Of a stretch of DNA of 64,000 nucleotides, positions 1-64,000 are shown in pieces; positions within the stretch are counted from its first letter, which is position 1; each line of letters starts with the position of its first letter. The stretch spans positions 124,001 through 188,000 of the forward strand of contig JAROBA010000001.1 in the NCBI GenBank assembly GCA_029432815.1, in the 5' to 3' direction. Both the position numbers and the translations under genes were made by a program. A model generated the notes under the pieces. It did no database searches. It was not told the origin of the DNA and was given only the letters and a program-made list of their open reading frames with translations. The stretch comes from Pontiellaceae bacterium B1224 (GTDB lineage Bacteria > Verrucomicrobiota > Kiritimatiellia > Kiritimatiellales > Pontiellaceae).

Positions 1-247
1 ATGAGCTTCCCATATCCGTCAGGTTGTTCGTGGCATCAGCAATCATCGAGACCGATCCCGACACCAGCCCCAGCCAAAACTTGGCGGCGGCCATAAAGGC
101 GCTCATTACGGTGCTGGTCCAGCCGGCCAGCATACCCAGACGCGTGCGGTTATCATGACTGTCCGGCGCCTGATCCGGATTCATTACCTTCCGCACTAAA
201 AACCCCATCATCGGGCACGGCATTTTCTGTTTTTTATTTTCAATCAT
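1..247 (-). CDS. Cation diffusion facilitator (CDF) family transporter, N-terminal part
   Basis: This reading frame starts with ATG at 247 and runs off the window edge, giving about 82 residues. After a basic cytoplasmic stretch it has a hydrophobic segment and then GSVSMIADATNNLTDMGSS. That motif is the end of TM1 and start of TM2 in CDF transporters, where the Asp residues belong to the metal site. CDF proteins export divalent cations such as Zn, Fe or Mn by proton antiport across the inner membrane. The metal cannot be told from this fragment. The gene is cut by the window, not broken. Confidence 0.8.
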   Translation of the reverse strand, partial: MIENKKQKMPCPMMGFLVRKVMNPDQAPDSHDNRTRLGMLAGWTSTVMSAFMAAAKFWLGLVSGSVSMIADATNNLTDMGSS

Positions 248-259
248 ACGTAAAAAAGG

Positions 260-280
260 GCGTTCCAATCATTGGAACGC
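260..280. repeat. 21-bp perfect palindrome containing TTCCAATCATTGGAA
   Basis: GCG-TTCCAATCATTGGAA-CGC lies between the start of the CDF gene and the end of the next gene. The core (263-277) is an exact copy of the TTCCAANNNTTGGAA family found across the window. It can form a hairpin but has no T-run. Confidence 0.8.
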
Positions 281-316
281 TCCTGAAGGTAAACTAAATA
301 AGTATTAGAAGTCTAC

Positions 317-1165
317 TTAACCTTTTCCGCCAATCTCCAAGGTACATGCCTTCAGCATTTCACGCGCTTCGCTTTCACGTTCCGCCAAAGGAGAATCGAT
401 GTAATCCTCTAAGAGTTGAGCCGCTTCTTCCATTCGGTTTTCAGTCATTAAAAGTGAAGCCAATTTAAAACGCACACCCTGATAAACACCAAATTCGCGA
501 GGGCTGCGGAGTGTCAATTCACTCAAATAACAATACATCAAATCAATAGCAATTTCATTGTGCTCCGCCTGTAACTGCACCATCGCTTCCTTTAACAATT
601 CCCCTGGTGTCAGCTCCATGAGAGACTTGGAATATGCCTGCATCTCCTCATCATCCTGTTTCGATGGTTGATCTTTCACAGCGGGATCGACCCGTTGGCT
701 CGTTTTATTCATTTCGGGAATTTTAAATGGTCCAAGCAGCACTTCGCTCCCCTTGGAATCTCCCGTCGAATAGGATCTTCGAAATGCTAAAATCATCTCT
801 CGTCCAATATATTCCTGATAAAGAGTTCTTGTCGTATGAATCGTCTCTCCTGCTTCGATTTTTAACCAACCGATTTTTCCGACTGATCCGCACATCACTG
901 AATTCTGTCTTTCCCATACTGAGCTGTTCGCCTCCTTGATGAAGGATTCAACCTGATAGTACCTGTTGTCGTTTCCGAAATCCTGTCCGTAAATATAGAT
1001 TGGTTTTTCAGATGTGTTTCGTATTTCAATATTCATTTCAACTTCCGGAGGACCGTTATATGACTCCCGAGAAAATGGGTTGGTTTGAATTGAAATAATT
1101 TCCCACTCAGCGCAACAGACCGCTGATGTCAGAACCAACGAAAGGATGATCAGTATTTTCATCAT
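317..1165 (-). CDS. Secreted hypothetical protein with C-terminal helical (TPR-like) region
   Basis: I do not recognise the family. The ATG at 1165 is preferred over an upstream TTG because AGGA lies about seven bases before it and it opens a clean signal peptide (MMKILIILSLVLTSAVCCA). Residues about 25-130 look like a beta-rich domain (EIISIQTNPF..VEMNIEIRNTSEKPIYIYG), as in Ig-like or CARDB-like folds. The last 90 residues are helical, with 'ENRMEEAAQLLEDYI' resembling a TPR helix pair. It is probably periplasmic or outer-surface. The next gene on the same strand is another small beta-type protein, so the two may be related. Confidence 0.6.
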   Translation of the reverse strand: MMKILIILSLVLTSAVCCAEWEIISIQTNPFSRESYNGPPEVEMNIEIRNTSEKPIYIYGQDFGNDNRYYQVESFIKEANSSVWERQNSVMCGSVGKIGWLKIEAGETIHTTRTLYQEYIGREMILAFRRSYSTGDSKGSEVLLGPFKIPEMNKTSQRVDPAVKDQPSKQDDEEMQAYSKSLMELTPGELLKEAMVQLQAEHNEIAIDLMYCYLSELTLRSPREFGVYQGVRFKLASLLMTENRMEEAAQLLEDYIDSPLAERESEAREMLKACTLEIGGKG

Positions 1166-1271
1166 ATATTTCCTATTGCGAAGCAAACACTACGGATGCG
1201 CCTGGCAAGTGAATCAGACTTTGACCTAATTATCAGGCGGTTTCGCGGCTTCAACCGCTGGCTCGCATACA

Positions 1272-1679
1272 TTACTCTCTCACAACAGTCTGGACCGTTG
1301 TTGTGATAAACCTTTGTCCTTCACAAACATCAATATCTCCTCTGAAAACACCTTCCTGTTCCGCCCGAAAGACGAAGGTGAAGGTTTTTGTCTCTCCAGC
1401 CTGGACCGGTGTACCAAACGTATAACTTATATCCTCGAAAAATGGAATAATCATGCTCGACCGAGGTGCGGGATCTGTAGAGATTAAAATGAAGCCTTCG
1501 ATATAGTCGCCACTGATATCAATGTCCGAGATATTCAGTCTCTTTGTCTCACGTTCATTCGTGACGTTCAGCTTCAGCTCGAATTCTTCCCCAACCTTAA
1601 CATCCAACGGAGATTCGATAGAAAGAGACACCCCTTTAACATCCTGTGATACGTGTATGAGCCAGCCGACAAACAGCAC
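1272..1679 (-). CDS. Small Ig-like beta-sandwich protein, probably N-terminally incomplete
   Basis: A 135-residue frame opens with GTG directly after an in-frame TAA. It has no proper signal peptide, only LFVGWLIHVS. The body (VSLSIESPLDVKVGEEFELKLNVTNE..., then VQAGETKTFTFVFRAEQEGVF) has the spacing of a single Ig-like domain with a 'thiol-dependent/CARDB' flavour. Such domains are normally secreted. The missing signal and the stop just before the start suggest the 5' end was lost or frameshifted, or that a membrane segment is built from the short hydrophobic start. Function unknown. Confidence 0.45.
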   Translation of the reverse strand: MLFVGWLIHVSQDVKGVSLSIESPLDVKVGEEFELKLNVTNERETKRLNISDIDISGDYIEGFILISTDPAPRSSMIIPFFEDISYTFGTPVQAGETKTFTFVFRAEQEGVFRGDIDVCEGQRFITTTVQTVVRE

Positions 1680-1682
1680 TTA

Positions 1683-1977
1683 TTTCCAGTCCCAACGATT
1701 ATCAGGCCATTCTACTGATAGCTGAATATTACTGAGGGTTTTGTGCATGATGCCCTGTTTTCAACATCCACAACCCCTTTCCCTTAAATACACAGTGAGT
1801 TACAGGGGGTTTATATGGCAAGAGGAAACCCTTTATGAAACGCGGGACGTATTGCACACGCTGTTGTTTTACTTGGTAGAGTTGAATAAGCGTTTCGCTT
1901 GTTTTCGGTAGCGGGGAAAGCGAGATACTCACTCCACTTGTATTTGGGGAAAATTCCGAGAGTATGTTCCGAACGTA
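1683..1977. other. Intergenic region without a recognisable gene
   Basis: About 300 bases between the small Ig-like gene and the secDF terminator. A 95-codon open frame exists on the minus strand (up to 2016) but it runs through the terminator hairpin, has low-complexity composition and resembles nothing. I see no RNA gene here. Confidence 0.5.
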
Positions 1978-2007
1978 AAAAAGGCATCCCTTGCGGGATG
2001 CCTTTTT
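1978..2007 (-). terminator. Rho-independent terminator of the tgt-yajC-secDF operon
   Basis: AGGCATCCC-TTGC-GGGATGCCT stem with an A-run on one side and a T-run on the other, 23 bases past the secDF stop. It can work in both directions. Confidence 0.85.
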
Positions 2008-2029
2008 GCAGTACACCTTTTTTATCGGT

Positions 2030-4483
2030 CTACTTTACCTTTTCTTCTTTATGCCACAGCAGAACAACCGGGGTGGCCACAAAGATGGAGGAGTAGGTAC
2101 CAACCAGGATACCGATGAACAGCGCCAACGCGAAGTCCTTCACAGCACCGCCACCGAAGACAAGCAGCATTACCACGGTCAGCAAGGTGGTGAGCGAGGT
2201 CAGTACGGTACGACTGAGAGTCTGGTTGATGGAGAGGTTGGCGATGTCCTTATAGGACTTTCCGTGCTCCAGCTTGAGATCCTCGCGAATGCGGTCGAAC
2301 ACCACGATCGTGTCATTTACGGAGTAACCGACGATGGTCAACAACGCCGCAATGATCGGCATACTGAGTTCATAGCCGAGCGCGCAATAGATACCCACGG
2401 TAATCAGAACGTCGTGCGCAAGGGCTGTAATGGCCCCCATCGCGAAGGCGAACTCGAAGCGGATCGAAATATAGATAATGATGCCGATCAGCGCGAAGAT
2501 GATCGCGTTGATCCCCTTCTTTTTCAGCTCGGCACCAATCTGGGAACCGACACTGTCGGTCTTCACGATTTCCGGATTCCCGTCCAAAGCCAGCACGGCA
2601 TCCTGAGCCTGAACTTCTGCACCTTCCATGGCTTTCAGTTTCATATCCATGAAGAACAGACCGTCATGCGTCATGGGCGTCAGCGAAGCATTATCAAACC
2701 CGTTTTCTTCCAGCGTTGTACGGACGACTTCGATCGGCTGTTCCTGTTCAAACTGGAAGGTGGTTACCGTTCCGCCGGTGAAATCAACGCCAAAGTTGGC
2801 ATCGCCCTTCTTGAGGAAGTAGCCCCAGGAAAGAACAATCACGGCCAACGAAATAATCGCGGCCACCTTGCGGCCGCCCAGGAAGTTAAAGTTGGCGTTC
2901 TGCAGGAATGACATGGACATCATCTTAATTGATTTCAACATATTGGCATCTGCCAATGTATTGAAGAACAGGCGGGTCATGATCAGTACGATAAACATGC
3001 TGACCAGAATACCGGCACTCAGGGTAACAGCAAAACCGCGAATCGGTCCGGAACCCTGCCAGAACAGGATCATCGCTGTCAGCAGCGTGGTAACGTTGGC
3101 ATCGAGAATGGTGCTGAATGCTTTGTTGTAACCGGCATTGATGGATCCGCTGACAGATTTTCCGACCTTCCATTCTTCACGCATGCGCTCAAAAATAAGT
3201 ACGTTGGCATCGACGGCCATACCGACCGTCAACACAATACCGGCAATGCCGTAAAGCGTGAGGGTTGGAAGACTGACGGCCGAACCTTCCAGCGAACCGG
3301 AGATGACCCCGAGGAATCCGGCGGAAAGAACCATTCCAACAGGAAGCAGGATCAACACGAACACCAGTGAGAGGTTGGCGATGAGTCCAGGAACCATGTA
3401 ATAAATCGCCATAAAGAGCAGCACGGCAATCCCGCCGTACAGAACAGCTTTCACACCACTGTCGATGGAATCCTGACCGAGCGTCGGAGCCACCGTGCGT
3501 TCTTCAACAATTTTCACCCGGCCCGGCAAAGCACCGGCTTTCAGAACATTGGAGAGGTCGCGTGCGTCCCGCAGTGTGAATGAACCCGATATGCTGGCTT
3601 TCCCCGCTGTGATCGGCTCGTTTATATTCGGCGCTGAGTAGAGGGTATTATCGAGAATTACAGCCAGTCGACGGTCCACATTTTTTTCTGTTACCCGAGC
3701 GAAAGCATCTTTTCCAATGTTATCAAAGGTCAGACTGATTTCGTATCCACCGGTCATCGGATCCTGCTGTACCGTTGCTTCTTCCACGGTATCACCACCG
3801 AGTTGAATGCGACGTTCAATATAGAGCGGGCGGTAAATCTTAGAACCGTCGGTATGGCTGTCAGCCATCAGCATGAAATCCGCAGGCTTTGCACCGAAAC
3901 GTTTCATGCTGTCGTAGAAGGCTCGCGTCATTTTATCGTCAGCTACTGCAGCCCGGTCGCGGACATAGAAAAGTCCACCGTTGTCCTGCCCGCCCACCTT
4001 AAACCCGAGAGGAACCTGTCCGGATGAAAGAAGTTCGGAAACCCATTCATCATTCTGCTGATGCACCAGTTTGAAACTCAGCACCGCATCTTTCGACATC
4101 TGGGCTTTCGCTTCGGCACGGGTGTCGGTATCGGCACCGGGAAGACGAACGACAATGCGGCGCTCACCTTCCGGATAGATTTCCGGCTCAGACGTACCCA
4201 GCATATCAATACGATTGCGTATCACTTCAACCGCAATTTCGCGAACGCGCGTTACTTCATCATTCAGGGCTGATTCGCTGATTTCATCAACGCTGTCAAT
4301 TTCCTCATCGGATTCAACCATTTTCCGGGCAACATCAGCGGCATCCACTTCGACCACAAAACTGGATCCACCCTTAAGATCAAGGCCCAGCTTCACTTTC
4401 TGTTTCAGCGGAGTGACAAGTGCGAAGGACCAGATGACCAACAGAGTCAACAACATCCACTTCCAAAGTTTATTCTTATCCAT
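2030..4483 (-). CDS. secDF: SecD-SecF fusion, protein translocase accessory subunit
   Basis: At 817 residues this is a full SecD (1 to about 520) joined to a full SecF (about 530 to 817). It sits in the inner membrane and uses proton motive force to pull exported proteins through SecYEG. SecD signatures are GLDLKGG (33-39), VAPTLG (331-336) and VGMAVDANVLIFERMREE (420-437), which holds the conserved transmembrane Asp. SecF signatures are VDFTGG (566-571) and YSVNDTIVVFDRIRED (720-735). The start codon follows GAAAGG by nine bases and lies 15 bases after yajC, so the genes are co-transcribed. Fused SecDF is also common in Firmicutes and Bacteroidetes. Nothing unusual was seen. Confidence 0.97.
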   Translation of the reverse strand: MDKNKLWKWMLLTLLVIWSFALVTPLKQKVKLGLDLKGGSSFVVEVDAADVARKMVESDEEIDSVDEISESALNDEVTRVREIAVEVIRNRIDMLGTSEPEIYPEGERRIVVRLPGADTDTRAEAKAQMSKDAVLSFKLVHQQNDEWVSELLSSGQVPLGFKVGGQDNGGLFYVRDRAAVADDKMTRAFYDSMKRFGAKPADFMLMADSHTDGSKIYRPLYIERRIQLGGDTVEEATVQQDPMTGGYEISLTFDNIGKDAFARVTEKNVDRRLAVILDNTLYSAPNINEPITAGKASISGSFTLRDARDLSNVLKAGALPGRVKIVEERTVAPTLGQDSIDSGVKAVLYGGIAVLLFMAIYYMVPGLIANLSLVFVLILLPVGMVLSAGFLGVISGSLEGSAVSLPTLTLYGIAGIVLTVGMAVDANVLIFERMREEWKVGKSVSGSINAGYNKAFSTILDANVTTLLTAMILFWQGSGPIRGFAVTLSAGILVSMFIVLIMTRLFFNTLADANMLKSIKMMSMSFLQNANFNFLGGRKVAAIISLAVIVLSWGYFLKKGDANFGVDFTGGTVTTFQFEQEQPIEVVRTTLEENGFDNASLTPMTHDGLFFMDMKLKAMEGAEVQAQDAVLALDGNPEIVKTDSVGSQIGAELKKKGINAIIFALIGIIIYISIRFEFAFAMGAITALAHDVLITVGIYCALGYELSMPIIAALLTIVGYSVNDTIVVFDRIREDLKLEHGKSYKDIANLSINQTLSRTVLTSLTTLLTVVMLLVFGGGAVKDFALALFIGILVGTYSSIFVATPVVLLWHKEEKVK

Positions 4484-4498
4484 TAGAGCAAGCCTTTC

Positions 4499-4855
4499 TT
4501 ACTTGGACGGTTCAATTTCGTCCGGAGTTTCGCCTTTTTCCAATACCTGGGAAATGGCCGCGCGTACACATTCAATCTTGGTGTTTTCAGCAATACGAAC
4601 CACCAGCGTGCTTTCTTTGACGTTTACAATTTCACCGATAATTCCGCTTGTGAGCAGAACCCGTTCGCCACTCTTCACCGCGTTGATCATTTCCTTGCGT
4701 TCTTTTTCTTTACGCTTCTGCGGACGGATCATCATGAAATACATGATAGCGAAAAGAATCGCCATCATACCGATCATTCCGAATGGGGACGATTGTCCTG
4801 TCGTAGCAGCCGGAGCGGCCTCCGCCTGTGCAATAGTCAAGGGTAATAGATTCAT
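4499..4855 (-). CDS. yajC: Preprotein translocase subunit YajC
   Basis: A 118-residue protein with a single membrane span (about 25-43) followed directly by the YajC motif MMIRPQKRKEKERKEM and a small beta-barrel-like domain (LTSGIIGEIVNVKESTLVVRI). YajC associates with SecDF at the inner membrane. The start ATG immediately follows the TAG stop of tgt, so translation is probably coupled. The order tgt-yajC-secDF is the classic bacterial arrangement. Confidence 0.95.
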   Translation of the reverse strand: MNLLPLTIAQAEAAPAATTGQSSPFGMIGMMAILFAIMYFMMIRPQKRKEKERKEMINAVKSGERVLLTSGIIGEIVNVKESTLVVRIAENTKIECVRAAISQVLEKGETPDEIEPSK

Positions 4856-6019
<1,164 letters not shown>

Positions 6020-6081
6020 TTAAAGTGATTAAGAGGTTAAGTCCGGTCGTATCCGGAAGTATTATGCAGTGTCTTTTCGGC

Positions 6082-6813
6082 CTATTTTACGTCTTCATAG
6101 AATTTCGCCATCGACGTCTGCATATACGGCACCAGCCAGAGATAGCCAATACCAAGGGTAAAAAAAGATGCCAACAGCCCCCACCCAATAAAGCGGCAGT
6201 TCAGGCAGAAAAACTTCCATTTATTACCTTTCATCATTTCTTTACTGCGTGTGATTGCTTCCAACGGCCCGCAGTCTTCATCGTCGGCAATAATGAAAAA
6301 GGCCATTGCATAGCGAAACAGCGCAATGATTCCGGGAATGATCAGCAGCATGTACCAAAGCATATAAAACAGCATATAGAAGAAATAGACACCGAATGAC
6401 TTCCAGAAGCGGCGGAACCCGATAAAGAGCTGTTCCAGGCGAACTTCGTCTTCCTGCGCAATCTCCAGATAGAACCCATAAAAACCAACTACTGCAGCTC
6501 CACTGATGAGAAACATGAATAAATACGCGAAAAAATAGACTGAATTATAAGCGGAAACAGTCTCCCCACCTGAAGCGGCACTGATCGACACCACAAAGAT
6601 ACAGGCTGCTACTGCAAAAAATCCGATGCTGTTGAGCAACATCGTATATAGAAGATTTCCCAACACCGCCATCCCCCAGTTACCGGACAGCGATTCCCTG
6701 GCTTCCGCCATGAGGTCTTTATTTGACGTTCCGCCTCCCCCGCCAATCGAAGCGCCAGATGATGGAATATTCAGCGAAGGTATTCCCCCTCCCGAATTAT
6801 TTAACCCAGCCAT
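6082..6813 (-). CDS. DUF975-like multi-pass membrane protein
   Basis: The ATG at 6813 is preferred because AAGGGG sits six bases upstream. A Gly/Ser-rich cytoplasmic start (SIGGGGGTS) is followed by about five or six hydrophobic spans, including FMFLISGAAVVGFYGFYLEIA and the segment around LLIIPGIIALFRYAMAFFIIAD. The phrase 'IPGIIALFRYAMAFFIIADD...AITRSKEMMKGNKWKFF' is typical of the DUF975/YesL-like family. The biochemical role is unknown. The gene stands alone between the tgt operon and the saccharide operon. Confidence 0.7.
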   Translation of the reverse strand: MAGLNNSGGGIPSLNIPSSGASIGGGGGTSNKDLMAEARESLSGNWGMAVLGNLLYTMLLNSIGFFAVAACIFVVSISAASGGETVSAYNSVYFFAYLFMFLISGAAVVGFYGFYLEIAQEDEVRLEQLFIGFRRFWKSFGVYFFYMLFYMLWYMLLIIPGIIALFRYAMAFFIIADDEDCGPLEAITRSKEMMKGNKWKFFCLNCRFIGWGLLASFFTLGIGYLWLVPYMQTSMAKFYEDVK

Positions 6814-7041
6814 GTCTTTCCCCTTAAAAAGAATTAAGCTGCGTATAGTGCCGAAAAAAGTTGAAGAAACCAAGTTAAACCATCAAATACGAGACACTGG
6901 AAAAAGATGACAATTCCGGTGTATTCAGGCATGAATACGGAACCAACCCTCCAGCAAACAGCTTCCTCACGTAAAACCGGCACCGATCCCTGATCCGCAA
7001 AAAAGTCCGCCTCAGAAAAGCAACCCCTCTCTCCCTAATTG

Positions 7042-8424
7042 CTATTCCAAAGGCTGGAAATTTTTCAGGCATAAGAAACCGCCTTGTTTCAGCAAAATTT
7101 CCTGAAGTTTACCGACATCCACATCCCCGACAGCAGCCCCGTCTTGTACCGCGATCGCTGCCGCAATACCGCCGGCCTGACCCACAGCCCCCATCGTCGG
7201 AGTCGTGCGAATGCCCGCCTGTGCCTCGAAATCAACCGAGATGCACCGGCCCACTGTAATCATATTGCTGATCTGGTCGTTCACGAGGCAGCGGTAGGGA
7301 ATATTGCAGAACGTGCCCCACTCCGGCTTCACATGGTCAGTGCCCTCGCCGTCCGGACTGTGAATATCAATCGGATAGCCGGTGTGTGCAATCGTGTCTG
7401 GAAAAGATTTACGTTCGACTACATCCTGCCCGGTCAACGTATAGCGCCCTTTGATCTGCCGGGAACTGCGCACCCCGATCTGCGGGCCCGTATAAACCAG
7501 CACCGAATTTCCAAACCCTGGAATATATTTTTTCAGAAAACGGTCCACCTCCAGCGCCTGCTTCCGGCCCTCCATCTCCGCCAGACTCAGACTCCACGGA
7601 TCATTCGCATCATAGCCCAGAATGCGCGTCGTATTCACAATCACTTCCCCGCGCGTATTCGCTTCAAAAAATAGAATATCCTCACGCGGAAACGTAAAGT
7701 CGCCCGCTTCGCGCCCCTTCGCCAGCGATTTCACAAAGCCGCCGATCGAGATGCGCGATGCTTTATCGATTTTATTCACATCCCCTTCCAACCTTGGGAA
7801 CTCGTCCGGATTGTTTTTGATGTAGTCGCGCACCTCCTGAATATCGACATTCATCATGCGCATTTTCATGGTCATCGGCTGACACGCCCCATCCGACTCG
7901 CGGCCCTTGGTGCATTTAACGCCGGCATGCATGGCCAAATCGGCATCACCCGTCGCATCAATAAAAACCTTCGCCCGTAGCTGGCTCAAACCGGCCTTTG
8001 TGCAAATGGTGATGGCCGAGATTTTATTTCCATCCGTTTGCACGGAAGCCAGCATCGCGTGATAGAGCAGTTCGCCGCCCGCTTCCGTAAGCATCAGCTC
8101 CAACTCCATCTTCATGCCTTCCACATCGAACGGAGTGACGGTGTAAGTGAAGCCGGTCGTATCATAAATATGCCCCGGCGACCGACCCTTCTTTTCCAGC
8201 CGATCAATCAGTTCGCCGGTCGTACCCTGGATCACCTGCTCATCGCCGGCATGGAACGTCATCATCGGCCCAACGCCCGCCGCCGTCAGCATACCGCCTA
8301 GAAAACCATATTGCTCCACCACCAGCGTTTTGGCACCGGCCCGCGCCGCTCCAATCGCCGCCATGGCACCGGAAATTCCGCCGCCCACCACAATCACATC
8401 GTACATTTTATGTGGTTCACTCAT
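7042..8424 (-). CDS. FAD-dependent oxidoreductase (FAD_oxidored/PF12831 type), copy 1
   Basis: 460 residues. The Rossmann dinucleotide motif is VVGGGISGAMAAIGAARAG near the start, followed by LVVEQYGFLGGMLTAAG. The family signature 'FIDATGDADLAMHAG' and a C-terminal 'GRCISVDFEAQAGIRTTPTMGAVGQAGGIAAA' complete the FAD fold. It is close to the protein at 17344-18705 along its whole length (by eye at least four in five residues). No signal peptide, so it is cytoplasmic. The substrate is unknown; its place at the end of a saccharide operon suggests a released sugar or uronate. The C-terminus carries an extra tail ending FQPLE that copy 2 lacks, and that tail encodes a one-mismatch copy of the window-wide palindrome. 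Confidence 0.85.
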   Translation of the reverse strand: MSEPHKMYDVIVVGGGISGAMAAIGAARAGAKTLVVEQYGFLGGMLTAAGVGPMMTFHAGDEQVIQGTTGELIDRLEKKGRSPGHIYDTTGFTYTVTPFDVEGMKMELELMLTEAGGELLYHAMLASVQTDGNKISAITICTKAGLSQLRAKVFIDATGDADLAMHAGVKCTKGRESDGACQPMTMKMRMMNVDIQEVRDYIKNNPDEFPRLEGDVNKIDKASRISIGGFVKSLAKGREAGDFTFPREDILFFEANTRGEVIVNTTRILGYDANDPWSLSLAEMEGRKQALEVDRFLKKYIPGFGNSVLVYTGPQIGVRSSRQIKGRYTLTGQDVVERKSFPDTIAHTGYPIDIHSPDGEGTDHVKPEWGTFCNIPYRCLVNDQISNMITVGRCISVDFEAQAGIRTTPTMGAVGQAGGIAAAIAVQDGAAVGDVDVGKLQEILLKQGGFLCLKNFQPLE

Positions 8425-8451
8425 CGGTACTCCTCTAATTACTTCCAGAAT

Positions 8452-8550
8452 CTAAAGCCCCAGCGCTTTAATGATAACCGGGCTTACCACAGCCGCTTTA
8501 CCCTACTCTTTGGAGTGAATCGTGTCGGGCATATAGCACTTATTTAAGGG
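8452..8550 (-). pseudogene. Relic of an SGNH hydrolase gene (C-terminal end only)
   Basis: Read on the minus strand, this stretch gives KCYMPDTIHSKE, a stop, then GKAAVVSPVIIKALGL and a stop. This aligns with the C-terminus of the intact SGNH hydrolase at 18721-19515 (KRYVPDSIHPGAEG, NAAVVMPALLDGLGI), including the catalytic Asp-x-x-His. The reading frame upstream closes at a stop near 8554. It sits just before FAD oxidoreductase copy 1, exactly as the intact SGNH gene sits before copy 2, so it is the remains of a duplicated gene pair. Confidence 0.8.
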
Positions 8551-8573
8551 ACTTCAAACTGTGGTTCGACAAA

Positions 8574-8647
8574 GTGGGACAGTGCTTCCAGCCTGTCTAC
8601 GACAGTGCGGCCATGCAGAAGCAGACAGGCTGGAAGCACTGTCCTAC
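8574..8647. repeat. Large REP-like inverted repeat
   Basis: Two 25-base arms (8574-8598 and 8623-8647) are complementary at 24 positions, with a 24-base loop. The arm core is GACAGTGCTTCCAGCCTGTC. It lies in the gap between the esterase and the SGNH relic. A diverged copy is at 25347-25412. The form is that of a REP/small palindromic mobile unit rather than a terminator, since no T-run follows. Confidence 0.7.
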
Positions 8648-8693
8648 ATATAAGAATGCGATATCAAATCATCCAAAATTTCATATTGCCACC

Positions 8694-9503
8694 CTATTTC
8701 TGAAATCGCTGGTCTATAAAATGGATCTGCCGCTGAACCGCATCATTCCAATAGGCCCAGGTATGACCGCCCGGCATCTCGGTATAACCATGCTTAATCC
8801 CGGCCTCCAACAGTTGTTGATGCAGTGCCCGGTTCACACCGACAAAAAAGTCCTCAGAGCCGCAGTCGATCGAAATGGCCAGATCACCATCCTTCAACAC
8901 CTTGGCCTGATTGATAACCGTATAGTGCTCCCAGTTTTCCGGATGGGTCTCTAACTCGCCGATCCGCTTTTTTATATCCCACTTCCCGGGAAACGGTCGA
9001 ATATCCACACCGCCGCTGAGCGGTACCGCAACGCTGAACACATCGGGGTGGCGAATGGCCAGAAAGAGGGATCCATGCCCACCCATACTGTTCCCGCACA
9101 GCGCGCGATAGGTTCGCTGCGCTTTAGTGCGATAGTTCTGATCCATGTGTGCAACACACTCTTTCGCCACAAAGGTTTCATATTGATACGACGGATCGAT
9201 GGGACTGTCGAAATACCAGCTGGTTCGGCCGCCATCCGGGCAGACCATGATCATGCCATAGGTGTCGGCCAGCTGTTCAACGACGGTTTTATCGATCCAT
9301 TTACGGTGCGTGTCCCCCGCTCCGTGCAACAGATATAAAACCGGATACCTCGCTGACCCGTCCTGATAATCATCCGGAAGAATGACACTCACAGGAATGT
9401 CCCGCCCCATCTTTTCACTCTGAACGGTGATCGTCCCCACCGTCGACGCCTGACTGGTTGAAACAACCAGTGCGGTCAAAAACAAACTAAACCTGTTTTT
9501 CAT
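8694..9503 (-). CDS. Secreted carbohydrate esterase of the esterase D / CE1-like family
   Basis: The ATG at 9503 is chosen because it opens a signal peptide (MKNRFSLFLTALVVSTSQAS) and GGAG lies upstream. Longer versions overlap the previous gene. The 269-residue alpha/beta hydrolase has Ser139 in GNSMGG, Asp218 in DCGSEDFF and His247 in PGGHTW, a complete triad. The oxyanion region is LLHGAGD. Related enzymes remove acetyl or feruloyl groups from polysaccharides. Here it follows a heparinase-like lyase in the same operon, so deacylation of the same glycan is the likely job. Substrate not determinable. Confidence 0.85.
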   Translation of the reverse strand: MKNRFSLFLTALVVSTSQASTVGTITVQSEKMGRDIPVSVILPDDYQDGSARYPVLYLLHGAGDTHRKWIDKTVVEQLADTYGMIMVCPDGGRTSWYFDSPIDPSYQYETFVAKECVAHMDQNYRTKAQRTYRALCGNSMGGHGSLFLAIRHPDVFSVAVPLSGGVDIRPFPGKWDIKKRIGELETHPENWEHYTVINQAKVLKDGDLAISIDCGSEDFFVGVNRALHQQLLEAGIKHGYTEMPGGHTWAYWNDAVQRQIHFIDQRFQK

Positions 9504-9567
9504 TTTACTCACACTCCAACTTATCAACGCACGCCCCGGAGGACTGTGCCACATGAACGGTGCTCGT

Positions 9568-12500
9568 TTAATCCTGATGAACCTCTTCTTGAACCAACTG
9601 CCCATGTTCATATTTCTGTATGACCGCGTTGAACCCTCGGCCTTTTTCCAAACCTTGGAAACTGATTTTATCCGTTCGGCCGTCTTTCAATTCCACCGTC
9701 ACTTCGTTGGCCGACTGAGCCGTGACGGATTCAACCACGCTTTCTTTTTCAAACGGCTCAATCACCGTCAGAAACCGCGCTCCGTTTCCGGTGGTTCGGA
9801 AGCTGAGCGATTTTCTACGCCAGGTTTCGTCGCCAAACGGATAGTCGCCACCGACGCTGGCCTTAAAGCGCACCGCGTTCAGGCCGGACAGATCAAGCGT
9901 GATCCTTCCATCCTGCTCCGACTTCATCGGATTTGCAGGAACCGACTGATCAAACAGTTTTCCAGCAATCTTCACCGGGCCACCGTAATAATCTTTTCCA
10001 ATGGTTGGAACTTCGGCGATCTGGTCGTAGTTCAATTCAAGGTCGCTCAGTTTCACCTCAGCTCCGTCGGCGGTCACGATGACTGGGTTACCCCAGAAGA
10101 GCGTTTTCGGCGCGTTGGATTTAAATTCGGCTTTCGTGGTTAGCGTCAGCGTTTCCAATCCCTGGATATTTACATCGATTTCATCGCGACCCAGCACCCA
10201 TGCGCCGAATTTTCCTTCGGCCAAAAGCTGATCGTCGCCCGTCACCGAATACCAGAACTTGCGGCTTTCGTTATGCTGCTCCGGCAGGGTTCCGATCATC
10301 ACTTCCCGGTCTTTCGGCCAAGCGGAATAGACATCCATTTTCAGCACACCATCTTTGCCATAAATACGCGTTCCGGCATTATCGGCGTCTTTCCCGAACT
10401 GCGTTTCAAAGCTGACCTTCGCGGTACCCTTCGGCTCGTACCAATTGCAATCCGTAATCACCTGGGCCGACAACACCGGATCGGGATTCATCTGCTCCGT
10501 GTGACGCACCGGTTCACGGCCCTCCTCGGCTTCCAATGATTGGAACCCTTTAATATTAAAGAGGCAGTCGAACGTATGCTGTTCGGGCGAGTCCAGATAG
10601 TCAGCTAGCACGATGTAGTCATCCGTCACCGCCAGCAGTCGACGTTGCGTAACGCGCTCTGAGTATGGCCCCGGCACGCCCCACTTCGGCTCGTTTTCCG
10701 GCACCGGCATATAGCGCCCTTCCTCCCAACACTTTTCCTGGCAGGTATCGCCGGTAAACCACGGATAGTTGATACCCCCGTAAGGCGGAGCCGACCAGCG
10801 GGCTTTGGTTTCCACCGCTGTCACCTGCATGATTTCATTGGTGCTGAAAAAAAGCTTCGTGCTCTCCACAGCTTCCTGCTGCTTCATATCGACCACGACC
10901 ATATTATGCGGTAGCGAGCTCTGCACAAAGAAGGCATACATGAAAGCGGGATAGCCCTGCCAAACGTGTTCCGGGTTGTAAAAACTCCGACCGTACCGCA
11001 TCAGCGAATTGAGCGCTGTACGGTCGAAGTGACCGTGATAACCGCCGTGCGTCCCATATTTCAGCACCGCCTGTATTTTTTCGCGCGGCTCGGCGGCATT
11101 CGAACGCAGCATCGCTGCGCCGACATTATCCGAAAAGGCTGAGCCTTCACCCAGGGTTGGCGTATCTTCCGGCAGCTCTGGCACACCATAGATCAGATCA
11201 CGCGTTCCGGAGCTTTTGATGATGGACCCGTATTTCGGATCACCATACGCAAAGTAGGCGATCTCATAATAGTTATGTGTAAAGCGATTTTCCACCGCGT
11301 CATTGTTGGCAAACATAACTCCCGCATAATCAATGTACGGGAGCATCGCATTCCACATATCCTGAATCTTCACATACGGCTTATAAACGGGGCCCCATTT
11401 CTGGAACGGTTTTCCGTAGATATATTGTTTCCGCTTTTCGGCATCGACCGGAAAGATGCTGTACTCCTTGGAATAGCTGGCCGGGAATGCGGCGTGTAGA
11501 TAGTCAACGCCCCACGGTTGCAGCGCCAAGGCGAGCTGAGTGAATTCGCTCGATACCCAACCGTTGTATCCGATGGCACATTCGTACCACCAACCATCGG
11601 CCATAATGCCATTGCTGACCTGATCCAGAAATCCGCCCGGCCCTTCGATAAAACGCTCGGCCGCCGCGAGGTCCTGGATCGCCAGCGCGCAATAGACCGC
11701 GCCGCACAACTGCGCCACTTCCCAGTTGCCGGTGATGCCCTGACTGATGCTCTGATTGATTACCTTGAAATACAGCCGGAAGGTGGCTGCGATGTTTTTA
11801 TGATCCTGTTCGGTCAACACACCGGAGTTATAAATCGTGTCATACGCCCAGGCCGCATTCTGAAAGAACACGCCTTCCTGAACCAGACTGCCACTGCTCG
11901 CCTGCAGTGTTTTCGGATAGCCCGTTTCCGGATCGGCGAGTCGCCGCAAAAACAGCGCGACCTTTTCCGCGTATTGTTCCTCGCCGGTCAATTGCCAGGC
12001 CAACGCCGTTTCATACGCTCTTTTCACACCGCCCTGCGGAATCAGGTAGACACTGTTACTCGTCCGCGAAATTTTGGTTTGATTAATCTCCGGCACCTTC
12101 CAATCATTGGAAGTCTGGATTATTTTCGCGGCTTCCTTCTTTGCCCATTCGACGGTTGCCGCCTTTTCACGCACGGCGTCCCAGCCTGCCTGCGAATGAA
12201 TGAGGTACGGGTGCGGCAGAACCGCCGCGGTAATGAATTCAATCTCCCCAACCGCATTGCCATTGGCCATCGCCTGAATGGTTTGCGTTTCACGCCCGCC
12301 CGGCGCCACGCGTTCGGAAACGTTTACCGTGACGCTACAGTCCTGAACCTCGCCCGGTTGCAAAATAAATTCCGAGGGGTGGATAGTGGTCTCCATCACT
12401 TCACGACCGCGCACGGATTGCGACAGCGTTACGACCTGCGGATCATCCGTGCAGTTTTCAACCAGCAGGTCATACACCACGGTTTCGCCGCCTTTCGCAG

Positions 12501-13068
12501 AGACCGAACGAATGGGGCTTTCCAGATGAATACGTTCCGCCTTCACCAGCTTGAGATTACGAAGCTGAACCTCGCCCTGGCTGCCATCCGCAAATGCCGC
12601 TTCAATGGAAAAGGTTTTAATGCTTTCCAGTGCGAATGGACGAGCCTGCTGCACATTGAATGAAGTGAGCGGCAGGGTTACCGTGTGCCAGCCCTCGCCC
12701 TTCAGGCCGAAATCCAGCGTAAAAACATCGGTTACATCCGTACTACCCTTGTTCAGTTTATACGGTGCATTTTCCATCGAGGCCGTTGCCTTCAGAGTTG
12801 TATCGGTCGGCAAATAAACATCAAATCGAACGCCATATAGTTCCCGCCAGTTGGCGGAGCCATCGTGCACAAAAGAAAGCCCCGCGCGGTAACCGCCGCG
12901 CTCTCCATCCGGATACGTATATTTCGCAATACCGGGCACTCGAAACGAAGTCAGCTCTCCATCAAAAGACAGATCATCACTACTTCCATTCCGAGAGACC
13001 TCGTTGTTCACACATGCGGAAACCAACAGCGTGCAGATAACTGCAACACCCATGCAGAGTTTCTTCAT
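9568..13068 (-). CDS. Heparinase II/III-like lipoprotein, putative polysaccharide lyase
   Basis: About 1166 residues, starting with a lipoprotein signal (ICTLLVSAC, lipobox LVSAC), so it is membrane-anchored. The N-terminal 300 residues are beta-rich (a CBM-like jelly roll, then a region with DLLVENCTDDPQVV). An alpha-toroid follows, with GNWEVAQLCGAVYCALA near 448 and WWYECAIGYNGW. The heparinase II/III signature GTHGGYHGHFDRTALNSL is near 676, with a beta-sandwich after it. Such enzymes beta-eliminate uronate-containing glycans. The upstream ATG at 13074 overlaps the symporter stop, but the ATG at 13068 has better spacing from AAGGG. Four exact copies of the window-wide palindrome lie inside this gene. 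Confidence 0.85.
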   Translation of the reverse strand: MKKLCMGVAVICTLLVSACVNNEVSRNGSSDDLSFDGELTSFRVPGIAKYTYPDGERGGYRAGLSFVHDGSANWRELYGVRFDVYLPTDTTLKATASMENAPYKLNKGSTDVTDVFTLDFGLKGEGWHTVTLPLTSFNVQQARPFALESIKTFSIEAAFADGSQGEVQLRNLKLVKAERIHLESPIRSVSAKGGETVVYDLLVENCTDDPQVVTLSQSVRGREVMETTIHPSEFILQPGEVQDCSVTVNVSERVAPGGRETQTIQAMANGNAVGEIEFITAAVLPHPYLIHSQAGWDAVREKAATVEWAKKEAAKIIQTSNDWKVPEINQTKISRTSNSVYLIPQGGVKRAYETALAWQLTGEEQYAEKVALFLRRLADPETGYPKTLQASSGSLVQEGVFFQNAAWAYDTIYNSGVLTEQDHKNIAATFRLYFKVINQSISQGITGNWEVAQLCGAVYCALAIQDLAAAERFIEGPGGFLDQVSNGIMADGWWYECAIGYNGWVSSEFTQLALALQPWGVDYLHAAFPASYSKEYSIFPVDAEKRKQYIYGKPFQKWGPVYKPYVKIQDMWNAMLPYIDYAGVMFANNDAVENRFTHNYYEIAYFAYGDPKYGSIIKSSGTRDLIYGVPELPEDTPTLGEGSAFSDNVGAAMLRSNAAEPREKIQAVLKYGTHGGYHGHFDRTALNSLMRYGRSFYNPEHVWQGYPAFMYAFFVQSSLPHNMVVVDMKQQEAVESTKLFFSTNEIMQVTAVETKARWSAPPYGGINYPWFTGDTCQEKCWEEGRYMPVPENEPKWGVPGPYSERVTQRRLLAVTDDYIVLADYLDSPEQHTFDCLFNIKGFQSLEAEEGREPVRHTEQMNPDPVLSAQVITDCNWYEPKGTAKVSFETQFGKDADNAGTRIYGKDGVLKMDVYSAWPKDREVMIGTLPEQHNESRKFWYSVTGDDQLLAEGKFGAWVLGRDEIDVNIQGLETLTLTTKAEFKSNAPKTLFWGNPVIVTADGAEVKLSDLELNYDQIAEVPTIGKDYYGGPVKIAGKLFDQSVPANPMKSEQDGRITLDLSGLNAVRFKASVGGDYPFGDETWRRKSLSFRTTGNGARFLTVIEPFEKESVVESVTAQSANEVTVELKDGRTDKISFQGLEKGRGFNAVIQKYEHGQLVQEEVHQD
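9646..9660. repeat. TTCCAAACCTTGGAA palindrome inside a gene
   Basis: Exact member of the TTCCAANNNTTGGAA family, encoding FQGLE near the end of the heparinase-like gene. Confidence 0.9.
9996..10010. repeat. TTCCAATGGTTGGAA palindrome inside a gene
   Basis: Exact family member in the heparinase-like gene, read in a different frame (encodes VPTIGK). Confidence 0.9.
10531..10545. repeat. TTCCAATGATTGGAA palindrome inside a gene
   Basis: Exact family member in the heparinase-like gene, encoding GFQSLEA. Confidence 0.9.
12098..12112. repeat. TTCCAATCATTGGAA palindrome inside a gene
   Basis: Exact family member in the heparinase-like gene, read in the third frame (encodes TSNDWK). Same 15 bases as the intergenic copy at 263-277. 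Confidence 0.9.
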
Positions 13069-13073
13069 ATCCA

Positions 13074-14843
13074 TTACCCTTCAAATCTCGGTTTTTTCTT
13101 TTTTGCGACCGCACGCAGAATCAGACCAACCACCACCACAAAGCCGCCGCAACACAGGATCAGGAGCCGTTCCTTCATTTCATTGGGAATGGCCAGCAAC
13201 AGGAGGGTTAATCCGCCGTACGCTAGACAAAGGTTACTGAGCACGCTGTACTGCCGTTTGTCGCCTTCATAGTCCGGCTCGTGCTCATCGGCCCGATCGA
13301 TCGGCGTATTGATTTCTTCAAAGAAAGTATCCACCCGGTCCCGATAGTCCTGCTTTGAGTTTTTATAAAACAGCATCGAGAAAAAGAACCAGATATTGCA
13401 AACGAGGAAGATTGATCCGGTGGTGAGGGCAATTCTCAGGTCGCCGATTTCACGCGCCGAGAGTGCAACTTCCTGTCCCCACAGATTCTGAAGAAAGGCT
13501 TCCGTAATATAGAGTTTTGCGCAGACCGCCATGATGAAACCAACCACCATGGTACTCCACCCGGTCCATTCCGGCGTCTTTTTGACGAACATGCCATAGG
13601 TCAGTGGAAGCGCCGTCGGCAGACCGATCGAAGCGGTGGCCAGCAGAATCAGGTCGAACAATTGTAACGACTTAATGTCCTTAAACATCAGCGCAACCAA
13701 AACCCAGATGGCGCCGTAGACAAAAATAAACACCCGGCCCACGAGGATCTGTTTAGTTTCGGACGCCTCTTTATTCACCACCCGAATATAAAAGTTGCGC
13801 ACAAACGTACCGGAATAGACATTCAGCAGGCTGTTCATCGAAGTGAGGCTGGCCGCAAAAATTCCGCAAACCAACAGGCCCAAAAGCCCCTCCGGCAGCA
13901 GCTCCATGGCAATCGCCACATAAGCGGCTTCGCTCGGGTTGTTCAGCTGAGGATATAAACTTCCAAGCTCTGGAAAAATAATCGCCGAGCCCATGGCCGG
14001 AATCATCCATATCGGTGCCAGCAGCACAAAACCGGCAATCGAAACCAACACCGCTTTTTGGGCATCTTTACCGTCCTTCACAAATAAATACCGCGCCGCG
14101 CCGGTCAGCATGCTGTTGAGCATGGTGATTTGGTTGACCAACAACGTGACCGCAAAAACAATAATCACCCAGGGGCGTGCAAAATCGGTCCAGCGGAAAT
14201 GATATTCCGGCACACGTTCGAGCAGCCCGGAAAATCCGCCCACCTCTTTATGACCCAGCGTCAGCACGGCCATGATGATGGTAATCGTAAGCACCACGAG
14301 CATTTGAACAAAGTCCCCCGCCGTTGCGGCCCAGGAACCTCCGAGCAAGGTCATGCAGATCATCACAACACCCAGCACGATAATGATCGGTCCCATGGGC
14401 AGGCCGAATACGCCCGACATGAATACTGAGATGGTATAGAGCATGATCCCGCCCATAAAGGTTTGGAAAAACAGGGGCAGCCACGTGTAGATCTGTTCAC
14501 TCGATGCACCGTAGCGTTTCCGAATTCCTTCCACCGCCGTCACCACGCGCATTTGCCGGAACCTAGCGGCCGCAAAAAGAAAACAGACGATCAGCGCAAT
14601 AATATTACAGGCAAACAGAATCAGAAAAAAGGTGCCGGTTTCATAGGCCTTCGCTGCGCCGCCGGTGAACGACCACGCCGAAAAGGTCGTCATAAACGCA
14701 CTGCTTCCAACCACCCACCAGAGCATGCCGCCGCCGCCCCGGAAAAAATCGCTGGCCGTCTTACTGAAGCTCTTATAGATCGGCCCCAGCGAAAGCATGA
14801 AAACCAGATAAACCCCAATCACTATATAATCAAAAATACCCAT
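13074..14843 (-). CDS. Sodium:solute symporter (SSS family)
   Basis: 589 residues with about 14 hydrophobic segments. Typical SSS features are the early SDFFRGGGGMLWWVVGSSAFMTTFSAWSF region (sodium-binding helix) and the GLLVCGIFAASLTSMNSLLNVYSGTFVRNF motif. Members import sugars, uronates, sialic acid or amino acids with Na+. It is the only transporter in the saccharide operon and there is no SusC/SusD pair, so it is probably the inner-membrane route for the released mono- or disaccharides. Its stop codon overlaps or touches the start of the heparinase-like gene, so they are translationally coupled. Confidence 0.92.
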   Translation of the reverse strand: MGIFDYIVIGVYLVFMLSLGPIYKSFSKTASDFFRGGGGMLWWVVGSSAFMTTFSAWSFTGGAAKAYETGTFFLILFACNIIALIVCFLFAAARFRQMRVVTAVEGIRKRYGASSEQIYTWLPLFFQTFMGGIMLYTISVFMSGVFGLPMGPIIIVLGVVMICMTLLGGSWAATAGDFVQMLVVLTITIIMAVLTLGHKEVGGFSGLLERVPEYHFRWTDFARPWVIIVFAVTLLVNQITMLNSMLTGAARYLFVKDGKDAQKAVLVSIAGFVLLAPIWMIPAMGSAIIFPELGSLYPQLNNPSEAAYVAIAMELLPEGLLGLLVCGIFAASLTSMNSLLNVYSGTFVRNFYIRVVNKEASETKQILVGRVFIFVYGAIWVLVALMFKDIKSLQLFDLILLATASIGLPTALPLTYGMFVKKTPEWTGWSTMVVGFIMAVCAKLYITEAFLQNLWGQEVALSAREIGDLRIALTTGSIFLVCNIWFFFSMLFYKNSKQDYRDRVDTFFEEINTPIDRADEHEPDYEGDKRQYSVLSNLCLAYGGLTLLLLAIPNEMKERLLILCCGGFVVVVGLILRAVAKKKKPRFEG

Positions 14844-14866
14844 CCCTACTCCTAAACCCTTTGCTT

Positions 14867-17341
14867 CTATTGTCGCCAGGCTTCCAGCTTATAAAACAGG
14901 TTAGTATCTGTCCCGTTGACAGGAATGGCGATCAGCAATTCCCCGCCATTTCCGGCAAGAACATCGGATGCATTTTTCCATGCCGGTTCCGTTAGACTCC
15001 CTGATGATAACAATTGATAGTTATGCCCGAGTCCGGAGTTTTCAACCGACACGGAAAGTTGTTGCCCGCCTTCTCCGTCGCTGCCGAACACTACTTCTCC
15101 CATAACCACATCACCGGGATTCATCGGTGCCGATGGCACGGCCATCACTTCCAGCGAGTTCGTACTTTCGACCCCGTCATAAAGAGCACTCACTACATAA
15201 TAATAGTTCGTTCCCGCCAACAGGCCGGTATCGCTGTGAACGGTCGTAGAAGGACTGAACACCATCGTATCGTATGGACCACCGCTGTTCGTGGAACGTT
15301 TTAAAACATATACTGAAGCTCCCACGGTTGCTGCCCACATTAAATTAAGTTGTGAAGCGGATTCAGGAGCTGCGGATAATCCATGGGGTGCGACAACCGG
15401 AACCGTCCCTGTTGCATCTTCGCTGATCGTTATACTGTCCAGCTCATAGGCTCCACCCGAAATATGAATACGCATGCTCTGCACGCCCTGATTCAGGGTA
15501 ATGTTCTGCGCCACGGTATAGGTTGTCCAATTGTTTCCAGTGGTTGGAAGAATGACATCGCCGGTCACATCCGATCCGCCAAACGAAAAGCGAACCGTGC
15601 CCTCAGAATCTCCGGCATAGCGCACTGCCAGTTTATATTTTCCAGTGGTTGGAACATGTACCGTATAGCTCACCCATTCGCCATTCTGCAGATCGGTCAG
15701 GGCATATCCGCCCTCCGAACAGACGGCAATATCAACGTCTTCATCGGGACGGTATTCACCGCCGTAATTTCCAGCGGTCGTATCGTTGTAGGTTCGTCCG
15801 TTTTGATCCACCGGTGAATAGTCAAAATTCTCTGCTTGGATGGTTCCCGGCAAATCATTCATGGAATACATCGGTAGTCCATTCGCATCAAAACCCCGGA
15901 TCGGATCACCATAACAAAAATCCGGGCGCCGATAGGTCAGGCCCCCGTAACCGAGATAGGAGCCGTTTCCACTGGCCGGTTTGGTTTCATAGTTACCGCT
16001 CATCTGGATGGCCGTATCGCGAGCTCGAAGCGTCCATTTTGCTTCTTCTTCGGTTTTCAATCCGCGCCCCACATAATGTCCGACGTTCAGCTCCCAGCAA
16101 GCCACTTCATCATAGCGATCCCGATAGATTCGGGTCGGGTCCGCATTGTACAGCGGCGTGATTGCCAACGAATAGGTTCTTCCCGTCCGGTCGAACTGCT
16201 GCAGAAATTCGCCGGATGCTGCCGTGGGCGTCCATTCCGTCGGTTGATCGGGATAGGAATGAACATAGGACACGCAATAGCGGTTGTGATATTCCGAGCC
16301 TAATAAAATGCGCGAGTCGGCTTCGCCCCAGAGATTCTCCCCCTGACTCCAGGCCATTTCGCTCATGCCACCGAGCATGTGCATGCCCCACCACGTATGC
16401 CACAGATCGCGAGAGCTTTCCTGTGCCTGGCCGGTCTCCCAGATATAGTTGGTCAGCACCCCATTGAAGCCATAATCCTCAATGTCGTAACCGATGGTGT
16501 AGTTATAGGAGATGCGATATCCGTCGTTGCTAATTTCGCTGCCCGTGGTGTGCGGTCCGGAAGAATACGGCAGATCGTCCGAACGGTGCGGCAGGCCTTT
16601 GGCATAGCGCAGAGCACGGTCGTAGATGATTTCATTATCGAGGAAAATTCCTAACGCCATACAGACGCGCATTGCGCTGATTTCCTGGTTACCGGCTCGT
16701 ACGTAGTCGAACAAGTACGCCCGCCAATAAAAGGTCCCCTCGGTATCATAGGTCGCAGGAACCTCGGTATTCGAATACCCGGGATAGACGAGCATCGCCT
16801 TAAACCGATCGATATCTTCTGTCGACCATCCTGAATAGGTGCTTTTAATAATTTCGGCCGCTTCAATGATCTGATAGCCGATACTACTCGTCAGCGCCCG
16901 CGTTCCCGTATGCCCCATATACGTTAAGCCAGTCCATGCATTGAAAATTTCTACGGCCTTATCCGCATACCGGCTGTCGCCTTCGATGTACCAGCGCAAG
17001 GTGTTGTAGTAGGCGGCCCGACTGTCGCTTTCAAATGCACTCAGATTGGTTTTCGGGGCATCCCGGAGCAACACCGTCATATTGGTATTGCCCTGTACCG
17101 TGTAATTATAACTCGCCTTTGATTCCGCAGCCATCGTTTGGTACGACGTGTACCAGGGGTCAATCTGCGCTTCGACCATCGCTTTCATCCGATCCAAATC
17201 AGAACGCTTGTGCGACAAGCCCGGATGAACAAAAGTCGCATTCTCGGAAACCGCTCCCTCGGCCACGAAGACCAGCGCACTCAGGGCCCAAATACACTCA
17301 GCCACCCACATTCCAACCCATTTAATTTTCATCTGATGCAC
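14867..17341 (-). CDS. Modular secreted lyase-like enzyme: alginate-lyase-type toroid, CBM6-like, Fn3, C-terminal module
   Basis: 824 residues with an N-terminal signal. About 40-490 is an alpha-toroid like the alginate lyase/heparinase superfamily (HPGLSHKRSDLDRMKAMV, SIGYQIIEAAEIIKS, YDIEDYGFNGVLTNYIWETG). A CBM6-like domain starts near 501 (GTIQAENFDYSP...DLQNGEWVSYTVHVPTTGKYKL). An Fn3 domain follows (about 655-740, NYYYVVSALYDG). The final 75 residues (SGLGHNYQLLSSGSL...LFYKLEAWRQ) match the tail of the beta-helix protein at 43981-46284 very closely. The substrate is probably an acidic polysaccharide. The exact lyase family is uncertain. Confidence 0.75.
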   Translation of the reverse strand: MHQMKIKWVGMWVAECIWALSALVFVAEGAVSENATFVHPGLSHKRSDLDRMKAMVEAQIDPWYTSYQTMAAESKASYNYTVQGNTNMTVLLRDAPKTNLSAFESDSRAAYYNTLRWYIEGDSRYADKAVEIFNAWTGLTYMGHTGTRALTSSIGYQIIEAAEIIKSTYSGWSTEDIDRFKAMLVYPGYSNTEVPATYDTEGTFYWRAYLFDYVRAGNQEISAMRVCMALGIFLDNEIIYDRALRYAKGLPHRSDDLPYSSGPHTTGSEISNDGYRISYNYTIGYDIEDYGFNGVLTNYIWETGQAQESSRDLWHTWWGMHMLGGMSEMAWSQGENLWGEADSRILLGSEYHNRYCVSYVHSYPDQPTEWTPTAASGEFLQQFDRTGRTYSLAITPLYNADPTRIYRDRYDEVACWELNVGHYVGRGLKTEEEAKWTLRARDTAIQMSGNYETKPASGNGSYLGYGGLTYRRPDFCYGDPIRGFDANGLPMYSMNDLPGTIQAENFDYSPVDQNGRTYNDTTAGNYGGEYRPDEDVDIAVCSEGGYALTDLQNGEWVSYTVHVPTTGKYKLAVRYAGDSEGTVRFSFGGSDVTGDVILPTTGNNWTTYTVAQNITLNQGVQSMRIHISGGAYELDSITISEDATGTVPVVAPHGLSAAPESASQLNLMWAATVGASVYVLKRSTNSGGPYDTMVFSPSTTVHSDTGLLAGTNYYYVVSALYDGVESTNSLEVMAVPSAPMNPGDVVMGEVVFGSDGEGGQQLSVSVENSGLGHNYQLLSSGSLTEPAWKNASDVLAGNGGELLIAIPVNGTDTNLFYKLEAWRQ

Positions 17342-17343
17342 TC

Positions 17344-18705
17344 CTATGCCAGAAAGCTGCCCTGCTTCAATAACTCTGCCCGAAGCTGCTCCGTATCCAC
17401 AGAACCGACGGCCCTATTTTTCAGAGCGGCCATTGCTGCAGCAATGCCTCCGGCCTGTCCGACCGCGCCCATCGTCGGCGTGGTACGGATCGCCCCCTGC
17501 GCCTCGAAGTCGACCGAGATGCAGCGGCCGACCGTTACCATATTGGTGATCTGACCGTTGATCAGGCAACCGTATGGAATATTACAGAAGCTGCCCCATT
17601 CCGGCCGAACATACTCAACAAAGGAGGTCCCTTTCGGATCGTGGATATCTACCGGATAGCCGGTATGGGCAATGGTGTCCGGGAACTTCTTACGGGCATA
17701 AACATCTTCTGCCGTCAGGGTGTAGATTCCCTTGATCTGGCGGGAACTCCGCACCCCGATCTGCGGACCGGTGTAAACCAGCACCGACTTTTCAAAACCG
17801 GGAATATATTTCTTCAGGAAACGGTCCACCTCTAACGCCTGTCGACGCCCTTCCATTTCCGCCAGACTGAAGCTCCACGGATCGTTGGCGTCATAGCCGA
17901 GGATGCGCGTCGTATTAACAATCACTTCTCCTTCGGTATTTGCTTCAAAAAACAAAATTCCGTCGCGCGGCAAGGTGAAGTCTCCGGCCTCTTTTCCTTT
18001 GGCCAGCTTTTTAACAAATCCACCAATTGAAAGACGCGGGGCTCTATCAATCTGACTGACCTCCCCTTCCAAATGCGGAAATTCGTCTGGATTATCCTTA
18101 ATGTACGCACGCACCTTCTGTATATCCACGTTCATCATGCGCATCTTCATCGTCATGGGCTGACAGGCCCCATCAGACTCACGCCCCTTCGTACACGCCA
18201 CACCGGCATGGAAAGCCAGATCCGCATCGCCGGTTGCATCAACAAATACGTTCGCAGTCAGTTTCATCAACCCCGCTTTGGTGCAGACCGTGATGGACTT
18301 GATTTTCCCTGCATCTGATTCCACCGAGGCCAGCATCGCATGATAGAGCGGTTCGCCACCGGCTTCGGTCAGCATCAATTCCAGTTCCCGCTTCATGCCC
18401 TCCACATCAAATGGCGTTACGGTATAGGTGAAACCGGTCGTATCAAAAATATGCCCCGGCGACTGACCCTTCCCTTCAAGCCGATCAATCAGCTCACCCG
18501 TCGTTCCCTGGATGACCTGTTGATCACCCGCATGAAAGGTCATCATCGGACCCACGCCAGCTGCGGTCAGCATGCCGCCCAGAAAGCCATACTGTTCCAC
18601 CACCAGCGTTTTTGCGCCCGTACGGGCCGCACCAATCGCCGCCATCGCGCCGGAAATTCCGCCGCCCACGACAATGACATCATACGTTCTGTTTTCACTA
18701 CTCAT
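17344..18705 (-). CDS. FAD-dependent oxidoreductase (FAD_oxidored/PF12831 type), copy 2
   Basis: 453 residues and nearly collinear with the protein at 7042-8424: VVGGGISGAMAAIGAARTG, FVDATGDADLAFHAG and GRCISVDFEAQGAIRTTPTMGAVGQAGG are all retained. It is cytoplasmic and of unknown substrate. Its start lies 15 bases after the SGNH hydrolase stop and its stop two bases before the next gene, so it is firmly inside the operon. Keeping two intact copies while the second SGNH copy decayed suggests the oxidoreductases now differ in substrate or expression. Confidence 0.85.
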   Translation of the reverse strand: MSSENRTYDVIVVGGGISGAMAAIGAARTGAKTLVVEQYGFLGGMLTAAGVGPMMTFHAGDQQVIQGTTGELIDRLEGKGQSPGHIFDTTGFTYTVTPFDVEGMKRELELMLTEAGGEPLYHAMLASVESDAGKIKSITVCTKAGLMKLTANVFVDATGDADLAFHAGVACTKGRESDGACQPMTMKMRMMNVDIQKVRAYIKDNPDEFPHLEGEVSQIDRAPRLSIGGFVKKLAKGKEAGDFTLPRDGILFFEANTEGEVIVNTTRILGYDANDPWSFSLAEMEGRRQALEVDRFLKKYIPGFEKSVLVYTGPQIGVRSSRQIKGIYTLTAEDVYARKKFPDTIAHTGYPVDIHDPKGTSFVEYVRPEWGSFCNIPYGCLINGQITNMVTVGRCISVDFEAQGAIRTTPTMGAVGQAGGIAAAMAALKNRAVGSVDTEQLRAELLKQGSFLA

Positions 18706-18720
18706 TCAAAATCCCTTTGT

Positions 18721-19515
18721 TCATTCGTTTGCATCTAAAATATTTTCTGCAATCCCCAACCCATCCAATAGAGCCGGCATCACCACCGCCGCATTGCCTT
18801 CCGCCCCGGGATGAATCGAATCCGGCACATAGCGCTTAAACTGATCCGCATCATTCGTCTGCAGTGCGATCCAACTGGCATAATGATCGATCAGCAAAAA
18901 CCCGTGCTCACGGGCGAAGGTGCGATACATCGCGTAATAATCTTGGATATTTTTTCGATAGGATCGGTGCCCCGGTTCATATTTATCGCCGGGCGTCATC
19001 GTCATCAAAATGATTTCACACTCCGGATACGCCGCGAGGGTCTGCTCTACAATAGTCGTCAGGTTGGATTGAGCATCGGCCACGGAAAGATCAAAGCGCT
19101 CCACACAATCGTTGATTCCATATTCGATAAATAGCGTGTCCGGTTTTTTATCGATTACGAGGCGATTAAAATGGGCCACGCCATAGTCGGAGTTTTTACC
19201 GGATGCCCCGCTATTCAACACTGTCGCCAATCCTGGATAATTAGTCGTCAACACCTCGGCCAGCATGTCCACCCAGGCCCCGTTGTCCGTCAGGCTGGTG
19301 CCCAACGCCACCACCGTTTGCGCACGCCCAGCGTCCAAATTACGCACCAGTTGACTTTTTTTCCGCTCTTTCTTCGAACCCATCATCTGATCAACTTCAC
19401 TGGAAAACGGTTTCGTCATCCCCCTTGAATCTCCTTTCAAGCTAGGATCGGAATCGAACGACAAACCGAACGCAGCCGTGCACCCCATCAAAATGAATCC
19501 TAAACACTGCTTCAT
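18721..19515 (-). CDS. Secreted SGNH/GDSL hydrolase
   Basis: The ATG at 19515 opens a signal peptide (MKQCLGFILMGCTAAFG). All four SGNH blocks are present in 264 residues: Ser74 in GTSLTDNG, Gly in NSGASGKN (about 102-107), Asn135 in GIND, and Asp232/His235 in DSIHPGAEG. SGNH enzymes in saccharide loci usually remove O-acetyl groups. Upstream of the start lie two copies of the TTCCAA palindrome family 37 bases apart, and part of one overlaps the ribosome-binding region. A relic of a second copy is at 8452-8550. Confidence 0.85.
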   Translation of the reverse strand: MKQCLGFILMGCTAAFGLSFDSDPSLKGDSRGMTKPFSSEVDQMMGSKKERKKSQLVRNLDAGRAQTVVALGTSLTDNGAWVDMLAEVLTTNYPGLATVLNSGASGKNSDYGVAHFNRLVIDKKPDTLFIEYGINDCVERFDLSVADAQSNLTTIVEQTLAAYPECEIILMTMTPGDKYEPGHRSYRKNIQDYYAMYRTFAREHGFLLIDHYASWIALQTNDADQFKRYVPDSIHPGAEGNAAVVMPALLDGLGIAENILDANE

Positions 19516-19521
19516 AAAATT

Positions 19522-19573
19522 TTCCAACCCTTGGGATGAATCTAACCTCGCCATAGCTTTCCAACCTTTGGAA
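19522..19573. repeat. Pair of TTCCAANNNTTGGAA-type palindromes before the SGNH gene
   Basis: One near-exact copy (19522-19536, TTCCAACCCTTGGGA) and one exact copy (19559-19573, TTCCAACCTTTGGAA) are spaced 37 bases apart, about 3.5 helical turns, just upstream of the SGNH start. This is the tightest intergenic pair in the window. Confidence 0.8.
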
Positions 19574-19584
19574 CTTTTTCTGCA

Positions 19585-19626
19585 TAAAAGGAACGGAGGC
19601 GATGCCCCTTCGCCCCCGTCTTTTTT
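19585..19626 (-). terminator. Hairpin terminator after the large repeat protein
   Basis: ACGGAGGCG / CGCCCCCGT stem (19593-19601 with 19611-19619, one mismatch) with A/T-runs on both sides. It separates the repeat-protein gene from the SGNH gene and could be a partial, internal terminator. Confidence 0.65.
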
Positions 19627-19670
19627 CGTGCTGCGCAGGTCACCCCGCTTACAGCACCCTATTACTTATT

Positions 19671-22034
19671 TTATTCAACACCGATCGAATAGAAAACCGC
19701 TCCAGCACCACTGACCGTTCCCGTGTATGAGGTTTCAGTTGGAAGTCCTGTAATACCCGACGCCTCAACGGTCGGCGTTCCATTCACCAGATCGCTTGAG
19801 GTCATAATGCTATAGCTCTTACCCTCCACGGATTTCCAATCGAGTGTATAGGAGCCGCCATCCACAGCATACGCATTGATTTCCAACACCGAACTCCCAT
19901 TGGTTGGAACGGTTCCCGCCACATATTCTTCCCAGCTCAACAGGCCGTCCCCATCGTTATCCACGTCATCGTCTGCTTCAGTCAGCCCATAATCCAGCAG
20001 CCAGTTGATCGGTGTTCCATTCGATGTTGTTCCGGCATTGGCCGTAACACGAAGGGTATCGTTGGTGCCATTGCTGTCGGTATCGACAAATGCAAAACTC
20101 CAGAGGTCGGTATCAACGCCCGGCGCCAACGCCAAGCCATTATCCTCATAGGTACCGCCAAATGTCATCACATCGAACGAGCCATAGTTGGTTACACCGG
20201 TCATCCAACCGATGTCCAGAATCGTTCCGCTCTCAAAAACTACATCGGCAAGGCCAACTCGCTCTGCCCCGTTATCATTCCCACCCTCGCTGATATTGAT
20301 CGGGGTGACGCCGCCCTCATCGACGGTAATCTTAAGTGTGCTGCCTTCATTCTGATGCCAGAATCCGTCAAAATCAGAACGGGTAGATCCCAGGTCAATC
20401 AGGGAAGCTCCACTTCCATTCACATGGAAGGTTCCAACACCGCTGGCATTGCCAAGAGCCGCCCCAATGAGAGTTTTCAACTCTCCTCCCGACACATGCA
20501 CTGTACCGCTTCCGCCATTCACACCGCCAATCCACAGGCTCGCACGCCCATCGGTTCCCAATCCCGCACTGGCAATACGACCGGACAGCAACAAAGAGCC
20601 GCCGTTCAGGTTAATGCTACCGCTTGCGCCGCTCTCCCCCAGCTCGGTGGCATAGAGATCAATATTTCCGCCATTCACATTCAGGGTCCCATCTCCATCG
20701 GGGGAGTTCCAGCCAACATAGGAGGACCGTGCCGAGCCGCTAGGTTTTGGAAGGATCAGGTCACCTGAATTAAAGTTTACGATACCCGTGCGCCCTTGAC
20801 CGATATACAGCCTCATCTGACCCGCATTAGGAAGACCATCGAACGTACATTCGGAAACAAAACCGGAATCATTTACCGTAGCGTGACCAACATAGATGGA
20901 GTCGTCTTCATAGACCCCCCAGGTTGCGGCCGTTCCTGCCAAATCCTGGTTCCAGTTTGCCGCGTTGGTAGCATTCATATCGCTCCCGTTTCCTGTCCAA
21001 TACAGGGTTCGCGGACCGGATGGCGGAGGATTGGTCGGAGCAATGCTCGTATCACCAATGCCATAGGTCACTCGCAATGCGTTGTTGGTAAATGCAAAGC
21101 TCCAGTTATTCGTGTCCGTATTGATCAGCGCAAGGCCGTTATCGGTGACAACCGTATTCGTCGGGAAGGTGATCAAGTCCCATGAATTGGTTACATCCCC
21201 CATGTCGTCCCCACTGAATCCAAGCTGAAGCGTGGCACCATACTGGAACGTGACATAAGGCGTCTCGTTAGAGCCCCCCAGAATATTGATCTGCCCCAGA
21301 GAAAACCCATTGTCACTATCGACCGTGGCCGAAAGTGTGCCGAATTCACCCTGATCCCAGAAACCTCCGGCCGCATCATCCACGCCGCCGACATGGCCCA
21401 CTCCATCGCCAAATACGTTAAATGTACCCGCGCCTTCTGTAGATCCGCTGATCGTCACACCACGCAATGTTTCCAGAGTACCGCCGGTTAGATTGAATGT
21501 TCCCGTTCCCGCGTTTGCCAAAAACAGACTAGATCCACCTCCGGAATTGACCATCCTCAGCGTACCGCCGCTCAGATTGTAGGTCCCTTCGGACCCCGCA
21601 CCGTTTCCGAGCGTCAAATAGTTCAATCCAAGCAGACCACCGCTTTGATTGACGGTTCCTACCCCGCCGGAATTACCAATCCGGTCATTAAGATTCCTAT
21701 CGTAATCAACCGACAGGTTCGCTCCATCTACTACATTTAGCTCGCCAACGGTGGAGGTGTCATACGCCACACGGAAAACCAATGCAGTTTCAGTGGTGCT
21801 TAGCGTCGGAAGGTTTCCCGGAGCGGCGTTGATGTATGCCACATCAGTAACCCATGGAACCAAATTAGTTGTTGTATCCCCTCTGCGGTCGATCGTCCAG
21901 TTGCCCGCATCGTGCCAGTTCGTACTGACCGACCCGTTCCAATAAAAATAAGGTGCGGCCTGCGCAGCTGTTGCACCGAAGAGCGCAAGTGTGAGAGCCA
22001 GTCCAGCCCCTCTTTGCATTTTCTTTTTTTTCAT
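19671..22034 (-). CDS. Large secreted repeat protein (autotransporter-associated beta-strand type) with internal duplication
   Basis: 787 residues, signal peptide (LALTLALFGATAAQAA). Two homologous halves each begin with a W-G..-W---NW block (FYWNGSVSTNWHDAGNWT; LYWTGNGSDMNATNAANW) and continue with GT(Y/F)N(L/V)-GG beta repeats. They resemble PATR-type (autotransporter-associated) beta strands, but no C-terminal beta-barrel is present. Near 700 is an EF-hand-like calcium loop (DDVDNDGDGLLSWEEY). The last 75 residues are the shared C-terminal module ending FYSIGVE. AGGAGC precedes the start. Likely a cell-surface or released scaffold or glycan-binding protein; no enzymatic motif seen. Confidence 0.75.
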   Translation of the reverse strand: MKKKKMQRGAGLALTLALFGATAAQAAPYFYWNGSVSTNWHDAGNWTIDRRGDTTTNLVPWVTDVAYINAAPGNLPTLSTTETALVFRVAYDTSTVGELNVVDGANLSVDYDRNLNDRIGNSGGVGTVNQSGGLLGLNYLTLGNGAGSEGTYNLSGGTLRMVNSGGGSSLFLANAGTGTFNLTGGTLETLRGVTISGSTEGAGTFNVFGDGVGHVGGVDDAAGGFWDQGEFGTLSATVDSDNGFSLGQINILGGSNETPYVTFQYGATLQLGFSGDDMGDVTNSWDLITFPTNTVVTDNGLALINTDTNNWSFAFTNNALRVTYGIGDTSIAPTNPPPSGPRTLYWTGNGSDMNATNAANWNQDLAGTAATWGVYEDDSIYVGHATVNDSGFVSECTFDGLPNAGQMRLYIGQGRTGIVNFNSGDLILPKPSGSARSSYVGWNSPDGDGTLNVNGGNIDLYATELGESGASGSINLNGGSLLLSGRIASAGLGTDGRASLWIGGVNGGSGTVHVSGGELKTLIGAALGNASGVGTFHVNGSGASLIDLGSTRSDFDGFWHQNEGSTLKITVDEGGVTPINISEGGNDNGAERVGLADVVFESGTILDIGWMTGVTNYGSFDVMTFGGTYEDNGLALAPGVDTDLWSFAFVDTDSNGTNDTLRVTANAGTTSNGTPINWLLDYGLTEADDDVDNDGDGLLSWEEYVAGTVPTNGSSVLEINAYAVDGGSYTLDWKSVEGKSYSIMTSSDLVNGTPTVEASGITGLPTETSYTGTVSGAGAVFYSIGVE

Positions 22035-22100
22035 AATATTGCTCCTGATTTAGTCAGAACGAATACGGCAGGCCGTGCCCGTTCCTGAATACATATCGGG

Positions 22101-22865
22101 TTAAATAAGAAATCTACGGCGAATCAGAACTAAACCACCCGCCGAACCAACAAGCAGACCCAGTGTGGCAGGCTCCGGGATGGCCACAGCAATGCCGGCG
22201 TCATTAATGTCAGCCGTGTTGCCACCCGATATCTGAAATCCGACCATGTCAGCAATGGTATTACCGCCGGTAAACGTAAAATCCCCAACCGCGAACGTAA
22301 CGCCTGCGACATCCCGGTTACTGAGATTACCACCGTTGGTCCGCTCATAATCCCAGCCACCGATTTGCACCTCAGCATCGGTGCCAACCGTATCCGTAAT
22401 TGCATTTCCGTCGGTATCCACCAGATAGACCCCGCTCGCGGGGGTGCCGTTATTAAACAGGAAGAATGTAGTCGCCGTAGTAAACGCGGCAGCGTCAAAC
22501 CTGAAGTGATCGCCGGGAGTATAGTTATCCCCGCGGAGATCAAGACACGCGGTTCCCAGATCCAGATCCGTTAAAGCCGTAGACAACGCGGGTACCGTAG
22601 CACCCGGGTGATACATAATACCCTCTGCAGCTCCGACATACGACGCTCCCGAAACTGCTGCGGGCACAGTCGTATAGGTTGTACCGTCCGCCACAAAAGA
22701 CTGCATCACCGAATTGGTAAGGTTATTAAGGTTGGCAGTGGTCGTTGTGGTAAATGCGCTCCCCTCGCCATCCAAAGCCGTCACGCTGGTGATCACCGCA
22801 GCATTGATGGAACCAAGCATTCCTCCGACTAAGGCGAGGCACAGCATTGATTGGGTCTTTTTCAT
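22101..22865 (-). CDS. PEP-CTERM sorting-signal protein
   Basis: The ATG at 22865 follows AGGAGC and starts a signal peptide (MKKTQSMLCLALVGGMLGSINA). The 254 residues end with IPEPATLGLLVGSAGGL plus an RRRF tail: the PEP motif, a hydrophobic span and a basic end, recognised by exosortase-type systems. The middle is low-complexity beta-rich with Thr and Gly, no recognisable domain. No exosortase gene is in the window. It is the first gene of the saccharide operon. Confidence 0.85.
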   Translation of the reverse strand: MKKTQSMLCLALVGGMLGSINAAVITSVTALDGEGSAFTTTTTANLNNLTNSVMQSFVADGTTYTTVPAAVSGASYVGAAEGIMYHPGATVPALSTALTDLDLGTACLDLRGDNYTPGDHFRFDAAAFTTATTFFLFNNGTPASGVYLVDTDGNAITDTVGTDAEVQIGGWDYERTNGGNLSNRDVAGVTFAVGDFTFTGGNTIADMVGFQISGGNTADINDAGIAVAIPEPATLGLLVGSAGGLVLIRRRFLI

Positions 22866-22928
22866 TTTTTTGCTCCTTTTATTGCAAAGGCATTCCCACA
22901 GGCCTGCCATGGATTTATATTTCAGATA

Positions 22929-22950
22929 TATTGCATTAATATGTGCAATA
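22929..22950. promoter_or_regulatory. Candidate LacI-type operator
   Basis: Perfect inverted repeat TATTGCA-TTAATATG-TGCAATA, 64 bases upstream of the PEP-CTERM start and downstream of the LacI gene at 23202. Its size and symmetry suit a LacI-family operator. The rest of 22866-23201 contains no gene that I can support; 23100-23190 has a hairpin AAGG-ATG-CCTT and a GTCCTAC end as in the REP-like elements. Confidence 0.45.
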
Positions 22951-23201
22951 GCCACCCGGCAATGGTTCAAGTTATTTTTCACTTATATTTCATTCCGGCA
23001 GATTAAAGTCATTGTACAAAGGGGATACGAAGATGTTTTCCTCTAAAACGCACCGTTCTATACAGCAATGTCAATTAAGCATAGGTCTATTAGACAACTT
23101 CACCTTGATTCATCGCTTTTGATCCGGCCAGGAAGGATGCCTTCGGTACGTATCGCCGCCATCTTGACGACTCTGTCCTACGTAAGAATTACCCAAAAAT
23201 G

Positions 23202-24242
23202 CTATAAACGGGCACCCTGTTCAGGCGGAACAAAGGATGGCGCGACCCATGTTCCGGTTGACTTGGAATCGGAGGAGTCTGACATTTTCATCAGTAAAAG
23301 CTCCAAGGCCTGTTTACCCACCCGATTGAGTTTCAGATCAATCGTTGCCGGCCGGGGATGCATCTGTTCCATCAGGAATTGATCATTATTGCAGCCAATC
23401 AGCTCGATGTCCCGCCCCGGTTCAATCCCCCGCTGGCGCAGTCCATTAAAAACGGCCAGCATCAGATCATCGCTGACGCAAAACACGCCGGTGGGCCGCG
23501 GGTTCAGCGCAGCCAACCGCTCAATCAACGGCTGGGCTCGAACTGCAACACCCGTTGGGGGATCCTGAAATTCGCCCTCAATTACCTCAGCAGATTTTCC
23601 ATAAAGCTTCAGCACCCGCAGAAATTCGTCACGTCGCCCGATAAAAGAAGAGTGCAGAGGCGATGCATTGAGAATGGCCATTTGCTGATGCCCTTTTTCA
23701 ACGAGATATTCAGCAGCCATCGCCCCAACCGGCCGGTTGTCGTATAAGACATAATTTGCAGCAGGCTGCTTCATACTTTCCATCAGGAAACACCACACAA
23801 CCGGAATGCGTTCGAGCGTCTTTGCGATCTTAGGAAACAGTTCCGGATTTCCGAACAAAATCACGCCGTCCGCCTGTCGGCGCGCCAATACAGGCGGAAT
23901 GACCTCGCCATGCGGACAATGCGAAAGAACCAGATCCATACCCTGCTCTTCCACCCCGCGCATGATGCCATCCAGCAGCTTTGAGAAATAGGGAAGACTC
24001 AACATTTGGGCCGGGGAATACGCGCCCAGCGAAAGGAAATCAATGATGCCTGTTTTCACGCCGGCACGAGTGGTTGGTTTAGGACCGGGGCGTACGGCCC
24101 GTTTCACATAGCCCACTTCCGCAATCGCTTTGTCAACCGCTGCCGCCGTGGCGGGGGCCACGTTTCGCTCGCCGTTAATGATCCGTGATACGGTTGATGG
24201 GGATACCTTCGCCTTTTTGGCGACATCATATATGGTTGCCAT
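23202..24242 (-). CDS. LacI family transcriptional regulator (sugar-responsive)
   Basis: Start at ATG 24242 (MATIYDVAKKAKVSPSTVSRIING), with AGGA upstream; longer frames would cover the promoter. 346 residues: an N-terminal helix-turn-helix (1-25), the hinge and a periplasmic-binding-protein-like ligand domain (GVILFGNPELFPKIAKTLERIPVVWC; GVFCVSDDLMLAVFNGLRQRGIEPG; RPATIDLKLNRVGKQALELLL). The hinge helix is short of the usual AxxL pattern (GPKPTTRAGVKTG), which is unusual. Placed between two operons that it may both regulate. Ligand unknown. Confidence 0.88.
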   Translation of the reverse strand: MATIYDVAKKAKVSPSTVSRIINGERNVAPATAAAVDKAIAEVGYVKRAVRPGPKPTTRAGVKTGIIDFLSLGAYSPAQMLSLPYFSKLLDGIMRGVEEQGMDLVLSHCPHGEVIPPVLARRQADGVILFGNPELFPKIAKTLERIPVVWCFLMESMKQPAANYVLYDNRPVGAMAAEYLVEKGHQQMAILNASPLHSSFIGRRDEFLRVLKLYGKSAEVIEGEFQDPPTGVAVRAQPLIERLAALNPRPTGVFCVSDDLMLAVFNGLRQRGIEPGRDIELIGCNNDQFLMEQMHPRPATIDLKLNRVGKQALELLLMKMSDSSDSKSTGTWVAPSFVPPEQGARL

Positions 24243-24287
24243 GTTTTGTCCTAATTCACACTCGCTCAGAAACACTGAAGGTAGAGC

Positions 24288-24316
24288 GAAGTATGAACGT
24301 AGACAAGACTGTTTTA
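24288..24316 (-). promoter_or_regulatory. 29-bp promoter/operator element, copy A
   Basis: On the minus strand TTGTCT is followed 17 bases later by TACCTT, a plausible -35/-10 pair in front of the LacI start at 24242. Copy B at 25262-25290 matches in 25 of 29 bases and is followed by a better -10. Confidence 0.5.
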
Positions 24317-24349
24317 GCATCTCCCCTTCCAATGGCGGGGTACAGCGGC

Positions 24350-25153
24350 TCAGCCCATGACACGAATGGTGTAACCGGTATTTAATACACTGCCGCCCGA
24401 AAGGCGCAAGATGTCGGGATTATTTTCCAGCCGGCCATCGCTGCAGGAAGGATCATCATACGATGACCAAGGCTCAACACATACGAAAGCGGCTCCCGGC
24501 CTGGACCATAATGTCAGATACTGAGCATCACGAATCTCGATCTTCAGATCGCGCGCCTTCAGGCTGGATTTCAAACATACGATACCAGGCCGAATATCTG
24601 AAAAAATAACAGCGCCTCCCGAGAAGAGTGATTCTGAAAGCTGAACCTGTTTAACCCCGGCAGCATCTTCAAACTCGACGGAATAATCTTCAAGCCGGGC
24701 GCACTCCAGGTCCAGCGCGAAAGCGGGATGCGATCCGATCATGAAAAGCATCTCCTCCTTTCCGAGGTTTTTGACACAGTAAAGCACTTCCAGCTCCTCG
24801 CCGCGCAACCGGAACTTCACTTCAAGAACAAAGGGAAATGGGTATTGGGTTAATGTCTTCGTATCGGACTCGAACGCAAAAGTAACCTGATCCGTACCGT
24901 GATGAACCAGCATCGCAGTTTTCCGGCGCACTAATCCATGCTCCGGAATTTTATAAACACGATCGTTAATCCTCGTTTGCCCACCGCACAACTTTCCAAC
25001 GATTGGAAAAAGGATCGGCGCGCTGCCTCCCCAAACGCTCGGATCGGCCTGCCATATGATTTCCCGCTCTTCCAATTTATCATAAAAAGAGCATAGCTCC
25101 GCGCCGTGTTTATTGATTCCGACACGAAATCGGCTGTCTTCAATCGTGATCAT
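24350..25153 (-). CDS. Aldose 1-epimerase-like protein (mutarotase, LacX-like)
   Basis: 267 residues of beta-supersandwich. The recognisable points are PILFPIVGKL, EHGLVRR (catalytic His region), GSHPAFAL (second His) and VEPWSSYDD (Glu). Such enzymes interconvert alpha and beta anomers of aldoses and often partner with intracellular glycan breakdown. No signal peptide, so it works in the cytoplasm. It lies between the GH92 gene and the LacI gene, which carry the same 29-bp promoter element. One exact palindrome (24994-25008) lies inside, encoding FPIVGK. Confidence 0.8.
   Translation of the reverse strand: MITIEDSRFRVGINKHGAELCSFYDKLEEREIIWQADPSVWGGSAPILFPIVGKLCGGQTRINDRVYKIPEHGLVRRKTAMLVHHGTDQVTFAFESDTKTLTQYPFPFVLEVKFRLRGEELEVLYCVKNLGKEEMLFMIGSHPAFALDLECARLEDYSVEFEDAAGVKQVQLSESLFSGGAVIFSDIRPGIVCLKSSLKARDLKIEIRDAQYLTLWSRPGAAFVCVEPWSSYDDPSCSDGRLENNPDILRLSGGSVLNTGYTIRVMG
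24994..25008. repeat. TTCCAACGATTGGAA palindrome inside the mutarotase gene
   Basis: Exact member of the family within a conserved FPIVGK segment. Confidence 0.9.
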
Positions 25154-25202
25154 ACTAGCTCAGCTCTTCCCTGATCTATCATAGGTTTTTTCTTCCCGAA
25201 TG

Positions 25203-25222
25203 TACGGCATGTCTATGCCGTA
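25203..25222. promoter_or_regulatory. Hairpin in the leader of the mutarotase gene
   Basis: TACGGCAT-GTCT-ATGCCGTA, eight perfect base pairs with a four-base loop, lying between the promoter-like element and the mutarotase start. It could be an operator or a leader structure. Function unknown. Confidence 0.5.
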
Positions 25223-25261
25223 TCCGAAAATGGGGTTATACAGAAGACCTATAAATAGATA

Positions 25262-25290
25262 GAAGTACAAGCGTACACAAGACTGTTTTA
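25262..25290 (-). promoter_or_regulatory. 29-bp promoter/operator element, copy B
   Basis: Matches 24288-24316 in 25 of 29 bases. On the minus strand it supplies TTGTGT (-35), then 17 bases, then TATTTA (-10, just beyond the element), before the mutarotase gene. Because both copies flank the regulator, they may be the LacI protein's own binding sites. Confidence 0.55.
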
Positions 25291-25346
25291 TCACCCATCA
25301 CTTTTCAGACACGAAACGGTTACCGCCACTGATATTGGTAAACGTA

Positions 25347-25412
25347 GCGCTTCCAGCCTATCTGCCCCGGCATAGCCGAGCGACTGCAGACCGGCGGGAA
25401 GCACGGTCCTAC
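25347..25412. repeat. Degenerate copy of the REP-like inverted repeat
   Basis: GCGCTTCCAGCCTATCTGC on one side and CAGACCGGCGGGAAGCACG-GTCCTAC on the other mirror the arms at 8574-8647, with several mismatches. It sits directly at the 3' end of the GH92 gene, reaching its stop codon. Confidence 0.55.
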
Positions 25413-27766
25413 ATTTCGCTTCCCAAAGCTTTGTTCGGCTGAGGGCTCATGGTGAGTTCCAGCTCGCCGCCTTGCACAATTTCGCTGTGACGCAGGTAGG
25501 TTCGTTTGAGCGGATTTCCATTGAGCTTGATGGATTGGATATAGACGTTTTCCGGAGAATTATTGAGGGCTTTGATGATAAACGTTGCGCCCGGATAGTA
25601 CCGACGGTCCAGCGAGATTTCGATCCGGTCAAAGATAGGGCTTCCGATCCAATAGATCGGATCCGGCTCGGTGCCGGCGGTGAGCTGGAACAGGCCGATC
25701 TTCATCAGCACCGCCAGACTGCCCATCAATCCCTGATCTTCATCACCGCTGTAGCCATGCTCCGGATCGAGGTCGGAGTATACCGCATCCACCACCTGTC
25801 TGGACCAATACTGCGTCTTCCAGGGTGCCCCCAACGGACTGAACAGGAACGCGGCCTGCATGCTGGGTTGGTTTCCGTAGTTAATGGGGATACGCCGGTT
25901 ATGTTTTTTTGCTTCCTGCGAATGCGCTTTCCCGGCGGTAAAATCCTGCTTTCCCGATTCCTGAAATGCGGTTTCCAAACGTTGGATGGCAACGTCCCGA
26001 CCGCCCATCAGATCTGCCAGCCCGAGAACATCGTGCGGCACGAACCAGGTGCCCTGCGCCGGATTCGATTCCACAAATCCATTTTCATATTCATAGGGAT
26101 CGTAGGGCGTCTGCCAACTTCCATCAGGGTTCCGGGGGCGCATAAAACCGGACTCGGCATCGAATGCGTTGCGATAGTTTTGCGCTCGGTTGGCATACGT
26201 TTCGGCATCCTGCGGATGGCCGAGGGCCTCAGCCAGCTGAGCCAGCGTATGATCCTGAAAGGCATATTCCAGTGTTTGCCCGGTACCGCGCAGATGGAAA
26301 CCATCCTCTTTCTCCACCGCAGGAAGTGGAAAAGGAATGTAGCCTTTTTCCAGATAGTATTTCATGCCCCCGCCGGTCTGCGTGAAATGTTCATATCCGG
26401 CGCGCGACATAATACCCGATTCGGAATGGCTCTCTTTCAACGCCTGATAGAGCAGATCGATGTCTGTATCGCGGAGACCCTTCATATAATTCGACACGAG
26501 AAACGGCGTGGCCGAAGCCCCCGTCATAACATAGGTATAGTTTCCGCCACTGGGGCCGCGCGGGATTTGTCCGCCATCTCGATAATATTGCAACAAACTG
26601 TTCCCAACATTGGAAGCCACCTCGGGGTACGCCAGCGGCCACAGGGTTGCGATGGTCCATTGCGCGCCCCAGAAGGAATCGGAATTGTGGTGATTGAAGA
26701 GCGGTCGGCCGTCTTCATCGATTGGTATCTGCCGCGTCCGGGCAATCGGCCCGGTCTGATCGGTATATTCACCACTCGCATCGGAAATAATTCGGCGGCC
26801 CTGCAGGGCATGCCAGAGATCGGTGTAAAAGCGGCGTTGTTGTTGGCGGGTTCCGCCCTCAACCTTGATTACCGAAAGCCACTCGTTCCACTGCATTCTG
26901 GCGTCAGACACTGCCGCATCGAAATCCCAGCCCGGCAGCTCGGCGTCCATGTTGGCCTGCGCATTTTCGGCCGAGACATAGGAAATGCCGACCTTCATCA
27001 GCACTTCCTGCTCGTCGCCTTCGAGGCCCAGCAACAGCCCCGCTTCCCGGCCGGCAATGCTGGAGCCGCCGGAAATGGTCTTAAATTCATTCCATGCTTC
27101 GAAGGTTGCAATGGGCCGATTGAGCTCCGCATAGAAAAACACCTTGGTCGGACGAAAACGGCGGCGGGTCGCTTCGTTGGTCACAAAGCCCGCCAGTGCA
27201 TTCGTTCCCTTCCGCCATGCTTCGGCATAGCCCAATTCAACCGGTCCCATATTACCGCTTAATTGAAAAAGGACCTGTTGTTGTGCGCTCTTGGAATAGG
27301 TGTAGCGATGAAAGCCGACCCGGTCGGTAGCCGTCAGTTCAACCTCAATCCCGTAGCGGTCCAGTGTGAGTTTGTGATATCCGGGAGCGATCTCCTCGGT
27401 TTCATGACTGAAGCCCGAATAGAAATCACCTTTTATCTTTTCCACCGACTCAGCCGAAGCAATCGGCATGACGGATAAGGCGGACAACTGCCATGCGTGC
27501 ACATGACTGAATCCCTTGATTTCTTTACTATGATATCGATAGCCGCTTCCCCATGCGCCGCCCAGCTCCGTATCGGGACTCAGATTAACCATCCCGAATG
27601 GACGCGATGCGGAATCAAAGAAAAACCAGCGGCTGTTTGCGGAGTCCAGTTGCGGATAGACCAGATCAACGGGTTGCTCCGCATTGGTGCGGCGTTCAAA
27701 ACCCGATACGAAAATTAGAAAAACAAGGGAACATGCGTTTAACAGATTCAGCTTCATAGAATTCAT
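25409..27766 (-). CDS. Secreted GH92 family glycosidase (alpha-mannosidase type)
   Basis: 785 residues with a signal peptide (LVFLIFVSGF...NAEQ). GH92 has an N-terminal beta-sandwich (FFFDSASRPFGMVNLSPDTE...GSGYRY) and a C-terminal toroid. Near 359 is HNSDSFWGAQWTIATLWPL; near 670 is HGYSGDEDQGLMGSLAVLMKIGLFQL, then the family ending YWIGSPIFDRIEISL. GH92 enzymes are calcium-dependent exo-alpha-mannosidases. The usual GN(D/E)D is GYSGDED here, so acidic residues are kept but spacing differs; activity on alpha-mannose is likely but not certain. It is followed by a REP-like element and preceded by the repeat protein and terminator. Confidence 0.82.
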   Translation of the reverse strand: MNSMKLNLLNACSLVFLIFVSGFERRTNAEQPVDLVYPQLDSANSRWFFFDSASRPFGMVNLSPDTELGGAWGSGYRYHSKEIKGFSHVHAWQLSALSVMPIASAESVEKIKGDFYSGFSHETEEIAPGYHKLTLDRYGIEVELTATDRVGFHRYTYSKSAQQQVLFQLSGNMGPVELGYAEAWRKGTNALAGFVTNEATRRRFRPTKVFFYAELNRPIATFEAWNEFKTISGGSSIAGREAGLLLGLEGDEQEVLMKVGISYVSAENAQANMDAELPGWDFDAAVSDARMQWNEWLSVIKVEGGTRQQQRRFYTDLWHALQGRRIISDASGEYTDQTGPIARTRQIPIDEDGRPLFNHHNSDSFWGAQWTIATLWPLAYPEVASNVGNSLLQYYRDGGQIPRGPSGGNYTYVMTGASATPFLVSNYMKGLRDTDIDLLYQALKESHSESGIMSRAGYEHFTQTGGGMKYYLEKGYIPFPLPAVEKEDGFHLRGTGQTLEYAFQDHTLAQLAEALGHPQDAETYANRAQNYRNAFDAESGFMRPRNPDGSWQTPYDPYEYENGFVESNPAQGTWFVPHDVLGLADLMGGRDVAIQRLETAFQESGKQDFTAGKAHSQEAKKHNRRIPINYGNQPSMQAAFLFSPLGAPWKTQYWSRQVVDAVYSDLDPEHGYSGDEDQGLMGSLAVLMKIGLFQLTAGTEPDPIYWIGSPIFDRIEISLDRRYYPGATFIIKALNNSPENVYIQSIKLNGNPLKRTYLRHSEIVQGGELELTMSPQPNKALGSEM

Positions 27767-27790
27767 TCGTTTAAGTTACCCGAAACAAGC

Positions 27791-27822
27791 AAAAAACCAA
27801 GGCCGGCGACGGCCCTGGTTTT
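27791..27822 (-). terminator. Terminator between the repeat protein and GH92
   Basis: AACCAAGGCC / GGCCCTGGTT stem (one mismatch) with six A's on the left (T-run on the minus strand). It follows the stop of the repeat-protein gene and precedes the GH92 start. Confidence 0.75.
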
Positions 27823-27863
27823 GTGGTTACGGTTTATTCCGGCATCAACCGGACAACCTCCTG

Positions 27864-29918
27864 CTATTCAATGACCTCCTTTACAGGCAATGCAACATCA
27901 AAGAAACGGTTCACGCCAGCATCAGCCGCCGGCACCTTGATCACTCCAGGCTCTTCCGCAACGTAGGTGCCGACCGCACTCGGAGCAACATGTATCAGGT
28001 CCGATGTGCCGGTGACATCATATGTAGCCCCGACAATCGGATCCGACAGGAACAGCGTAAGATCGCCAGCGGAATCAAATGCAATTCCGGAAATACTGTA
28101 GCTCCATCCTTGCGGCAGCTTACTCTCCGCTGTAACCGTCAAGTTGCTGACCACGAAAGTACCCGAGTCTGAAGTGAAGGGCACATTTTCAAACAGCGTG
28201 AAACCAAATCCGTTAACCTTATCCCACTTACCACTGGCAGGCATGTTTTCCGGATACTGCGGTGTACTCTCGTTGATTACATGAGAGTAGCTTCCTGTGG
28301 AACCAACGTTACCGGTGTAATCCCACCCTAGAGTGGTATATTCGACCTCATCTGTTGCGATTCGGACTAAGGAGGATTCGTAATGCATCACATTATTTAC
28401 ACTGAGCCCAGCCCCCGAATATTGGACACCTGACCCAAACGAACCGCCCGATGTGCCTAACCAGCCATAATCTCCCGGGACAAAATTATTTGTATCCGTA
28501 GCACTGATCCAGGGCCACATGCGCATAACCCATGTCGAACCACTCGCCGTTCCCAAATCAAAGCCGGTCCATATCTGAGCATTGAGATCGGTATCGTAGA
28601 ATCCAAAATGGAAATCCTTATCCGCGTTCTGGGGTTGAGTCAACATTTCGATATCAAACGAGACAGTTACCGATTGGCCCACTTCGGAAAGATCCACAGT
28701 AGAGAAAAATTCCTGCGCCACAACGGGAATAAAACCCGACCGGTCATTTGTGTATGTGTTCGCTGCGAAGGTTGTGGAGAAGCCTGAACCACTCTGATTC
28801 GTAATGGAGTTTCCAGGCAGGGGGGCATATAGATTCCAGGTTTCCGCCGCCATAAGCTGAATGGCTTCCACATACAGATTCGTGGTATAAACCGGAACAA
28901 CAGGCGGCTCATACACTGCGCCCGCATAACCGACCCACAACACATCCACTTCATCCACTGGATTATTGGTTACTCCAAAGGACCAGAGAGGATCAACGCC
29001 GGGCGCAAGCGCGAGCTCGTCAGCGTTAATGGCAGCACCATCAACACCGCTTGTTTCCAGTGCCATAACGATCCACGCATTCGTTTCAACGTGACCCCCG
29101 AAGAATGAGGGCTCCAGAAATGAACCGGCATCAAACGTGGCAGATGAAGGAAGAGTGAGGTGTTCATTGTCAATCTCGATTGGAGAAAGACCGTTAGTGG
29201 CGACCTGCACAGCCAGTGTAGCTCCGGGATTCACATCAAATAGACATTGGTCGGCACCGCCCGCTCCACCGATTTGAATGGATGATGCACCGCCTCTTAC
29301 CGTCATGGTCCCCATGTCATTAATCTGCATACCGACACGTGTTGACAGCAATCCACCGTTAATTTCCAGGTTACCTTCCGTGAGACCGGTGCTGATATCC
29401 AGCCATATGCTGTAGCCATTCGCTCCACGCGCAACTTTGAAAACCCCGTCATTGAGCACAACCGTTCCCACGCCGCCGTTCTGGCCGATGCGGGACCGGT
29501 TAACTTCCCACGTACCGCCATTAATGGTCACGAGTCCCGTAACTCCCGCACCATTACCGACTGTGGAATACCGACTGGCATTGGCCGTGGCCTTTGCCGA
29601 GCCGCCGTTTATTTCCAATTCTCCACTGGCACCGGCAACAGAACCGACAGCAAACGTGTTTATATTGCCCGGAGTGCCGCTGTTAATGATGACCCTGTCA
29701 TCACCACTCAGGTTAATATTTACGACATCACCGTTGGTTGACGGTAAATTGGTGGAGACCTCGCCACCGGGATAGGCCCAGTTGTTTGTAGTCAGATAGT
29801 TGTTATCACCTTCCGCATTCGTCCAATCGTACGTAACCGCCTGAGCGGACAGCCCGCCAAACAGCATCATTCCCAGCGCTAACGTGCCGGTCATTTTTTG
29901 ATCTCTCATTTTCCTCAT
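27864..29918 (-). CDS. Secreted repeat protein (autotransporter-associated beta-strand type) with a long C-terminal extension
   Basis: 685 residues, start at ATG 29918 after GGAG, signal peptide (LALGMMLFGGLSAQA). One set of beta repeats (GEVTTNW block at 35-60, then ASGELEINGG, GVGTVVLNDG, MTVRGGASS) covers residues 30-330. The rest is beta-rich, about 370-610 with a jelly-roll look (SVTVSFDIEMLTQPQNADKDFHFGFYD). The end carries the shared C-terminal module, here ending VNRFFDVALPVKEVIE. Unlike the proteins at 19671 and 35961 the second half is not a copy of the first. Likely surface-located. Confidence 0.7.
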   Translation of the reverse strand: MRKMRDQKMTGTLALGMMLFGGLSAQAVTYDWTNAEGDNNYLTTNNWAYPGGEVSTNLPSTNGDVVNINLSGDDRVIINSGTPGNINTFAVGSVAGASGELEINGGSAKATANASRYSTVGNGAGVTGLVTINGGTWEVNRSRIGQNGGVGTVVLNDGVFKVARGANGYSIWLDISTGLTEGNLEINGGLLSTRVGMQINDMGTMTVRGGASSIQIGGAGGADQCLFDVNPGATLAVQVATNGLSPIEIDNEHLTLPSSATFDAGSFLEPSFFGGHVETNAWIVMALETSGVDGAAINADELALAPGVDPLWSFGVTNNPVDEVDVLWVGYAGAVYEPPVVPVYTTNLYVEAIQLMAAETWNLYAPLPGNSITNQSGSGFSTTFAANTYTNDRSGFIPVVAQEFFSTVDLSEVGQSVTVSFDIEMLTQPQNADKDFHFGFYDTDLNAQIWTGFDLGTASGSTWVMRMWPWISATDTNNFVPGDYGWLGTSGGSFGSGVQYSGAGLSVNNVMHYESSLVRIATDEVEYTTLGWDYTGNVGSTGSYSHVINESTPQYPENMPASGKWDKVNGFGFTLFENVPFTSDSGTFVVSNLTVTAESKLPQGWSYSISGIAFDSAGDLTLFLSDPIVGATYDVTGTSDLIHVAPSAVGTYVAEEPGVIKVPAADAGVNRFFDVALPVKEVIE

Positions 29919-30038
29919 CACTACTCTCCTTTGGTAATGGTTAAATACTCCGCGGCAACTTCAATCTATGAAAGCTGACCGCTTCTTCTATTTGTTAACA
30001 AAGTACACTTATGGAGTTTTTCCGCTAGACATATTTAA

Positions 30039-30052
30039 GTTTACCAGTAAAC
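30039..30052. promoter_or_regulatory. Candidate LacI-type operator
   Basis: GTTTAC-CA-GTAAAC with perfect six-base arms, 38 bases upstream of the LacI start at 30090 and 120 bases upstream of the divergent repeat-protein start. It shares the TTTACC half-site with the sites in front of the LacI gene at 46460. Confidence 0.55.
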
Positions 30053-30089
30053 ATGTGGTTATTTGCGAATCAGTACAAAGAGAAGGTGC

Positions 30090-31160
30090 ATGGATAAAGA
30101 TGACAATTCCCTAAAGGCCTCCGGAAAAGAGTACGTCCGCCCCATCACCTACAGCGATATTGCAAAAGAGCTCGGCGTTTCGAAAATGACCGTTTCGCTT
30201 GCGATGCGAAATCATCCGCGCATTTCCGAAAGCACTCGGATTCGCGTTCAGAAAAAAGCGTCTGAAATGAATTATCAGTCAGACCCCATGCTGACCGCCC
30301 TCTCCAGTTATCGATCGATGACAAAAGAGAAGCCCTTGACCGCTGAATTAGCGTGGATAAATTTTAACGCTGATCCAGATGAACTGAAACGACATGAAGT
30401 TTTTAAGCGATATTGGAATGGAGCCACCGCGACTGCCCGGCAGTTCGGATTTAAACTCGAAGAATTCAAAACGAGTGCAATACCACTGGAGCGAATGAAC
30501 CATATCTTTAAAGCACGTGGCATTCGCGGTATTCTTCTGGCGCCTGTGCTTCATAATGCGGTATCTCCCGCTGAGCTGAATGAATTTCCCTGGAACGATT
30601 ACAGCACGGTTCGTTTCGGTGACAGTCTATCCTTCCTGCGGGTGGATTCCGTTTCCAGCGCACAGATTTTCAATGTCATCATGACCTTCGATCAAATACT
30701 TGGAAAAGGATATGAGCGCATTGGTTACGTCGGAGAATACGACCGTCGGCATCTTTTCAGCGCGGGCTATCTATGGGCTCAACAGGCCCTGCCCCCCTCG
30801 CAGCACTTAACGCCGCTTTTCTGGCGGAAAGACGGTTCAGCAGACAAGCTTCCGATGCTGAAACAGTGGATGAACCAGCAAACACCGGATGCCATCATTT
30901 CCGGCGATGCTCAACTCTTCCCTCTGTTGAAAAAGCTGAAGTATCGCATCCCGGAAGATGTCGGCCTGGCCGGCCTGACCAAACACGACAGCCCGATCAA
31001 TGCCGGCGTCGACCAAAACCCCGAAGAGATCGGCCGCATTGCGGTTCGTGCTCTTGTTGCACAACTGAATGAAAACAGATTCGGAATTGCTCCGGCCCAA
31101 AAAGAGATTCTCGTTGAAGGCCAATGGTTCGACGGCTCGATGCTCCCATCGAAGGTTTAG
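30090..31160 (+). CDS. LacI-like regulator with variant hinge
   Basis: Start at ATG 30090, with AGAAGG six bases upstream. About 356 residues. Helix-turn-helix YSDIAKELGVSKMTVSLAMR is followed by NHPRISESTRIRVQKKASEM and then YQSDPMLTALSSYR. This replaces the usual PNPxARxL hinge and marks a subgroup seen in PVC bacteria. The ligand domain follows (KARGIRGILLAPV, GKGYERIGYVGEYDRRHLFSAGY, GLAGLTKHDSPINAGVDQNPEEIGRIAV). It is a paralogue of the regulator at 46460-47518. It diverges from the repeat-protein/GH92 group and converges with the sulfatase/lyase operon. Confidence 0.88.
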   Translation: MDKDDNSLKASGKEYVRPITYSDIAKELGVSKMTVSLAMRNHPRISESTRIRVQKKASEMNYQSDPMLTALSSYRSMTKEKPLTAELAWINFNADPDELKRHEVFKRYWNGATATARQFGFKLEEFKTSAIPLERMNHIFKARGIRGILLAPVLHNAVSPAELNEFPWNDYSTVRFGDSLSFLRVDSVSSAQIFNVIMTFDQILGKGYERIGYVGEYDRRHLFSAGYLWAQQALPPSQHLTPLFWRKDGSADKLPMLKQWMNQQTPDAIISGDAQLFPLLKKLKYRIPEDVGLAGLTKHDSPINAGVDQNPEEIGRIAVRALVAQLNENRFGIAPAQKEILVEGQWFDGSMLPSKV

Positions 31161-31168
31161 CACCCCAA

Positions 31169-31197
31169 GCCGGATTTCCAAGGCTTGGAAATCCGGC
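31169..31197 (+). terminator. 29-base perfect hairpin after the LacI gene
   Basis: GCCGGATTTCCAAG-G-CTTGGAAATCCGGC. The core 31176-31190 is an exact TTCCAANNNTTGGAA palindrome. No T-run follows immediately, so termination is plausible but not certain; it separates two convergent units. Confidence 0.7.
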
Positions 31198-31241
31198 GAT
31201 GTACGGCCTCCCGGATCAAAATTAAAACCGCATTTCCGCGT

Positions 31242-33083
31242 TCATTTTTTCAGTTGCGGCGGAACGCGCCCGAAGGCCGGATCGTAAACCGGAACCCCCA
31301 TGCCAGCCGGGGTCTGCCAATCAGGTTTGGGCTGGTGCGTTATGTAAGCATAGTACGGTGTGGCCGAAAGGTCTGGACTGATGAAAAGCGGTGACAGCTC
31401 AGTAATGCCCTTTTTCAATGAAACCTTAAAGGTCACTTCTTTCGCCCCTTCCGGAATAGGCATGGTTTCGTCCACGTCCCCAATGCGAAGCCGTGCCGTT
31501 TTATAGTTAAAGGCTTTTCCATACGTTCCATCATTGATGGCTTTATCCACTTCCACCGGCCAGCGGCGCAGGGAAATTTCATAGTCGCCATCCTGCTCCA
31601 CTTCAATGGCCCACTTCGCCTCAACGGCCACGTCGCCGTTCACAATATGCTTCTGATCCCAGGCCGGATAAATATCCAGCAGCCAGTCGTGTGAAGAGAG
31701 TCCGACAATCGGTGCGTGATCGGAACCGATCACCATATAACTGGTGAGATCGTGCTCCTGCGACACATCGCTCCAGAAGTTTTCGTAGTTCCCGCTCAGG
31801 CGTTCCACCACTTCCGGATACTCGGCGGCAAGATCCGTGGTCTGTTTATGATCCTGCCGGAGGTCATACAGCTCTTTGCCATCCACCAACCGCCACTGAT
31901 CCGTCATCACCGAACAGTAACGCCATTTGATTGGATCAACCACGCGCTGGTTTTCAACAATCAGGGTGCGTTCTTTCCAGGGATTGGAACCGGGATAGAG
32001 CAGATCGCGCAGACTCATACCGTCGTATTCAACCGCCGGCGTTTTCAGCCCGCACAAATCAATCAGCGTGGGAAGAATATCAATATGGGCCGTCAGCTCT
32101 TCCACCGATTTTCCGGCTTCAATTTTACCATCCGGCCAACGAATGATGAACGGGACGCGGTGCCCGCCTTCATAAATAGATCCCTTCTTGCCCCGCATAT
32201 TTCCATCGAAGCCCTTGCCGTTATCTTCCCAGGCATCGCGGTCCCGCTTCAATCCCCCACCCGTTCCGTTATCGGTCATGAAAACAAGAATCGTATTATC
32301 CGCAAGATCCAGATTATCGAGCTCCTTCACGAGCAATGCCATATTGTCGTCGATATTTTCGATCATCCCGTAGACTTCGGGATAGGTTACACGCGGAATC
32401 CCTTCATACTTCGCTGAATATTCCTCCGGGCAGTAAAAAGGTCCGTGCGGTGCATTGGGAACAATGTAGGCAAAGAACGGCCGGTCTTTATTCGCCTCAA
32501 TAAACTTGAGGCCTTCGGCAAACCAGATATCCGTGCAGAACCCTTCGAAACGCTGTTGTTTGCCGTTCACAATATAGGTGTCGTCGAAATAGTCATTGCC
32601 CCAATAATCCGGGGCCTGCCCGACGCCCCCGGCGGCATGATAGACCGATTGCTGAAAACCGCGGTCTTCCGGCCGATAGGGATAGCAGTCGCCCAGATGC
32701 CATTTGCCGAAAATACCGGTCGCATATCCGTTTTCACCGAATACATCCGCCATGGTCACTTCGCGCCGGCGCAGCATACTGCGCCCCTGCACGGTGTGCC
32801 ACACCCCCACCCGATCCGAATAACGGCCGGTCATCAACGCCGCCCGCGTCGGCGCACAGGTTGGGTCCACATGAAAATTATCCAGCAGCGTGCCCTGCTC
32901 CCGCAGCTTGTCAATCGTCGGGGTTTTCACGAACTCATTCCCGGTAAAACCGAAATCGCCATAACCCTGATCATCGGTCATCACAATCACGACGTTAGGC
33001 TTTACCGCCTCTTTCGCAAAACAGGAGCCCGCAGCAAGGACGCCCACGAATACGGTTGTTTTTATGAGGTGTGCATATTTCAT
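31242..33083 (-). CDS. S1-type sulfatase with C-terminal extension
   Basis: Start at ATG 33083, signal peptide ([13 protein letters not shown]). 614 residues. The formylglycine motif is Cys76 in [14 protein letters not shown], and Asp37/Asp38 ([10 protein letters not shown]) bind calcium. GKWHLGD and MTDNGTGGG complete the alkaline-phosphatase-like core. The last 130 residues form a beta-rich extension ([26 protein letters not shown]), probably a glycan-contacting domain. Removes sulfate esters in the periplasm or outside; the exact position is unknown. It is the last gene of the 15-kb operon, 13 bases after the heparinase-like gene. Confidence 0.92.
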
Positions 33084-33096
33084 GATATTCCGATTC

Positions 33097-35511
33097 CTAC
33101 TTTTCAATTTCCAGCGACAATTCAACACCATCCAGCTTTAAGGTGGCTTTCCAGTCAGCACCGCTGACGAGCCAGGTATTTTCGGCAACCCTTTTAACGG
33201 ATTGGATTTTTACCCCATCGCTCTGGAACGAAGGTTCATAAACCGCCACGAACGGGCGATTCCATGCCTCGCCCGACTGCCGCACCACCATGGTTGGCTG
33301 GAGCCGGTCCCAATATTTTTCGTCAACATAATGGCGGGCACCGCGGTTCGCCGGTGCCATCACCGAAAAGACGCGGCGATCGTCTTCGCCCAAAACCCAC
33401 ACGTCCATCGCAACTTCGTTCCCTTCGATTTCGAGCGGGAAGCGCGCCTCGATGGTGGATTCGATCTCTGCGGACTCTTCTTCTGTGAAGTAGTCATAGC
33501 CCTTCTGATTGCCGCGTTTCGAGGTCAGCAGTGAACTGCTCTTCAGCGTGGGCTTCGGCAGTTCCATCGAGTCGGCCATCGCGTGGTAGAACCAGTCGTG
33601 ATACTGATCCGAATCGTTTTCATCGGTTTTCGAGCGGAAGACGTCGAAATAGAATGCGGTCGTGTCGTCGATCCGAACAAGCGCCAGCGTACGCTGCTGC
33701 GTGGCCGCAGGACTTTTGTGGTTAAAGCTCGCGGTGAGATAGGTCAATGCATTGTCCGTCGCGGGTTGATCAAACGCCGGCTCGACCTTTTTGACCTGCA
33801 TCTGAATCATACCCCTGCCATGTGAGGCATATTTGGAATCGCCATTCACAATGACGGTGTTGTGCGATGGCGGCTGCCGGTAATATTCACCATGATCGGC
33901 CTGCCAGTAGCTGCTGCCGCGACCTGAATCAAATCCCAGCACATAGCCCGCACCATAGAGTTCAACAGCCAATCCATTGGCGTGCATGTGGCCGCCCTTC
34001 GTGCCGAAAACCGCCGCGCCGAGCGCGTAACGCACATCGCCGTTCGACGGCATATTCTGCAGCATCGCCAGATTGATCGGTTCTGCAAAATAGGTAGGCG
34101 TAATCTTCAGCGCAGCCGGATCGCCTTCCGGGAGCTCAGACACGTAGCGGGTCAATGCCAGCAGGCTGGTGGCGTTGTTGCGATCGTATTTGCCGGCGGC
34201 AATTTCCGCCTGCAGCGCAGCGGCAAAGGCGCTGGCGTTTTCAGCATCGCCTTCACTGACCGCCCAACTGAGCATCATTTCCAAAGCGCGGGTATCCACC
34301 CGTGCATAGCTCGTGTCGCCCATGGCGTGCGAGTGGCCGTTGGGATACATTTGTTTCAGCTGGCCGAGAACCGCCTTCGTTACGACGGGATTCGCAAGGG
34401 CTTTCCGACCGTTCGGATCGTTCGAGAGCAGCGATGCGATGGTCACGATGTTTGCAGTGGTATCGAACGCGTATCCGGGCGCCTCGGCCCAGACGGCGTA
34501 TTCCGGATCGTAGCCCTCTTCAATAACATGGATCACCCCCGACTGATTGGGCAGATCGGCATTGAGCGCGATATCAACATAATATTCGCGGCCTTTTCCG
34601 TCTTCATAGGCGGCATTGCTGTCGAGCACCATGCCACCGTAGGTAATCTTCATGGCCTGATGCAGGTTCCAGTTTCCGGAGCGCCCTCCGCCTTCAATAA
34701 TTCGATCGACAAAACGTTTGATGCCCTGCTCGATAACGGCGCCATCCATCTCGGCATTTTCCTGAATATAGTCGTACAGAAAATCATACGCGATTGCGAT
34801 ACTGTGCAGGATGCCGTCGTGAATAACTTCATAAGAGGTGGTTCCGATTATTTTTGAAGGTCCGCCATCTTCATCCAGAATGGCCGGCGCTTTGGTGTGG
34901 GCCAGGCCGTTCATAAACGTCCAGAGAATCGGCGCGGCAAACTCGGCATATTTTTTATCGCCGGTAACCCAATAGAGAAAGGAAGCATCTGCCGCGAGAG
35001 CGAGCATTTCGTTATTAATCCGCTCAATCGCGTGACCGGTGATGGACGGGTCGACCCACTCCTCCGATTCCGTCTTTGTGTTGATGAGCATGATTTTCCC
35101 ATCTTTATCATTATAAGGAATGAGCTCATCAATCGGGGTCTGGCGAACGTAGTCGGTTTTCCAATCGCGCGCACCGGCAAAGCGCGGCGTCGGAACGGGG
35201 GCTTTTCCCTTGCCGTCGATCGTACGGGAACCCTTGGTGATCGCCTGCTCGTAATGGGTATCCCAATTCATCGCCAGGCGCGATACCGCCCAGTCGGGTT
35301 CAAGGGTCGTTTTTGCCACATACGTATCAATTTTTTCCGTCAACTGAACGAAAGCGGCATTGGCCCACGGTACCGTGGCGACTTTCTCAGCAATCACCTC
35401 CTGTTGAGCGGCGGTCACCAGCAGCTGCGGGTGATCTGCGTGCGCGAGCACGCTGAAGAGTGCGGCTGTGACCAGTACATAGGCTTGTTTCATCGTTTTG
35501 CTATTCATCAT
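33097..35511 (-). CDS. Secreted heparinase II/III-like putative polysaccharide lyase
   Basis: 804 residues, signal peptide ([16 protein letters not shown]), start preceded by AGGAG. An alpha-toroid covers about 30-480 ([40 protein letters not shown]). The heparinase II/III beta-sandwich contains [20 protein letters not shown] and [19 protein letters not shown], as in PL12/PL15/PL21-like enzymes. It cleaves uronate-containing glycan chains by beta-elimination in known relatives. Between a repeat protein and a sulfatase, it is a likely core degradation enzyme of this operon. The family number and glycan cannot be assigned from sequence alone. Confidence 0.82.
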
Positions 35512-35591
35512 CTCTACTCCTGTTAAAAGGATTCATTTCTAAACTTAAAATCTTCGTGCCGCAATCGGGTATCCACTTCAATCAATACCCC

Positions 35592-35648
35592 TCATTTCAC
35601 GTTAAAAACATAGTCGATGGGATTGCCGGAATTATACCCATTCATCCA
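35592..35648 (-). pseudogene. Possible gene fragment
   Basis: Reads WMNGYNSGNPIDYVFNVK then stop, with protein-like composition, but an in-frame stop lies two codons before it. It may be the end of a lost gene. Together with 35692-35856 it fills the gap of about 450 bases between two operon genes. Confidence 0.3.
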
Positions 35649-35691
35649 TTTTTATGAGTTTCCAAGTTAACTTTCCGCGATTATTCAAAAA

Positions 35692-35856
35692 TCAATAACG
35701 GATACGTAACTGCAAAAAACGGTTCCAATGGTTGGAAATAAATTTTGCATCCTCAACAGCAACTGAACCCGCCGTGTTGGATGCCCCCGAGCTCGACCAG
35801 ATTTTCCACGACTGGTCCGTTGCATCATGCAGCAAGGCGTTGTCGTTATTCGACAC
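35692..35856 (-). pseudogene. Possible remnant of a secreted protein's C-terminal module
   Basis: Reads VSNNDNALLHDATDQSWKIW, a Ser/Gly/Ala stretch, SVAVEDAKFISNHWNRFLQLRIRY and stop. The ending resembles the shared C-terminal module (FYRFRLL, FYKLEAW), and the composition is coding-like. No start or upstream domain is left. An exact palindrome (35723-35737) overlaps it. Confidence 0.35.
35723..35737. repeat. TTCCAATGGTTGGAA palindrome in a decayed gap
   Basis: Exact family member inside the possible remnant between the repeat protein and the heparinase-like gene. Confidence 0.9.
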
Positions 35857-35872
35857 AAAAAAGGTACAGCCA

Positions 35873-35904
35873 TAAAAAAACGGGAGTGAAATACATCACC
35901 CCCA
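35873..35904 (-). terminator. Terminator after the repeat protein
   Basis: GGGAGTGA-AATACA-TCACCCCC stem with six A's on the left, which is a T-run on the minus strand. It lies about 60 bases past the repeat-protein stop. Confidence 0.7.
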
Positions 35905-35960
35905 TTCGTTCAGCCGCCACCGCATGCAGCGGGGCGGGATGATCTTCCACTAAACGTATT

Positions 35961-38150
35961 TTATTCCTCGTACGCTTCGATCTGGTAAAACTCCACAGCA
36001 CCCGTGGCTGTCAGATTCGTCGAAGTCGTACTGCCGGCGCCGGGAATTGCAGCCATGTTCGTGGACCAGCTCCCATTGACCAGGTCCGACTTGCTCAGCA
36101 CATTGTAGCTTATTCCCTGCTCGGAATCCCACGACAAGTCAACTGTCGCACCGGAAACGCTAAACGCCGTGATGTCCGGTTGAATTTCCGGCCCAAAGCC
36201 CGATGCTTTGACGCGCAACGTATCATTCGTTGTGTCATCATTGGTATCCACGAAACTGAAGCTCCAGGTATTGGAGTCTACTTCATCTGCAAATGCCAGA
36301 TCGCTTTCCAAAGGGGCTCCTTGCCACGTCATAATATCCCATTCACCATTTCCTCCGGCATATCCGGTCATGAAATCGACGTCCAAGATGGAACCTGCGA
36401 CAAAGGTAACATCACCGTTAAACGTGCTGTTGGTATCCCCCTTGTCGATCACTTCAATTGGAGTAATGCCGCCGGCATCGATCCGGGCCTTCAACGTGCT
36501 TCCACTACCTTGGTACCAGCCGCCGTCAACTGAACCAGCTTCGCTGCCAATCTTGATATCCACGATATCCGAACCTTCTACAGAGAACGTACCGACCGCT
36601 CCGCCAATACCCAGTCCGACCTGACCGCGCGTTAATAAACGACCACTGCCTGAAATGTTAAGGGTTCCAGAGCTGCCGTTCCCATTGCCGAGCCATAGGC
36701 TGTAATCCCCATAAAGACGTCCAACTTTAAAGGTACCCCCATTGATATTGAGGGTTCCTGTTGCTCCGCTAACACCGAAACGGGCTGCATTAAATTCCAG
36801 AAAACCGCCATTCAAGTTAATGGTGCCATCACCATTGGCATTCAGCCCGACTTCCTGCCGTCCACTCGTATGTGAAGTAAATGTGAGATCACCGCTGTTA
36901 TGGTTGTAGGTGCCTTGTGCTCCAATACCCACCTCCAAATCTCTTTGACCGGTGAAAACGGCTGTTCCATCGTAGTCGACCACATATTCCGTGCCCAGCT
37001 CCACTCCAACCACAGATATATCGGCGATCCGCCAAATATCGTTGTTATATGGTCCCCATGTAGCCGGATCGTCTGCTGCCAGATTGAGCACCCAGTTGGT
37101 CGGATTGTCGGAAGCGGTATCACCGCCGGCTCCCGTCCAGTAGAGGGTTCGCTGTGAAATCGGTGGCGGAACAATATTTGAACCCCAGGGCCAACCGAGT
37201 TTATACCCGACATAAAGGATGTCGCCGGAAATGCTGAACCCCCAATCGTTGGTATCAACACCGGCCGCAGGCAGTATGCCCAGATTGCTCCACACCGCAT
37301 TTGAAGCAACCATTACCGGCCAGGAACCGCTAGCAGGACTGTATCCATCGATAAAGCCCACATCCAGTTGCGAACCGAATTTGAACACGACTGCAGGCGT
37401 ATTATTCGTATTGCTGTTATCAATATGTATCGGTGAAACCCCCGAGGCTCCGATACCTACACGCAGGACAGAATTGGAATTCTGATACCAACTGCCGGTA
37501 CCGGTTCCGCCATTAGCGCCGATACTGATCGTACTGCCCGCCCCCTGAACACTGAACGTACCATAATCCCCCAGCTCAATCGGACCACGGGTAGTCAGAG
37601 AGGAGGCATTGGCAACGACCAGGGTTGCGTTAGAAGAACCCATCGAGATGGACATTCCATTCCCGTTTTCAAAATAACCGTTGCCGCCACGGGAAACGAA
37701 AAGCTTCCCCCCATCAAGATTTACCAGAGCGTCGCCGCCAATACCAATATTCAGCTGATGGCTTGATTGATACGTGCCGCCCCACAAATTCAGAGTAGTA
37801 AGAGGCGTACTGTTTTTTCCGACCCAGTCGCGCACGGTATTCCCAGCTCTGCTGCTGTTATAAAACCCGCCGGTCTGGTTCAGGGTCATTCCGCCATACC
37901 ACTCTGTACTCCGTACGATGTTGGTATCACCATCAGCATAGTTAATGGTACCGTTTACGCTCGCATTAGCGATTACAACATAAGGATTTGTCGTTGCGTT
38001 ATCCGTCGGAATTGAGTCCATACTCCAGTTAGCCGCATTGTTGTATTGATCATTTCCATCGCCCGTCCATTCATTCTGTGCCTGCGTCGAAACGCCTGCC
38101 AAAATGAACGTTGCCATGGCAACCCCCATCATACCTGATCTATTTTTCAT
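35961..38150 (-). CDS. Large secreted repeat protein with internal duplication
   Basis: 729 residues, start preceded by AGGAGC, signal peptide (ATFILAGVSTQA). Same design as the protein at 19671-22034: first half from EWTGDGNDQYNNAANW, second half from RTLYWTGAGGDTASDNPTNW, both followed by GT(L/I)N(I/L)-GG type beta repeats. The tail is the C-terminal module (SYNVLSKSDLVNGSWS...VEFYQIEAYEE). No enzymatic motif and no beta-barrel. Its gene is directly after a sulfatase in the 15-kb operon, so a surface scaffold or glycan-capture role fits. Confidence 0.75.
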   Translation of the reverse strand: MKNRSGMMGVAMATFILAGVSTQAQNEWTGDGNDQYNNAANWSMDSIPTDNATTNPYVVIANASVNGTINYADGDTNIVRSTEWYGGMTLNQTGGFYNSSRAGNTVRDWVGKNSTPLTTLNLWGGTYQSSHQLNIGIGGDALVNLDGGKLFVSRGGNGYFENGNGMSISMGSSNATLVVANASSLTTRGPIELGDYGTFSVQGAGSTISIGANGGTGTGSWYQNSNSVLRVGIGASGVSPIHIDNSNTNNTPAVVFKFGSQLDVGFIDGYSPASGSWPVMVASNAVWSNLGILPAAGVDTNDWGFSISGDILYVGYKLGWPWGSNIVPPPISQRTLYWTGAGGDTASDNPTNWVLNLAADDPATWGPYNNDIWRIADISVVGVELGTEYVVDYDGTAVFTGQRDLEVGIGAQGTYNHNSGDLTFTSHTSGRQEVGLNANGDGTINLNGGFLEFNAARFGVSGATGTLNINGGTFKVGRLYGDYSLWLGNGNGSSGTLNISGSGRLLTRGQVGLGIGGAVGTFSVEGSDIVDIKIGSEAGSVDGGWYQGSGSTLKARIDAGGITPIEVIDKGDTNSTFNGDVTFVAGSILDVDFMTGYAGGNGEWDIMTWQGAPLESDLAFADEVDSNTWSFSFVDTNDDTTNDTLRVKASGFGPEIQPDITAFSVSGATVDLSWDSEQGISYNVLSKSDLVNGSWSTNMAAIPGAGSTTSTNLTATGAVEFYQIEAYEE

Positions 38151-38213
38151 TTCCTGCTCCTGTTTAATGTTTGTAAATTACTTTACTGCGTCCCGATTGG
38201 GAGTACGTTTATA

Positions 38214-39797
38214 CTATTCTGCTTCCGACTCAGCGGACACCGGCAAAGGCTTCGGCGATGTGCTAAGGATATACGGATCGTGCGGATGGTTGGCCGGCCA
38301 CATGCTCCGTTTACCATCGGCCTGATTTACGTGTGATAGGGAACCGAGGTAGCGCGAGACCGTCACCCATTCGAGCATCTGCGCCTTAAGCTGCAGGATC
38401 TCCTTCTCATATTCCGGATTCTTGACAAGGTTATATTCCTCCCAGGGATCCCGCTTCATATTGAAATATTCCTCTTCCTCCTGTCCCGCGTAGTAAATCA
38501 GCTTGCGGTCCTTGGTGCGGGCCATCGTGAGATAGTTGTCTTCACAGAATACAATCTCCGGCGTCTCGCTTTGATCGCCGGTGGTGACGCGGTTCCAATT
38601 ACTGGAACCGTCGAGCCGCTGCGGCACTTCCAGCCCGAGCGCCGTCAGAATCGTGGGTCCGACATCCATCTGTGTAAACAGCCCCTCGTCCACTTCGCCG
38701 GCACGTGCCCCGCCCGGCAGGCGAATCATCAAGGGTACGTGAACAGTCTGTTCCGTCATCAACCATTTATACATCAGCTCATGGTCGCCCAGATTGTCGC
38801 CATGGTCGGACGTGAAAATAATCAGGGTGTTATCCATCAGCCCCTTTTCTTCGAGCATATCGAGAATCTTGCCGACCTGATAATCAATGCCGGTAATCTT
38901 GGCATAGTAGTGACGACGCATACGCTTGAAGGCTTCATCGTCCATTCCCTCCAGATTCACCGCCCACACGCCATAGTGCGGCGCTGCGTCAAACCGGTTT
39001 GGATTATTACACGCCTCCATGAAACGTTTGTACTGCCCCGGACGAACATCCAGCCCGTTCACATCGAAATGCGGCAACGGCACATCGCGGTCTTCATACA
39101 TATCGAGAAAACGCTGCGGCGGATCGTACGGATCGTGCGGTCCCTGGAACCCGATGTGCAGGAAAAACGGCTCTTCGCGGTTATAGTCCTGAATCCAGCG
39201 CGTCGCCATGCGGCCGACAAACTGGTCGACGTGATATTTTTCCTCCAGCGGGAACGCCTGCGAACAATGTTTATCCATCCAGTCGCCACCCTGCGTCAGG
39301 ATTTTCATCGGGCTCGGCTGCCCTTCCGCCTTCAGATAGTTTGCATAGTCGTCGTACGACTTCTGCAGGTCGGGAAAATTTTCGGTGTAAAGGCGCTCAT
39401 CGTAGCCCATCATCGCCGTCGGCGGATTGTGATGCACCTTGCCCATCGCCGCGGTGTAATAACCCGCATCGCGGATATCCTCCACCCAGCTGCGATTGTG
39501 CGCCCACTCCTGAAATCCATAACAGCCGGTATTATGCGCAAACTGTCCTGTGTAGAAAGCCGCTCGCGAAGAGACACAGGTGGAACCACAGACATAGGCA
39601 TTTTTAAAGCTGACGCCTTCGTGTACCAGTCGGTCCATATTGGGCGTAATCATATAATCATTGCCCCATGCGCCCACCGCATCAAAGCGCTGCTGATCGG
39701 TCGTAATCACAACCACGTTCATCGGTTGCTGCTCTGCTGCATTGGCGATCAAACACGTCGCCGCAAGCCCAAATATACTGAATGCTATTTTCTTCAT
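38214..39797 (-). CDS. S1-type sulfatase with variant CVSSR active-site motif
   Basis: Start at ATG 39797 after AGGAG, signal peptide (FGLAATCLIANA). 527 residues. The calcium site is ITTDQQRFD; the nucleophile Cys74 lies in STCVSSRAAFYTGQ. The third residue of the motif is Ser where Pro or Ala is usual. Later elements are KVHH, IGFQGPHDPYDPP and FTSDHGDNLGDH. Similar proteins (choline-sulfatase or iduronate-sulfatase-like clades) act on sulfated sugars. Conversion of Cys to formylglycine still seems likely. Directly downstream of GH116. Confidence 0.88.
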   Translation of the reverse strand: MKKIAFSIFGLAATCLIANAAEQQPMNVVVITTDQQRFDAVGAWGNDYMITPNMDRLVHEGVSFKNAYVCGSTCVSSRAAFYTGQFAHNTGCYGFQEWAHNRSWVEDIRDAGYYTAAMGKVHHNPPTAMMGYDERLYTENFPDLQKSYDDYANYLKAEGQPSPMKILTQGGDWMDKHCSQAFPLEEKYHVDQFVGRMATRWIQDYNREEPFFLHIGFQGPHDPYDPPQRFLDMYEDRDVPLPHFDVNGLDVRPGQYKRFMEACNNPNRFDAAPHYGVWAVNLEGMDDEAFKRMRRHYYAKITGIDYQVGKILDMLEEKGLMDNTLIIFTSDHGDNLGDHELMYKWLMTEQTVHVPLMIRLPGGARAGEVDEGLFTQMDVGPTILTALGLEVPQRLDGSSNWNRVTTGDQSETPEIVFCEDNYLTMARTKDRKLIYYAGQEEEEYFNMKRDPWEEYNLVKNPEYEKEILQLKAQMLEWVTVSRYLGSLSHVNQADGKRSMWPANHPHDPYILSTSPKPLPVSAESEAE

Positions 39798-39825
39798 TTT
39801 ATTCACTCCTTTTCAACATTCCACT

Positions 39826-42489
39826 CTACAGCAAGTCCTGCTGAGGCTCATCTAATTTTACATCAAAAATCGCGGTCTCACCGGCGGCGATCCGTATCGG
39901 TTTTTCAAACAGAGCTGTGCCCGTTTGGCTCAACGAAAATGTTTGCAGCTCAAGACTCCCGTGAAAAACCGAAAGCTCCACCGTTGAACCGGTTTGTTCA
40001 CAGATCCCCCAGGCACTGCCGGTCGACCAGAACATGCTTTCTTCAGACGGCGCGATGGTCATGGATTTGTCGACCGCTGAATATTGAAATCCGGACAGCG
40101 CCGGCACCGCGCCCCAGCTGGCCATGGCCCGTGCGTAATGGTAGCCGCACTCCGCCTCGTTAAACGGATTGCGTTTCCGGCCGTCATACCGGTCCCGAAT
40201 ATTTTCGATGCAGGCGAGGCCGTCCTCTTCCTGCCCCTCGTACAGCATGCCGATTGCCGCCGTGTATTCGAACCCGGTCATGGCTTCGGTGAAATAGGGA
40301 AACGGGTGGAGGGGACGGTCACCCGGATAAGCCGCCATGACCAGCGATTTTTCATCGCCCAGCACATAGGAACGCATGCTGTTGAAATCCGAGTTGCTGT
40401 CTTCCCGCAAATTGTATTTCATAATGCTCTGAAGCGTGGTTTTCACGTTGGCTTCATCGGTGAGATAACCCAGTCCGCAGAGGTGCGCGAGAAACTGACC
40501 GACCAGCTGATCCACCAGACAGCCCTCACCGAGCTGATAGGCCGGATTGCCGAGATCTTTCGATTCCAACCCTTTCAGCAGCGCCGGTGCAATCTCATCG
40601 CGGTTTTCCGGAGGTTGGATAATCTGAATATAATATTCGCCGTTAAACAGGTTTTCATCGATCCACGCGCTGCCGTTTTCAAACAGTCCGCGGCAGGTTT
40701 GAGCGAAGGCGGCATCGCCCATATACGCGGCCATCTCTTCGGCCGCCCGAAGCGCACCAAGATACCAGATGCCCATCTGGGGATTGGGGCCGAAATACTG
40801 AACATCCATTGTATTGTGCTGACAACCGTCCATGACGCCGTTCCGGTCTTCATCCCAGCCGCCTTCAATCCAGCAGAACTCCATCGCCTTTTTCACGCTC
40901 GGCCAGAGATTCTGCAGCAGGGTATCATCGCCGCTGAGCTGCCAATCGCGATATACGCGCATGATGCTTCCCATCTGTCCGTCCGCTGCCGGCCGCCCGA
41001 AATCGGTGGCCCGGTCCAGCGGCAGTTCCACCCGGAAACTCATCATCCCGTTTGTATCGGTGGCATAGTTGAATTCCACTTCCCGCATCGAACGGGCCAG
41101 CTCGCCAAACAGGAACGGCGTGGCCTGCTCATAATTCCACACATGGGTGCAGGAGCCGCGACAGACTCCGCCGACGTTACTGAGCCCTTCCCAGCCATAG
41201 AATTTTCCGTCCGCTGTGCGGAAGCAGGTCTGCGAACGCAGGGTGCTGCTGTTATTCAACGCCGCTTCCTTCACGACATCCGGCAGGGGACTTTCAATGA
41301 AGGTGGTAACAAACAACTTCGTTTCGGCTTCAAGCTCCGGCAGTTCGGGAACTGTTGTTTCCGCCACCGCCCAGGCATCCGGATAGTGCACGGCATAATA
41401 ATTGGTCAACATGCGGTCAGTCCCGTCCGGTGCCGGCGACCAGCTCTTGCGGTTGGGGAAATGCCACGTCAGATAAAACGTTACCTCCCGACTGCTGTGC
41501 GGCGGAACAGTCACCTCGACTGCCAGCGAGGCCATCGGCCGGTCCTCGCCGGGCGTATCCCGGCTGTCCAGCGTACCGTCGGAACTGAAATCGTCCCAAT
41601 AGTCCAGCCGCGCATTGCCCCACTCGTCTTCACTCCACGATGTGCGATACGTGATCGTTTCATCGGCGGAGGTGGTCAGCGCCATGGTGCCCCAGGTGGA
41701 ATCCGTCGGATCCTTGCCCTCAGTCGTCATGAAAACACCCTGAACCTGTTGGTCTTTCCGGAAGGTGTTTTTGTTTTTTTCTGCGCCGAAAGCAGACCAT
41801 AAATCCCGCACGGTCCGGTCCTGTTCCGAACCGTCCATACCGATAAAGTTCGGAATATTCCCGGCAACCGAGGCGAACACCGCCTCATCCGTCGGGTTGG
41901 ACAGTTCGTAGGTCAGCACGGCAATCGGAATGCCGCTGGCATCCGCATCGCCGGGGATCAGCGGATTGAAGGCTTTAATGCGCACATCCAGCGGGACGTC
42001 TTCATCGGAGAGCAGCACCTGACCGAACGGGTACGCCGCCTTGAAGGAACAGGAATCGAAGCGCGGAAAACCATGATTCGGCGTCGTGCTGCCGAAGGGG
42101 CCTTCGTAAAGCGAAACATCCAACGGTCCTTCCAGAGCCCGTGTCGCGCGCCGGCCATCAGCCGTCCGGGTGAACAGGGCAAAAAATGGGCCGATATACC
42201 CCCGCCGCTCGCTGGTTGGAATAAAACCTTTCGCGGCCGTGTTCATGATCTCCCAGTCGCGGAGATCCCCCCGCCCGCCCAGCGAAACCGTGCCGGTTCC
42301 AATTCCGCCGATCGGCATGGCGATGCGGGCAATGTGATCCTGATCGTAGAAAGTCAGCACCGGCCACTCGTCACTCGACGATGCCTCCGTCTGCTGAATG
42401 ATTTTAACTGAACTGATCGAACACTCGTCTGCATGACTGACCAGAACAGCACTAAGAATAAAAATCGAAACTGCTGAAAACCGAACCAT
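39826..42489 (-). CDS. Secreted GH116-like glycosidase
   Basis: About 887 residues, start at ATG 42489 after GGAG, signal peptide (MVRFSAVSIFILSAVLVSHA). The GH116 opening is MPIGGIGTGTVSLGGRGDLRDWEIMN. The toroid has GSCTHVWNYEQATPFLFGELARSMREVEF and the calcium-like loop EGGWDEDRNGVMDGCQHNTMD, which holds the acid/base Asp region. Family members act as beta-glucosidases, beta-xylosidases or N-acetylglucosaminidases. Within an operon of sulfatases and lyases it likely removes neutral side sugars. Residue-level specificity is not readable. Confidence 0.82.
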   Translation of the reverse strand: MVRFSAVSIFILSAVLVSHADECSISSVKIIQQTEASSSDEWPVLTFYDQDHIARIAMPIGGIGTGTVSLGGRGDLRDWEIMNTAAKGFIPTSERRGYIGPFFALFTRTADGRRATRALEGPLDVSLYEGPFGSTTPNHGFPRFDSCSFKAAYPFGQVLLSDEDVPLDVRIKAFNPLIPGDADASGIPIAVLTYELSNPTDEAVFASVAGNIPNFIGMDGSEQDRTVRDLWSAFGAEKNKNTFRKDQQVQGVFMTTEGKDPTDSTWGTMALTTSADETITYRTSWSEDEWGNARLDYWDDFSSDGTLDSRDTPGEDRPMASLAVEVTVPPHSSREVTFYLTWHFPNRKSWSPAPDGTDRMLTNYYAVHYPDAWAVAETTVPELPELEAETKLFVTTFIESPLPDVVKEAALNNSSTLRSQTCFRTADGKFYGWEGLSNVGGVCRGSCTHVWNYEQATPFLFGELARSMREVEFNYATDTNGMMSFRVELPLDRATDFGRPAADGQMGSIMRVYRDWQLSGDDTLLQNLWPSVKKAMEFCWIEGGWDEDRNGVMDGCQHNTMDVQYFGPNPQMGIWYLGALRAAEEMAAYMGDAAFAQTCRGLFENGSAWIDENLFNGEYYIQIIQPPENRDEIAPALLKGLESKDLGNPAYQLGEGCLVDQLVGQFLAHLCGLGYLTDEANVKTTLQSIMKYNLREDSNSDFNSMRSYVLGDEKSLVMAAYPGDRPLHPFPYFTEAMTGFEYTAAIGMLYEGQEEDGLACIENIRDRYDGRKRNPFNEAECGYHYARAMASWGAVPALSGFQYSAVDKSMTIAPSEESMFWSTGSAWGICEQTGSTVELSVFHGSLELQTFSLSQTGTALFEKPIRIAAGETAIFDVKLDEPQQDLL

Positions 42490-42524
42490 TAATAATCTCC
42501 AAAACATTAAGTCGTTTATATACA

Positions 42525-43925
42525 TCATTGATCTGCTGCCGCGGACAGCCCCCGGGCATTCGAAACCGAATTACCGGATCCGTTATCGGTAACCGGACCG
42601 ATGCTGGTGATCGTGCAGAAACTGACGTCCCGTCCGATTTCCACCGGCATGCCCGTTTCGTTATTCAGGGTGATTCCCTTCGCCGGCCGCGTTCCCAGCG
42701 GCGAAAACGGATTGCATCCCGCAGGACGGGTCGCCCCGACGAGAATCGGAAGCTCCTGCGCACGGGCCATATTCCGCCACGGTTTCAGCGTTACCACGTG
42801 GTCCTCGCCCGCAATCGTTGCAACGGCATGGACCGTTGTGGTGTTGGCTTCCGGCATTAACGCAAGATCCACAATGGAGGGATCGCCTGCATTAAGATAC
42901 AGCAGCGGCCCGTTGACCGCATCGCCCCGGCTGTTTTCAACAGTCACCCCATCCAGATTATATCCGGCCTCACACCCCGTGGCTTCGCAATCCTGAACCA
43001 GGATATCCCCCTCGATCTTCGACAGGGCAAACCCGATACGGCAGTTTTTGGCCCGGCAGTTCACAAAGCGCATGGCGCCCGTTTTGTGTCCCTCCGCCCC
43101 GCCGGTTCCATAGTTGCGGAACCCGCATTCGCTGAGCGATTTGGTGTAGCCCGGGGTGATGACCTTTTCGCCGTTATAGTTTTTATATACCGCTTCAAAG
43201 CCCACATCAAAGGCCGGGCCTTCGGTTTCCGCCAGCATTTCATCGGTTGTGCGGGTCACCGCCTCGGCATAGCAGTTTTCGAAATATACATTGCGGCCGC
43301 CCTGAACAAAAAACAGATGGCCGAAAGATCTGGAATAAATGGAGCAATCCAGAATCTTAATGTTCAGACCGGTAACCAGCATGCCGCTGTGTTTCTGCAG
43401 GCGAACCAGACTGCCGCCCCCCTTCCCGATCAGATCACCGTAGCCATAGGGAGAAGAGCCGCTCATATTCAGCGTAACGCCCCTAATCTCATTGTTCTTA
43501 CCGTCGACGACAAATGATTGCCCGCCCTTGCCCGTTGGCGCGTTTCCAAGGTCTGTAACCGTCAGGCCACCGATCCGGTTGTTGCTGCCGGTCACATAGA
43601 ACTCCATGACCTTTCCGCCGAATGCGTTCAGCAGTTCGGTATTCACCTCGATGGTTACCCCGGTGAAATCGAATGTGTTACCACTCCCGCTGAAAGAAAT
43701 CATGGCCGCCCCCATGACAGGGTCTGAAACCGTATTGCTGATGACCGCGGGCGTCAGATAATCTTCCATCCGATAAACGCCCGGCTTCATTTTAATATTC
43801 TGACCACTCTTGGCCGCAACCTCCGCCAGTTCCGCCAGCGACGTAATGCCCGTCACCCTTGCTGCCGAAACATTCGCCACGGCAACCGCCAGCCCGATCA
43901 CACTCATCAACCATGTCTTCATCAT
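42525..43925 (-). CDS. Right-handed parallel beta-helix protein, shorter paralogue
   Basis: About 466 residues, start taken at ATG 43925 (AAAGG upstream; 43922 equally possible), signal peptide (MSVIGLAVAVANVSA). The body has beta-helix rungs with repeated SGSGNTFDFTGVTIEVN, GSNNRIGGLTVTDLG, GKNNEIRGVTLNMSG and CRAKNCRIGF. It matches the first two-thirds of the next protein almost line by line but stops where that one begins a LamG domain. Resembles polysaccharide-lyase or GH28-like helices but no catalytic set is identifiable. Function could be a lyase or a glycan-binding protein. Confidence 0.7.
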   Translation of the reverse strand: MMKTWLMSVIGLAVAVANVSAARVTGITSLAELAEVAAKSGQNIKMKPGVYRMEDYLTPAVISNTVSDPVMGAAMISFSGSGNTFDFTGVTIEVNTELLNAFGGKVMEFYVTGSNNRIGGLTVTDLGNAPTGKGGQSFVVDGKNNEIRGVTLNMSGSSPYGYGDLIGKGGGSLVRLQKHSGMLVTGLNIKILDCSIYSRSFGHLFFVQGGRNVYFENCYAEAVTRTTDEMLAETEGPAFDVGFEAVYKNYNGEKVITPGYTKSLSECGFRNYGTGGAEGHKTGAMRFVNCRAKNCRIGFALSKIEGDILVQDCEATGCEAGYNLDGVTVENSRGDAVNGPLLYLNAGDPSIVDLALMPEANTTTVHAVATIAGEDHVVTLKPWRNMARAQELPILVGATRPAGCNPFSPLGTRPAKGITLNNETGMPVEIGRDVSFCTITSIGPVTDNGSGNSVSNARGLSAAADQ

Positions 43926-43980
43926 AATCATCCTTTGCATCTTTGCAGAAAACGGCTTTTCAGCCAGCCATCAACCTTGC

Positions 43981-46284
43981 TTATCGACGCCAGGTTTCCA
44001 GTTTGTAAAAACGGTTCATCCGGGCTTCATCCATCGGCACCGCAAGTTCCAGCGTGCCGCCGTTGCCCTCCATCACATCGCCCGCCGCCTGCCAGCCCGG
44101 AGCCGCGAGATGGTCGGTTTGCTGGATCCGGAAATTATGTCCGAGCCCTGAAGCGGGAATCGTAAATGAAAAATTCAGACGGTTCGTGCTCCCTTCGCCG
44201 GCGTCAACCACTCCGCCAACCACGCCCTCCAGCGCCAGCGCGCACGCATCGGGATAGTCCAGATGAAGCAGCTCGATCTCCTGCGCGGTCAGCGCAACAT
44301 TGTACAGACGCACATCATCGATCAGACCGGAATAGAAGCGCGTGTTGAGCTGCGCTCCAATGCTGACCTCCACGATCCCGGACAGCTCCCGGTTCTTTCC
44401 CGCAGCACCGGCCCACAGGGATCCGTTCAGATAAATTTCCATCGTGCCCGCGGTTGCATTTTTCGTAAAAGCCCAGTGGTTCCAGCGCCCTTTGAATTCG
44501 CTCTCAACCGCAACCTTGCTGATCCGGTCATAGTCGTTTGTATCGCCCGCATCCCAGTAGACCTTACCGTCTGAATACGGAAGATGAATATTCAGGAGGC
44601 GTTCACCGGCCGGGCCGGCGGCATAAAACGCGGTATCCGCCAGCGGCTGCTCATCGGCGCCAAATACCCACATCGCAATAGTGACTTCATTGCTGATCGA
44701 ATCAAAAGCAACGACGGGCAGTACAACCCGCGAGCTGGTTCCATTGAATGCCAGCGCACCGTCGGTCGCCCCGACCACCCATTCGGCTGACTCCACCGAT
44801 CCGTGGTTTCCGGCGTCGGAGGAGTCGGAAGCAACGGCTCCGTTCAGATCGTCAAGACGCCACCAGCCGACCGGATCGACGGCACGCATGCGCGTGATCG
44901 TATTCCCGGAACCGGCATTTGTGATCTCCCCGTTGCCGGTGATGACACTCGAACTTACGGTGGAACCGACCGTCACCGGCAATTCAGTATAGTTGTTCAG
45001 CGTGATGCCGGAAGTTGCCGGCGTTCCAAGCGGCGAAAACGGATTGCTTCCCGCCGGACGGGACCACCCCACCAGAATGGGATGAATCTGCCCGCGCGTC
45101 GCATCTTCCCATTTCTTGAGCGTCACCACATGGTTGTTCCCGGCAATCGTCGCAATCGCATGCAGCGTGGTGACGGCTTCGTTGGGCACCAGCGACAAAT
45201 CAACCGTTGAAACCTGTCCGTTCAGATACAGCAGCGGCCCGTTCACCGCGTCGCCGCGGCTGTTTTCAATCGTCACGCCATCCACATTATATCCGGCCTC
45301 GCATCCGATGGTTTCACAGTCCTGAACCAGAATATCGCCGTCGATGCGGGTCAAGGCAAAGCCGATCCGGCAATCCTTCGCCCGGCAATTCACAAAGGTG
45401 TGCGCGCCCGTGGTATACCCGCCGGGCCCGCCGGAGCCATAGGTGCGGAAGCCGCACTCGCTCAGCGATTTGGTGTAGCCCGGGGTAATGACCTTCTGCC
45501 CGTCATAGTTTGCATAGACCGCCGCAAAGTCCACATCGAACGCCGGCCCCGAGGTTTCGGCCAGCATCTCGTCGGTCGTGCGGGTTACGGCTTCCGCATA
45601 GCAGTTTTCGAAATAGACATTGCGGCCGCCCTGGATAAAAAACAGGTGGCCGAAGGAGCGCGAATAGATGGAGCAGTCGAGAATGTTGATATCCAGCCCG
45701 GTGATCAGCATGCCGCTGTGCTTGCGCATGGCCACCAGGCTCCCGCCCCCCTTACCCAGCAGGTCGCCGTAGCCATAGGGATAGGACCCGCTCATATGCA
45801 GCGTCACATCCTGAATGGTATTATTTGTGCCATCGACGACAAATGATTGCCCGCCGCTGGCCGTCGGCGAATCCCCGAGATCGGTAACCGTCAGCCCCTT
45901 GATCACGTTGCTGCTGCCGGTCACATAAAATTCCATGACCTTGGTTCGGAAATCGTTCAGCAGTTCGGTGTTCACCTCAATGGTTACCCCGGTCAGGTCG
46001 AACGTATTGTTGCTTCCGCTGAAAGCGACCATGGCCGATCCCATTCGAGCGTCGGGAACGGTTGCACTGATCACCGCCGGGGTCAGATAGTCCTCCATCT
46101 GATAGACCCCAGGCGTCATGACGACCTCCTGGTCCGAACCGGCTGCTGCTGCAACGAGTTCGGCAACACTTGAAACTGTAACACCTACGGCATTCAGGTT
46201 GATCAACAGACAGCCCAGGCAGGTATAGAGAAAATTTTTGTATGGCGACAAACGATGGCTCATTAGAGAAACTCCTCGCTTCAT
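43981..46284 (-). CDS. Right-handed parallel beta-helix protein with LamG and C-terminal module
   Basis: About 767 residues; start at ATG 46284 or 46263 (both have Shine-Dalgarno-like sequence). Beta-helix (about 35-450) is paralogous to the gene 42525-43925. A LamG-type jelly roll follows (VGWWRLDDLNGAVASDSSDAG...GRWNHWAFTKNATAGTMEIYLNG...FYSGLIDDVRLYNVALTAQE). The last 75 residues are the shared module (SGLGHNFRIQQTDHL...NRFYKLETWRR), closest to the lyase at 14867. It is the first gene of the 15-kb operon and faces the LacI gene. Likely a secreted lyase or binding protein of unknown substrate. Confidence 0.75.
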   Translation of the reverse strand: MKRGVSLMSHRLSPYKNFLYTCLGCLLINLNAVGVTVSSVAELVAAAAGSDQEVVMTPGVYQMEDYLTPAVISATVPDARMGSAMVAFSGSNNTFDLTGVTIEVNTELLNDFRTKVMEFYVTGSSNVIKGLTVTDLGDSPTASGGQSFVVDGTNNTIQDVTLHMSGSYPYGYGDLLGKGGGSLVAMRKHSGMLITGLDINILDCSIYSRSFGHLFFIQGGRNVYFENCYAEAVTRTTDEMLAETSGPAFDVDFAAVYANYDGQKVITPGYTKSLSECGFRTYGSGGPGGYTTGAHTFVNCRAKDCRIGFALTRIDGDILVQDCETIGCEAGYNVDGVTIENSRGDAVNGPLLYLNGQVSTVDLSLVPNEAVTTLHAIATIAGNNHVVTLKKWEDATRGQIHPILVGWSRPAGSNPFSPLGTPATSGITLNNYTELPVTVGSTVSSSVITGNGEITNAGSGNTITRMRAVDPVGWWRLDDLNGAVASDSSDAGNHGSVESAEWVVGATDGALAFNGTSSRVVLPVVAFDSISNEVTIAMWVFGADEQPLADTAFYAAGPAGERLLNIHLPYSDGKVYWDAGDTNDYDRISKVAVESEFKGRWNHWAFTKNATAGTMEIYLNGSLWAGAAGKNRELSGIVEVSIGAQLNTRFYSGLIDDVRLYNVALTAQEIELLHLDYPDACALALEGVVGGVVDAGEGSTNRLNFSFTIPASGLGHNFRIQQTDHLAAPGWQAAGDVMEGNGGTLELAVPMDEARMNRFYKLETWRR

Positions 46285-46409
46285 GATTATCCGCTCCGAC
46301 CTTTCTTTAAAAACGCCGTCCACACCCAACCGGTATGTTCTGGCAGATATCGATATTCAGCTACTGTGATTTATATCCTTGATTGCCCAATAAAACAGCG
46401 CATATTTCA

Positions 46410-46454
46410 TTTTACCGGTACAACACTAATATTTTACCCATAATTCAGGTAACA
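46410..46454. promoter_or_regulatory. Two candidate LacI operators sharing a TTTTACC half-site
   Basis: Site one, TTTTACC-GGTACAA (46410-46423), is a contiguous inverted repeat with 6 of 7 pairs. Site two, TTTTACC-9 bases-GGTAACA (46432-46454), is spaced. The half-site is also in the operator at 30039-30052. They lie between the divergent LacI gene and the 15-kb operon. Confidence 0.5.
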
Positions 46455-46459
46455 ACGAT

Positions 46460-47518
46460 ATGCAGAAAAAAGACAAACAGCCGTCCCGACGGGTGACCTA
46501 TAACGATATCGCCGAGGCATTGGGCGTCTCGAAAATGACGGTCTCCTACAGCCTGCGCAACGATCCGCGCATCTCCGAAGCCACCCGGATTCGCGTGCAG
46601 CAAAAAGCCGAGGCAATGGGATACACGCCCGACCCGATGCTCTCCGCACTGTCGAATTATCGACACACCAGCCAGGAGAAAAAACGGAGCGCGGTCCTGG
46701 CCTGGCTCAACTTCCATCGACACCCGGAAAAGCAGCGCGAATGGGAGGTCTTTAAACTGTATTGGAAAGGTGCTGAGGAGGCGGCGCGGAAACTCGGTTT
46801 CGAGCTGGAGGAATTCCGGCTCAAAGAACTTTCTCTGAGTCGGATGCAAAGCATATTCAAGGCGCGCGGCATCCGGGGACTGCTCCTGACCCCCACCCCT
46901 GCCGATGAAGAACCCAGCGCTGCTGAGCTGGCCGTATTTCCCTGGAAAGAATATTCGATCGTACGGTTCGGCGAGAGTCTGCGATCACTCAAGGTGAATT
47001 TTGTTTCCAGCGCCCAGGTCAACAACACCATTCTGGCCTTTGAGCAGATGCAGCAAAAAGGATATCAGCGCATCGGATTTGTCGGCCACTATCTGCGGCA
47101 CCGTCTTTTCAGCTCCGGCTATCTCTGGGCCCAGCAGGCCCTGCCGCAGAACCGACAGCTGAACCCGCTCTTTCTTTCAAGCCAGGAAACCTTCCAACCT
47201 TTGGAACCGCTCAGGCAATGGCTGGAGCAGCAAAAGCCCGACGCCATCATCTGCAGTGCGCAGGGTATTTTCCAATCCTTGGAAAAACTCGGCTACACCA
47301 TTCCGAAAGATCTTGGGCTTGCCTCCCTCAGCCGGCATGACAACCCCATCGACGCCGGCATTGATCAGATCCCGGAAGAGATCGGCCGCACCGCCGTACT
47401 TTCCCTGGTTTCCCAGCTCAGCGAAAACCGATACGGCATCCCCGATGTGCCACGGCAGATTCTCGTCGAAGGCCGCTGGGTCGACGGCTCCATGCTGCCG
47501 ACCAAAGCACAACCATGA
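46460..47518 (+). CDS. LacI-like regulator with variant hinge, paralogue of the one at 30090
   Basis: 352 residues. Helix-turn-helix YNDIAEALGVSKMTVSYSLR and hinge region YTPDPMLSALSNYR match the other regulator of this subgroup. Ligand domain as there (KARGIRGLLLTPT, KGYQRIGFVGHYLRHRLFSSGY, GLASLSRHDNPIDAGIDQIPEEIGRTAV). It is divergent to the 15-kb sulfatase/lyase operon and presumably controls it. Two exact palindromes (47192 and 47270) lie in its ligand-domain coding region, replacing sequence that is different in the paralogue. Confidence 0.88.
   Translation: MQKKDKQPSRRVTYNDIAEALGVSKMTVSYSLRNDPRISEATRIRVQQKAEAMGYTPDPMLSALSNYRHTSQEKKRSAVLAWLNFHRHPEKQREWEVFKLYWKGAEEAARKLGFELEEFRLKELSLSRMQSIFKARGIRGLLLTPTPADEEPSAAELAVFPWKEYSIVRFGESLRSLKVNFVSSAQVNNTILAFEQMQQKGYQRIGFVGHYLRHRLFSSGYLWAQQALPQNRQLNPLFLSSQETFQPLEPLRQWLEQQKPDAIICSAQGIFQSLEKLGYTIPKDLGLASLSRHDNPIDAGIDQIPEEIGRTAVLSLVSQLSENRYGIPDVPRQILVEGRWVDGSMLPTKAQP
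47192..47206. repeat. TTCCAACCTTTGGAA palindrome in the LacI gene
   Basis: Exact family member encoding FQPLE. The paralogue has DKLPM at this place, so the palindrome was gained (or lost) without a length change. Confidence 0.9.
47270..47284. repeat. TTCCAATCCTTGGAA palindrome in the LacI gene
   Basis: Exact family member encoding FQSLE, 78 bases after the previous one. The paralogue reads FPLLK here. Confidence 0.9.
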
Positions 47519-47526
47519 TTTACGGC

Positions 47527-50500
47527 TTAAGTTTCTTCAGAAGCTTTGATCCCAATCTTCAGCTCGCCTAAATCTACAGGCTTCTCTGGATTCACTCCAT
47601 CGGCAAGCTCCGGCACCTCAACCTCAACCTTCAGCTCGCCTACCTGTTCTCCAAACGGATTCTTTCCGGGCTTCGAATCAGTGCGTTCAATAACCGTTAC
47701 ATTCAACTCATACCGACCAGGCTCTACGTTTTCGATGCTAAACGATCCGCCCTCACCAACATTCGCGGAATAGTTCCGTTTGAGTTCTCTTTCTTTCAGG
47801 TTGGCTTTGGTTAAGGAGAGAAAGGTCATGTGCTTCCCATCGCCATCCCATCTGCACTGGCCAACAACCTGACGGCCCTCTTTTCTGAAATTCATCTCGA
47901 ACACCCCCACATCGATTGGCGTATCCAGATACTTCACCCCTTCAGGCAGTTCTGGCACCTCCACATCTGCCGATGCCGACCCTATTAACTTATGAGATGG
48001 ACCATTGCGCCTCTCACCTTTCTCATACATGGATACACTCATTGAGTAATCCCCGGGTGGAATATTATCAAGTTGGAACCTGCCGTCATCCCCCACCTCA
48101 CCCAGATAAGCTAGAGGGGTGATAACTTTTCTTTCTCCATCCTCAAGTTTCATCTTTGAAAGAGTAATTTTTATCGTACCCGAGAGACTTGGATCCCAAA
48201 CACATTGGCCGGATATGGTCCCCCCCGTACCCCCCAGCTCTAAAACCAGCTTTTCCCCGGCATCTATTTTATACGCGGAACTTCCAGACATCATCCTCTC
48301 CCCGCTGGAATAGATTACTTTCCTCCCCACCTTATACTCACCGGCCGGCACCCTAGGAAAAACGAATTCTCCATCGTCATTGCATCGAGCCGAAGTCCAT
48401 TGCATCAACTTTTTAGAATCGAATGAGAAGTCATTATTCATAAACATTATAGGCTCCCCGGCTCCCGGACGGTCACCCATCATTAATCGGCCAGATATGC
48501 TTGCCCACGGTATTAGATGAATTGTGCCACCTGCAGCAGCAAATGCATCCAGGTCGCCCTCCCAATACCCTTGATCACAGGAAATATACAACCGATACGG
48601 AAGCTCCTCTTTAGACGGAAAAGAAAACTGCCCCAGACTTCCCGTGACAGCTGAACCCTCACGATCATGCTCATCTATAACACCCTCATACAGCGTAATC
48701 ATACCCTCCGCCCTCAATAAGGCCACCATCGCCCCGGCGACCGGTTGAGAATCATGCCCCAGCACCGTCCCCTCTATTCCCCCACCGGGTTCCAGCTTGA
48801 CTTTAAACTCAATATGTTCGACATCTACAGCCACTTGTTTTGTTCTGACCGTCTTATATCCATCCGCCCGAACCCGTATGACGCGGGCAACATGACTCCC
48901 CCCGCTGAATTCATGTTCCCATCGGCCATTCTTACCTTCTGTTGAATAGCGGCTAACGTCAAACCATTGCCGGCCGACGTCTCCTCCCTCATCCCAAATT
49001 CTGCCTTCATCAACCTTAAAGCGGGGTATCGGAAGCCCGGTCTCGGCATCAGTTACAGTGAGGATCACTTTTGCCCCTTTCTTCAATGTCACGACATGAA
49101 CGTCATCCACTCCCTGACTAGGAGAATAGGATTGAGCACCCTCCCATAGCTTTCCTTTAGCAGAAATACCAAACTGAACGGGCTCGGGCGGTCCCACCCA
49201 AACAGCCTCACCCTTCACATCCGTTTCCATTCGCCCTTCAAGAGTCTGATTCTCCCTCCACGTATCGGGGCTGATTGTCGCCCCTTCGATCGGCTTACCC
49301 TCCGTATCCACAACCCGGAATTTAAAGAGCACTCCCGGCTTTAAGATAAAATCAATGGGTTCAATTTCCGGCCCTGCCATCGTTTTCTTGATCAGCTGCG
49401 GCGCATACCCTTCTGCCGTCACCGTCAGAACCAATTCAACTCCCGGAATGCCATATATCATATACCGTCCCTCGGCATCGGTATACGTTGGCTTAAAATC
49501 AATATTATAGTGACTCCCCCCTTCCGCCACCTTTGCATTTTCAATCGGATTACCTTCCTGATCTTTCACCTGACCGGACAGTACAACAGCCCGTTTAAGT
49601 ACCGCTCTGGCCTCATACCCAAGAGGACTATAGCCTTCAGCCCACATATCATGATAATATCCCGGCTTCTTCCAGCGGACATCGATCTTTGCACCGGGAG
49701 CCGCGCATACAGGAGGACTGGTCCAACGGCCTTCCTCATCGGTAACGACACGCTTCATATGCCCCATCCCCGGATGGCCTACCGTTCCTAGATCCGGACC
49801 TGCATCAATCCGGATTAGTCCGGTGGCATTCGCCATGGGCTGTCCGTCTTCATCAACCACAATCCCCCCCACGGTCCGGGAGGGACTAAGAATGGCTACG
49901 ATTTCAGCATCCTGCGTCCGGCCCATTCCATAATCATTTTTGTACAGGTTGGAGGCATATCCTTCCTTCGCAACCAACACGGAACGCTGCAACAGCATGC
50001 CTCCCTGTACTGCCGGAGTAAGAGCGACTCTGCCTTCCTCGTCGGTCTGCATCTCAACAGTACAGTTGAGCAAATGTGAGTCCAGAATCACCGTGGCATC
50101 CGATATCGGCTCACCGGCCAGATCAACCACCCGCACGTGCGTTAAAAAATCCTCTTTCTTTTCCGAGGGTAGTTTTATTCCGTCACGCGGTTCAAAACGC
50201 AATTCAGTCATCTCAAACCAGCCCTCTTCGGTCTTTCCGGCTTTAACGTGCATATCAAGATAACCTAAGCGCTGTTTTCTAATTTTCATTTCAGGCATCC
50301 GCTCAGTCAGATCAATACGCAGCGTATGCTCCCTGCCGTCTACCTTGAGGTCTTTCATAAAAAGAACCGTTACATCTTCGCTGTTTTCCCGCGAAAATAC
50401 CAAAACCGGCTCATCGGGATGCTCTGCATCCAACCCATCTGCGCGATAGGTAACCTCCATTATCGACAGCTTTTTAGGCCAGATCCATAGTCCAATCGGA

Positions 50501-51765
50501 TAGTGAACGACAGCTGGCTCCACTGGGTCCGGACTGATCAGGCGAAATGCATCATCATTCATTTCAAATCGCCAATAGGGCGATCCAGATTCATGCGACC
50601 AGGGCATTTGCAGATTAATGCCCACACCAACTTCGGGCTTCGATTCTCCTTTATCACTGGCCACAGCCATACAGATGGCGGTCAGCATTAATAACGATGC
50701 AATGGACAAGACGCTCATCCGTTTATGCTGGCGATAGTTTTCGCCCATGATCCGGACAATGCGTTTCCCTAGCGAACTGCGTTGTTCTGTAATCCCGATC
50801 GATGCACAGACAAAAGCGGCACTTCTCTGCTGCGCTTCTTCGACCACCCTCAGGATGCTCTCGCTATACTGCTTTCTTCGGCTTCCGCAATGAGCAATCG
50901 CCAGGTCATCACATGCCAGCTCCCGTTCATGGCGAATGCGCCGGTTAGCCAACCAGACCAACGGATGAAAAAAGAATAGCATCTGAACCACGATCTGGAC
51001 GGCATTAACCATTAGGTCCATCCGTTTGATGTGGGCGAGTTCATGCAACAGCACCGGTTCACGCGCTTCAGCATCCCATGCATCAAGCATCTGCCGGGAA
51101 ATCAGCAGCACCGGGCGCAGAAAACCAAATACACAGGGCGTACGGAACCGCCCGCTTTCATCACATTCAAAAACCTTCACCTTGTGGCGCACACCAGCCT
51201 GTTGACGCAGCGCATTGAATTCCTCGAGAAAGGCAGAATCCGTAACCCGGGAACAACGTCGAAGTGCGAGAAGCGCACGGACAACCCACACCAGAACAAG
51301 TCCAACCAATAGAAAAACCACGCCCGCCCAACCTAGAACCAGTCTTACAGTGAGCGGCATGGGAGCTCGGAGCGGAGCGGTTACGTTTGGAACTTCAGCA
51401 CGCGGATGGGCCGGAGTGGTCGGCATCACCTGCTCAGGTTTTGGCACTTCAACCACTTCCACCTTTTTGATAACAACCGGTTGTGTCGGGGCTACTACCA
51501 GAGTCGAAGACTTTTTAAACACCGAGGTAACCGAAGCTTCCGCCACCTTTTCAACATGACCGCTCAGTCCAATCGGCAGTTGTAGATTGACAGGAAAACA
51601 GAGGCGCAGCAGCACCGTGCACCACAGCAGATACCGAAAGCTGGCCGACAGGCGTCGACAGAAAAATGAAACCACCCAAAGCGCAACGATAAGAACCGTG
51701 AGCTGCCAGCTCAGACTCCATAGCAAACTCCCCAAACATTCCCCCAAATCCAATACCGAACTCAT
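47527..51765 (-). CDS. BlaR1/MecR1-type M56 membrane metallopeptidase with carboxypeptidase-regulatory-like repeats
   Basis: 1412 residues. The first 350 contain membrane segments and the M56 zinc site LLHELAHIKRMD (near 240) with the third ligand region RHERELACDD, as in BlaR1. A further membrane segment (about 355-370) precedes the outside part. In BlaR1 that part is a penicillin-binding sensor; here it holds about six copies of a carboxypeptidase-regulatory-like (Ig-like) repeat, for example VVDEDGQPMANATGLI, VDTEGKPIEGATISPD and GHDSQPVAGAMVALL. So it likely senses something other than beta-lactam. The gene overlaps the BlaI stop by four bases. Confidence 0.85.
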   Translation of the reverse strand: MSSVLDLGECLGSLLWSLSWQLTVLIVALWVVSFFCRRLSASFRYLLWCTVLLRLCFPVNLQLPIGLSGHVEKVAEASVTSVFKKSSTLVVAPTQPVVIKKVEVVEVPKPEQVMPTTPAHPRAEVPNVTAPLRAPMPLTVRLVLGWAGVVFLLVGLVLVWVVRALLALRRCSRVTDSAFLEEFNALRQQAGVRHKVKVFECDESGRFRTPCVFGFLRPVLLISRQMLDAWDAEAREPVLLHELAHIKRMDLMVNAVQIVVQMLFFFHPLVWLANRRIRHERELACDDLAIAHCGSRRKQYSESILRVVEEAQQRSAAFVCASIGITEQRSSLGKRIVRIMGENYRQHKRMSVLSIASLLMLTAICMAVASDKGESKPEVGVGINLQMPWSHESGSPYWRFEMNDDAFRLISPDPVEPAVVHYPIGLWIWPKKLSIMEVTYRADGLDAEHPDEPVLVFSRENSEDVTVLFMKDLKVDGREHTLRIDLTERMPEMKIRKQRLGYLDMHVKAGKTEEGWFEMTELRFEPRDGIKLPSEKKEDFLTHVRVVDLAGEPISDATVILDSHLLNCTVEMQTDEEGRVALTPAVQGGMLLQRSVLVAKEGYASNLYKNDYGMGRTQDAEIVAILSPSRTVGGIVVDEDGQPMANATGLIRIDAGPDLGTVGHPGMGHMKRVVTDEEGRWTSPPVCAAPGAKIDVRWKKPGYYHDMWAEGYSPLGYEARAVLKRAVVLSGQVKDQEGNPIENAKVAEGGSHYNIDFKPTYTDAEGRYMIYGIPGVELVLTVTAEGYAPQLIKKTMAGPEIEPIDFILKPGVLFKFRVVDTEGKPIEGATISPDTWRENQTLEGRMETDVKGEAVWVGPPEPVQFGISAKGKLWEGAQSYSPSQGVDDVHVVTLKKGAKVILTVTDAETGLPIPRFKVDEGRIWDEGGDVGRQWFDVSRYSTEGKNGRWEHEFSGGSHVARVIRVRADGYKTVRTKQVAVDVEHIEFKVKLEPGGGIEGTVLGHDSQPVAGAMVALLRAEGMITLYEGVIDEHDREGSAVTGSLGQFSFPSKEELPYRLYISCDQGYWEGDLDAFAAAGGTIHLIPWASISGRLMMGDRPGAGEPIMFMNNDFSFDSKKLMQWTSARCNDDGEFVFPRVPAGEYKVGRKVIYSSGERMMSGSSAYKIDAGEKLVLELGGTGGTISGQCVWDPSLSGTIKITLSKMKLEDGERKVITPLAYLGEVGDDGRFQLDNIPPGDYSMSVSMYEKGERRNGPSHKLIGSASADVEVPELPEGVKYLDTPIDVGVFEMNFRKEGRQVVGQCRWDGDGKHMTFLSLTKANLKERELKRNYSANVGEGGSFSIENVEPGRYELNVTVIERTDSKPGKNPFGEQVGELKVEVEVPELADGVNPEKPVDLGELKIGIKASEET

Positions 51766-52139
51766 GACTCTTCCCTCTTATGTTCATCTATCAGCTTCTT
51801 CAGTGATGCAATTTCATCTTCATTCAATTTCCGGCGCTCGGCCAAATGGGCAAACAGTGGAGCCAACCCATCGTCCATCACAGTAGAGAAAAAGGATTCA
51901 ATGGCCTCAGAGACAATCCGCTTCTGTTTAACACAGGGTTGATAGAGACAAAGCGGCCCCAGTTTTTCGCGCTTCAGGAAGCCCTTCTTCACAATGCGAT
52001 CCAGCATCGTTTTAACGGTCTGGTATTCCCATTCCCGCTCCTCCGCAGCCGCCTCATAAATCTGCCGGGCCGTACTTTTGCCCTTTTCCCAACAGAGATT
52101 CATGATCATCCATTCCGCTTTCGAGAGTTCCCTACCCAT
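51762..52139 (-). CDS. BlaI/MecI family transcriptional repressor
   Basis: 125 residues: winged helix (LSKAEWMIMNLCWEKGKSTARQIYEAAAEEREWEYQTVKTMLDRIVKKGFL) and a C-terminal dimerisation helix. Family members repress their own operon and are cleaved by the M56 partner on signal. The start is preceded by GGAGG with good spacing. An inverted-repeat operator candidate lies 31-60 bases upstream. Its only partner here is the downstream M56 gene; no beta-lactamase follows, so the regulated function lies elsewhere or is the receptor itself. Confidence 0.9.
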   Translation of the reverse strand: MGRELSKAEWMIMNLCWEKGKSTARQIYEAAAEEREWEYQTVKTMLDRIVKKGFLKREKLGPLCLYQPCVKQKRIVSEAIESFFSTVMDDGLAPLFAHLAERRKLNEDEIASLKKLIDEHKREES

Positions 52140-52157
52140 AACAGCCTCCGATTAGTT

Positions 52158-52183
52158 TGTAGCGACATCACTACATTTGTGGT
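52158..52183. promoter_or_regulatory. BlaI-type operator candidate
   Basis: ACTACA-TT-TGTGGT (52170-52183) is one base from a perfect inverted repeat and fits the TACAnnTGTA BlaI/MecI consensus. An overlapping TGTAG-8-CTACA repeat starts at 52158. It is 31 to 45 bases before the BlaI start, typical of autoregulation. Confidence 0.6.
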
Positions 52184-52292
52184 AGATGATCTGCAACAAT
52201 AAAACTTCTCAATTTTCAAAGAGTACAAATCGGCATGAAATCTCATCCCGGATGGGTAGCAAAGAAGCTTTAGATAAAGCGCCCGGTTTTAA

Positions 52293-53684
52293 TCAACCAA
52301 ACATGGTCGATCCGTCGGCCAGGTCGTAACAGGCCACCATATAGGGATGGGTCTCATCGTATTCGGTTAAGGGCTTTGGATCGCTGCACACCCCGATTTC
52401 ACGGACCTCCGTACCTTTTCGACCGAGACGGGCGTCGCCGAACTGGTTTCTGAATTCCTCCGCCAACACGCCGATTTCCGCAACCACGTCCGGATGTGCG
52501 GCCTGAAGGTCCTGGGTTTCGCCCACGTCATCGCGGAGATTAAACAGCGCGGTCGCCTCGTTGTTTTCTGAACCGTCCGGATTCCAGCCGGTTTTGCAGA
52601 AGTGCAGTTTCCAGTCGTCCATGCGCACCGCTTCCAGATTGGTATCTTTGTAATAGGCAAACACCTTGCGCTTAGTCGGCCTGCCTTCCAGCATCGTATC
52701 CGCGAGCGAAATACTGTCTCGCGAAACAGTTCCAGACATTGGAACTCCGGCAATTTCTGAAAGCGTGCTGTAAAGATCCATCGCGGACGCAATCCCCTCG
52801 CAGGTGGATCCCTTCTCAATCTTTCCCGGCCAGCGCATGATGCACGGGACGCGGAGCCCGCCTTCATAGGTCTGTGCTTTGGTCCCGCGCAGCGGGGCGT
52901 TGCTTCCGCCCTCATCCATCGCGCGCGATCCATTGTCGGAGGTAAAGATCAGCAGCGTATCGTCTTTAATGCCCAGCCGCTCCAGTTCCGTATCAATCAT
53001 ACGCAACGCCCAGTCGATGCAGCCGACGGCCCCGCCGTAAGCACCGTTGCGGGACTTATCGAGAAACGGTTTCGGAACAAACAACGGTACATGCACATAC
53101 ATGTGGGCGAAGTAGAGGAAGAACGGATGCTCCCGATCCCGGCGGATAAACTGCAGTGCCTCATCCACATAGCGCTCCGTGAGCCCATGCTGATCCGGCT
53201 GCTGCTGAATCACTTCATCATTGCGCAACAAAGGCAAAGGCGGGTGATCCAGAAAGGTTACCTGCCGCCCCATATCATTGCTGTACGGCAGTCCGAAATA
53301 TTCATTGAATCCATGTTGAGTCGGGAGAAATTCAGGCTGATCCCCGCAATGCCACTTGCCGATAATCTTGGTGTCATACCCGACCGATTTAAGCTGCGTG
53401 GCAATCGTGGATTCTTTGGGATTCAGCCCCTGCGCCTGACCGGGAAAAAGTACCTGATAATCGCCGAAGCCGATGCGCTGCGAATAACACCCCGTCAACA
53501 TTGCCGCCCGCGAAGCGGAACACACCGGCGCCGCCATATAAAAATCGGTAAAGCGCATGCCCTCCCTCGCGAGCTGATCCAGATGCGGCGTGTCGTTGCG
53601 TTCCGACCCGTAGCAGCTCAAATCGCCATAGCCAAGATCATCGCAGTTAATCAAAATAATATTGGGTCTATCACCAGTACTCAT
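52293..53684 (-). CDS. S1-type sulfatase without a signal peptide
   Basis: Start at ATG 53684 (GGAG ten bases before). The protein begins MSTGDRPNIILINCDDLGYGD with no signal or lipobox. The active site is Cys55 in VCSASRAAMLTG, and GKWHCGDQ, FTSDNGSR and GGLRVPCIMRWPGK fit the family. 463 residues. It therefore seems to act in the cytoplasm on imported sulfated oligosaccharides, unless a longer start exists (TTG at 53711 does not add a signal peptide). Placed 66 bases downstream of the next sulfatase gene. One near-exact palindrome is at 52730-52744. Confidence 0.87.
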   Translation of the reverse strand: MSTGDRPNIILINCDDLGYGDLSCYGSERNDTPHLDQLAREGMRFTDFYMAAPVCSASRAAMLTGCYSQRIGFGDYQVLFPGQAQGLNPKESTIATQLKSVGYDTKIIGKWHCGDQPEFLPTQHGFNEYFGLPYSNDMGRQVTFLDHPPLPLLRNDEVIQQQPDQHGLTERYVDEALQFIRRDREHPFFLYFAHMYVHVPLFVPKPFLDKSRNGAYGGAVGCIDWALRMIDTELERLGIKDDTLLIFTSDNGSRAMDEGGSNAPLRGTKAQTYEGGLRVPCIMRWPGKIEKGSTCEGIASAMDLYSTLSEIAGVPMSGTVSRDSISLADTMLEGRPTKRKVFAYYKDTNLEAVRMDDWKLHFCKTGWNPDGSENNEATALFNLRDDVGETQDLQAAHPDVVAEIGVLAEEFRNQFGDARLGRKGTEVREIGVCSDPKPLTEYDETHPYMVACYDLADGSTMFG

Positions 53685-53750
53685 CGCTTTGTCGCTCCAA
53701 TCATAAAACAATCTATTCCCGAAAATGCAGAAGGCTACCTGAATTGAATT

Positions 53751-55190
53751 TTACTTTCCAGCGCTGATCTTCTCGTCCAGCTGCTGTGCCAGTTTTTCGC
53801 GTACGGCCTGATAGGCGGGATCGTTGATCCGATTTGTAAACTCCTGCGGATCGTTGGCTAGATCGTACAGCATGCCTTCACCGGTTTGCTGCCCCTTCTT
53901 GCGCCATTCGGTGTAGGCATAGCGCTCCGTCCGAACGGTATAACCGCCTGGAGAACCCATGATAAATTCGCAGGCTTTGGTTTTTGCTGAGGCATCATTC
54001 AGCTGAGCGCAAAGGCTGATGCCCGAAAGCTCGTGTTTGGGCAGAATACCTGCCAGCTCGCAGAGCGTGGGATAGACATCGATCAAACCGACCAGACCAC
54101 TTACCTGCTTCCCCTTCTCCTTTGCTCGGGGATCGAAAATGATTAGCGGCACCCGCTGGGCTTCTTCGAACATCGATGATTTATGCCAATGTCCGTGCTC
54201 ACCCAGCATGAAGCCCTGATCGCCCGCGAAGACAATGATGGTGTTGTCCGCCATCCCTCTTTCTTCCAATGCCTGGATCAACTCGCCCGCGAGCGAATCG
54301 ACAAAATGGATCGCGGCATAGTAGGCGTGGGTATAGTTCACCGCGTGCTCCTCCGGAATAAAGTTGTAGCCCGGCCCGGGGCGGTGCCAATTCACTGCCG
54401 GAATGTCGTCCCGGTCGTCGGCGGGTACGGCGGGGATTTTAATCTTTGAGGCGTCGATTGCGTCCCAATGCTTTTTCGGCACGATCATCGGCGGATGGGG
54501 GCGGTAGATGCCATAGGTCAGGAAGAAGGGCTTGCCGGTCTTTTCAGGGTTGTGGCGATCGAGCAGATCGATGGCCGCCACGAGCCCCTGGCCATCGGCC
54601 GACGCCTCGTCTTCTATTTCGGGAGCATGATACCAGATGCGCACGGCAGCGCTGTCGCGCGTACCCCAGCGCGTGCCTTTATCGATATTTCCCGGAACCG
54701 CATCCCAGCCCGTATTGTTGATGGCGATATCCCACGCTTCGGGGTCATCCGTGCCAGCCTTGCCGATGCCCGAGGGAATGTTCATGTGAAACACTTTTCC
54801 GACGCGCGCGGTTTTATATCCATTTTGCCTGAACAGGTGCGGCAACGAAGTCAGCCCGCCGACCATCTCGCCGAACGTATGCCCTTTGTTCCCGGTGTAG
54901 CCGGTTTCAAACGGATAGCGACCGGACAGCATGCTACCGCGGCTCGGTCCGCAGGTATGAAACTGGCAATAGGCATTCCCGAACACAACCCCCTTCTCTG
55001 CCAACGCATCGAGGTTGGGCGTGACCGCCAGCTCATCGCCATAGCACGCCAGACGATCGCCCAGATCATCCGCCATAATCAGCAGCACATTGGGTTTTGC
55101 CGTTTCAGCACGTACCGTGTGCCCGGCCAGCATCAGCCCCGCGACACCACACAGCGCAGCCCGCACCTGTTTTCGGATACCGATCTTCAT
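53751..55190 (-). CDS. Secreted iduronate-2-sulfatase-like S1 sulfatase
   Basis: Start at ATG 55190 after GAAGG; signal peptide (AALCGVAGLMLAGHTVRA). 479 residues. Active site Cys80 in HTCGPSRGSMLSG; calcium site LIMADDLGD; IYRPHPPMIVP, GDQGFMLGEHGHWHKSS and the pattern GYTVRTERYAYTEW are typical of the iduronate-2-sulfatase-like branch (often S1_7). Such enzymes desulfate uronate or hexose residues. Located between the cytoplasmic sulfatase and the SASA esterase gene. The substrate remains unproven. Confidence 0.9.
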   Translation of the reverse strand: MKIGIRKQVRAALCGVAGLMLAGHTVRAETAKPNVLLIMADDLGDRLACYGDELAVTPNLDALAEKGVVFGNAYCQFHTCGPSRGSMLSGRYPFETGYTGNKGHTFGEMVGGLTSLPHLFRQNGYKTARVGKVFHMNIPSGIGKAGTDDPEAWDIAINNTGWDAVPGNIDKGTRWGTRDSAAVRIWYHAPEIEDEASADGQGLVAAIDLLDRHNPEKTGKPFFLTYGIYRPHPPMIVPKKHWDAIDASKIKIPAVPADDRDDIPAVNWHRPGPGYNFIPEEHAVNYTHAYYAAIHFVDSLAGELIQALEERGMADNTIIVFAGDQGFMLGEHGHWHKSSMFEEAQRVPLIIFDPRAKEKGKQVSGLVGLIDVYPTLCELAGILPKHELSGISLCAQLNDASAKTKACEFIMGSPGGYTVRTERYAYTEWRKKGQQTGEGMLYDLANDPQEFTNRINDPAYQAVREKLAQQLDEKISAGK

Positions 55191-55246
55191 GGTCACCTTC
55201 TTCGTCGCCGTTCCTAAAGTTGTAATTTTCGGCAGTTCCGATTCAC

Positions 55247-57751
55247 TTACTCAGTCAAAAGCCTGAAGCGATAAAACGCTATTCCATTCGTCGAGGCGAC
55301 ATCCACCGCTAACGGAGACACCGACACCGATTCAATATTAGTCACCGCCTGCCAATCCGGATCGGCCAGGCTTTCAGTGGCTTCGAGCTGATACGCCTCT
55401 CCGATCAAGCCTGAAAACACCAATGACACAACCTGATTGCTTACTGAAAACCCCGTCGTCTCCAGCTCTGGGAACGCCTTTTCCAGCGACTCGAACCAGA
55501 GCTCCGCATGAGTCATGAGTCCACTGACTGAAAAATGAACATCATCGTGCCGATAGGCCTCTCCAGTGTCGGGATCATTCCCCACCAGTTCATCAGTGTC
55601 GGGACCGGCAAAAACATGGAGGTTATTTGCGATCACATCGAGCTGTGCATCAATGATGTTCTGATCAAAACCGAGATCCACATACGATGCCTGGGCGACG
55701 AGCCATGGAATATTCCAGCCCGCATCCATGCGCGATTGAGCAATGACGGATTCCAGACGCATCACATAATCCGCAGTTGATGTATCCCTCTTATTATCCC
55801 GCTCGCCCTGATGCCATAAAACCGCCCGGAATCCATTGATCCCCAAAGCCTGTACCGCGGTCTTCAAGTTGGGATAATTATCATTGGCGGCCACCGTCCA
55901 TTCATAGACTTCTGACCCACCGTCCGCGATTACAATGAATCCGACGGGAACATTCTCGGAGGCCGACAGCATATCACCGAGGAAGGGCCATGGCGCACCA
56001 CGGCTCCCGGAATTTGCCGATGGATTTTCGGGAAGGTCTTCAGCATGTTTCCAATGAGTGGAAGGAATTCCCATATAAGAAACCCGATCATCTTCCGCCT
56101 CGGAGCTTCCGCCGCCGAAGTTGGCCGCGTTGGACTGGCCGCACGTAATATAAATATCGCCTACACCGATGTGCTCAATCACAACGGTATCCACCACATC
56201 GGAGCCGTCGAGCAAACGAACCTCCAGTTGATACCACCCTTCCGTAACATCCAGCGTTCCGGCATAGGTGCCATCGGCAGGAGCCGCATCCATTGTGATC
56301 CATTCCGTATCGGTTCCATTCCCGTCAAGCGCCGTGAGCCGGGCCTGCACCTCGGTTCCATCGCCGGAGAACGTGCCCTCGATGGGAAGAACGGCCTGCC
56401 CGGCTAGATCGCGTTGGATAATCTGGCGGTCTTGAAGCGAGGAGATGGCAAGAACCGGTTCCGGCTGCGATTCCGCGCCCATATAACCTTCGATGGAAAT
56501 GGCGGTGATGGAGGTCCAGAGGTTCCCCTCCGGCGCACTGGTGATGTGTCCCCAATCCACCTCAATGCTGCCGGTTCCGTCAGCCGTCACATTCGTGAAT
56601 GTGTGCGAGACCGCCCCGTTTACACCCGCGTCCTGCACCGTGCCTACGAGCACCTGCACGGCTCCGCCGTTGACGCGAAAATCGCCGCCGTTCACGGCCT
56701 GCGACCACACGGTCACGTCATACGGTGCTCCTGCCGTAAGGTTCGAGAAGGTGATGGTGTTGTACACGCCGGTCGATGAGGTATCCGCGGCCTGGATCCC
56801 CAGAAAATCGCCATCCCGATCAGCCTCATGCAGGTCCCACGCTTTGCTGGAGCTCAGCCCCGACTGACTCGACCAATCCAGCGTCATCGTAACGGTTGTC
56901 ACATGGTTGCTGGAATCCACCAGATCATTCACAACATACGCTCCACCGGCCGGAAGGTCGGCCCCGGTTGACCCCGGCTCAACCCCATTCCAGATTGTGC
57001 CACCCTCTGTCGTTGTGCCGTTCGGTCCACCGGTGGCCCCGAAATCCACCTGAATGGTGGTCACAGGCAGCTCAGAAGGCGCTACAATCTGGAGTCCCTG
57101 AAGCGGCGAATAGGCGTTGGCCGTGCTGTCCACCATCACCGTAATGTAGTCATTGGTGCCCGTAACTGTGACCCGGTGTTTGGTATAGTTCAGTCCCTCG
57201 GCCCAGGTGTCGGTTCCCTCCGTTCCGGTTACCGCGGCAATCGATTGAACGGCCAGATTCGTCCATGCGCCGCTGTTGACGCCGACTGCCACATCATACG
57301 TGATGGCGAGGTTATCAGCCCGAACCAGCGAATAAACATCGTACTCCCCGGCCTCAAGCCCGGTGATCCGCACTGCGAGTGTCCGGTAATCACGGGCAAG
57401 CCAGTATTTCTGCATGAGGGTTGTTTCAAAGATTCCGAGCGCGGAAGAGATCGTAAACGTGTTCCTGAAATCCCCATACAAATCAGTCCAGTCTTCAACC
57501 GTCCCGCCGGGCCCGATCTCTGCCGCCAATCCGACATCCAGCGTGACCCCGGTCGCGGCCGAACCATCTGAATAGAGCAATCCGGATGTCGTATCACCCG
57601 TCACCGAATTCCATACGGTATCCGTTAATCCCGCCGGCGCGTTGTTTCCGTTGTAGGCGGTTCCATCGCCCATATTAAACTGAATCGACGACCCCGACGC
57701 TCCCCCTGCGATTGTGAGCGCGAAGGCTATGGCAGCTATTTGTTTTTTCAT
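55247..57751 (-). CDS. Secreted sialate O-acetylesterase-like (SASA) protein with N-terminal beta domains
   Basis: 834 residues, start at ATG 57751 after GGAG, signal peptide (QIAAIAFALTIAGGASG). The first 480 residues hold two jelly-roll-like beta domains (IQFNMGDGTAYNG...; IQVDFGATGGPNG...), each with Gly/Thr-rich repeats. The SASA domain follows, with the catalytic Ser in CGQSNAANF (near 536), VLWHQGERDN and the His in DDVHFSVSG. The shared C-terminal module closes it (AYQLEATESLADPDW...AFYRFRLLTE). The likely reaction is removal of acetyl groups from glycans. Confidence 0.82.
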   Translation of the reverse strand: MKKQIAAIAFALTIAGGASGSSIQFNMGDGTAYNGNNAPAGLTDTVWNSVTGDTTSGLLYSDGSAATGVTLDVGLAAEIGPGGTVEDWTDLYGDFRNTFTISSALGIFETTLMQKYWLARDYRTLAVRITGLEAGEYDVYSLVRADNLAITYDVAVGVNSGAWTNLAVQSIAAVTGTEGTDTWAEGLNYTKHRVTVTGTNDYITVMVDSTANAYSPLQGLQIVAPSELPVTTIQVDFGATGGPNGTTTEGGTIWNGVEPGSTGADLPAGGAYVVNDLVDSSNHVTTVTMTLDWSSQSGLSSSKAWDLHEADRDGDFLGIQAADTSSTGVYNTITFSNLTAGAPYDVTVWSQAVNGGDFRVNGGAVQVLVGTVQDAGVNGAVSHTFTNVTADGTGSIEVDWGHITSAPEGNLWTSITAISIEGYMGAESQPEPVLAISSLQDRQIIQRDLAGQAVLPIEGTFSGDGTEVQARLTALDGNGTDTEWITMDAAPADGTYAGTLDVTEGWYQLEVRLLDGSDVVDTVVIEHIGVGDIYITCGQSNAANFGGGSSEAEDDRVSYMGIPSTHWKHAEDLPENPSANSGSRGAPWPFLGDMLSASENVPVGFIVIADGGSEVYEWTVAANDNYPNLKTAVQALGINGFRAVLWHQGERDNKRDTSTADYVMRLESVIAQSRMDAGWNIPWLVAQASYVDLGFDQNIIDAQLDVIANNLHVFAGPDTDELVGNDPDTGEAYRHDDVHFSVSGLMTHAELWFESLEKAFPELETTGFSVSNQVVSLVFSGLIGEAYQLEATESLADPDWQAVTNIESVSVSPLAVDVASTNGIAFYRFRLLTE

Positions 57752-57800
57752 TGTACGTACTCCACGCAATGACATCCGGTTTATAAGAGTGGTCTGAATG

Positions 57801-57830
57801 AAAAACCCTGCCGAAAACAGCAGGGTTTTT
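57801..57830 (-). terminator. Strong hairpin terminator after the PEP-CTERM gene
   Basis: AAAAACCCTGC-8 bases-GCAGGGTTTTT perfect stem with A- and T-runs on either side. It follows the PEP-CTERM stop and precedes the SASA gene. Confidence 0.9.
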
Positions 57831-57851
57831 ATTACCGTTCTGAAGAACAAA

Positions 57852-58631
57852 CTAGACCATGAAGCGACGGCGCACAAACAGAATGCCACCCCCGAATGCG
57901 GCGACCAGACCGAGCGTCGCCGGTTCAGGAACAACGGTATATTCCGCAACTGCATCATATATATGGATGTTGCCGTTAATACTGCTGTTGCCCCATGTAT
58001 ACAGACGCACACTGTCAGTGGTCACACTGTCAGCGAGACTGGCTCCACTATAGGAAATAGTGGTAGCGCCTCCGATTCCGGCAGCAGGTGTGGCAGCCGT
58101 CCCGACCAGGTCGCCGACGTCGAAACCATCGTTATTGGCATCAACGGCCAGCTGGAACGTCGTATCAGCACCGGAACCATTGCGCCAGAGACTCACACTC
58201 ACGGAATCCCAGGAAAACAGATCAGAACTGTTTCCGGTTGAATCCAACGTGATTTCGTAATAGCCCCCTTGCACAATGGCATTGGATGCGGTCGTGGCAC
58301 TATATGAACTCCGAACGTTCCACTCTTCGCCGATGTCATAACTTCCTGAAGAATATCCCGTTCTCCAGCCCTGCCCGTTTGCGCTGAAGGTCAACATGAC
58401 CGTTCCGTCATCATCGAATACCGGATCCGGGACATTTGTACCCGGTTCCGCAGATGCGCCGGTTCCGCTGGTGTCCGTCCGGGCCGAATTATCGCCCCAT
58501 TCTCCGTCCGTCTCGGTGCTGGTTGCAAGATACCCATTGATATCAATCACCGCCGCACTTGCGGTATGCGCAAACATACCGGCAACGACACCCACGAGCG
58601 TCATTGCATGTAGTTTAGTACATATTTTCAT
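57852..58631 (-). CDS. PEP-CTERM sorting-signal protein
   Basis: 259 residues with a signal peptide (TLVGVVAGMFAHTASA) and a C-terminal VPEPATLGLVAAFGGGILFV plus RRRF, the PEP motif, membrane span and basic tail. The middle is a beta-rich Ser/Thr/Gly region (about 110-220, TLDSTGNSSDLFSWDSVSVSLW). It would be anchored and then processed by an exosortase-type enzyme. It has the same design as the gene at 22101-22865 but is not a close copy. Confidence 0.85.
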   Translation of the reverse strand: MKICTKLHAMTLVGVVAGMFAHTASAAVIDINGYLATSTETDGEWGDNSARTDTSGTGASAEPGTNVPDPVFDDDGTVMLTFSANGQGWRTGYSSGSYDIGEEWNVRSSYSATTASNAIVQGGYYEITLDSTGNSSDLFSWDSVSVSLWRNGSGADTTFQLAVDANNDGFDVGDLVGTAATPAAGIGGATTISYSGASLADSVTTDSVRLYTWGNSSINGNIHIYDAVAEYTVVPEPATLGLVAAFGGGILFVRRRFMV

Positions 58632-58696
58632 TTATGTGTCTCCTTTTCTCCTCCCGCTGCCCTATGCAACGGAAAATCATCTGTTGCCTGCATGGT

Positions 58697-61600
58697 CTAA
58701 AGAGTGCCCATCGGTTGTGCAAAGAGCACAGGAAGCACGGAGGTATCGACTTCCAGCTCGTACGTCCATCGACTGGTCTCGGGACTCAGCACCTCGACAT
58801 ACGGAACCAGATTCGAGACGCCCGTCCAGTTGCTCAGGTCTTCGCTGATCTGGAGCCCGAGATCCGGCGCACGGTCGCGCGGCACATCGAATGAAAAGGT
58901 AAATAAGACCGTATCGGATTCGCCGGAGGCCGCCACACTGCCCAGCGGCAGCGGCGCGTCGAAAATCTCCGGGTCGAGTCCCAGTACCCATTCCCAATAA
59001 TTGCTGAAGCTGTCGCCATCGGGATTGTCTTCCGCGCCGTCCTGCCCGGCGGTCAATCCTTCAAGGGACACCCACTCCGCATAGGTCACAGCGTTCACGG
59101 TGATGCTTACTTCGTCGTACACCTTGATCTCACCGTCATCGGCTTCCAGCCGAAGCTGATACGTGCCCGCCTGATTAAAATTCACCGAAGAAACCGGCAG
59201 CGATTGATCCGAAAAGGACGCGGTGCCGGAACCGGAAATCAGCCGCCAGGGTGTATTCAGCACTGAATGGTTCGGCAGTCCGTCATCATAGGCCGTTCCA
59301 TCCAGTTCCACTCCGGTGGTGTAGCTCAGCGACTGATCGCTGCCCGCCGACACAACGGGGCCGACATTGCCGGTATAGGTTGGGGTTGTGTTGGTCGTAA
59401 CCGTTGCCCCCGATCCGGAAGAGAGATCCAGCACCTCTGCATCCGCCAGCACCTTGTCATAAAACGAAACCCAGGCAATCTGCCCGGCAAACCGGCCGTA
59501 GGTCGCCGTTAGTAATTCATAGCCTCCCAGATGGGTTTTGTTGGAGGTTTCCGATCCATCCGAATGAGCAATCGTCCCGAGACCGCTCTGGCTTGTTCCA
59601 CACCAGTCTGTAACGCCCGGAATCGATTCCGTATCAACCAATGCCCCGTCGAGGTACAACCGGATTTCATCATCTGCCAAATCAATCACACCGACACAAT
59701 GCACAAAGCCATCCTGCGCCGTAGAAGGTGCAAGCGTGCCCTCCGCTACGGCACCGCTGTTTTCATCCACCCCGAAGCGAAGTAGACTTCCTTCGATCAC
59801 AAACCCCGCACCAATGGCTCCGCCGGATTCCCAGAGCACCTGCGGCGAACTGAGGGGAAGGCTGTTGGGCTTAAACCAAAACTCGAAACTCGCATCGCCC
59901 GTACTGTAAGCATCGAAATCTTCCGAGGTCGCCCCATCCGGAATGGATCCGCCGGGAAACACATACGCCGCATCGATGAACGAAAGCTGTGCGGCGGGAT
60001 CGCTCGTTGTACGTGTGACATCAGCATCCAGCGCCCAGTCGCGATTACCCGGCTCCAGCAGATTTTCCCAGACCGCATCACCGTCGGGGTCATCGGAAGC
60101 ATCATAGACCAGCACCGGTGAATACGGATACGAAACATCAACAGTCACCTCCGGTTCCACGCCCACCTGAATCTTAAAATCCGCAGAACCAAAGGTGCGG
60201 GCCGCTGGGTGGTCGGCCGAAAACCGAATCCAATACAATCCATTCTCCGAAAACGAGACGCCCGTTTCATGCGCCGATGCAGCGGAGAATACCACATCCC
60301 CCGGACCTGAAATCTGTTTCCATTCACACACCGCACCGACCGGATTATTGGTTCCGCCCAGAACAACAGCGCCTTCGGCCACCAGCTTAACCGTTTGATT
60401 CGAGACCGCCATGACCTCTCCCTTCGGCCATATCAGATTGGCCTGCACATCGGGAGCAGCCTCATCATCGGCCTCAAAGACAAACAGTTTACGCACCGCA
60501 TCGATATCGTCGGTCGTTACCCAAAACGTGGCACCGGAATGATTGGCATCCGCATCCTGAGCGGCGGCCAGTGTTACGGCCTGCGGCGTGTTCCAATCGC
60601 TGGAAGTAAAGGTCAGGCTGGAACCGCCAACAACAGACAGGTCACTGTCCCCTGTAAAGTGCGCAACCGTCACCATCACGGTTTTTCCCGGATCGGCGGA
60701 AAGGCTGACATCCACCGAAGCCGTGCCGCCTTCGGAAACCGACAGATCGTTTTCCGACAGCAGCACCTCGTAGGATGTAAAGGAACCCAGCGAATTATTT
60801 TCAGCTGAAATGGAAGCGGTGATGATTGATGACTCGGCCTGCAGATCGGCCAAAACAGCGGGTTGCGAGCCGGAAACATCGGTGCTTTCCTGGATATCAT
60901 CCGCCAGATTGTAGAGACTGCCCTGACGCAATTTATAATCATCTTTCAAAACAGCATCCACCGCACCATCGGCAAAGAGTGCATAGGCGGAGCGGGAATT
61001 GGTCCAGCCGGATTCGGCGGTCCACAGACCGGACAGATCGACCCCGTCGTAGGTGCGGTCCGCGGGCAGTGCCCCCCCGGCCAGCTCCACAAAGGAGGGA
61101 AGCAGATCGACCAAGCCTGTTATTTCCGAAGACACTGTTCCGGCGGGGATGGCCCCCGGCCACTGAACCAAAAACGGCACCCGGCACCCGCCCTCCCAGG
61201 TGGTGCCCTTCCCATCCCGCAGCGGATAGGCTGAACCGACGGAATAGCTCGTCAAATTGAGGCCCGAAAGACGCGTCCACGGACCGTTGTCCGAAGTGAA
61301 AATAACCAACGTATTATCATCGAGACCAAGCTCATCCAGCTTATCCAGAATCCGGCCGGTACTGTGATCCACTTCTTTAACCACATCATAGTAATAGCTG
61401 ACTCCGCTGGAGCCCTGGAACTTCGGCCAGACCGATCCATCGGCATTCGTGTATTCCCGATCCGATGGCCAGGTGGGCCGATGTGTCATGGAATGTGCCA
61501 GATAAAGGAAGAACGGTTTTTCCTCCCCTGACGAGCGCTGAATAAAATCAAGTGCGGCTTCGGTATAACGCCAGGTAATCTGGGCCTGTTCGACGGCCGA

Positions 61601-62212
61601 TGAAAAATCTGGTTCTTCGATGGTTTCATTCCGGATCAGATTCAGATTATTCATGTCGTTGCTGTGCGGGAATCCTAGAAATTCGTGAAACCCATGCCGC
61701 ACCGGCATCATCTGATAGGGATTATGCTGGGTTGGGTTGTATCCCAGATGCCACTTCCCCACCATGGCCGTGGCATAGCCTTCCTGCCGCATCAGCTCCG
61801 GTATCGTAACTTCGGTGGTATTCAATCCTGTCGCATGGTTCGGATAGAACACCGCATTGACCCCCGTTCGGCAATCATACCGCCCGGTCAGCAGCGAGGC
61901 ACGGGCCGAAGAGCAGCGCGATGATGCATAAAACTGATCCATTTGCATTCCATTCTCCGCCAGAGAATCGATTCTCGGCGTCAGGCCATAGGCCGCATTC
62001 GGTTGCGGAAGGTTGGCATTACTTTTCCCCGGATTGGGAGCAGGACCGGAAACCGGATATTGGTTTGGCGGGTCTGGGTAGGTAAAGGCACCAATATCAT
62101 TGTACCCCAAATCATCCATGAAAATCAGAACGATATTGGGATGTGAAGCCCGGCTGGCTCGGGAGAAAACAAACAACAAACAGAACCCGAGCATAACTAT
62201 AAATGATTTCAT
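58697..62212 (-). CDS. Multidomain secreted sulfatase with LamG and PKD-like domains
   Basis: 1171 residues, signal peptide (VMLGFCLLFVFSRASRA). The sulfatase domain (25 to about 480) has calcium site FMDDLGYND, active-site Cys100 in SSRCSSARASLLTGRY and GKWHLGYNPT. The variant CSSAR has Ser where Pro or Ala is usual. A beta domain (about 490-600, SVSEGGTASVDVSLSADPGK) follows, then a LamG-like domain (about 720-925, FEFWFKPNSLP), a PKD-like domain (GPVVSAGSDQSLSYTTG) and a C-terminal beta module (DLGLQISEDLSNW). The accessory domains may anchor it to polysaccharide. At about twice the normal size it is unusual for a sulfatase. Confidence 0.88.
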   Translation of the reverse strand: MKSFIVMLGFCLLFVFSRASRASHPNIVLIFMDDLGYNDIGAFTYPDPPNQYPVSGPAPNPGKSNANLPQPNAAYGLTPRIDSLAENGMQMDQFYASSRCSSARASLLTGRYDCRTGVNAVFYPNHATGLNTTEVTIPELMRQEGYATAMVGKWHLGYNPTQHNPYQMMPVRHGFHEFLGFPHSNDMNNLNLIRNETIEEPDFSSAVEQAQITWRYTEAALDFIQRSSGEEKPFFLYLAHSMTHRPTWPSDREYTNADGSVWPKFQGSSGVSYYYDVVKEVDHSTGRILDKLDELGLDDNTLVIFTSDNGPWTRLSGLNLTSYSVGSAYPLRDGKGTTWEGGCRVPFLVQWPGAIPAGTVSSEITGLVDLLPSFVELAGGALPADRTYDGVDLSGLWTAESGWTNSRSAYALFADGAVDAVLKDDYKLRQGSLYNLADDIQESTDVSGSQPAVLADLQAESSIITASISAENNSLGSFTSYEVLLSENDLSVSEGGTASVDVSLSADPGKTVMVTVAHFTGDSDLSVVGGSSLTFTSSDWNTPQAVTLAAAQDADANHSGATFWVTTDDIDAVRKLFVFEADDEAAPDVQANLIWPKGEVMAVSNQTVKLVAEGAVVLGGTNNPVGAVCEWKQISGPGDVVFSAASAHETGVSFSENGLYWIRFSADHPAARTFGSADFKIQVGVEPEVTVDVSYPYSPVLVYDASDDPDGDAVWENLLEPGNRDWALDADVTRTTSDPAAQLSFIDAAYVFPGGSIPDGATSEDFDAYSTGDASFEFWFKPNSLPLSSPQVLWESGGAIGAGFVIEGSLLRFGVDENSGAVAEGTLAPSTAQDGFVHCVGVIDLADDEIRLYLDGALVDTESIPGVTDWCGTSQSGLGTIAHSDGSETSNKTHLGGYELLTATYGRFAGQIAWVSFYDKVLADAEVLDLSSGSGATVTTNTTPTYTGNVGPVVSAGSDQSLSYTTGVELDGTAYDDGLPNHSVLNTPWRLISGSGTASFSDQSLPVSSVNFNQAGTYQLRLEADDGEIKVYDEVSITVNAVTYAEWVSLEGLTAGQDGAEDNPDGDSFSNYWEWVLGLDPEIFDAPLPLGSVAASGESDTVLFTFSFDVPRDRAPDLGLQISEDLSNWTGVSNLVPYVEVLSPETSRWTYELEVDTSVLPVLFAQPMGTL

Positions 62213-62245
62213 TCAATCTCTACCTTACTTTGTGTATCCCATCTT

Positions 62246-62279
62246 TCCGCAGAAAACAGATCAAAGCCTGCTCTGCGGA
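62246..62279. other. Hairpin without T-run in a gene gap
   Basis: TCCGCAGA / TCTGCGGA, eight perfect pairs with an 18-base loop, between the end of the gene at 62314 and the start of the large sulfatase. It may be a weak terminator or an mRNA-stabilising structure. Confidence 0.45.
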
Positions 62280-62313
62280 GTCCCCGCTTTTACCTGACTA
62301 TCACACCCGATGC

Positions 62314-64000
62314 CTATTCAACACCGACTTCGTAAAAGAGCGAACTCGCACCGCTGACCGTGGTGGTGTACGATGTTTCTGAGGCAAAACCCATAATGTT
62401 CGAGACCGCAACACCGGCAGTCGGTATCGTCAGGCTTGTATTCGTGACAATGCTGTAGCTTTTTCCTTCAACCGACTGCCAGGTAAGAATAAGACCGTCA
62501 ACCGTGTTGCTGCCGGAAGTAAATGCAAGAACCGAGGCGGCGTTGGTTGGAACGGTTCCACATACATTCTCTTCCCAGGCCAGTATGGAGTCCCCGTCGG
62601 TGTCCGAAGCATCGGCCGCTTCATAATCCCCGCCGAATTCGGCTCCGATATCATAGTACGCATCCAGCCAGGATTTGCGTGTCCCCGCAGAGGTAAAGTC
62701 GGCCGTCGTCAGAAATTCCAGCTCCGCCATGGTGTTGATTTTATTGAAAGACCCGCCGGACTGAAAGCGAACATACCGGAACGCCGGCGGATTGGTCAGG
62801 ATGATCTCATTCCATTCGCCCATAACAGTATTATTGGTTGTCAGGGTGAAGAGCGTCTCGGCATCACGGAAGTCCTCTGAGTTTGCTCCCTGGAACATGC
62901 AGCCGGCACTCCGGATCAGGGCACGCAAACCGCCGTCATAATTCCCCCAGGCATCGTTGCGAAGGTAGTAGCGAATCTGCACCAGCTGCTGTTCATTTCC
63001 AACACCGTAGTCCAGACCGGCATATCCCGCTGCATCCAAACCAAAGAGCGTGTCGATATCGCCATCGAACAGCTCATATTTAGATTTATCCGCCTGCGAG
63101 GCATCGGTGCCGATGATAAACTGCGGATATGGAATGGCATATTCCGAATTGGACAGGTCTCCTTCACCAAACGCATTAACTCCTGCCACCTTGTAATAGT
63201 AGGCAAACCCGTTGGTGACATCCGTATCGACATATCGGGTATCCATCACTCCGGTCGCAACCTGGGTGTAGTTACTCAGGGCATTCAAAGAGCGGTAAAC
63301 ATTATAGCTTTCGGACAGGGATTCCGCGTCCCAGTAGACCGATACGACATTGTTGCTGTCGGGCCACGCATACAGATTGAGCGGGACGGACGGAGCGGTT
63401 GGAACGTACTCCTGGACCCAGAAATCGCTAAAGGTCACGGTCGATTGCGCAGTGAAGAAGAGGCCTGCAGTTGCATCGCCATTAAAACTGAGCGAGGATA
63501 CATCAGCAACGAGTACGAAGTCGACGCCATCATTTCTTGTTCCGTCACCGGCCCAGCTGTCGAACTCTGCAACCATGATTCCGGTATCCACATTATGAGT
63601 GATGTAAATGTCGGTTCCGGGCGAGGTAATTGCTGTGGGCCACGAATCCTGAACAGAGCTGTTGACATAAAACCGGGGAATACCGGCACCCCCGGCGCCG
63701 TACTGCATACGGATGAATGCGCGGTCCCCGGTCGAAGAGTCCGGGCTCTGTCCCATACCGAAAAAGAGGTAGTTTTGAGAAGGATCACCGCTCGGCGGGG
63801 TTTCGACGGCGATATGTGCTTTCCAGCTGATCGCTGAATATGAGCCGAACTGCGTGTACAACGTTGAACGTCCTTCACCGGCATCGCTCATGGTACTGGA
63901 GGACATCGTCGATGCGCCGGCGAGGAAATTGGTCCGCTGAATCGTCTCTGTCAAATTGGTTGGATTCCGAACGGTAATCACATGATCCGCTGAGAATCCC
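62314..64000 (-). CDS. Secreted multidomain protein (Fn3, discoidin-like, calcium loop, C-terminal module), partial
   Basis: The frame is open to the window edge, so the N-terminus is missing. The visible 562 residues include a concanavalin-like part (AISWKAHIAVETPPSG...VDFVLVADVSSLSF), an Fn3 domain (SVPLNLYAWPDSNNVVSVYWDAES...YYYKVAGVNAFGEG), a discoidin-like region (KYELFDGDIDTLFGLDAAG...FRYVRFQSGGSFNKI), a calcium-binding DTDGDSILAWEEN loop and the shared C-terminal module ending SSLFYEVGVE. The closest tail in the window is that of the repeat protein at 19671. Probably a secreted glycan-acting or -binding protein; any enzyme domain lies outside the window. Confidence 0.75.
   Translation of the reverse strand, partial: GFSADHVITVRNPTNLTETIQRTNFLAGASTMSSSTMSDAGEGRSTLYTQFGSYSAISWKAHIAVETPPSGDPSQNYLFFGMGQSPDSSTGDRAFIRMQYGAGGAGIPRFYVNSSVQDSWPTAITSPGTDIYITHNVDTGIMVAEFDSWAGDGTRNDGVDFVLVADVSSLSFNGDATAGLFFTAQSTVTFSDFWVQEYVPTAPSVPLNLYAWPDSNNVVSVYWDAESLSESYNVYRSLNALSNYTQVATGVMDTRYVDTDVTNGFAYYYKVAGVNAFGEGDLSNSEYAIPYPQFIIGTDASQADKSKYELFDGDIDTLFGLDAAGYAGLDYGVGNEQQLVQIRYYLRNDAWGNYDGGLRALIRSAGCMFQGANSEDFRDAETLFTLTTNNTVMGEWNEIILTNPPAFRYVRFQSGGSFNKINTMAELEFLTTADFTSAGTRKSWLDAYYDIGAEFGGDYEAADASDTDGDSILAWEENVCGTVPTNAASVLAFTSGSNTVDGLILTWQSVEGKSYSIVTNTSLTIPTAGVAVSNIMGFASETSYTTTVSGASSLFYEVGVE

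Follow-up and report, generated by a model that had tools for sequence, protein, structure and literature searches.

The window, by which we mean the whole analysed stretch of 64,000 nucleotides, derives from a Kiritimatiellota genome of the Pontiella group, a marine polysaccharide degrader. On its minus strand lies a polysaccharide-degradation operon in which a LacI regulator and repeat-type surface proteins are followed by an intact SGNH hydrolase gene (SGNH2), a gene for a FAD-dependent oxidoreductase (FAD2), and a gene for an alginate-lyase-like protein with a CBM. The order continues with a sodium-solute symporter, a large lyase-like protein, an esterase, a short SGNH-like remnant that we term the stub, and another FAD-dependent oxidoreductase gene (FAD1). 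The names of operon proteins that lack an assignment were inferred from context. The intact SGNH protein scores 87.7 bits against PF13472, and it is the one full-length member of its family found in its own genome (E 1e-12). The features relevant to this analysis are as follows.

7042-8424, minus strand: FAD1, FAD-dependent oxidoreductase (PF12831), syntenic ortholog of a single gene in three relatives
8453-8530, minus strand: probable 3ˊ stub of a lost SGNH (GDSL-type) hydrolase gene, reading PDTIHSKE-stop-GKAAVVSPVIIKALGL, with an Asp-x-x-His block and an in-frame TAG; the similarity may reach 8541
8531-8547, plus strand: probable right terminal inverted repeat of a miniature element, matching GAATGGCACTAAGTTAA at 12 of 17 positions; abuts or overlaps the stub start
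8541-8674, no strand assigned: dispersed repeat unit with a hairpin core, 84-85% identical to a second copy on contig C130 of the same genome
8574-8647, no strand assigned: REP doublet or REPIN, formed by two inverted GTAG-tagged REP sequences; 25-nt arms and a 24-nt spacer
8694-9611, minus strand: esterase (PF00756), the upstream neighbour, whose stop codon abuts the repeat element
14867-17341, minus strand: alginate-lyase-like protein with CBM6/35, downstream of FAD2; its B12219 homolog directly follows an SGNH gene
17344-18705, minus strand: FAD2, second FAD-dependent oxidoreductase, 81% identical to FAD1 in amino acids
18721-19554, minus strand: intact SGNH hydrolase (PF13472), upstream of FAD2; likely start at 19515

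SGNH homology upstream of FAD1

Read on the minus strand from 8541 to 8455, the DNA encodes the frame KCYMPDTIHSKE-stop-GKAAVVSPVIIKALGL, which the first-pass annotation had matched to the C-terminus of the intact SGNH hydrolase. The nucleotide alignment that it proposed as a check bears out this match. Positions 8541-8453 give an ungapped alignment with the 3ˊ end of the gene at 18721-19554, in which 59 of 88 nucleotides are identical (67%), and the local score of 30 compares with a maximum of 18 in 500 mononucleotide shuffles and with about 14 for the next best alignment in the window. At the protein level, tblastn gives 48% identity over 29 amino acids of the SGNH C-terminus. After trimming of the first bases, which possibly belong to the adjacent repeat, 47 of 75 nucleotides are identical, compared to a maximum of 35 in 20,000 shuffles. 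In addition, a profile that combined the window SGNH with six homologues from relatives (seven sequences in total) was run on all six frames of the window and found only the intact gene and the stub at significant levels, with an E-value of 8.5e-4 for the stub and 8.5 for the next match. The view that this SGNH copy is gone apart from its 3ˊ end holds within the window.

The stub shares the conserved C-terminal Asp-x-x-His block of the SGNH/GDSL hydrolases (PF13472) from polysaccharide-utilisation loci, which reads PDTIH in the stub and PDSIH in the intact protein. Unlike these hydrolases, it is truncated, interrupted by a stop, and not a gene. Only the last 26-29 codons are represented, a complete frame that includes the GDS, Gly, and Asn blocks is missing, and the TAG occupies a position that holds a codon in the SGNH family. 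The 3ˊ end of the stub is located about 30 bp upstream of the FAD1 start. Because the probable right end of the neighbouring element extends into the beginning of the SGNH alignment, the residues KCYM may derive from the terminal repeat at 8531-8547 rather than from an SGNH gene.

The repeat at the break

The hairpin that the first-pass annotation placed next to the break is present at 8574-8647. Its 25-nt arms are 96% complementary, and the corresponding RNA has a predicted folding energy of −54.4 kcal/mol (z −8.5). The hairpin consists of two REP units, GTAGGACAGTGCTTCCAGCCTGTC at 8647-8624 and GTGGGACAGTGCTTCCAGCCTGTC at 8574-8597, which are arranged head to head with GTAG at their outer ends, one of these tags having decayed to GTGG. 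A copy on contig C130 matches 8538-8674 at 84% and ends at the stub start, and thus the repeat extends beyond the hairpin. The repeat gives approximately 20 matches in its own genome (both strands counted) and up to 47 in one relative, and it is widespread in the order.

GTAG REPs have been reported for the PVC superphylum, where they also occur as gene-interrupting units, most often in O. terrae (PMC3733652), and REP doublets have been described as mobile units (PMC3116915). The window repeat resembles these REPs and REPINs in its outer GTAG, palindromic body, head-to-head dimer, 24-nt spacer, and intergenic dispersal. It differs in that many copies in relatives are carried inside a larger element with IS4-type ends, and in that the repeat is absent from the vicinity of all 20 tyrosine-transposase loci examined (zero of eight in its own genome, which has 11 Y1_Tnp matches, and zero of 12 in relatives). 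A different family of GTAG palindromes (GTAGCCGAGGTC..GACCTCG) was observed around a tyrosine-transposase match in genome G000 (contig C111, 65.4-66.2 kb; L095 1877-2650). These palindromes and the tyrosine transposase of the same genome are likely a matched REP-transposase pair.

Several relatives carry the REP doublet within an element that has GAATGGCACTAAGTTAA ends, and such ends form inverted pairs approximately 130-230 bp apart at places in genomes G027, G002, G003, and G005. A 1.6-kb element in relative G004 (L109 1501-3016) is flanked by these ends as well and encodes a DDE transposase with an IS4-like N-terminus that falls under the Pfam cut-off. In Pontiellaceae B12219, a fragment of a related transposase terminates at a motif of this type. 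In the window, the match at 8531-8547 is reached in 32 of 5000 shuffles, and the left terminus at 8678-8694 (10 of 17) is not significant. The paired inverted ends in relatives, common to the 1.6-kb transposase element, are like those of MITEs derived from an IS4-type insertion sequence. However, the window copy is much decayed, is bordered by the probable deletion, and has a single recognisable end, and its own genome has no close transposase. The element fills nearly all of the space between the esterase stop codon and the stub. REP doublets that travel inside a MITE would constitute a composite of two element types.

The two FAD genes and their SGNH neighbours

The first-pass annotation proposed that the decayed SGNH gene exposes the duplication of an SGNH-FAD pair, with each SGNH sequence directly upstream of a near-identical FAD oxidoreductase. 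The adjacency, the decayed SGNH sequence upstream of FAD1, and the repeat at the break all stand, but near-identity does not, and a duplication of the pair, though possible, would be old. Although FAD1 and FAD2 are 81% identical in amino acids, they share 75.4% of their nucleotides and 51% of third codon positions, a divergence of the size seen when FAD genes are compared across species of the genus. The B12219 gene is a closer match to FAD1 than FAD2 is (87% in amino acids, and 80.6% in nucleotides compared to 75.4% for FAD2), and the amino acid identities of FAD1 to the genes of relatives G004 and G016 are 83.5% and 81%, respectively. No near-identical tract indicative of gene conversion between FAD1 and FAD2 was found in 150-nt windows. 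Five-gene FAD trees, built from protein and codon alignments and evaluated by AU tests, give no resolution and do not place FAD2. A constraint that groups FAD1 with FAD2 lowers the log-likelihood by 4.1 units with protein (p-AU 0.144) and by 3.3 with DNA (p-AU 0.324), so that a sister relationship of the two is neither supported nor rejected by these sequences.

Pontiellaceae B12219 and B12227 are among the relatives that carry the FAD gene. Of the two window copies, FAD1 is the one in synteny, since the FAD genes of B12219 and G004 lie in the same gene run after the same large protein; that of B12219 also follows the same esterase. The gene order around the FAD gene differs in every relative. 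A search of related genomes for the full SGNH gene, which the first-pass annotation had suggested, found none at the FAD1 position in the three relatives with the FAD gene, and none of them has kept the pair. Likewise, tblastn, nucleotide alignment, and profile searches found no SGNH traces upstream of the FAD genes of B12219, G004, and G016. At the esterase-FAD junction, B12219 carries a different SGNH-fold esterase (SASA), which was rejected as a source of the stub because its nucleotides align to those of the stub no better than expected by chance.

The closest SGNH sequence to the intact copy is its ortholog in B12219 (70%), which is located directly upstream of the alginate-lyase-like homolog with no FAD gene between them. 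Because of this arrangement, the placement of SGNH2 appears to predate, or to be independent of, its adjacency to FAD2, unless B12219 has lost FAD2. Over the 75-nt region noted above, the stub matches SGNH2 at 47 positions and the B12219 SGNH at 46, whereas the latter two match each other at 57. The stub is therefore not a recent copy of SGNH2, although a decayed sequence of such length cannot be given a firm phylogenetic placement.

Some further differences among these genomes were observed. On contig C1 of B12219 (L043 2358-7562), the alginate-lyase-like protein is N-terminally fused to a repeat domain resembling the window protein at 19671-22034, and the SGNH protein of B12219 bears an N-terminal Golvesin_C domain; both features are missing from the window copies. 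A beta-helix protein frame in G016 (L024 7396-9120) has a start whose first 22 residues are 77% identical to that of the window sodium-solute symporter, which is a second sign of junction shuffling in these operons.

If there was any duplication of an SGNH-FAD pair, it would be older than the split from B12219, given the divergence of FAD1 from FAD2 and the closer relationship of FAD1 to the B12219 gene. Such an old duplication is plausible, if short of probable. After it, the FAD1 locus of the window species would have lost its SGNH gene, and B12219 would have lost both FAD2 and the SGNH gene of the FAD1 locus. The presence of an SGNH sequence upstream of both FAD copies, the between-species distance of the two FAD genes, and the near equidistance of the stub from SGNH2 and the B12219 SGNH are consistent with this history. 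However, it requires several independent losses, with the pair kept in zero of three relatives, and the FAD tree leaves FAD2 without a position.

About as likely is a separate assembly of the two neighbourhoods, because the SGNH gene of B12219 already stands before the same alginate lyase, with no FAD gene in between. By this account, FAD2, perhaps acquired by transfer from a different lineage, was inserted where an SGNH gene and the alginate lyase already adjoined, the SGNH gene beside FAD1 came independently, and the pairs arose twice as both enzymes share a substrate. The recurrence of SGNH-FAD adjacency in distant genomes makes this plausible, and the differing surroundings of the FAD gene among the relatives are also in its favour. 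Conversely, the appearance of the same order twice within one operon would be a coincidence, and B12219 may simply have lost FAD2.

The remaining explanations fare less well. That the second SGNH was never whole, and that a moving FAD copy took along approximately 90 bp of its upstream SGNH neighbour, would account for the presence of the 3ˊ end alone, but it is improbable. FAD1 keeps the position behind the lyase and esterase genes that its orthologs have in relatives and is hence not the mover, and the cut coincides with the edge of the repeat. A recent duplication of the pair in the window species, as first proposed, draws on the location of both neighbourhoods in one operon 10 kb apart, and yet we consider it highly improbable because it is contradicted by the divergence values given above, barring a strong mutational acceleration of FAD2. 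Least credible of all is a chance similarity in an intergenic spacer, to which the shortness of the stretch and its perhaps repeat-derived first bases might point, since no shuffle (zero of 500 and zero of 20,000) reaches the stub score, the profile separates the stub from the next match by four orders of magnitude, and the strand and the distance upstream of FAD1 are correct.

Probable gene loss and a recurrent gene association

The segment at 8453-8530, possibly extending to 8541, is most likely what is left, at the 3ˊ end, of a GDSL-type SGNH esterase gene formerly located in the polysaccharide-degradation operon between FAD1 and the esterase. In this reading, the remainder of the gene was deleted, and one end of the deletion falls at the edge of the miniature mobile element, which bears the GTAG-type REP doublet. 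The stub homology, the absence of the remainder, and the presence of the repeat at the break are observed directly, and we infer that the gene was formerly complete. What counts against the loss of a full gene is the shortness of the stub, the lack of a full SGNH gene at the FAD1 position in the genomes searched, where B12219 has the SASA esterase, and the unrecognisable left end of the element. An SGNH gene at this position is plausible, because the operon also contains an intact SGNH-FAD pair, and the two genes lie side by side in two distant genomes as well. Presumably, the element inserted in or beside the SGNH gene, after which a deletion extending from the element left only the last codons. 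This deletion might have been caused by the insertion itself or by recombination at the element. Its position ahead of the FAD1 ribosome-binding site may explain why the stub persists. The lost gene was probably dispensable, as the intact SGNH gene and other esterases remain in the operon.

Among the FAD homologs examined in the wider phylum, two distant members have an SGNH sequence beside the PF12831 FAD gene, in opposite orders (L104 8700-10820; L049 6049-9479). In genome G171, an SGNH gene (PF13472, strong profile score) starts 6 bp after the FAD gene, whereas in G192 the end of a beta-helix-SGNH fusion overlaps the FAD start by 4 bp. Because the adjacency recurs in these genomes, the association appears to be meaningful and fits a functional link. 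The FAD enzyme yields only short matches in the PDB, located at the nucleotide-binding end, and nothing over the cut-offs in NCBIfam, and therefore its substrate cannot be named. A literature search for this FAD family in polysaccharide loci returned nothing. A speculative and rather doubtful extension is that, in the polysaccharide loci of Verrucomicrobiota and Kiritimatiellota, this PF12831 subfamily and the SGNH esterase together make up a module of two enzymes. Such a module would have been assembled repeatedly, as SGNH-FAD, as FAD-SGNH, and as a beta-helix-SGNH fusion followed by FAD, and its enzymes might act in sequence on one substituted algal sugar outside any described pathway.

The proposed recent duplication is thus corrected to ordinary gene turnover and erosion of an operon, in which a gene stub ends at a miniature mobile element. 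Of more use may be the by-product of this analysis, namely that SGNH esterases recur beside an uncharacterised family of FAD oxidoreductases, which suggests a linked and testable function for the two enzymes.

Follow-up and report, generated by a model that had tools for sequence, protein, structure and literature searches.

A probably autoregulated BlaI/M56 pair of a Pontiellaceae bacterium, with a string of CarboxypepD_reg repeats where BlaR1 has its penicillin-binding sensor

Introduction

Among protease receptors, BlaR1 is the textbook case of direct repressor cleavage, and discussions of it nearly always involve beta-lactams. The operon order and an upstream dyad operator belong to the familiar picture of the Staphylococcus aureus bla and mec systems. 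In the BlaR1/BlaI and MecR1/MecI pairs of this species (PDB 8exp-8ext), a BlaI repressor accompanies a membrane M56 gluzincin with a large C-terminal extracytoplasmic part, which in BlaR1 is a class D-like PBP sensor. The pair described here shares this arrangement and the large extracytoplasmic part, and differs in what that part is made of.

Two systems from other bacteria come close in other respects. One report describes PetR/PetP of Synechocystis as a BlaI-like factor and a BlaR1-like protease that are encoded as neighbors and respond to copper, with proposed copper-dependent proteolysis of the repressor (PMC7896320). Given this precedent, a BlaI/BlaR1-like pair can serve an input other than beta-lactams, and this is the likeness we see to our pair, although the PetR/PetP targets given there, petE and petJ, set the two apart. 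According to a DAP-seq study, the regulon of Clostridium thermocellum BlaI_1845 is restricted to its own operon (PMC8457756). Autoregulation, an own-operon regulon and paired inverted repeats liken that system to ours, while it belongs to another phylum, uses a GACTAT-like motif and has two hypothetical proteins in its operon as well (PMC8457756). In the open-licence literature, we found nothing on BlaI/M56 in Planctomycetes, or on a BlaR1 or M56 family protein with a carboxypeptidase regulatory-like domain.

Results

The features of the locus are collected in Table 1; by the window we mean the whole stretch of 64,000 nucleotides that was analyzed.

Table 1. Features of the BlaI/M56 locus, in window coordinates
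Feature	Position	Strand	Description	Basis
M56 metalloprotease receptor (P0001)	47527..51765	(-)	1412 aa	PF05569 E 6e-43; BlaR1 likeness in sequence and fold
CarboxypepD_reg (transthyretin/Ig-like) repeats	47530..50130	(-)	residues 546-1412	PF13620, PF13715
Orphan juxtamembrane region	50131..50652	(-)	residues 372-545	predicted beta-rich, at low confidence
Membrane part and cytoplasmic gluzincin domain	50653..51765	(-)	residues 1-371	hydrophobic segments, charges, alignment to BlaR1
blaI-type repressor (P0002)	51762..52139	(-)	125 aa; winged helix and dimerization part	PF03965
Shine-Dalgarno-like GGAGG	52145..52149	(-)	ahead of the blaI ATG	read from sequence
Additional half-site GCTAC	52159..52163	(-)	remnant or weak second dyad	read from sequence
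Operator dyad ACCACAAATGTAGT	52170..52183	(-)	upstream of blaI	9/10 fixed bases of ACTAC-N4-GTAGT

The preliminary description had named a BlaI-type repressor and a HELAH metallopeptidase, and both identifications held. The repressor matches the Penicillinase_R profile (BlaI/MecI/CopY, PF03965) over its full length (positions 1-115 of 115; E 6e-31, 107.6 bits against a cut-off of 22.6), and its best NCBIfam models, CopY_TcrY (84 bits) and BlaI_of_BCL (68 bits), each score below their own cut-offs. The blaI stop overlaps the M56 start by 4 bases, and a search from 51700 to 52400 found no sigma-70-like promoter.

The M56 protein matches PF05569 at residues 15-337 (147.5 bits against a cut-off of 31), and its membrane domain carries the HExxH...ExxxD gluzincin signature of peptidase family M56, with HELAH at residues 241-245. 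H241, E242, H245, D250, E282, D286, Y300 and R335 are invariant across 16 aligned M56 proteins, and six of these eight, including H241, E242, H245, E282 and D286, are invariant in 54. They correspond to catalytic or structural residues of BlaR1: the H-E-x-x-H, E-x-x-x-D, D, Y and R of BlaR1/MecR1 have equivalents here, and all the residues named for BlaR1 that could be checked are present. The protein is similar in sequence to BlaR1 (8exp), and the AF2 model of its membrane-protease part matches BlaR1 8exs with a VIA Z of 19.7, the next non-BlaR1 row scoring 11.7. A proline-rich loop at about residues 61-137 stands where BlaR1 has its EL1 loop. The NCBIfam model blaR1_generic aligns over positions 11-333 of its 585 only (112.9 bits against a cut-off of 400), and a search with P0001 for close relatives gave four pattern matches and no true relative. 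The BlaR1 autocleavage residue, F284, is probably not kept as Phe; the candidate is Ile325, since the loop that carries the autocleavage Ser-Phe in BlaR1 aligns with gaps and placement there is uncertain, and we counted this against the mechanism proposed below.

The 1041-residue extracytoplasmic part begins with the orphan residues and continues as the CarboxypepD_reg string. PF13620 matches with E 1.3e-41 over the whole protein (141.2 bits against a cut-off of 32.3) and in eight stretches of the ectodomain at a lenient cut-off; PF13715 follows at 1.3e-16, together with the fold relatives Big_1, SpaA and EMC7. The earlier picture of an Ig-like run of about 1000 residues thus stands for the repeats, but not for the first 170 or so residues, which match no family. 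For residues 372-545, no Pfam family and no PDB sequence matched, 43 genomes of the order returned only the self-match, and 387 genomes of the phylum gave no other match under E 0.002, with five weak matches at E 0.002-0.008 in the genome searches. A second AF2 model, covering residues 1-545 and built with 53 of the 71 eligible homologues (set A5), whose rows span the M56 part only, gives this region about eight strands at low confidence. The whole ectodomain, modeled without homologues, reached a pLDDT of 31.7.

No profile scan of the M56 protein reported a transpeptidase or beta-lactamase family, or a class D-like penicillin-binding sensor of the BlaR1/MecR1 kind, in agreement with the predicted absence of a penicillin-binding domain. 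The VIA fold list for the 1-545 model has no PBP row, which by the tool's own note excludes nothing; residues 372-545 were barely tested by Foldseek and VIA. With an Ig-like string in place of the penicillin-binding domain, the protein most likely reports on the envelope or the surroundings and not on antibiotics.

The predicted BlaI-type operator, ACCACAAATGTAGT, sits 30 bp ahead of blaI. The operator-like TACATTTGTG noticed earlier, at 52172-52181(+), is part of the dyad ACTACATTTGTGGT at 52170-52183. The surrounding 13-base pattern occurs once in the window and in 0/100 shuffles, and a 9/10 score upstream of blaI was equaled in 6/5000 dinucleotide shuffles, which makes a chance origin unlikely. 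In the phylum sample, a dyad with at least 8/10 fixed bases occurs in 39 of 74 blaI upstream regions, where shuffles predict 2.45 (maximum 7); for at least 9/10 the figures are 18 and 0.15. The perfect ACTACATTTGTAGT precedes three of these genes. The dyad is not universal, since 0/76 blaI upstream regions of the named set, from other phyla, reach 9/10 for ACTAC-N4-GTAGT. We counted this too against the mechanism, along with the single full dyad and half-site of the window pair versus two full dyads at each of the two sister pairs of the genome.

A search of the genome for other genes under the operator came out negative: there is no second exact copy of ACCACAAATGTAGT, and with two mismatches allowed, 72 sites matched where a reversed control had 150, no excess. 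The three one-mismatch sites all lie inside ORFs. A strict dyad search returned 12 places, of which three are at blaI promoters (one in the window, two on contig C125), eight are inside ORFs and one (L252) precedes an unrelated gene by about 100 bp. These results support an operator that looks autoregulatory, with BlaI as its predicted ligand. If the regulon really is the pair's own operon, a physiological output is missing.

We compared ectodomains across 109 M56 matches from the phylum (106 + 3). Of these, 86 frames in the fetched regions were analyzed, those dropped being mainly frames of about 300 residues; the 86 include two fragments of one split gene (L087), both left off the tree, and six frames with ectodomains under 140 aa were excluded from the family count. 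CarboxypepD_reg occurs in 13 of the remaining 80 ectodomains and Transpeptidase in 6, which supports a non-PBP sensor here and suggests that, in this phylum, the chassis serves to sense beta-lactams in a minority of cases. In the named genomes, CarboxypepD_reg was found in 8/73 (73 of 87 frames were counted, open-ended or short ectodomains being excluded), and Pfam lists M56 architectures with CarboxypepD_reg. A same-strand BlaI adjoins M56 in 75/86 frames of the phylum sample and 79/87 of the named set. In Planctomyces sp. ACE_PLA29 (JAHBXW010000003.1), blaI overlaps the gene of a 1493-aa M56 protein by 4 bases, as in the window, and the ectodomain is of the CarboxypepD_reg type (2e-38), although a phmmer search with the window repeats did not return it at E 0.01.

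Discussion

We consider it likely that the locus is an autoregulated BlaI/M56 pair in which an extended CarboxypepD_reg string has replaced the PBP sensor of BlaR1. It is probably a one-step signaling chassis with a swapped, envelope-facing sensor and a mainly autoregulatory output. We infer the topology, the cleavage of BlaI, the direction of signaling and the envelope as input. In the absence of signal, a BlaI dimer on the operator would keep the blaI-M56 operon low. A signal would reach the extracytoplasmic string when an envelope or extracellular ligand is bound or the layer that it spans is altered; the last membrane helix would relay it to the cytoplasmic gluzincin site, and cleavage of BlaI there would free the operon, possibly together with a small number of scattered genes that have weaker sites. 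The specific input is a guess: the state of the envelope is possible, if short of an even bet, while a polysaccharide or nutrient is a doubtful candidate, as is any other input.

More tentatively still, BlaI and M56 together may form a general one-step transmembrane chassis, comparable in modularity to histidine kinases, whose ectodomains (CarboxypepD strings, whole PBPs, secretin-like, ExbD-like, ankyrin, TPR and SecDF-like) are freely exchanged. The window copy might then be an envelope-spanning reader that reports the state of the crossed layer through a row of about ten Ig-like domains and feeds back mainly onto its own operon. We regard this combined reading as rather unlikely to hold in full.

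A polysaccharide or nutrient sensor, with repeats that would take up fragments of sulfated or acidic polysaccharides as ligands and with the neighboring sulfatase/lyase cluster under its control, is an unlikely alternative. Profile scans of eight neighbors bear out the setting described earlier, with two sulfatases, a GH116, a SASA esterase, a LacI and a Laminin_G_3-domain protein; none of the eight was assigned to a lyase family. Genes downstream of M56 in some relatives fit such a role: a GH20 85 bp from a CarboxypepD-type M56 (L154), pectic acid lyases (L119, L122), a GH127 (L165), a GH5 (L182) and TonB-dependent receptors (L201, L232, L239). These cases were hand-picked (10 + 5 proteins), the mechanical list comprising 71 frames, many of them spurious. 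Proximity to a sulfatase is cheap in a genome with about 101 sulfatase matches, and the LacI in the cluster is a more ordinary regulator. The sister pairs on contigs C125 and C121 lie among unrelated genes, which we take to be upp/glgA-like and secretin/urease-like (upp, glgA and urease are our presumed names), and the neighbors of the orthologous pairs L008 and L077 differ. Across 28 genomes of the genus, the presence of M56 does not track sulfatase number: genomes with a strong M56 have 128, 3, 23 and 79 loose sulfatase candidates, and the four richest (706, 641, 346 and 211) have no M56 above the cut-off. A homologous sulfatase neighborhood gave no match in the genus at E 1e-120, which left no synteny to compare. 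Given sister pairs outside a sulfatase context and an M56 independent of sulfatase number, the polysaccharide reading gains little, and with the exact operator confined to the pair's own promoter, the proposed link between the pair and the cluster is not supported.

We are more skeptical that the repeats are a mere spacer or adhesive tail and that the ectodomain evolves freely, while the membrane part reads the signal through the loop at 61-137 or a metal. The orthologous L008/L077 pair is 59% identical in the M56 part and 30% in the ectodomain, and the PBP-bearing pair L093/L123 41.7% and 42.7%, but a comparison of two pairs is thin. One supported M56 clade holds four kinds of ectodomain (CarboxypepD, PBP, ankyrin and SecDF-like), and a metal would suit CopY_TcrY as the nearest NCBIfam of the repressor, under cut-off as it is, and the copper-dependent protease activity that PMC7896320 proposes for PetP. 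Against this stand a frame of over 1000 residues that has stayed free of stops, costly for a spacer, and the recurrence of CarboxypepD strings on separate M56 lineages, with seven changes on the tree, at least two of them forced by starred branches.

The envelope-facing reading also has to be set against an ordinary beta-lactam sensor. PF13354 has a single match in the genome, a DacA-like D-Ala-D-Ala carboxypeptidase, and PF00144 has one, a serine hydrolase on contig C135. Exact, mismatch and strict dyad searches found no operator on either contig. A neighboring or co-regulated beta-lactamase or PBP2a-like gene would be expected of a BlaR1/MecR1 system, but these searches placed no operator copy ahead of such a gene. 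A sensor of beta-lactams or peptidoglycan damage whose repeats touch a separate PBP or a muropeptide-bound protein would suit the shared BlaR1 chassis, the DacA-type PBP, the clade that unites the PBP-bearing L093 and L123 with some CarboxypepD types and the Mycobacterium tuberculosis homologue without a sensor domain that PMC9834060 discusses for beta-lactam sensing, but it is improbable with an operator that precedes no beta-lactamase or PBP gene and an ectodomain that lacks the SxxK plus KTG set.

The three BlaI-M56 pairs of this genome (window, C125 and C121) are divergent from one another, and a candidate for a fourth BlaI is actually a MarR-type protein.

A BlaR1-like protease with a different putative sensor

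The preliminary description proposed a BlaI/M56 pair, and profile matches place the two proteins in the M56 and BlaI families. Both genes lie on the minus strand with a four-base overlap and, because a LacI-type gene converging on them reaches its end 8 bases past the M56 stop, blaI and the M56 gene probably form a transcription unit by themselves.

Features of the BlaI/M56 locus in the window
Feature	Position	Strand	Evidence
BlaI-type repressor, 125 aa	51762-52139	-	Penicillinase_R match, 6e-31, full profile
M56 protein (receptor), 1412 aa	47527-51765	-	Peptidase_M56 match, residues 15-337, 6e-43
Candidate operator dyad ACCACAAATGTAGT, 30 bp before blaI	52170-52183		sequence
Further half-site GCTAC, near the dyad before blaI			sequence

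Receptor residues 1-371 match S. aureus BlaR1 (8exp) at 8.9e-08 (phmmer). The BlaR1 cryo-EM paper names H201-E-x-x-H, E242-x-x-x-D, Asp210, Tyr261, and Arg294 (PMC9834060). Alignment puts their counterparts at H241, H245, E282, D286, D250, Y300, and R335, all invariant across 16 aligned M56 proteins, and the HExxH, D250, E282, and D286 positions are invariant also across 54. An AF2 model of residues 1-545, confident over most of the protease part, was compared with known structures: alignments to BlaR1 chains reached Z 19.7 (255 residues), and the best non-BlaR1 row was Ste24p (Z 11.7). We conclude that the protease half is BlaR1-like, although the position of BlaR1's autocleavage Phe, in a loop that aligns with gaps, is probably Ile325 here (counted from R335). 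Hydrophobic segments near 13-43, 135-172, and 349-371, with positively charged inner loops, would fit a C terminus on the outside.

The ectodomain comprises the 1041 residues after 371. Its first ~170 residues match no Pfam family or PDB sequence, and this region had no confident match besides the window in the 43 genomes of the order and 387 of the phylum. The remainder is a string of CarboxypepD_reg (1.3e-41 protein-wide; eight stretches at a lenient cut-off), bearing out the regulatory repeats described earlier. In keeping with the claim that no penicillin-binding domain is present, profile scans of the receptor reported no penicillin-binding or beta-lactamase family, and the NCBIfam blaR1_generic alignment stops at profile position 333 of 585. 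Since the domain that defines BlaR1 beta-lactam sensors was not found, the pair lies outside them; judged by its anatomy, it would work in the BlaR1/BlaI mode with a swapped sensor. AF2 without homologues gave no usable ectodomain model, and we therefore infer the shape of the string from its family.

The idea of a non-beta-lactam pair is not new, because PetR/PetP is already known as a BlaI/BlaR1-like example (PMC7896320). The CarboxypepD version, common in genomes, seems undescribed in the open-licence literature that we searched.

Operator and regulon

The operator-like sequence before blaI, scored against 10 fixed bases, is unlikely to be a chance match, its best score being reached by 6 of 5000 shuffles. 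Of 74 blaI upstreams in the phylum sample, 39 have a dyad that matches 8 or more of the fixed bases (2.45 on average in shuffles, at most 7), and 18 have one that matches 9 or more (0.15 on average). Among named genomes, mostly Bacteroidota, Acidobacteriota, and Planctomycetota, 13/76 reach 8 (shuffles: mean 3.8, maximum 8) and 0/76 reach 9; on these upstream scores, we consider the operator diverged there.

A wider set of operator-bearing genes did not emerge. The exact operator is single copy in its own genome, a 2-mismatch search found no excess (72 matches versus 150 for the control), and of the 12 strict dyads, 3 lie at blaI promoters, 8 within ORFs, and 1 before an unrelated gene. This sparse distribution fits C. 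thermocellum BlaI, whose regulon is its own operon only, with paired inverted repeats (PMC8457756).

Related pairs and ectodomain variety

The genome (5.38 Mb, 204 contigs) holds three BlaI-M56 pairs. The ectodomain of each matches CarboxypepD_reg, that of the third at 25.5 bits, below the curated cut-off. The other two pairs carry two dyads each; compared with the window pair, their M56 parts are only about 29-30% identical and their BlaI proteins 24-25%. One lies near genes that resemble upp and starch synthase, the other near secretin-like and urease-like genes.

M56 occurs in 55 of the 387 phylum genomes, with a same-strand BlaI beside 75 of 86 frames examined (79 of 87 in the named set). 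The 80 phylum ectodomains include CarboxypepD_reg (13), Transpeptidase (6), Secretin (5), and ExbD (4), with TPR and ankyrin in smaller numbers; CarboxypepD_reg appears in 8 of 73 named-set ectodomains, among them a Planctomyces MAG protein (L185) laid out like the window receptor. On a quick-method M56 tree of 84 rows, the CarboxypepD label changes 7 times (shuffled mean 12.4), at least 2 changes being forced by supported branches, and one supported clade of eight includes CarboxypepD, PBP, ankyrin, and SecDF-like ectodomains. In one close CarboxypepD pair, the ectodomain has diverged far faster than the protease (30% versus 59%), whereas in one PBP pair it keeps pace (43% versus 42%).

In two M56 proteins (L093:4148-5893, plus strand; L123:5100-6938, minus), the ectodomain resembles a whole high-molecular-weight PBP (PBP_dimer and Transpeptidase) and so differs from BlaR1, whose sensor is class D-like. 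Other BlaI/M56-type receptors (L164, L084, L097, L101, L216, L208, and L196) carry secretin, SecDF_P1_head, ankyrin, TPR, LRR/STN, and BamB-like propeller ectodomains. The M56 protein at L146:1151-8467 (minus) has 2438 aa, with an ectodomain of roughly 2000 residues and an adjoining BlaI gene.

Genomic setting and polysaccharide sensing

The pair was also placed in a sulfatase and lyase setting. Sulfatases, GH116, a SASA esterase, and LacI do adjoin it, and the 15 proteins hand-chosen downstream of other M56 loci (10 and 5; the mechanical list has 71 frames) include TonB-dependent receptors as well as GH20, pectic acid lyase, GH127, and GH5. The link to the cluster fared less well: the sulfatases sit amid 101 matches genome-wide, and the orthologous pairs L008 (own genome) and L077 (genus mate; BlaI 57%, M56 58%) differ in neighbors. 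M56 exceeds the cut-off in 4 of 43 order genomes; the genus's four such genomes have 128, 3, 23, and 79 loose sulfatase candidates, whereas its four sulfatase-richest (706, 641, 346, and 211) have no M56 over the cut-off. Because the glycan enzymes and TonB-dependent receptors elsewhere weigh against this evidence from counts and neighbors, we retain polysaccharide sensing by the window pair as an unlikely, though not negligible, reading.

In two genomes of one family (L119 and L122), a pectic acid lyase-like gene lies 20-24 bp downstream of M56. A TonB-dependent-receptor-like gene directly follows M56 at L193, L201, L205, L232, and L239 (Pfam check on L201, L232, and L239 only). Within the window, adjacent minus-strand proteins at 42525-43940 and 43981-46329 have very similar N-terminal parts; one carries Laminin_G_3 in its C-terminal part and the other has no Pfam match. 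Two same-genus genomes have related-looking lipoprotein-like genes after M56 (L078:1531-2295 and L080:5238-6011, both minus), whose 254- and 257-aa products match no Pfam family and are possibly the output of their operons.
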